Assembly: GCA_031127185.1 (NCBI GenBank)
Contig: JARIET010000031.1
Span: 1 to 15,896 of the forward strand
DNA: 15,896 nt
Direction of reading: 5' to 3'
From: Gemmatimonadota bacterium
GTDB taxonomy: Bacteria; Gemmatimonadota; Gemmatimonadetes; Gemmatimonadales; Gemmatimonadaceae
The position numbers and the translations under genes were made by a program. The notes under the pieces are model-generated. The model was not told where the DNA came from. It saw nothing but the letters and a program-made list of their open reading frames with translations, and did no database searches. The number at the start of each line of letters is the position of its first letter. The first letter of the stretch is position 1. Below are positions 1 through 15,896 of this stretch, piece after piece.

Positions 1-1213
1 CGAAGGTGATCACTGTCGCTCTTGTGCGAAAATCTCGCTCGAGCACGTCGCGAGCGCCGGCGGTCAGGGCGCCGAGCGCCACCACGGCCGCGGCAATCAG
101 CAGCCACCACGCCGGCGCGGCCACGACCAGATAACGCGGCACGAACACAGGCCGTGCCAGCACGAACCCGGCAGCCGCCGCGATGAGCACCGGAAGTCCC
201 GCCAACACTGCGAGTTCCGCAATGGCAGCGCGTGGGTGCACCGCCCGGTCGCGGCGCACGACGGAAAGGGCGAGTGCCAGCAGCGATGCGACGATAGCGG
301 CGGCGCCTATCGAGGCAGTGCTTGGAGTAAACACGCGGGCCACGAGCGCGTCGAAGAACCGTGGAATATCGAGCAGCGATGGTGTGGCAATCCAATCCAC
401 CATGGTCAGCGGCGCCGACACCGCCCGCGCGCCAATGATGACTGCAAGTGCCCACGGCGAGAACGCAAGAATCGTCACGCCGACCGCGATCCCGAGCCCC
501 GGCACCGCGCGGCGATGCCAGATGGGCGCTGCCAGCACCTGCGCAGCGAGCAGCAGCCAGCCGAAGTAGTGCGAGTAGACGAGCAGGATCGCCGCCAGGG
601 CCATCTGGGCGATGCGTCGCTTGTGCTCGGCCACCGCGTAGCCGCGCGTACCCGGGACCGAGCCGTCATCCGCGCCGGGCGCGAGCCAGTCTGCGCTGGC
701 GGTCAGCCGATCGTAGGCGAACAGGGAGACCGCCGAGGCAAGGAGCAGTAGCGAGTAGCCACGAATCTCATTGCTCAGGAACACGGCGAGCGGGCTTGAT
801 GCGGCGGCGGCCAGCGCGGCGACCGAGGCGTCGAATACCACCGGCTTGGGAAACGGGGATTCGCCCGGCACGTCGAGGAAGCGCCGGGCCAGCGCAACCA
901 TCGGCACCGCTACGGCGATGCCGAGCAGGCAGGGGAGCAGTCGCATCCACGCCACAGACTCGCCGCCGATGCCGATCCACAGTTTGAGGAGCGCATAGAA
1001 GAGCGGGGGATTGGTGCGATCGGCCACCGCTCGGTCGATGAGATCGCGCCAGTCCATCTGCGCCAGCGTGATCGCAAACAGTTCGTCGTACCAGAGGGCG
1101 TAACGCGTCAGTTCGGGAAGCCTGAATGCAGCGAAAAGCGCGACCGCGCCAACCGTGAGGTAGACCCAGCGGCGATCCGCCGCGGTCTCGGCGCTATCGC
1201 GAGGGTGAATCAG
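1..1213 (-). CDS. GT39/ArnT-like polytopic membrane glycosyltransferase, 3' end beyond window
   Basis: Predicted inner-membrane enzyme that would move a sugar from a polyprenyl-phosphate donor to an acceptor. At least 404 residues are visible and the frame runs off the left edge. The N-terminal region has a first membrane segment followed by W-Y-D-E (residues 41-44 counted from the CTG at 1213), matching the catalytic Asp-Glu of the first outer loop in GT39/PMT-C enzymes. Further family-like marks are an N-P-P-L-F-Y stretch, a VYSHYFGW segment, many hydrophobic helices, and RYLVVAAPAWWLLIAAA near the visible end. The start is unresolved. The frame is open directly from the kinase stop (TGA 1246-1244), yet it has no ATG, GTG or TTG before ATG 1057, which would delete the W-Y-D-E loop. 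I placed the start at CTG 1213 as the most plausible. It probably shares a transcript with the kinase upstream. Family call fairly sure; substrate unknown. Confidence 0.75.
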   Translation of the reverse strand, partial: MIHPRDSAETAADRRWVYLTVGAVALFAAFRLPELTRYALWYDELFAITLAQMDWRDLIDRAVADRTNPPLFYALLKLWIGIGGESVAWMRLLPCLLGIAVAVPMVALARRFLDVPGESPFPKPVVFDASVAALAAAASSPLAVFLSNEIRGYSLLLLASAVSLFAYDRLTASADWLAPGADDGSVPGTRGYAVAEHKRRIAQMALAAILLVYSHYFGWLLLAAQVLAAPIWHRRAVPGLGIAVGVTILAFSPWALAVIIGARAVSAPLTMVDWIATPSLLDIPRFFDALVARVFTPSTASIGAAAIVASLLALALSVVRRDRAVHPRAAIAELAVLAGLPVLIAAAAGFVLARPVFVPRYLVVAAPAWWLLIAAAVVALGALTAGARDVLERDFRTRATVITF

Positions 1214-1243
1214 GCCAGAACCGGTGAAAACGGCAAATACGGC

Positions 1244-3085
1244 TCAGCGGGACTTTGCCTTTGTGGTGGGCGCCGAAGGCGCACCAATCGTCACCTGCAG
1301 TTTGCCGGTGGTCGCGGCCGCTGCAACGGTGATGGTAGCGCTCCCTTCGCGCACCCCGACGAGCATGCCGGGCCCGGCGAACTTCACGATCCGGGGATTC
1401 GATGTGCTCCAGACGATCTGCGGAGACGTGACCTTCTCGCCGGCATCGTCGAGCGCGTCAAGTCGCGCACGAACCGTATCGCCGACCCCGAGCCGGCGCG
1501 CGCCGAGCGAGACATTGAACATGGCAATCGCATCGGCGCCCACGGAGCGCAGTGCTTTGCCGCGAACTGTTGCAGCTGCGTCGGGCCCGTGGCCGACGAC
1601 GACGGAATCGCCGAGGGCCGCATCGACAGTTGCCGCCGCCGTGACGGGAACTTCAGTGACCGACGAGTCAGCAGCGGTGGGGTTCGCCTTGGGGCCGTCC
1701 CCGCTCGTGCTGATCGCGAACGCGATACCGGCCAGTGCCACGACGCCGATGCCGATGAGGACAGGCGTCCGGTTGCGTGGCGCAGGTGTTTCGACCGTCG
1801 TGCCCGAATGGCCGTCGCTGACGCGCGCGATGAGCGTTGCAGCGTCGTGTTGCCCCGAGTCGATCGCCGCAGTGGGCCGAGATCGCGCGTCGTCGGCCGT
1901 GATCGCCCCGACGGCGGCGGTCTCCGCCGATCGGACCGTGTCGTCATCGGGCAGCGGCGTGAGGGCCGGGGGTCGGACCGGCGTTGGTGACGCGGGTTCA
2001 GGCGCGCGGGGCCGGTTGGCCATCGGCGCAGGGCTCACCGGCGTTGGCTGGAACGAATGGCGGCGCGGCGGACCTGACTTGACGATCTTGACGATCTCTT
2101 CGCGAATCGCCGGGTCGCTCGTGTCGCAGCAATGCGAGAGTTGCCGGACCACCTCGTGTAGCGACGCAAACCGCGTAGTGGGCTCCTTGTGGAGCATGCG
2201 CATGACGGCGTCGGCCAACTCGCGTGGCAGATCCTTTCGTACATCCGAGATGGGCTTCGGCTCGTCCTGGATATGCGCGAGCTGGAGCTCGATGGGAGAG
2301 CCGACAAACGGCGGCTTTCCGGCGAACATCTCATAGGCCACGACGCCGAGGGAGTACTGGTCACTGGCTGCGGTGACGTCATACCCGTGGCACTGCTCGG
2401 GGCTCATGTAGGCGGGCGTCCCGATTGTCGCACCGGTCTGCGTGAAGTGAGCCGAGTCCTGCACGCGGGCAATGCCGAAGTCGGTCACGATGGCGCTGCC
2501 CGTGTGATCGATCATGATGTTCGCGGGCTTGATGTCGCGATGGACGATGCCTTCGCGGTGGGCATAGTCGAGCCCGCGCGCAATCTCAACGAGGATCGTC
2601 TGCGCGACGCGAAGCGGGAGTGGGCCTCGGCTGAGCAGGTCGTCAAGCGGACGCCCGTCCACGTACTTCATCACGAAGTACATGAAGCGGTCCTTTTCTT
2701 TCACCGAATGGATGTAGATGATGTTTGGGTGGTCGAGCTTGGCCGCGGTGCGCGCCTCGGCCAGGAACCGCTCCCACATTCGCTCGCTGTAGACGAGGCC
2801 GGGTAGCATCACCTTGATGGCGACCTTGCGATTCAGGTGCAGGTCGTGGGCCAGGAAAACCGCTGCCATACCGCCGCGCCCAAGTTCACCCTTGATATCG
2901 TATTCGCCGAGCGTGGCCTGCCTGAGTTTCTGGAGTAGTTCAACCCAGGGGTCGAAGGGCGCTGCACCCTCGCCGCTCAGCACTGCCGACCCCGTAATGG
3001 GATTGCCGCAGGTGCCGCAAAAGCGGTCCCCGGCGGGAACGGCTGCGCCGCAGCCGGAGCAGGTGATGGTGAGGGGGGCGGGCAT
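1244..3085 (-). CDS. Membrane-anchored Ser/Thr protein kinase with N-terminal zinc ribbon and C-terminal Ig-like (BIG2) domain
   Basis: PknB-type (Hanks) Ser/Thr kinase, 613 aa. Residues 9-26 form a zinc ribbon (C9-x2-C12, C23-x2-C26). The kinase domain spans about 62-330 with every key element: glycine loop G69-R-G-G-M-A, Lys91 (VAIK), Glu110, HRD 182-184, DFG 202-204 and SPE 228-230, so it should be active. A Pro/Ala-rich linker precedes one transmembrane helix (about 430-450, LIGIGVVALAGIAFAI). The outer part ends in a BIG2-like fold (about 510-600, with V-W-S-T-S-N and G-S-A-T-I-T-V motifs). I infer that the kinase is cytosolic and the Ig-like domain periplasmic, which suggests envelope sensing. 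ATG 3085 is the chosen start, as the zinc ribbon follows at once. A GATATT -10-like hexamer (3101-3096) lies 10 nt upstream and no strong ribosome site is seen. The downstream glycosyltransferase is a possible partner. Confidence 0.93.
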   Translation of the reverse strand: MPAPLTITCSGCGAAVPAGDRFCGTCGNPITGSAVLSGEGAAPFDPWVELLQKLRQATLGEYDIKGELGRGGMAAVFLAHDLHLNRKVAIKVMLPGLVYSERMWERFLAEARTAAKLDHPNIIYIHSVKEKDRFMYFVMKYVDGRPLDDLLSRGPLPLRVAQTILVEIARGLDYAHREGIVHRDIKPANIMIDHTGSAIVTDFGIARVQDSAHFTQTGATIGTPAYMSPEQCHGYDVTAASDQYSLGVVAYEMFAGKPPFVGSPIELQLAHIQDEPKPISDVRKDLPRELADAVMRMLHKEPTTRFASLHEVVRQLSHCCDTSDPAIREEIVKIVKSGPPRRHSFQPTPVSPAPMANRPRAPEPASPTPVRPPALTPLPDDDTVRSAETAAVGAITADDARSRPTAAIDSGQHDAATLIARVSDGHSGTTVETPAPRNRTPVLIGIGVVALAGIAFAISTSGDGPKANPTAADSSVTEVPVTAAATVDAALGDSVVVGHGPDAAATVRGKALRSVGADAIAMFNVSLGARRLGVGDTVRARLDALDDAGEKVTSPQIVWSTSNPRIVKFAGPGMLVGVREGSATITVAAAATTGKLQVTIGAPSAPTTKAKSR

Positions 3086-3162
3086 CTGGACCCTGAATAT
3101 CGGAAGGCGAGAGGGGCCACGCTACCAGACCGCGGTGACGTCGCCCCCACGCCGAATGTTGC

Positions 3163-3168
3163 TAGATT
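3163..3168 (+). promoter_or_regulatory. Probable -10 element of the tRNA-Lys promoter
   Basis: TAGATT matches four of six positions of the sigma-70 -10 consensus, including the key T1-A2...T6. It lies 13 nt before the mature tRNA 5' end, a normal distance. No convincing -35 sits 16-18 bp upstream. Confidence 0.45.
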
Positions 3169-3181
3169 GCGCTGCTGCAGC

Positions 3182-3254
3182 GACCCGGTAGCTCAGTCGG
3201 TAGAGCAGCGGCCTTTTAAGCCGTAGGTCGTGGGTTCGATCCCCACCCGGGTCA
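3182..3254 (+). tRNA. tRNA-Lys (anticodon TTT)
   Basis: A full cloverleaf can be drawn. The 7-bp acceptor stem is GACCCGG with CCGGGTC (3182-3188 with 3247-3253). The D stem is GCTC/GAGC and the anticodon stem GCGGC/GCCGT has loop CTTTTAA, giving anticodon TTT (Lys). The T arm is GTGGG-TTCGATC-CCCAC and the discriminator is A. The length is 73 nt and CCA is not encoded. Confidence 0.97.
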
Positions 3255-3264
3255 TCAACTCTGT

Positions 3265-3291
3265 TGAGCGTTCAGCGCTGAGCGTTCAGCG
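3265..3291. repeat. 13-bp direct repeat forming a near-palindrome after tRNA-Lys
   Basis: TGAGCGTTCAGCG occurs at 3265-3277 and again at 3279-3291. The join contains the perfect 10-bp palindrome TCAGCGCTGA (3272-3281). With G-U pairs, RNA from 3267 to 3288 can fold as a continuous hairpin. It lies between tRNA-Lys and the convergent YIP1-like gene, so it may end transcription from both sides, though no T-run follows. Related TGAGCGTT copies lie beyond the other end of that gene. Confidence 0.6.
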
Positions 3292-3299
3292 TTTGCGGT

Positions 3300-4043
3300 C
3301 TACCCCGCCTGCAGTGCTCCATACAGTGGGAAGAGCCCGCCGAGCACCCAGAGGGTGACGGCGGCCGCGATCGCCTTATTGCGATCGAGTTTGCCGCCGG
3401 ACGCATAGGCGACCCCAACGAGGACCGTCACCCAGATCGTCAGCAGGTCGAAGCGCGTCGCCACGGCCAGAACCAGTTCGCTGCTCGTGGCCGGATCGAG
3501 AAAACGCGCGGGACCAATGCTGAGCTGCGAGGGGTTCACGAGGTGGCTCGTGTCGCTCATCATCAGGCCCTGAATGTCGGTGATGATGGCGCCGATGACT
3601 CGTGGGACATATGCCAACGACGCAATCACCATGCTGAACCCAAAGTTCACGGCCGCGCCGAACACCTTTGCGACGATCCATACCATCAGCCCCAAGCCGA
3701 ACAGCGCGATGGGTGCGCCCAGGACCATGAAGACAGGCATCAGTTTTTTTTGCATGGCGATGCCCGCCTCCATCTGCTCGGCGGTCATCCGTGGATTCTG
3801 TGCCTGCGCAGTGGCCATTCCCTTACGCATCTGCGCCTCCATGATCGGCTCCATCACATTCTTGCCGGAATAGAGGAGTCCGCCAAGGACCAGCGAAACG
3901 ACGATGAAGGCAAGCCCGCCACCGCCCTTGGCCCGTCTTGCGAATACCTGAGCGGGCGAGGCGAAAATTTCGAGCAGGTCATCAAGCACGCCCGGCTCAT
4001 CGGTTTTCGCAGGTGGGGGCGGCATCATCGACGGGTCGGTCAC
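3300..4043 (-). CDS. YIP1-like integral membrane protein
   Basis: Protein of 247 aa that resembles the YIP1 membrane family, whose bacterial members have no settled function. After a short Pro-rich cytosolic N-terminus comes the segment LDDLLEIFASPAQVFAR, where the SPxxxF pattern is typical of YIP1 proteins. About five hydrophobic segments follow (around residues 46-62, 104-126, 136-155, 195-215 and 225-245). GTG 4043 is the preferred start because AGGAG (4053-4049) lies 5 nt before it; GTG 4049 would overlap that ribosome site. The 5' region carries interleaved inverted repeats (4053-4096). It is convergent with tRNA-Lys and follows the GT4 gene on the same strand with a 68-bp gap, so the two may share a transcript. 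Confidence 0.75.
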   Translation of the reverse strand: MTDPSMMPPPPAKTDEPGVLDDLLEIFASPAQVFARRAKGGGGLAFIVVSLVLGGLLYSGKNVMEPIMEAQMRKGMATAQAQNPRMTAEQMEAGIAMQKKLMPVFMVLGAPIALFGLGLMVWIVAKVFGAAVNFGFSMVIASLAYVPRVIGAIITDIQGLMMSDTSHLVNPSQLSIGPARFLDPATSSELVLAVATRFDLLTIWVTVLVGVAYASGGKLDRNKAIAAAVTLWVLGGLFPLYGALQAG

Positions 4044-4048
4044 GAGCA

Positions 4049-4053
4049 CTCCT
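4049..4053 (-). promoter_or_regulatory. Ribosome binding site deciding the YIP1-like start
   Basis: AGGAG on the minus strand with a 5-nt gap to GTG 4043. It overlaps the upstream GTG 4049 and so argues against that codon. Its first base is also the last base of the AACGCTCA arm of the neighbouring inverted repeat. Confidence 0.6.
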
Positions 4054-4096
4054 GAGCGTTAGGGGGCTGGGTGAACGCTCATCGCAGTGGCCCCCT
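4053..4096 (-). repeat. Two interleaved inverted repeats in the YIP1 leader / GT4 3' region
   Basis: TGAGCGTT (4053-4060) is the exact reverse complement of AACGCTCA (4074-4081), and AGGGGGC (4061-4067) is that of GCCCCCT (4090-4096). The arms are ordered A-B-A'-B', so the two hairpins are either alternatives or form an H-type pseudoknot. The structure ends at the YIP1 ribosome site. Function is not known; leader control or transcript ending after the GT4 gene are both possible. Confidence 0.5.
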
Positions 4097-4111
4097 CGCG
4101 CAAGGCGCGTC

Positions 4112-5320
4112 TCAGGCCTTGTCGAGGCGCAGCCCGGCCGCGAGGCGGCGTGGTTCCCGCGCTTGGGCGCAGACGTCCCGATACGCGGCGTCGAGGCGGT
4201 CGAGTTCATCCTCCCAGCCCAGCCGGCCCGCGGTCTCAATGGCTCCGGCGCTGAGCCGCTCGCGCAGGCCGGCCGTCGTTGCCATGGTATGCATCGCGGA
4301 TGCCAGCGCCCCGATATCGCCAGCGGGGAAGGCGAGGCCATTGACGTCGTCGCGAAGGTGTTCGGCAACGCCGCCAGACGGCGTCGCAATGACTGGGAGC
4401 CCGCTGGCCATTGCCTCCAGTACCACGAGCCCCAGGGTTTCGGTGGTGGACGCAAACGCAAAAGCGTCAGCGGTGGCGTACAGCGCCGGCAACTCGCGAT
4501 CGCGGTCGAGGTTGCCGAGAAAGACGGTACCGGCGGGTGCCAGCTCTCGCAATGTCAGCTCTTCGGGTCCGCTCCCTGCCACCACAAGCCGCAAGGTCTT
4601 GTGGCCGAGGCGCTCGGTAAGAAGCCGAAACGCCTTGAGCACCACATGAACAGATTTTTCACGCGCGAGTCGACCGACGTACAGGAATGTGAAGGCACCC
4701 TGAAGGCCCAGTCGTGCGCGGAGATCCGCGGAGCGACGGTCGGGACGGAACGTCGCGAGGTCGACACCGCGGCCCCAAACCTCCACCGACGAGACGTCCA
4801 GTCGTGTCAGGGCGCTCTTCGCGGCGGCAGACGGAGTGAACGTGCGAGCGGCCGCCCGGTGCATCGCGCCGACGTATTGCTCGACCCACCGACCCGCGCG
4901 GCCGAAGCCGTAGAGTTGCGCGTAGCGCCCGAAATCGGTGTGGTACGAAGTGACAACCGGGATGCCGGCCCGCGCGGCAGCCCACATTCCGACGCGTCCA
5001 ATGGTGAACTCGGTTGCGCAGTGCACGATGTCGGGGGCGAAGTTCCGCACAATGGCGTTGATCCGCCAAGGCGCGGGGAAGGCGATGCGCAGCTCGGGGT
5101 ACCGCGGTGCCGCTACCGACGGGACGGAATGGACGACCACACGCGATGACCCGCCGACGGCGACTCCAGTCTGGCTCAGCATGTCCGGTCTGGGGTAGCG
5201 CGGCGCGATGACGTCTACGGTCCACCCCCGCGCCATCAACCCACGCACGGACCGTTCCGTGACGACGGTGACGCCATTCACCTGCGGCAGCCAGGTGTCG
5301 GTGCAGTACAGTGCGCGCAT
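4112..5320 (-). CDS. GT4-family glycosyltransferase (MgtA/PimB-like), copy 1
   Basis: Retaining GT-B fold glycosyltransferase of family 4, 402 aa, cytosolic or membrane-peripheral. The N-terminal Rossmann half opens with C-T-D-T-W-L-P-Q-V-N-G-V, the acceptor-side signature of MgtA/PimB-like mannosyltransferases. SYHTDF and V-W-G-R-G-V-D follow. The donor half has YVGRLAREK and the E-x7-E motif (E-T-L-G-L-V-V-L-E) before A-M-A-S-G-L-P-V. These enzymes use a nucleotide sugar, often GDP-mannose, to glycosylate lipid acceptors, but the sugar here cannot be told. ATG 5320 is the start, since the family core begins at once; the adjoining TTG 5323 is less likely. No clear ribosome site is seen. It is divergent from the hydrolase-PAP2-GT4 run and clearly paralogous to that second GT4. 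Confidence 0.92.
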   Translation of the reverse strand: MRALYCTDTWLPQVNGVTVVTERSVRGLMARGWTVDVIAPRYPRPDMLSQTGVAVGGSSRVVVHSVPSVAAPRYPELRIAFPAPWRINAIVRNFAPDIVHCATEFTIGRVGMWAAARAGIPVVTSYHTDFGRYAQLYGFGRAGRWVEQYVGAMHRAAARTFTPSAAAKSALTRLDVSSVEVWGRGVDLATFRPDRRSADLRARLGLQGAFTFLYVGRLAREKSVHVVLKAFRLLTERLGHKTLRLVVAGSGPEELTLRELAPAGTVFLGNLDRDRELPALYATADAFAFASTTETLGLVVLEAMASGLPVIATPSGGVAEHLRDDVNGLAFPAGDIGALASAMHTMATTAGLRERLSAGAIETAGRLGWEDELDRLDAAYRDVCAQAREPRRLAAGLRLDKA

Positions 5321-5367
5321 CAAGGCGTGAAGTCAACCGGACCTTCGACACGCAATGGTGACCGGGT

Positions 5368-5418
5368 CGTAACGGTCTCGCACAGGAAAACGTCAGGCGG
5401 ACCCGAGAAATCGTTACG
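5368..5418. promoter_or_regulatory. Divergent intergenic region with a spaced inverted repeat
   Basis: The 179 bp between GT4 copy 1 (start 5320) and the hydrolase (start 5500) must hold both promoters. It contains CGTAACG (5368-5374) and CGTTACG (5412-5418), exact inverted 7-mers 44 bp apart, each followed by GT on the plus strand. GACCGGGTC (5360-5368) is an adjoining small palindrome. They could bind a shared regulator; the evidence is weak. Confidence 0.3.
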
Positions 5419-5487
5419 GTGGCGGCACCAGTTCGTGTCGCGGTCTTGGGCGAGCAGGGCGTCTTTTGTGTGAACGCCCACACGAGC

Positions 5488-5493
5488 GAGGAG
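5488..5493 (+). promoter_or_regulatory. Ribosome binding site fixing the hydrolase start
   Basis: GAGGAG lies 6 nt before ATG 5500, an ideal distance. It selects this start over the in-frame ATG at 5419, which would add 27 residues upstream of the conserved fold. Confidence 0.75.
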
Positions 5494-5499
5494 CGCGCC

Positions 5500-6378
5500 A
5501 TGCACAGGCTGGTTATCAGCGGAGACGTAGAGCGGGTCATCGTCGTTGTGCTGGATGGATTGCGTCCCGACGCCATCACGCAGTTCGGCCTCTCCAACGT
5601 GCTCCGCCTCGCCCGGAACGGGGCGGCCACGTTGCAGGGGACAACGGTCGCGCCCTCGGTCACTGCGGCGGCAATGGCCAGCCTGCTGACTGGAGCCGAT
5701 CCGGCACGCCACGGATTGCAGAGCGATCGGTTCCACCTGCCCCGCGCGACCGGGCCCACGCACCCGCTGCCGCGCGAACTCGCCCGCGTGGGCCTGCCCT
5801 CGTCCGGGTTCATCGGCCACGTGCCATGGATGATGCGCCCCGTCGCCGGACGTCTCGCGCGGACACTCGGGTTTGGCCACTGGAGATTTCGCGGATCAAA
5901 TGCGATCGAAGTGCTCGCCACGGCGAAATCAGCGTTGCGGGAGCAGGCGCGCGGGCTCATCGTGATGCACTGGCGCGACGCCGACCGGGCCGGCCATGAG
6001 AGCGGTTGGATGTCGCCCCGCTATGGCGAAGCGGCGGCCGTACTTGACACAGCGCTTGGCCTGATGATGCGGCTGGTCGACCTGAGCGACCCGCGGAGCA
6101 TGGTCGTCGCGTTGGCCGATCACGGCGGTGGTGGGCGCGCGCTGCGGCGGCACGACAGCGACCACCCCGAGGACCGGACCATTCCGATTGTGTTCGCCGG
6201 CGGCGCCGTGCGGTCGGGGACGCTCGCAGCCGGAACCCACTTGCTTGATGTGCCCGCCACGATCCTCGCGGTTCTCGGGATCGTGCCGCCAGCCAGCTAC
6301 GCGGGGCGATCGCTTATCGGCGCACCGGCCGCGGTACAAACCAGGGCGCTTGAAGAGGTGTCCGATGCTGCAGCCTGA
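5500..6378 (+). CDS. Alkaline phosphatase superfamily / type I phosphodiesterase (NPP-like) hydrolase
   Basis: Metal-dependent phosphoryl hydrolase, 292 aa, with no signal peptide or membrane helix, hence probably cytosolic. The core begins V-V-V-L-D-G-L-R-P-D, where Asp19 is the first metal ligand. Thr55 in P-S-V-T-A-A-A-M-A-S-L-L-T-G is the likely nucleophile. The second metal set is Asp162 and His166 (D-R-A-G-H) with Asp207-His208 (A-D-H-G), and His218 or His222 completes it. The order matches phosphodiesterase/nucleotide pyrophosphatase enzymes, but the chain is short and lacks big insertions. The PAP2 gene follows with a 14-nt overlap and a second GT4 after it, so a phosphorylated lipid or sugar-phosphate substrate is a reasonable guess. 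A nucleotide-sugar or phosphonate hydrolase cannot be ruled out. Confidence 0.85.
   Translation: MHRLVISGDVERVIVVVLDGLRPDAITQFGLSNVLRLARNGAATLQGTTVAPSVTAAAMASLLTGADPARHGLQSDRFHLPRATGPTHPLPRELARVGLPSSGFIGHVPWMMRPVAGRLARTLGFGHWRFRGSNAIEVLATAKSALREQARGLIVMHWRDADRAGHESGWMSPRYGEAAAVLDTALGLMMRLVDLSDPRSMVVALADHGGGGRALRRHDSDHPEDRTIPIVFAGGAVRSGTLAAGTHLLDVPATILAVLGIVPPASYAGRSLIGAPAAVQTRALEEVSDAAA
6355..6358 (+). promoter_or_regulatory. Ribosome binding site for the upstream PAP2 start
   Basis: GAGG lies 6 nt before ATG 6365, inside the end of the hydrolase gene. It supports translational coupling, in competition with a possible leaderless start at 6506. Confidence 0.4.
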
Positions 6379-7033
6379 TCAGGTGCTCGGTGGTGCGCAG
6401 GAAACCGGCTTGCCGATGGGCGCGTACGCTCCATTGTGCGAGAATCGGGCCGACACGCGGCCCAGTCTCCACGCATCGCCGGGAACGACAGGTAAATTGC
6501 CTCTTATGCGCACGCTGATGTTCGACCGACTCGAGGATCGCGATCGCGCACTGTACCTGCGGTGGGCACTCGCGGATTCGGCGTCACACACGTCACGATT
6601 GTTCTGGACCGCCCTGACCCACCTGGGCGGTGTCAGCGCCAGCGTTGTGCTTGCGTTGATTCCGCTGGTGCTTGCCCACGGTCAGCTCAAAGTGGCGGCC
6701 GTCCAGGCCGCATGGGCGCTGACGATCTCGCACCTCATGGTGCAGGTCATCAAGCGAAGCGTCGAGCGAACGCGCCCGTCCGAGGCCGTGCAGCGGCCGG
6801 CGCATGTCAGCGTACCCGACCGTTTCTCGTTTCCGTCCGGGCACTCCGCCGCCGTGATGAGTGTGGCGTTCGTGCACGCAGCAAACTTTCATTCACTCGC
6901 GCTTCCGATGCTCGTGTTCGCGGTGCTGGTGGGCTTTTCCCGCGTGCGTCTCGGCGTGCATTACCCCGGCGACGTGCTGGTGGGCCAGTTGATTGCCATC
7001 GCCACGGGCGTCGCGGTGCGGGCGCTCTGGTAG
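6365..7033 (+). CDS. PAP2-family membrane lipid phosphatase
   Basis: Phosphatidic-acid/undecaprenyl-pyrophosphate-type phosphatase, 222 aa from ATG 6365. All three PAP2 signatures are present: KRSVERTRP (K-x6-R-P), PSGH, and SRVRLGVHYPGD (S-R-x5-H-x3-D). These give the phosphohistidine mechanism at the outer face of the membrane. Hydrophobic helices surround them (ASVVLALIPLVLA, LPMLVFAVLVGF, LIAIATGVAV). Two starts compete. ATG 6365 has GAGG 6 nt upstream and overlaps the hydrolase stop by 14 nt. ATG 6506 would be leaderless, with TAAATT ending 7 nt before it, and would give a 175-residue protein starting M-R-T-L-M-F-D-R-L. The extra 47 residues look unlike the family and have weaker third-position GC. 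The gene lies between the hydrolase and GT4 copy 2, suggesting release or recycling of a lipid phosphate carrier. Confidence 0.9.
   Translation: MLQPDQVLGGAQETGLPMGAYAPLCENRADTRPSLHASPGTTGKLPLMRTLMFDRLEDRDRALYLRWALADSASHTSRLFWTALTHLGGVSASVVLALIPLVLAHGQLKVAAVQAAWALTISHLMVQVIKRSVERTRPSEAVQRPAHVSVPDRFSFPSGHSAAVMSVAFVHAANFHSLALPMLVFAVLVGFSRVRLGVHYPGDVLVGQLIAIATGVAVRALW
6493..6498 (+). promoter_or_regulatory. Candidate -10 element for a leaderless PAP2 transcript
   Basis: TAAATT ends 7 nt before ATG 6506, so transcription would start at or next to that codon. No good -35 is found 16-18 bp upstream. The same arrangement recurs at other starts in the window. Confidence 0.4.
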
Positions 7034-8183
7034 CCTACTGACGCCGCGCGCCTCAGCCTCTGGCATTCGCCTCGCCGTCTTTACCGACACCTATCCGCCG
7101 CAGGTGAATGGTGTGGCGCGCACGCTCGAACGCCTCACACAGGCAATTGAAGCGCGCGGCGGTGCGGTGCGCGTCGTCACCGTCGACGACCCGGAAGCCG
7201 TGGCGGACTCCCGTATTGAGCGATGGCCAAGCGTTCCGTTCTGGGCATATCCACAGTTGAGGATGGCGGCTCCGTCGCGCCAACGGGCGCTTGACTTGAT
7301 CGATGGCTGGAAGCCCACGCTTGTGCACATTGTCACAGAATTTGGCGTCGGGCTCGGCGGCCTCTTCGCGGCCCTGGAATCCCGGGTGCCGGTGGTGAGC
7401 AGCTACCACACAAACTTTCAGGCGTATCTGGAGTTCTATGGGCTGCAGGCGTTGGCGCCAGTGGCGTGGCCGTATTTCCGCTGGCTGCACAACAGTGGCT
7501 TGCGCACATTTGTGCCCACTGGATTCGCAGCTCGCGAGCTTGAGGCTCACGGCGTGCGGAACGTCCGTGTTTGGTCACGGGGTGTCGACCCATCGCGGTT
7601 TGCCCCGGCGTTCCGGAGCCAGGAGGTTCGGCAGCGGCTGGGCGCGGCGGACGGGCGTCCGCTGGTGTTGTATGTTGGCCGATTGGCGGGTGAGAAAGGC
7701 ATCGACGTGCTGATGGACGCCTTGCAGATTGTCCGCGCGCAGCGCGGCGATTCGGTGGCGTTCGCGATTGTCGGGGACGGACCGGCCGAGGCCGGGTGTC
7801 GCGCGCGTGCCCCGGAGGGGACCGTCTTCGCCGGCAAGTTGACCGGGCGCGAACTCTCCGAGGCTTATGCGTCGGGCGACATCTTCGCCTTTCCGTCCAT
7901 CACCGAGACGTTCGGCAACGTGGTACTCGAAGCGATGGCGAGCGGTCTGGCGGTTGTTGCGCCGGATGTCGGCGCGACCACAGAGTATGCAACGCCGGCC
8001 ACGGCGCGGCAGTTCCGCGCCGGCAATGCGCAGTCCCTCGCCGACGCTATTCTCGGGCTTGTCGACCATCCAGTGGTGCGATCGGGGCTGCAGCAGGCTG
8101 GGCTCGCAACGGCCCGAGCCCGCACATGGGACGCCGTGTGGGACACGCTCGTACGCGACTACCATGAGGTGCTGGCCGAATAG
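6993..8183 (+). CDS. GT4-family glycosyltransferase (MgtA/PimB-like), copy 2
   Basis: GT-B fold family 4 glycosyltransferase, paralogous to the minus-strand copy at 4112-5320. The conserved body begins I-R-L-A-V-F-T-D-T-Y-P-P-Q-V-N-G-V-A. It continues with SSYHTNF, V-W-S-R-G-V-D, LYVGRLAGEKG, and the E-x7-E motif (E-T-F-G-N-V-V-L-E) followed by A-M-A-S-G-L-A-V-V. The start is doubtful. The only standard in-frame start before this body is TTG 6993, which overlaps PAP2 by 41 nt and adds 24 unusual residues. CTG 7038 or ATT 7065 would sit closer to the natural N-terminus. With PAP2 upstream on the same strand, translation may be coupled. A GDP-mannose or UDP-sugar donor and a lipid acceptor are likely for the family, but neither can be read from the sequence. 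Confidence 0.9.
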   Translation: MPSPRASRCGRSGSLLTPRASASGIRLAVFTDTYPPQVNGVARTLERLTQAIEARGGAVRVVTVDDPEAVADSRIERWPSVPFWAYPQLRMAAPSRQRALDLIDGWKPTLVHIVTEFGVGLGGLFAALESRVPVVSSYHTNFQAYLEFYGLQALAPVAWPYFRWLHNSGLRTFVPTGFAARELEAHGVRNVRVWSRGVDPSRFAPAFRSQEVRQRLGAADGRPLVLYVGRLAGEKGIDVLMDALQIVRAQRGDSVAFAIVGDGPAEAGCRARAPEGTVFAGKLTGRELSEAYASGDIFAFPSITETFGNVVLEAMASGLAVVAPDVGATTEYATPATARQFRAGNAQSLADAILGLVDHPVVRSGLQQAGLATARARTWDAVWDTLVRDYHEVLAE

Positions 8184-8248
8184 GCACCGACGCGCGAATT
8201 CGATGTTGACGCGCTCCCAATGCACTAGCACCGGGGAGCCCAAGCGCC

Positions 8249-8254
8249 GATACT
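8249..8254 (+). promoter_or_regulatory. Candidate -10 element of the lytic transglycosylase
   Basis: GATACT matches four of six -10 positions and ends 5 nt before ATG 8260. No ribosome site lies at a usable distance (GGGGAG at 8233-8238 is more than 20 nt away), so a leaderless mRNA is the simplest reading. Confidence 0.35.
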
Positions 8255-8259
8255 TCGGG

Positions 8260-9603
8260 ATGCTGAGCCGGGTCGTTTGGACATGGCGCCTATCGGCGCT
8301 GGGCCTGCCATTGTTGCTGGCACTGACGGTCGGCGCGACCGCGGCCTGGGCGCAACTTCCGATCCCGGTCCAGGCGGCCGTTCCGGTGGGGGTGCTCAGT
8401 GACTCGGGGGCCGTGCCAGCTGCGGTCAGCACCGATTCTGCGAGACCGTCGCTGTGGGATATCGAGGTGGAGGCCCACGCGTCGCGCGCGCGCGTGACCT
8501 ACTTCGTGAATGTTTTCTCGGGGCGGGTGAAGGAGGCGTTCGAAAAGGGCCTGAGCCGCCAGACCCGCTATGCCGGCCTGATCAGTGATCGGCTTCGTGC
8601 GAGCGGCCTTCCACAAGACCTGACGTATCTCGCGTTCATCGAGAGCTGGTACAACCCGGACGCCTACTCCAAAGCCGCTGCCGTCGGGATGTGGCAGTTC
8701 ATGGCACGAACGGCGAAGGGTGTGGGGCTGCGCGTGGACTGGTGGGTGGATGAGCGTCGTGACCCCATTCGGTCTACGGAGGGCGCGGTCCGGCTCCTGA
8801 GCTCGCTGCACGATGAGTTTGGTTCGCTCTTTCTCGCTGCCGCTGCGTACAATGGCGGATCGGGGCGCGTGAGTCGCGGAATGACGCAGTTCGCGCGGCG
8901 AGTGGATGCGGTCGAAGGGGAGGACAAGTTTTTCGCACTCTCCGAAACGCGGTATCTCCGCCCCGAGACGCGTGACTACGTGCCGAAAATCATCGCCGCG
9001 GCGTTGGTCGCCAAGCAGCCCGAGCGTTACGGGCTGGTCGTGGATTCGCTGCCAACGTTTGCGTTCGACTCGGTGCACGTGGCCGGTGGTGTTCCCCTGG
9101 CCGCCATCGCGCTCGGCGCCGCAGTCCCGGTGGACTCCATCGCGGAGCTGAATACGCACATTCTGCGCGGTCTGACGCCGCCCGGCGACTCGATGTGGGT
9201 ACGCGTGCCGGCAGGTATGGCGGACGGATTTGCCGAACGGTTCAGTGCGCTCGATTCAGCAGAGCTGGTCGGGCTGACCAGCGTCCGGTCAAAGTCCGGA
9301 GAATCGATCACGTCCATCGCGCGCAAGCACAAACTGACGGCAAAACAGCTGAACTGGTACAACCCAAAGGCCACACGCCTCAAGAGTGGAAACCTGGTTG
9401 CGGGGCAAACCATCATGGTTCCCACTCGCGCCGCGGTGAGCGCAGCGCGCGATGTGCCCAACCCATCCATCGAGCGGTATCCGCGGCGATCGCGGAGCCG
9501 TCCGCCGGTGCGCCCGGCTACGCGTGCGGCCGCCAGTGCGCCTGCGAGAGCTCCGGTGAAATCCCCGGTAAAGGCTCCGGCCAAGGCAGCCACGAAGCGT
9601 TAG
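8260..9603 (+). CDS. Secreted MltD-like lytic transglycosylase with SLT and LysM domains
   Basis: Peptidoglycan lytic transglycosylase, 447 aa, cutting the MurNAc-GlcNAc bond with 1,6-anhydro product. A Sec signal peptide covers residues 1-31 (basic start, L-P-L-L-L-A-L core, cleavage after A-W-A). The SLT domain (about 100-270) contains the catalytic Glu128 in AFIESWYNP, followed by G-M-W-Q-F-M, AAYNGG and the R-E-T-x-x-Y-V-P-K-type segment (RPETRDYVPK). One LysM domain (about 341-388) binds glycan chains. The tail is rich in Pro, Ala, Lys and Arg (PVKSPVKAPAK), possibly binding anionic polymers. ATG 8260 is chosen because it starts the signal peptide; ATG 8203 would add 19 polar residues. 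Its stop codon overlaps that of convergent moaC by 4 bp. No lipobox Cys is seen, so it is not an evident lipoprotein. Confidence 0.94.
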   Translation: MLSRVVWTWRLSALGLPLLLALTVGATAAWAQLPIPVQAAVPVGVLSDSGAVPAAVSTDSARPSLWDIEVEAHASRARVTYFVNVFSGRVKEAFEKGLSRQTRYAGLISDRLRASGLPQDLTYLAFIESWYNPDAYSKAAAVGMWQFMARTAKGVGLRVDWWVDERRDPIRSTEGAVRLLSSLHDEFGSLFLAAAAYNGGSGRVSRGMTQFARRVDAVEGEDKFFALSETRYLRPETRDYVPKIIAAALVAKQPERYGLVVDSLPTFAFDSVHVAGGVPLAAIALGAAVPVDSIAELNTHILRGLTPPGDSMWVRVPAGMADGFAERFSALDSAELVGLTSVRSKSGESITSIARKHKLTAKQLNWYNPKATRLKSGNLVAGQTIMVPTRAAVSAARDVPNPSIERYPRRSRSRPPVRPATRAAASAPARAPVKSPVKAPAKAATKR

Positions 9604-10133
9604 CGGGCCCTGAAGCTCCCGCTGCGCCCGCCTGACTTCTCCACCAGGCGGATTGCGCCAATCCGCATCGTCTTGTCGGCACTTTTCACCATGTCATAGA
9701 CGGTCAGCAGGGCGACGCTGACTGCGGTGAGCGCTTCCATTTCGACGCCGGTGGGCGCGGTAGTCGCGACGGTGGCTTCGACACGCACCGACGCCGGCCG
9801 CCGAACGAGTTTCAGCGTGAGGTCCACATGCGATAGCGCGAGCGCATGACAGAGCGGGATCAACTCTGCGGTGCGCTTGGCTGCCTGGATCCCTGCAAGC
9901 TTCGCTACGCCGAGCACGTCACCCTTCTTGGCGGCATTGCGTCGAACGAGGTTCCAGGCCTCGCCGGACATGCGGATTTCTCCGGCGGCGCGGGCCCGCC
10001 GCTCCGTTGCTGGTTTGGCGCCCACATCAACCATGCGAGCGGTGCCGCGCGCGCCAACGTGGCTGAGCGTAGTTTTTGGCCGCTTTGATGGTGACCGCAG
10101 CGATCTGACGGGTTTGGGCTTTCGTGCGGCCAT
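9600..10133 (-). CDS. moaC: Cyclic pyranopterin monophosphate synthase MoaC
   Basis: Second step of molybdenum cofactor synthesis: MoaC turns the MoaA product (3',8-cyclo-GTP) into cyclic pyranopterin monophosphate in the cytosol. The 177-aa chain has a basic N-terminal extension of about 20 residues and then the full family signature. It shows L-S-H-V-G-x2-G-x-A-x-M-V-D-V, I-P-L-C-H-A-L-A-L-S-H-V with the active-site His, and G-V-E-M-E-A-L-T-A-V-S-V-A-L-L-T-V-Y-D-M-V-K with the acidic and Lys catalytic residues. ATG 10133 shares a base with the holB stop (TGATG), so translation is coupled to holB. No other moa gene is in the window. The pairing with holB is not a functional link known to me. 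Its TAA overlaps the convergent transglycosylase TAG. Confidence 0.96.
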   Translation of the reverse strand: MAARKPKPVRSLRSPSKRPKTTLSHVGARGTARMVDVGAKPATERRARAAGEIRMSGEAWNLVRRNAAKKGDVLGVAKLAGIQAAKRTAELIPLCHALALSHVDLTLKLVRRPASVRVEATVATTAPTGVEMEALTAVSVALLTVYDMVKSADKTMRIGAIRLVEKSGGRSGSFRAR

Positions 10134-11200
10134 CAGAGCGTATCCGCCAGCTTCGCGAGGAGGGCGTGGGTCACGAGTTGCGGCACGGCGTTGCGATCTG
10201 CGTCGCGCTTGGCCTGCTCGACGTGGACCATGGCGCGCGCGCAATTGGCGGCCATTCGTGCATCGCCGTTGTCGGCAGCATCGCGCGCGCGCCGGTGCAG
10301 CAGGTCCGACAGCGCGTCCAGAGCATCGGCGAAGGGCCCGCGCGACTTGGCGCTGCCTTGCACGTAGGCCACACGGTACAGGCGGTCGTGGTCGCGGGTG
10401 ACGGCATCCAGCATGGCGGTCGCCCGCTGCACTGCCGCGGCGCGAGCGTCGGCGTCACCGAGCGACCCCGGAGCCCCGTGCATGGCGCGGACCAGATCGG
10501 GAATCGAGCGATCCTTGCGGAGCGCTTCGGTGGCCGGTAACGCCAGGAATTCGCGCACTTCGGCTTCGCTGAGCGCGCGCACACGCATGGCGACCACACG
10601 CGAGCGGATCGTCGGCAGCAACGCGCCGGGCTCGCTCGATGTCAAGATGATAGTCGTGTCGCTGGGTGGTTCCTCGAGGAGCTTGAGGAACGCGTTCGCC
10701 GACTCGGCGCTCGCCGCCTGCGAGACCATGCGCTCGGCGTCGCCAACCACGATGACTTTTCGCCGGGCCATCGCCGGAAGAAGGACCGCGCGCTGCACGA
10801 CGGCCTTAGAGACGGCGAGAAAGATCCCCGCCGACCCATCCGGGCGGGGATAGATGCCGCCATCGGCCAGTCGTTCCGCAGTCGCCTCGGCGTAGTACTC
10901 GCGCACCTGGTCCACGTCGGGGTCCGATGGCTCGTTCTTGCCTTTGATGCGCGGGAATATCCAGAACAGATCCGGATGCACGCCGTCCACGGCGTACTTG
11001 CACTGCGGACACGCCCCGCACGGTCCGTCTGCGGTGGGACTGTCACAGAGCAGCCGCTGGCCCAGCCAAAGCCCGAGGCGTTGCTTGCCGATGCCCGCCG
11101 GGCCGGTGAAGAGGATGCTTGCGGCGAGCGTCCCCCGCACGACCTGCTCGTTGAGGCGTGCGCGAAGTGCGGTGTGTCCGATAAGCGGAGTGAGCGGCAC
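10133..11200 (-). CDS. holB: DNA polymerase III delta' subunit
   Basis: Clamp-loader delta' ATPase-fold subunit, 355 aa, which helps load the beta clamp during replication. The start is PLTPLIGHTALRARL, followed by Walker A G33-P-A-G-I-G-K39. Four cysteines form a zinc module (C52, C61, C64, C67). V-I-V-V-G-D-A-E-R-M and S-A-N-A-F-L-K-L-L-E-E-P-P follow, then the sensor region I-I-L-T-S-S-E-P-G-A-L-L-P-T-I-R-S-R. This is the expected delta'/tau order, and the lack of a long tail separates it from DnaX. Unlike many delta' subunits it keeps an apparently intact Walker A. GTG 11200 is preferred to ATG 11227: the family core begins there, and TATCTT (11212-11207) ends 6 nt before it, implying a leaderless mRNA. 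It is followed by moaC through a TGATG overlap. Confidence 0.92.
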   Translation of the reverse strand: MPLTPLIGHTALRARLNEQVVRGTLAASILFTGPAGIGKQRLGLWLGQRLLCDSPTADGPCGACPQCKYAVDGVHPDLFWIFPRIKGKNEPSDPDVDQVREYYAEATAERLADGGIYPRPDGSAGIFLAVSKAVVQRAVLLPAMARRKVIVVGDAERMVSQAASAESANAFLKLLEEPPSDTTIILTSSEPGALLPTIRSRVVAMRVRALSEAEVREFLALPATEALRKDRSIPDLVRAMHGAPGSLGDADARAAAVQRATAMLDAVTRDHDRLYRVAYVQGSAKSRGPFADALDALSDLLHRRARDAADNGDARMAANCARAMVHVEQAKRDADRNAVPQLVTHALLAKLADTL

Positions 11201-11205
11201 GGCGG

Positions 11206-11212
11206 TAAGATA
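11206..11212. promoter_or_regulatory. Symmetric -10 element shared by divergent holB and P1 peptidase
   Basis: TAAGATA reads as TAAGAT on the plus strand (11206-11211) and TATCTT on the minus strand (11212-11207). ATG 11219 lies 7 nt beyond it one way and GTG 11200 lies 6 nt beyond it the other way. Both transcripts would therefore start at or near their initiation codons. No clear -35 was found on either side. Confidence 0.5.
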
Positions 11213-11218
11213 GTGCCC

Positions 11219-12379
11219 ATGGCACACTCTCGGCTCCGGCGCGCCGTGAACGTCTCGGTCGCGCTTTCATTTGCAGCTGCGGCCAATCTCCTACCAGGCA
11301 GCGCGTGGGCGCAGGCCCGCCCGCGCGCCCGCGAACTGGGCATTGCGCCCGGCGTCTTCACGCCCGGCGCGAACAACGCCATCACGGACGTTGTGGGCGT
11401 CAAGGTGGGCCAGGCCACCGTCAACGAAGCTGATCGCGTACGCACGGGTATCACGGCGATTCTGCCGCACAGCGGCAATGCCTACCTCTCTCGCGTCCCC
11501 GCTGCGCTGCACGTAGGGAACGCCTTTGGCAAGCTGGTCGGCGCCACGCAGCTGCGGGAGTTGGGCGAACTGGAGACCCCGATTCTGCTGACCTGTACGC
11601 TGTGCGTCTGGAAAGCGGCTGATGCGATGGCCGAGTGGATGCTCGCGCAGCCGGGCATGGAGCGCGTGCGTTCGATCAATCCGGTCGTGGGCGAAACAAA
11701 CGACGGCGGGTTGAACGACATTCGTTCGCGGCCGATCACCGCGGCCGACGTGAAACGTGCGCTCGAGTCAGCGACGGACGGGCCAGTGGAGGAGGGAAGC
11801 GTCGGCGCCGGCCGCGGCACTGTGGCATTCGGCTGGAAAGGCGGCATCGGTACGTCGTCGCGGAAGCTTCCGACATCGCTTGGTGGTCACACGGTTGGCG
11901 TGATTGTGCAGTCCAACTACGGCGGTGTGTTGCAGATGGACGGCGTGCCGGTGGGGAAGGAGATGAACCAGTACGCGTACCGGGGCGCTGCCGGCACCGA
12001 GCGCGGCGACGGGTCGGTGATGGTGGTGGTTGCGACGGACGCTCCGCTCTCGGATCGCAATCTGGAGCGTCTGGCCGCGCGCGCGATGCTGGGGGTTGGC
12101 CGCACCGGGGCGAGCGCGTCGAATGGCTCAGGCGACTATGTGCTCGCCTTCTCGACAGCTGCCGAGGTACGCCGGGCTTGGGACGCGCGTCGACTCACGA
12201 CGACGGAACTCGCGAACGAGGAATCGTCAGCGCTTTTTCAAGCCGTGATCGAAGCGACGGAGGAGGCAGTGTATAACTCCATCCTCAAGGCAACGACCGT
12301 CAGCGCTGCGGGACGGACTGTGGACGCGATCAATATTGATCGGCTCAAGGAAATACTGGTGCGGTACAGACCCAAATAG
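11219..12379 (+). CDS. Secreted P1-family (S58/DmpA-like) aminopeptidase
   Basis: Self-processing N-terminal-nucleophile peptidase of the DmpA/BapA family (L-aminopeptidase/D-esterase), 386 aa. A signal peptide covers residues 1-31 and ends in A-W-A before Gln, so it acts outside the cytosol. The mature start (ELGIAPGVFTPGANNAITDVVGVKVGQ) is typical. Further marks are PVVGETNDGGLNDI, E-E-G-S-V-G-A-G-R-G-T, GWKGGIGTSSR and V-I-V-Q-S-N-Y-G-G. Gly265-Ser266 in G-D-G-S-V-M-V-V-V-A-T-D-A-P-L is the expected self-cleavage site, with Ser266 becoming the nucleophile. Known members release N-terminal residues or beta-amino acids; the substrate here is unknown. The start at ATG 11219 fits both the signal peptide and the shared -10 element. 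The 10-bp G-rich repeats begin directly after the stop. Confidence 0.93.
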   Translation: MAHSRLRRAVNVSVALSFAAAANLLPGSAWAQARPRARELGIAPGVFTPGANNAITDVVGVKVGQATVNEADRVRTGITAILPHSGNAYLSRVPAALHVGNAFGKLVGATQLRELGELETPILLTCTLCVWKAADAMAEWMLAQPGMERVRSINPVVGETNDGGLNDIRSRPITAADVKRALESATDGPVEEGSVGAGRGTVAFGWKGGIGTSSRKLPTSLGGHTVGVIVQSNYGGVLQMDGVPVGKEMNQYAYRGAAGTERGDGSVMVVVATDAPLSDRNLERLAARAMLGVGRTGASASNGSGDYVLAFSTAAEVRRAWDARRLTTTELANEESSALFQAVIEATEEAVYNSILKATTVSAAGRTVDAINIDRLKEILVRYRPK

Positions 12380-12380
12380 G

Positions 12381-12470
12381 CGGGGAACTGCGGGGAACTG
12401 CGGGGAACCGCGGGGACCTGCGGGGAACTGCGGGACGTGGCGGGACGTGGGGGGACGTGGGGGGACGTGG
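12381..12470. repeat. Nine tandem G-rich units of exactly 10 bp
   Basis: Units: CGGGGAACTG twice, CGGGGAACCG, CGGGGACCTG, CGGGGAACTG, then CGGGACGTGG twice and GGGGACGTGG twice. A degenerate GGGACGGGCA follows at 12471-12480. Each unit carries a 3-6 nt G-run in step, so plus-strand DNA or RNA could form G-quadruplexes with about 6-nt loops. It fills most of the space between the convergent P1 peptidase and purE genes. It is not coding and not CRISPR. Confidence 0.95.
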
Positions 12471-12517
12471 GGGACGGGCACCCGAGAAAGGCACCAGGAC
12501 CCCGGAACAGAACCCTG

Positions 12518-13003
12518 CTACGGAAGCGTCTGAGCGAGTACATCTGCGGCCCGCTTCGCGCGCCATTCGCGCATTTGTTCGCGCAGCTCGGTCCGTTTGG
12601 TGGCGATGATCTGCACGGCCAGCACGCCCGAATTGGTCGCGCCCCACTTGCCGATCGCCAATGTGCCAACAGGGATCCCCGCAGGCATCTGGACCATGGC
12701 GAGCAGAGCGTCGAGGCCGCCGAGCGGCGTCGATGCGATCGGTACGGCGAGGACGGGGAGCACGGTCTTGGCGGCAATGAATCCGCCGAGGTGCGCCGCG
12801 CCACCGGCCGCACAAATGATGACCTGCAGGCCGCGTTTCTCGGCCGAAGCCGCATACTCAAGGGCGGCGTCAGGCGTACGATGCGCAGAAAGGACTTTCG
12901 CTTCCCAGACGATGCCGAACTCGGTCAGCACGTCGCAGCATCCTTTGAGGGTCTCGAAATCGTTCTTCGACCCCATCAAGATTCCCACTTCAGGTGTCGT
13001 CAT
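12518..13003 (-). CDS. purE: N5-carboxyaminoimidazole ribonucleotide mutase
   Basis: Class I PurE, 161 aa, which rearranges N5-CAIR to CAIR in de novo purine synthesis. Family marks: G-I-L-M-G-S-K-N-D near the start (Ser12 and Asp15), S-A-H41-R-T-P with the catalytic His, A-G-G-A-A-H71-L, then VLAVP, LDALLAMVQMPAGIPVGTLAIG and A-T-N-S-G-V-L-A. Two small departures stand out: K-N-D replaces the common x-S-D, and H-L-G-G-F replaces the usual H-L-P-G-M. The class I pattern suggests that a PurK elsewhere supplies N5-CAIR; none is in the window. ATG 13003 follows a CATATT -10-like element by 6 nt with no ribosome site. The gene is divergent from the DsbA-like gene. Confidence 0.95.
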   Translation of the reverse strand: MTTPEVGILMGSKNDFETLKGCCDVLTEFGIVWEAKVLSAHRTPDAALEYAASAEKRGLQVIICAAGGAAHLGGFIAAKTVLPVLAVPIASTPLGGLDALLAMVQMPAGIPVGTLAIGKWGATNSGVLAVQIIATKRTELREQMREWRAKRAADVLAQTLP

Positions 13004-13009
13004 GGATGA

Positions 13010-13038
13010 AATATGTCGAGCCGACGCGCACTTGTCGT
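13010..13038 (-). promoter_or_regulatory. purE promoter
   Basis: On the minus strand the -35 is ACGACA (13038-13033), the spacer is 17 bp and the -10 is CATATT (13015-13010), each matching four of six consensus positions. The -10 ends 6 nt before ATG 13003, so the mRNA should be leaderless. The -35 overlaps that of the divergent promoter. Confidence 0.5.
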
Positions 13039-13060
13039 GACGGGCGTGACCGGGTATCTC
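13032..13060 (+). promoter_or_regulatory. Promoter of the DsbA-like gene
   Basis: The -35 is TTGTCG (13032-13037), the spacer is 17 bp and the -10 is TATCTC (13055-13060). The -10 ends 8 nt before GTG 13069, so the mRNA should be leaderless or nearly so. Its -35 shares five bases (13033-13037) with the purE -35. Confidence 0.55.
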
Positions 13061-13068
13061 TGCCCCAC

Positions 13069-13641
13069 GTGCCTTCCCTCATCTACTACGATTTCACCTC
13101 GGCCGAGTCGTTTGTTGTCAACGTGATCGCGCAGGGGTTGGCGACTGCCGATGACCTGGCCTGGCGTGGCGTACAGGTGGCCCCGACGCTCCCTGTGCCG
13201 GCGATGCTGCTGGAGCGCAGGGCGCGGGAGCGCGTTGAGATCGAGCTCCTGGACGCCGTGCGGGTGCTACCGCAACTCAAACCGCGCCTGCCCACGCGTC
13301 TGCCCAATACGCGCGCCGCGCTGCAGGCGGTGGCATCAGTGGAGCGGATGCACCGGGCACGCGCAGATGCATTCCGGACCGCGCTCTTTCGCGCCTATTG
13401 GGAGCGCGATGTCGACATTTCCGAGATGTCATCCATCATCGCCATCGCGTCGGATGTCGGCGTGCCCCCGTGGGTCGAATTGGACCACCAGGCCGCTCAG
13501 GCCGCGCAGGTTGCCTGGGAGCTCGACTGGCAGGCGGAGCGACTCGGTGGAGTGCCGCGCGTGATTCGCCCGGATGGGCAGATTCTCTGGACGGTGAAGG
13601 ATGCAGCGGCGGTGCAGGCATTCCTGAGCGGCAGCCCCTGA
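13069..13641 (+). CDS. DsbA/kappa-GST-fold thioredoxin-like protein lacking CxxC
   Basis: Protein of 190 aa that resembles the DSBA-like thioredoxin family (FrnE, 2-hydroxychromene-2-carboxylate isomerase, kappa GST). The first strand, L-I-Y-Y-D-F, is followed by T-S11-A-E-S14-F where redox members have CxxC, so disulfide exchange is unlikely; there is no Cys in the chain. The S-x-x-S arrangement recalls the S-P-Y-S site of kappa/HCCA enzymes. The helical insert has the usual L-P-N-T-R-A-A-L and F-R-T-A-L-F-R-A-Y-W-E-R-D-V-D-I-S segments, and the presumed cis-Pro remains in G-G-V-P-R-V-I. No signal peptide, so cytosolic. GTG 13069 is chosen because the fold starts there and the promoter lies just upstream. 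The substrate is unknown. Confidence 0.8.
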   Translation: MPSLIYYDFTSAESFVVNVIAQGLATADDLAWRGVQVAPTLPVPAMLLERRARERVEIELLDAVRVLPQLKPRLPTRLPNTRAALQAVASVERMHRARADAFRTALFRAYWERDVDISEMSSIIAIASDVGVPPWVELDHQAAQAAQVAWELDWQAERLGGVPRVIRPDGQILWTVKDAAAVQAFLSGSP

Positions 13642-13649
13642 CGCACGAC

Positions 13650-13672
13650 GGGGCGACCCTGAGGGCCGCCCC
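13650..13672. terminator. GC-rich hairpin between the DsbA-like gene and tRNA-Asn
   Basis: GGGGCG (13650-13655) pairs exactly with CGCCCC (13667-13672), with an inner CCC/GGG pairing. It begins 8 bp after the stop codon and also lies downstream of the convergent tRNA. There is no T-run, so its strength as an intrinsic terminator is doubtful. Confidence 0.4.
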
Positions 13673-13690
13673 GCTGATGTCCGTGTTGAG

Positions 13691-13762
13691 CTCCCGAGGA
13701 GGGATTTGAACCCCCGACCCGGCGATTAACAGTCGCCTGCTCTACCCCTGAGCTACTCGGGA
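13691..13762 (-). tRNA. tRNA-Asn (anticodon GTT)
   Basis: Read on the minus strand, the acceptor stem is TCCCGAG with CTCGGGA (7 bp), the D stem is GCTC/GAGC, and the anticodon stem GGCGA/TCGCC has loop CTGTTAA, so the anticodon is GTT (Asn). The T arm is GGGGG-TTCAAAT-CCCTC with one G-T pair. Discriminator G is typical of tRNA-Asn. The length is 72 nt and CCA is not encoded. Confidence 0.97.
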
Positions 13763-13770
13763 ATCCTCCA

Positions 13771-13776
13771 AAAATA
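13771..13776 (-). promoter_or_regulatory. Probable -10 element of tRNA-Asn
   Basis: TATTTT on the minus strand ends 8 nt before the mature tRNA 5' end. The initiation site would therefore almost coincide with the tRNA start, leaving little or no 5' leader for RNase P. No clear -35. Confidence 0.4.
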
Positions 13777-13813
13777 GGCCGCTGCCACGGAAACTTCCAC
13801 TGGCGATTTCCGG

Positions 13814-13819
13814 TAGGGT
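13814..13819 (+). promoter_or_regulatory. Candidate -10 element of the MacB-like permease
   Basis: TAGGGT ends 7 nt before ATG 13827. The AGGG within it could instead act as a weak ribosome site 8 nt from the ATG, so the reading is ambiguous. Confidence 0.35.
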
Positions 13820-13826
13820 GCACGTG

Positions 13827-15074
13827 ATGATCCGCTCAGAATCGCTACGTGTGGGGATGCTGACGCTCCGCGCCAACCCCCTCAGAACCATCCTTTCGAC
13901 GCTCGGCGTGATTATGGGCGTTGGATCGATGGTGTCGGTGCTTGCCATGGGTGACGGCGTGGAGAAATTCGCGCGCGAGCAGGTGGCGCGGACGACGGAT
14001 CTCCAAGCCGTGGCGATTTCGCCGAACTTCACGCAGCGGATCGACGGGATATTCGTCCGGCGGACCGACGTCGTCGTCTTCACCATGGCCGACCTTGATT
14101 CGTTGAGGGCAGCCGTTCCAGAAGCCGAAGCCGTGGAAGTTGGGATCAGCGGCGGCACCATTGCCCAGCGCAACAACACCGCGCGTGGTCGGGGGTTGAG
14201 CATCAACGCCGGTGCCTCCACGCGGCCGATCGCCGAGCAATTGTCGGCGCGCAATTTGAAGATCCGCGATGGCGCGTTCTTTACCGACGATGACGTGCGC
14301 GCGGCGCGCGCCGTCGTCGTGCTGCGCGCATCGGCAGCGGACTCGCTGGGCGGGGGCAGCGCGCTCGTGGGCCAGGAGATTCTTCTGCAACGCCGCCCGT
14401 TTCGTGTGGTTGGCATCCTCGACGCTGAGGAAGGAGAACGCATGGAAGCGTTCGTGCCGTTCGGCACCACGGACGGCGTGATTTTCGGGTTTGGCGGCGC
14501 GCCGGTTCCGCCGCAGATGTCGCTTGTTGCCAGGCGAGTGGAAGACGTCGAGGCAGCAAAGCAGCGTGCCGAACGTTTCTTCGCCAAACGGTATGGCATG
14601 CGGTGGCGCGAACGGGTGAACCTCGTCGCGAATTCGACGCGCGTGGAGCAATTCACACAGACGCTGACCATCTTCAAGATGCTGATGGGAGCGATCACAG
14701 GCGTCTCGCTGCTGGTCGGAGGGATCGGCATCATGAACGTGCTGCTCGCCGCCGTCGTGGAACGCACGCGGGAGATCGGCATCCGGAAGGCCACGGGGGC
14801 GCGCAACCGCGACATCCTTGTGCAATTCCTCGCCGAGTCGGTGACGATCACCAGCGCGGGCGCCGTGATCGGCGTGGCACTTGGTCTCGGAATCGCGTTT
14901 CTCGTGGCCGCCGTGATGCGGATGCAGACCCAGGCTCAGGTGTACGCGGCCGTCTCACTCAGCACGATCCTGGTGGCGGCGGCGGCATCGGTGCTGGTGG
15001 GACTTACGTTCGGGCTTTACCCCGCGCTCCGGGCGTCGCGGCTCTCACCGATCGACGCGATTCGTCACGAGTAA
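13827..15074 (+). CDS. MacB/LolC-type ABC transporter permease
   Basis: Four-helix permease of the MacB/FtsX superfamily, 415 aa. TM1 (about residues 20-42, LRTILSTLGVIMGVGSMVSVLAMG) is followed by a large periplasmic MacB core domain (about 45-275). The FtsX domain (about 280-410) has three helices and the signature GGIGIMNVLLAAVVERTREIGIRKATGARNRDILVQFL-, here noted only by its position, residues about 299-336. Such proteins couple a cytosolic ATPase to work on envelope substrates (antibiotics, lipoproteins, peptides) rather than classical channel transport. No ATPase or membrane-fusion gene is next to it, so it is an orphan permease here. ATG 13827 is preferred to GTG 13818 or 13824. Its 3' end overlaps uvrA by 71 bp, tail to tail. 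Confidence 0.92.
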   Translation: MIRSESLRVGMLTLRANPLRTILSTLGVIMGVGSMVSVLAMGDGVEKFAREQVARTTDLQAVAISPNFTQRIDGIFVRRTDVVVFTMADLDSLRAAVPEAEAVEVGISGGTIAQRNNTARGRGLSINAGASTRPIAEQLSARNLKIRDGAFFTDDDVRAARAVVVLRASAADSLGGGSALVGQEILLQRRPFRVVGILDAEEGERMEAFVPFGTTDGVIFGFGGAPVPPQMSLVARRVEDVEAAKQRAERFFAKRYGMRWRERVNLVANSTRVEQFTQTLTIFKMLMGAITGVSLLVGGIGIMNVLLAAVVERTREIGIRKATGARNRDILVQFLAESVTITSAGAVIGVALGLGIAFLVAAVMRMQTQAQVYAAVSLSTILVAAAASVLVGLTFGLYPALRASRLSPIDAIRHE

Positions 15075-15896
15075 CACTCCCCGCCCCGACGGGGGAACGC
15101 GCGAGCAACGGTCGCAGCCACCGGCCCGTGTGGGATGCCTCTACCTGAGCGACCTCCTCAGGGCGCCCCATCGCCACAAGCGTACCGCCGGCGTCGCCGC
15201 CGTCCGGGCCGAGGTCCACCACCCAGTCGGCGAGTGCGATCACATCGAGATTGTGCTCGATCAGCAGAACGGTGTGGCCGGCATCCACGAGCCGGTCGAG
15301 CACCTGCATCAGCTTGCGGATGTCGTCCAGGTGCAACCCGGTCGTCGGCTCGTCCATCACAAAGAACTTTCGGCCCCGTCCCTTCTGCGATGCGATCAAT
15401 TCACGCGCGATCTTCACGCGCTGTGCCTCGCCGCCCGAGAGCGTGGTGGCCGGCTGCCCGAGCCGGAGATACCCGAGCCCGACCTGCTGCACCTGCCAGA
15501 GTGCCTGGCCGAGTTTCTCCTCTCGCGGGAAGAAACGGATGGCCTGGTCGATGGTGAGTTCGAGCACATCCACGATGTTCTTGCCGTTGACCTTCACATC
15601 GAGGACCGCCGGTTTGAAGCGTCGGCCCTCGCATTCTTCGCACGGCAGGAAGAGATCAGCCATGAAAACCATCTCCACTTCCTGGTAGCCCGCGCCCTCG
15701 CACTTTTCACAGCGCCCGCCGGCGACGTTGAAACTGAACGTACTCGGCGTGTACTTCCGTTCCCGCGCGAGTGGCGTGTCGGCGAAGATGCGGCGGATGT
15801 CGTCGAAGGCCTTGATGTAGGTGACTGGGTTGGATCGGGGCGTGCGGCCGATGGGCTCCTGGTCCACGAGAACCACCTCGTCGAGCGCCTCCGTGC
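15004..15896 (-). CDS. uvrA: UvrABC excinuclease subunit A, C-terminal part (5' end beyond window)
   Basis: Damage-recognition ATPase of nucleotide excision repair; the visible 297 or so codons are the C-terminal nucleotide-binding domain, and the gene enters from the right edge. Visible marks: LVDQEPIGRTPRSNP, the C-terminal zinc finger (C-E-K-C ... C-E-E-C), VKVNGKNIVDVLELT, the ABC signature TLSGGEAQRVKIA, Walker B FFVMDEPTTGLH, and T-V-L-L-I-E-H-N-L-D-V-I. The usual ending (T-G-R-W-L-R-P-L-L) is followed by an extra basic, Ala/Arg-rich tail of about 30 residues. Most of this tail is encoded opposite the last 23 codons of the MacB-like permease, so the tail probably came from loss of an earlier stop. 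It is not expected to be functional, though this is an inference. Confidence 0.97.
   Translation of the reverse strand, partial: TEALDEVVLVDQEPIGRTPRSNPVTYIKAFDDIRRIFADTPLARERKYTPSTFSFNVAGGRCEKCEGAGYQEVEMVFMADLFLPCEECEGRRFKPAVLDVKVNGKNIVDVLELTIDQAIRFFPREEKLGQALWQVQQVGLGYLRLGQPATTLSGGEAQRVKIARELIASQKGRGRKFFVMDEPTTGLHLDDIRKLMQVLDRLVDAGHTVLLIEHNLDVIALADWVVDLGPDGGDAGGTLVAMGRPEEVAQVEASHTGRWLRPLLARSPVGAGSVTRDESRRSVRAATPGARGKART

Follow-up and report, generated by a model that had tools for sequence, protein, structure and literature searches.

Bidirectional promoters with a symmetric, shared -10 element were reportedly described by Warman et al. in 2021. In the most common geometry 18 bp lie between the divergent starts, and -7T and -11A coincide reciprocally (available part of Middlemiss et al. 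2023, PMC10268837). Some of the published bidirectional promoters are located between divergent genes, and two mRNAs are made there. For example, in the acrA/acrR and soxS/soxR pairs of E. coli two divergent protein genes have one -10 element in common; according to the available part of Warman et al. 2026 (PMC12825309), the starts are 10-23 bp apart, -35 elements exist on both sides, and activators act at several of these promoters. A related system is represented by the leaderless genes of high-GC bacteria that are led by TANNNT approximately 12 nt before the start codon, as an alternative to Shine-Dalgarno (SD)-led genes (Zheng et al. 2011, PMC3160421; for Deinococcus-Thermus, PMC12340547). 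The available parts of these two papers treat one direction: the word "divergent" is absent from that of PMC3160421, and "divergent", "bidirectional" and "symmetr" are absent from that of PMC12340547. In open-licence PubMed Central, searched by title and abstract start, we found no bacterial study in which bidirectional promoters give leaderless mRNAs, and none on leaderless genes or start-site mapping in Gemmatimonas or Gemmatimonadetes.

The junction described here resembles the first group in having one -10-like element for both strands, reciprocal -11A and -7T, a predicted distance of 18 bp, and a position between two divergent genes for which two mRNAs are predicted. It probably differs from the published bidirectional promoters in that its predicted starts are on or next to the start codons, and it has no visible -35 element and no -18T; in contrast to the E. 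coli pairs, neither a -35 element nor an activator was seen. With the second group it shares TANNNT and its distance to the start codon, but it is predicted to be used in two directions. Thus, the kind of promoter is known, and the new combination would be that both products are predicted to be leaderless.

Layout of the junction

The analysed DNA (the window) is a stretch of 15,896 nt from a Gemmatimonadota bacterium; the assembly to which it belongs comprises 2.2 Mb in 219 contigs and is 61% complete. One -10-like element, TAAGATA at 11206-11212, lies between the start codons of holB and of an S58/P1 peptidase gene. On the plus strand the junction reads CAC (11198-11200, the GTG of holB on the minus strand), GGCGG, TAAGATA, GTGCCC and ATG (11219-11221). 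The features are:

10133..11200, minus strand: holB, DNA polymerase III delta' subunit, 355 aa from GTG (PF13177; homologues align from residue 1)
11200, minus strand: predicted transcription start of holB, with +1 on the G of its GTG according to the -7T/-11A rule (PMC10268837, available part)
11201..11218, no strand: 18-nt spacer between the start codons, GGCGG-TAAGATA-GTGCCC
11206..11212, no strand: putative shared symmetric -10 element TAAGATA (T1 A2 ... T6 A7), from the sequence and from TANNNTA in 19 of 19 shared-layout genomes
11206..11211, plus strand: TAAGAT, predicted -10 hexamer of the S58 peptidase gene, 7 nt ahead of ATG
11207..11212, minus strand: TATCTT, predicted -10 hexamer of holB, 6 nt ahead of GTG, a spacing equal to the leaderless-type peak in genome G003
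11218 by the -7T/-11A rule, or 11219 if a purine is preferred, plus strand: predicted peptidase transcription start, from the geometry
11219..12379, plus strand: S58/P1 peptidase, 386 aa (Pfam PF03576), with an N-terminus that looks like a signal peptide by eye
3182..3254, plus strand: tRNA-Lys (ttt)
13690..13762, minus strand: tRNA-Asn (gtt)

The starts at 11200 and 11219, the gap of 18 nt and the distances of 6 and 7 nt had all been read correctly in an earlier note on this DNA. HolB matches Pfam PF13177 with an E value of 9.4e-33 and 113.9 bits against a cut-off of 27 (scanned from a GTG at 11227), while its top NCBIfam match, TIGR00678, stays below the curated cut-off (139.9 against 180.6). 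The peptidase, which we take to be DmpA-like, matches PF03576 with an E value of 8.5e-109 (364.2 bits, cut-off 23.9), and an NCBIfam profile search with it gave no match. Each of the two hexamers agrees with TATAAT at four of six positions, A2 and T6 included. The heptamer TAAGATA occurs six times in the assembly (four and two by strand), its reversed control 20 times.

We propose that the housekeeping (sigma-70-like) holoenzyme would use TAAGATA as the -10 element of a bidirectional promoter, the plus reading being TAAGAT and the minus reading TATCTT. The A (-11) and the T (-7) flipped by sigma are base-paired partners on opposite strands, so that one melted bubble could serve either orientation. 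The 18-bp -7T/-11A rule and the position of TAAGATA together predict +1 sites at 11200 (minus) and 11218 (plus), and therefore both start codons are at or next to predicted start sites. The predicted spacing is 18-19 bp, and bidirectional promoters are recognised by divergent starts 7-25 bp apart on opposite strands. A shift by one base from 11218 to the A at 11219 would not exceed the ordinary variation in the choice of start sites. Transcription of holB would begin with the G of its GTG (11200), and that of the peptidase gene at 11218/11219, either just ahead of its ATG or on the A of this codon. With no leader, or almost none, both mRNAs would be translated without a Shine-Dalgarno sequence. 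From the sequence we infer that polymerase initiates at the junction on either strand and that the two mRNAs lack leaders. To a conserved symmetric -10 element common to two divergent genes with predicted leaderless mRNAs we assign a probability of roughly 0.75, and comparison of the sequences leaves the single shared symmetric -10 element itself a well supported prediction. Should transcription of both genes begin at the start codons, the junction would be about the smallest possible control region for two divergent genes, with the promoter, the start sites and the translation starts of both genes within 24 bp.

Conservation of the junction in relatives

The pattern CAY-N5-TAAGATA-N6-ATG gave 17 matches in 15 of 179 family genomes, compared to 6 matches of a reversed control pattern. 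Fourteen of them are holB/peptidase junctions, six in the genus of the window (g1, window included) and eight in the genus g47; at one of these, L042, the contig ends just inside the peptidase frame. Of the other three, two belong to a junction of tilS with a small-protein gene, and the one in G072 is apparently a chance match. With TAAAATA instead, the layout was found three times, always at the holB/peptidase junction of g47 genomes (control 0), TAAGATA with a 17-nt spacer is present in G164 (L068), and the holB/peptidase junction of L190 contains TAAGTTA. Thus, TANNNTA is present in 19 of 19 shared-layout genomes (14 with TAAGATA and an 18-nt spacer, one with TAAGATA and a 17-nt spacer, three with TAAAATA, one with TAAGTTA), which are members of two genera plus one genome from elsewhere. 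In all 19 the A at -11 of one reading pairs with the T at -7 of the other, as in bidirectional promoters. A peptidase match was found beside holB in 18 of the 19; in the remaining one, L070, the contig ends 33 nt into the frame. The HolB proteins of the 18 relatives are 47-65% identical to that of the window, and the named relatives retrieved with holB are for the most part MAGs of Gemmatimonadaceae or Gemmatimonadetes (among the matches listed, 80 loci), from which the genome of the window can be assigned to the Gemmatimonadaceae. In genomes from other families, matches of the TAAGATA layout do not exceed chance: there are three, none of them a holB/peptidase junction, against seven in the control, in the 254 such genomes among 395 searched (G037-G060 and G203-G432). 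Comparison with related genomes had been put forward in the earlier note as a check, and it turned out in favour of the layout: the element and both distances are kept in 19 distinct genomes, one of them having the 17-nt spacer.

On the holB tree cut to these 19 genomes (length 5.85), the parsimony changes in the seven columns of the element are 0, 0, 0, 1, 1, 0 and 0, two in total, so that T1, A2, A3, T6 and A7 are without change. By comparison, the 11 remaining spacer columns underwent 57 changes in total, and third codon positions of holB 5.2 each on average. This suggests that selection can maintain a symmetric -10 element across long divergence, and that such an element need not be a transient by-product.

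Of the 18 genomes of g1, six have the shared layout, seven have the peptidase beside holB with separate elements (L008, L009, L011, L012, L019, L021 and L332, the last from G008), three have another gene beside holB (L006, L007, L010), and two gave no holB match (G012, G017). In the seven genomes with separate elements the genes are further apart, and each gene has its own -10-like element: L008, L009, L012, L019, L021 and L332 have AAGATA towards holB and TATCTT ahead of the peptidase at a distance of 6 nt, while in L011 TATTTT precedes the peptidase. The junction in L008 and L009 contains inverted copies, GGCGAAG...AAGATA...TATCTTCGCC, that is, two outward-facing -10-like elements with similar flanks. 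In g47, with 17 genomes, the shared layout is present in 12 (L070 included), another neighbour in three (G167, G169, G173), and no holB match was obtained in two (G161, G162); all 11 g47 genomes with a peptidase match beside holB, and in addition L070, have the shared element. This natural series of a shared element, two separate elements and no peptidase could be useful for studying the evolution of leaderless starts and bidirectional promoters.

For the full tree, 102 of 125 holB loci were kept and 101 were used; 20 were dropped as repeats of a counted genome and three because of a start off the contig or a late match. The tree of 101 proteins, made by a quick method with SH-aLRT as the only support and with a long-branch warning that concerned L013 among others, implies four changes of the shared state. 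The six g1 genomes with the shared layout are split off from all others by one branch (support 99), and all 19 fall within a set of 35 rows (support 97). A single early origin followed by losses would fit this tree, on which gain and loss are not separable. One holB/peptidase locus in a bin titled Candidatus Kuenenia stuttgartiensis (L243) groups among Gemmatimonadaceae in the tree, and therefore this bin is probably mislabelled or mixed.

Promoter and leaderless signals

In G003, a genome of the same genus (1.2 Mb, 952 called genes), TANNNT was found 6 nt before the start codon of 39 genes, at 7 nt in 15 and at 5 nt in 13, while the mean count at distances of 8-24 nt was 4.0. In G163 of g47 (0.4 Mb, 322 called genes) it was found at 6 nt in 12 genes and at 7 nt in eight. 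For these counts we used our own, crude gene caller, which missed the peptidase beside one holB (L289). When every ATG or GTG in 400 kb was considered there was no clear peak; the signal emerged once genes were called. TANNNT 6 nt ahead of the start codon is a leaderless-type signature in this lineage, seen across the genome and similar to that known from other high-GC bacteria (PMC3160421, PMC12340547). At the junction of the window the first T of TANNNT is located 12 nt before the holB start and 13 nt before the peptidase start, in line with the approximately 12 nt typical of leaderless genes.

The 18-nt spacer of the window contains no SD-like tetramer for either gene. In all 19 shared-layout genomes such a tetramer is absent closer than 25 nt to holB, and in 18 of them, window included, closer than 17 nt to the peptidase; the exception is L073, with AAGG 7 nt ahead of the peptidase ATG. 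A -35 element was not recognisable on either side, the mean best matches in the 19 loci being 2.8 and 2.3 of six compared to 2.5 at random positions. At the junction a scan with the sigma-70 consensus found no promoter, and a terminator scan gave nothing above chance. The -18T, which is usual but not defining, is also absent in the window (C/G at 11200/11201; C at 11218, which is G on the minus strand).

Is the element used in both directions?

Only the plus hexamer requires T1, and only the minus hexamer requires A7; still, neither base varies among the 19 genomes. T1 is a T in 18 of 18 loci with a peptidase match and start codons 17-18 nt apart, as against four of 22 other loci with TANNNT at holB, one of the four being L070, which has the shared layout but is cut by the contig end. 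The Fisher value of this contrast, 7e-8, ignores kinship and is not to be taken at face value; since the 19 genomes are related and the tree contains only four changes of state, the contrast rests on few independent events. In this comparison L008 and L009 were scored as close because of an in-frame ATG 15 nt away; elsewhere we count them as loci with separate elements, because another in-frame ATG at 33 nt has its own TATCTT 6 nt ahead.

One alternative, which we consider unlikely, is that TAAGATA is the -10 element of holB only, that the peptidase promoter lies inside holB or elsewhere, and that the short gap is incidental. Indeed, TANNNT is present 3-7 nt before holB in 40 of 102 distinct family loci, with or without the peptidase beside it, and many of the remaining loci have CATATT there (by eye). 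Some codirectional genes, too, have an A after TATCTT, and at tilS this A is kept where the start of the partner is 43-76 nt away. What speaks against this alternative is that in the 19 shared-layout genomes no conserved TANNNT other than the element exists within 150 nt of either gene, on the plus strand in particular. Upstream of the peptidase the element is the only conserved TANNNT in 19 of 19 (the next most common place, in 4 of 19, overlaps its end), and upstream of holB in 18 of 19, L070 being mis-offset since its contig ends. Further, T1 is invariant although the matching seventh base A is rare in leaderless-type -10 elements at large (A in 6 and T in 31 of 54 in G003; A in 2 and T in 7 of 20 in G163), and the peptidase ATG is found at 18 nt from holB in 18 of 19 genomes (in L070 by sequence alone) and at 17 nt in one. 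These points argue for the shared element, as do the separate elements in those g1 genomes in which the two genes are further apart.

The very strong conservation within a short spacer could also be expected of a binding site for a regulator, or of another conserved DNA element that is not a -10. However, the flanks change freely, so that no longer palindrome exists, and for this reason we set the operator reading aside. Moreover, every variant (TAAAATA and TAAGTTA here, TAACATA and TAATGTA at tilS) retains TANNNTA, which is what the sigma rule requires, and the spacing fits leaderless-type promoters; a site of this type is quite improbable. The layout would be void if the start codons were misplaced and holB began upstream, for example at GTG 11227, with overlap of the two genes. 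In the window the holB frame is in fact open upstream, with a GTG at codon -9 before the stop at codon -23. The earlier note had named position 11227 as the alternative start; the position is right, and the codon there is GTG, not ATG. It had further pointed to a conserved upstream start as evidence against the layout, and we found none: an upstream in-frame start at one fixed place never occurs in more than two of the 19 genomes, nine have no such start before a stop or within 50 codons (L070 read to the contig end), and in L190 a stop is located at codon -4. Homologues align from the GTG/ATG, and we see very little chance that the starts are misplaced. The reading of one -10 element legible on both strands between two near-leaderless genes, as proposed in the earlier note, is thus supported by the sequence and by the relatives.

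Other junctions with a symmetric element

In the genus of the window TATCTTA-N5-RTG gave 31 matches compared to 15 for the reversed control: six at holB, ten at tilS and 15 at other places. Fourteen of these 15 head an open frame of more than 100 codons, and their neighbours are divergent in five cases and codirectional in six, with none called in three; this rules out symmetric TATCTTA as a mark of divergent pairs only. The 17 genes led by TATCTT and then C or G, among the matches listed, have a divergent neighbour in three cases, a codirectional one in ten and none in four. The more general pattern CAY-N5-TANNNTA-N6-ATG had 20 matches in the 18 genomes of the genus, eight of them TAAGATA, with 17 for the reversed control, and a general design of this kind is ruled out for the genus by the lack of excess.

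The exact layout was also found in G004 and G005 between tilS (PF01171) and a gene whose 61-aa product matches no Pfam family. The 17 g1 genomes that were read (of 18; the tilS of the window is cut) all have TANNNTA at a distance of 5 nt from the presumed start of tilS, in the forms TAAGATA, TAACATA or TAATGTA (middle bases AGA, ACA or ATG), and in all 17 the small gene was matched beside tilS (loci L034, L047 and L253-L269; L271 and L272 repeat genomes and were left out of the counts). The ATG of the small gene follows the element at 6 nt in two genomes and at 43-76 nt in seven; in the other eight the pattern placed none. Where the small gene is far away, either a leader would precede it in the plus transcript or tilS itself would make use of the seventh A, and these junctions therefore weaken T1 as proof of use in both directions.

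A near-miss exists in G003 (C1, 399946-401797; L067/L098), where an inositol-monophosphatase-like gene and trpS (names given by eye) diverge with 19 nt between the ATGs. One TAAGTTTA lies between them, with leaderless geometry for trpS and a leader of approximately 3 nt on the other side.

The start codon of holB follows the layout: it is GTG in 19 of 19 shared-layout genomes, with no change on the tree, and ATG in 10 of 10 genomes of the same genus that were read and do not have the shared layout. Polymerase binding is reportedly stabilised by a T at -18, and position -18 of the predicted peptidase promoter falls approximately on the G with which holB begins. One may speculate, as a doubtful proposal, that holB kept GTG because this codon sets peptidase transcription, and that 18-nt two-way leaderless junctions (holB/peptidase, tilS/small protein, and the near-miss of the monophosphatase-like gene and trpS) represent a recurrent wiring of gene pairs in the family. 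If this were true, the start codon of one gene would double as a promoter position of the other.

Possible coupling of the two genes

A replication gene would here be tied to a probable secreted peptidase by sequence alone, because, by the sigma rule, a change of A2 or T6 would hit both genes. At the level of transcription, mutual exclusion of polymerases at the junction, by which the earlier note linked the expression of the two genes, is a sterically sound argument, but the link is not supported in the form given there. In the available part of Warman et al. 2026 (PMC12825309), the basal activity of five tested E. coli bidirectional promoters was too low for competition, and exclusion was seen when activation of one direction was strong. 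Lacking a visible -35 element, the promoter predicted here would presumably be no stronger than these, and regulatory coupling of holB and the peptidase gene is most likely weak at basal activity.

At its other end holB meets moaC. The moaC frame as listed, with TTG 10244 as its start, has 112 nt in common with the end of holB (10133-10244 of the window). The real moaC start is probably further in than this TTG.
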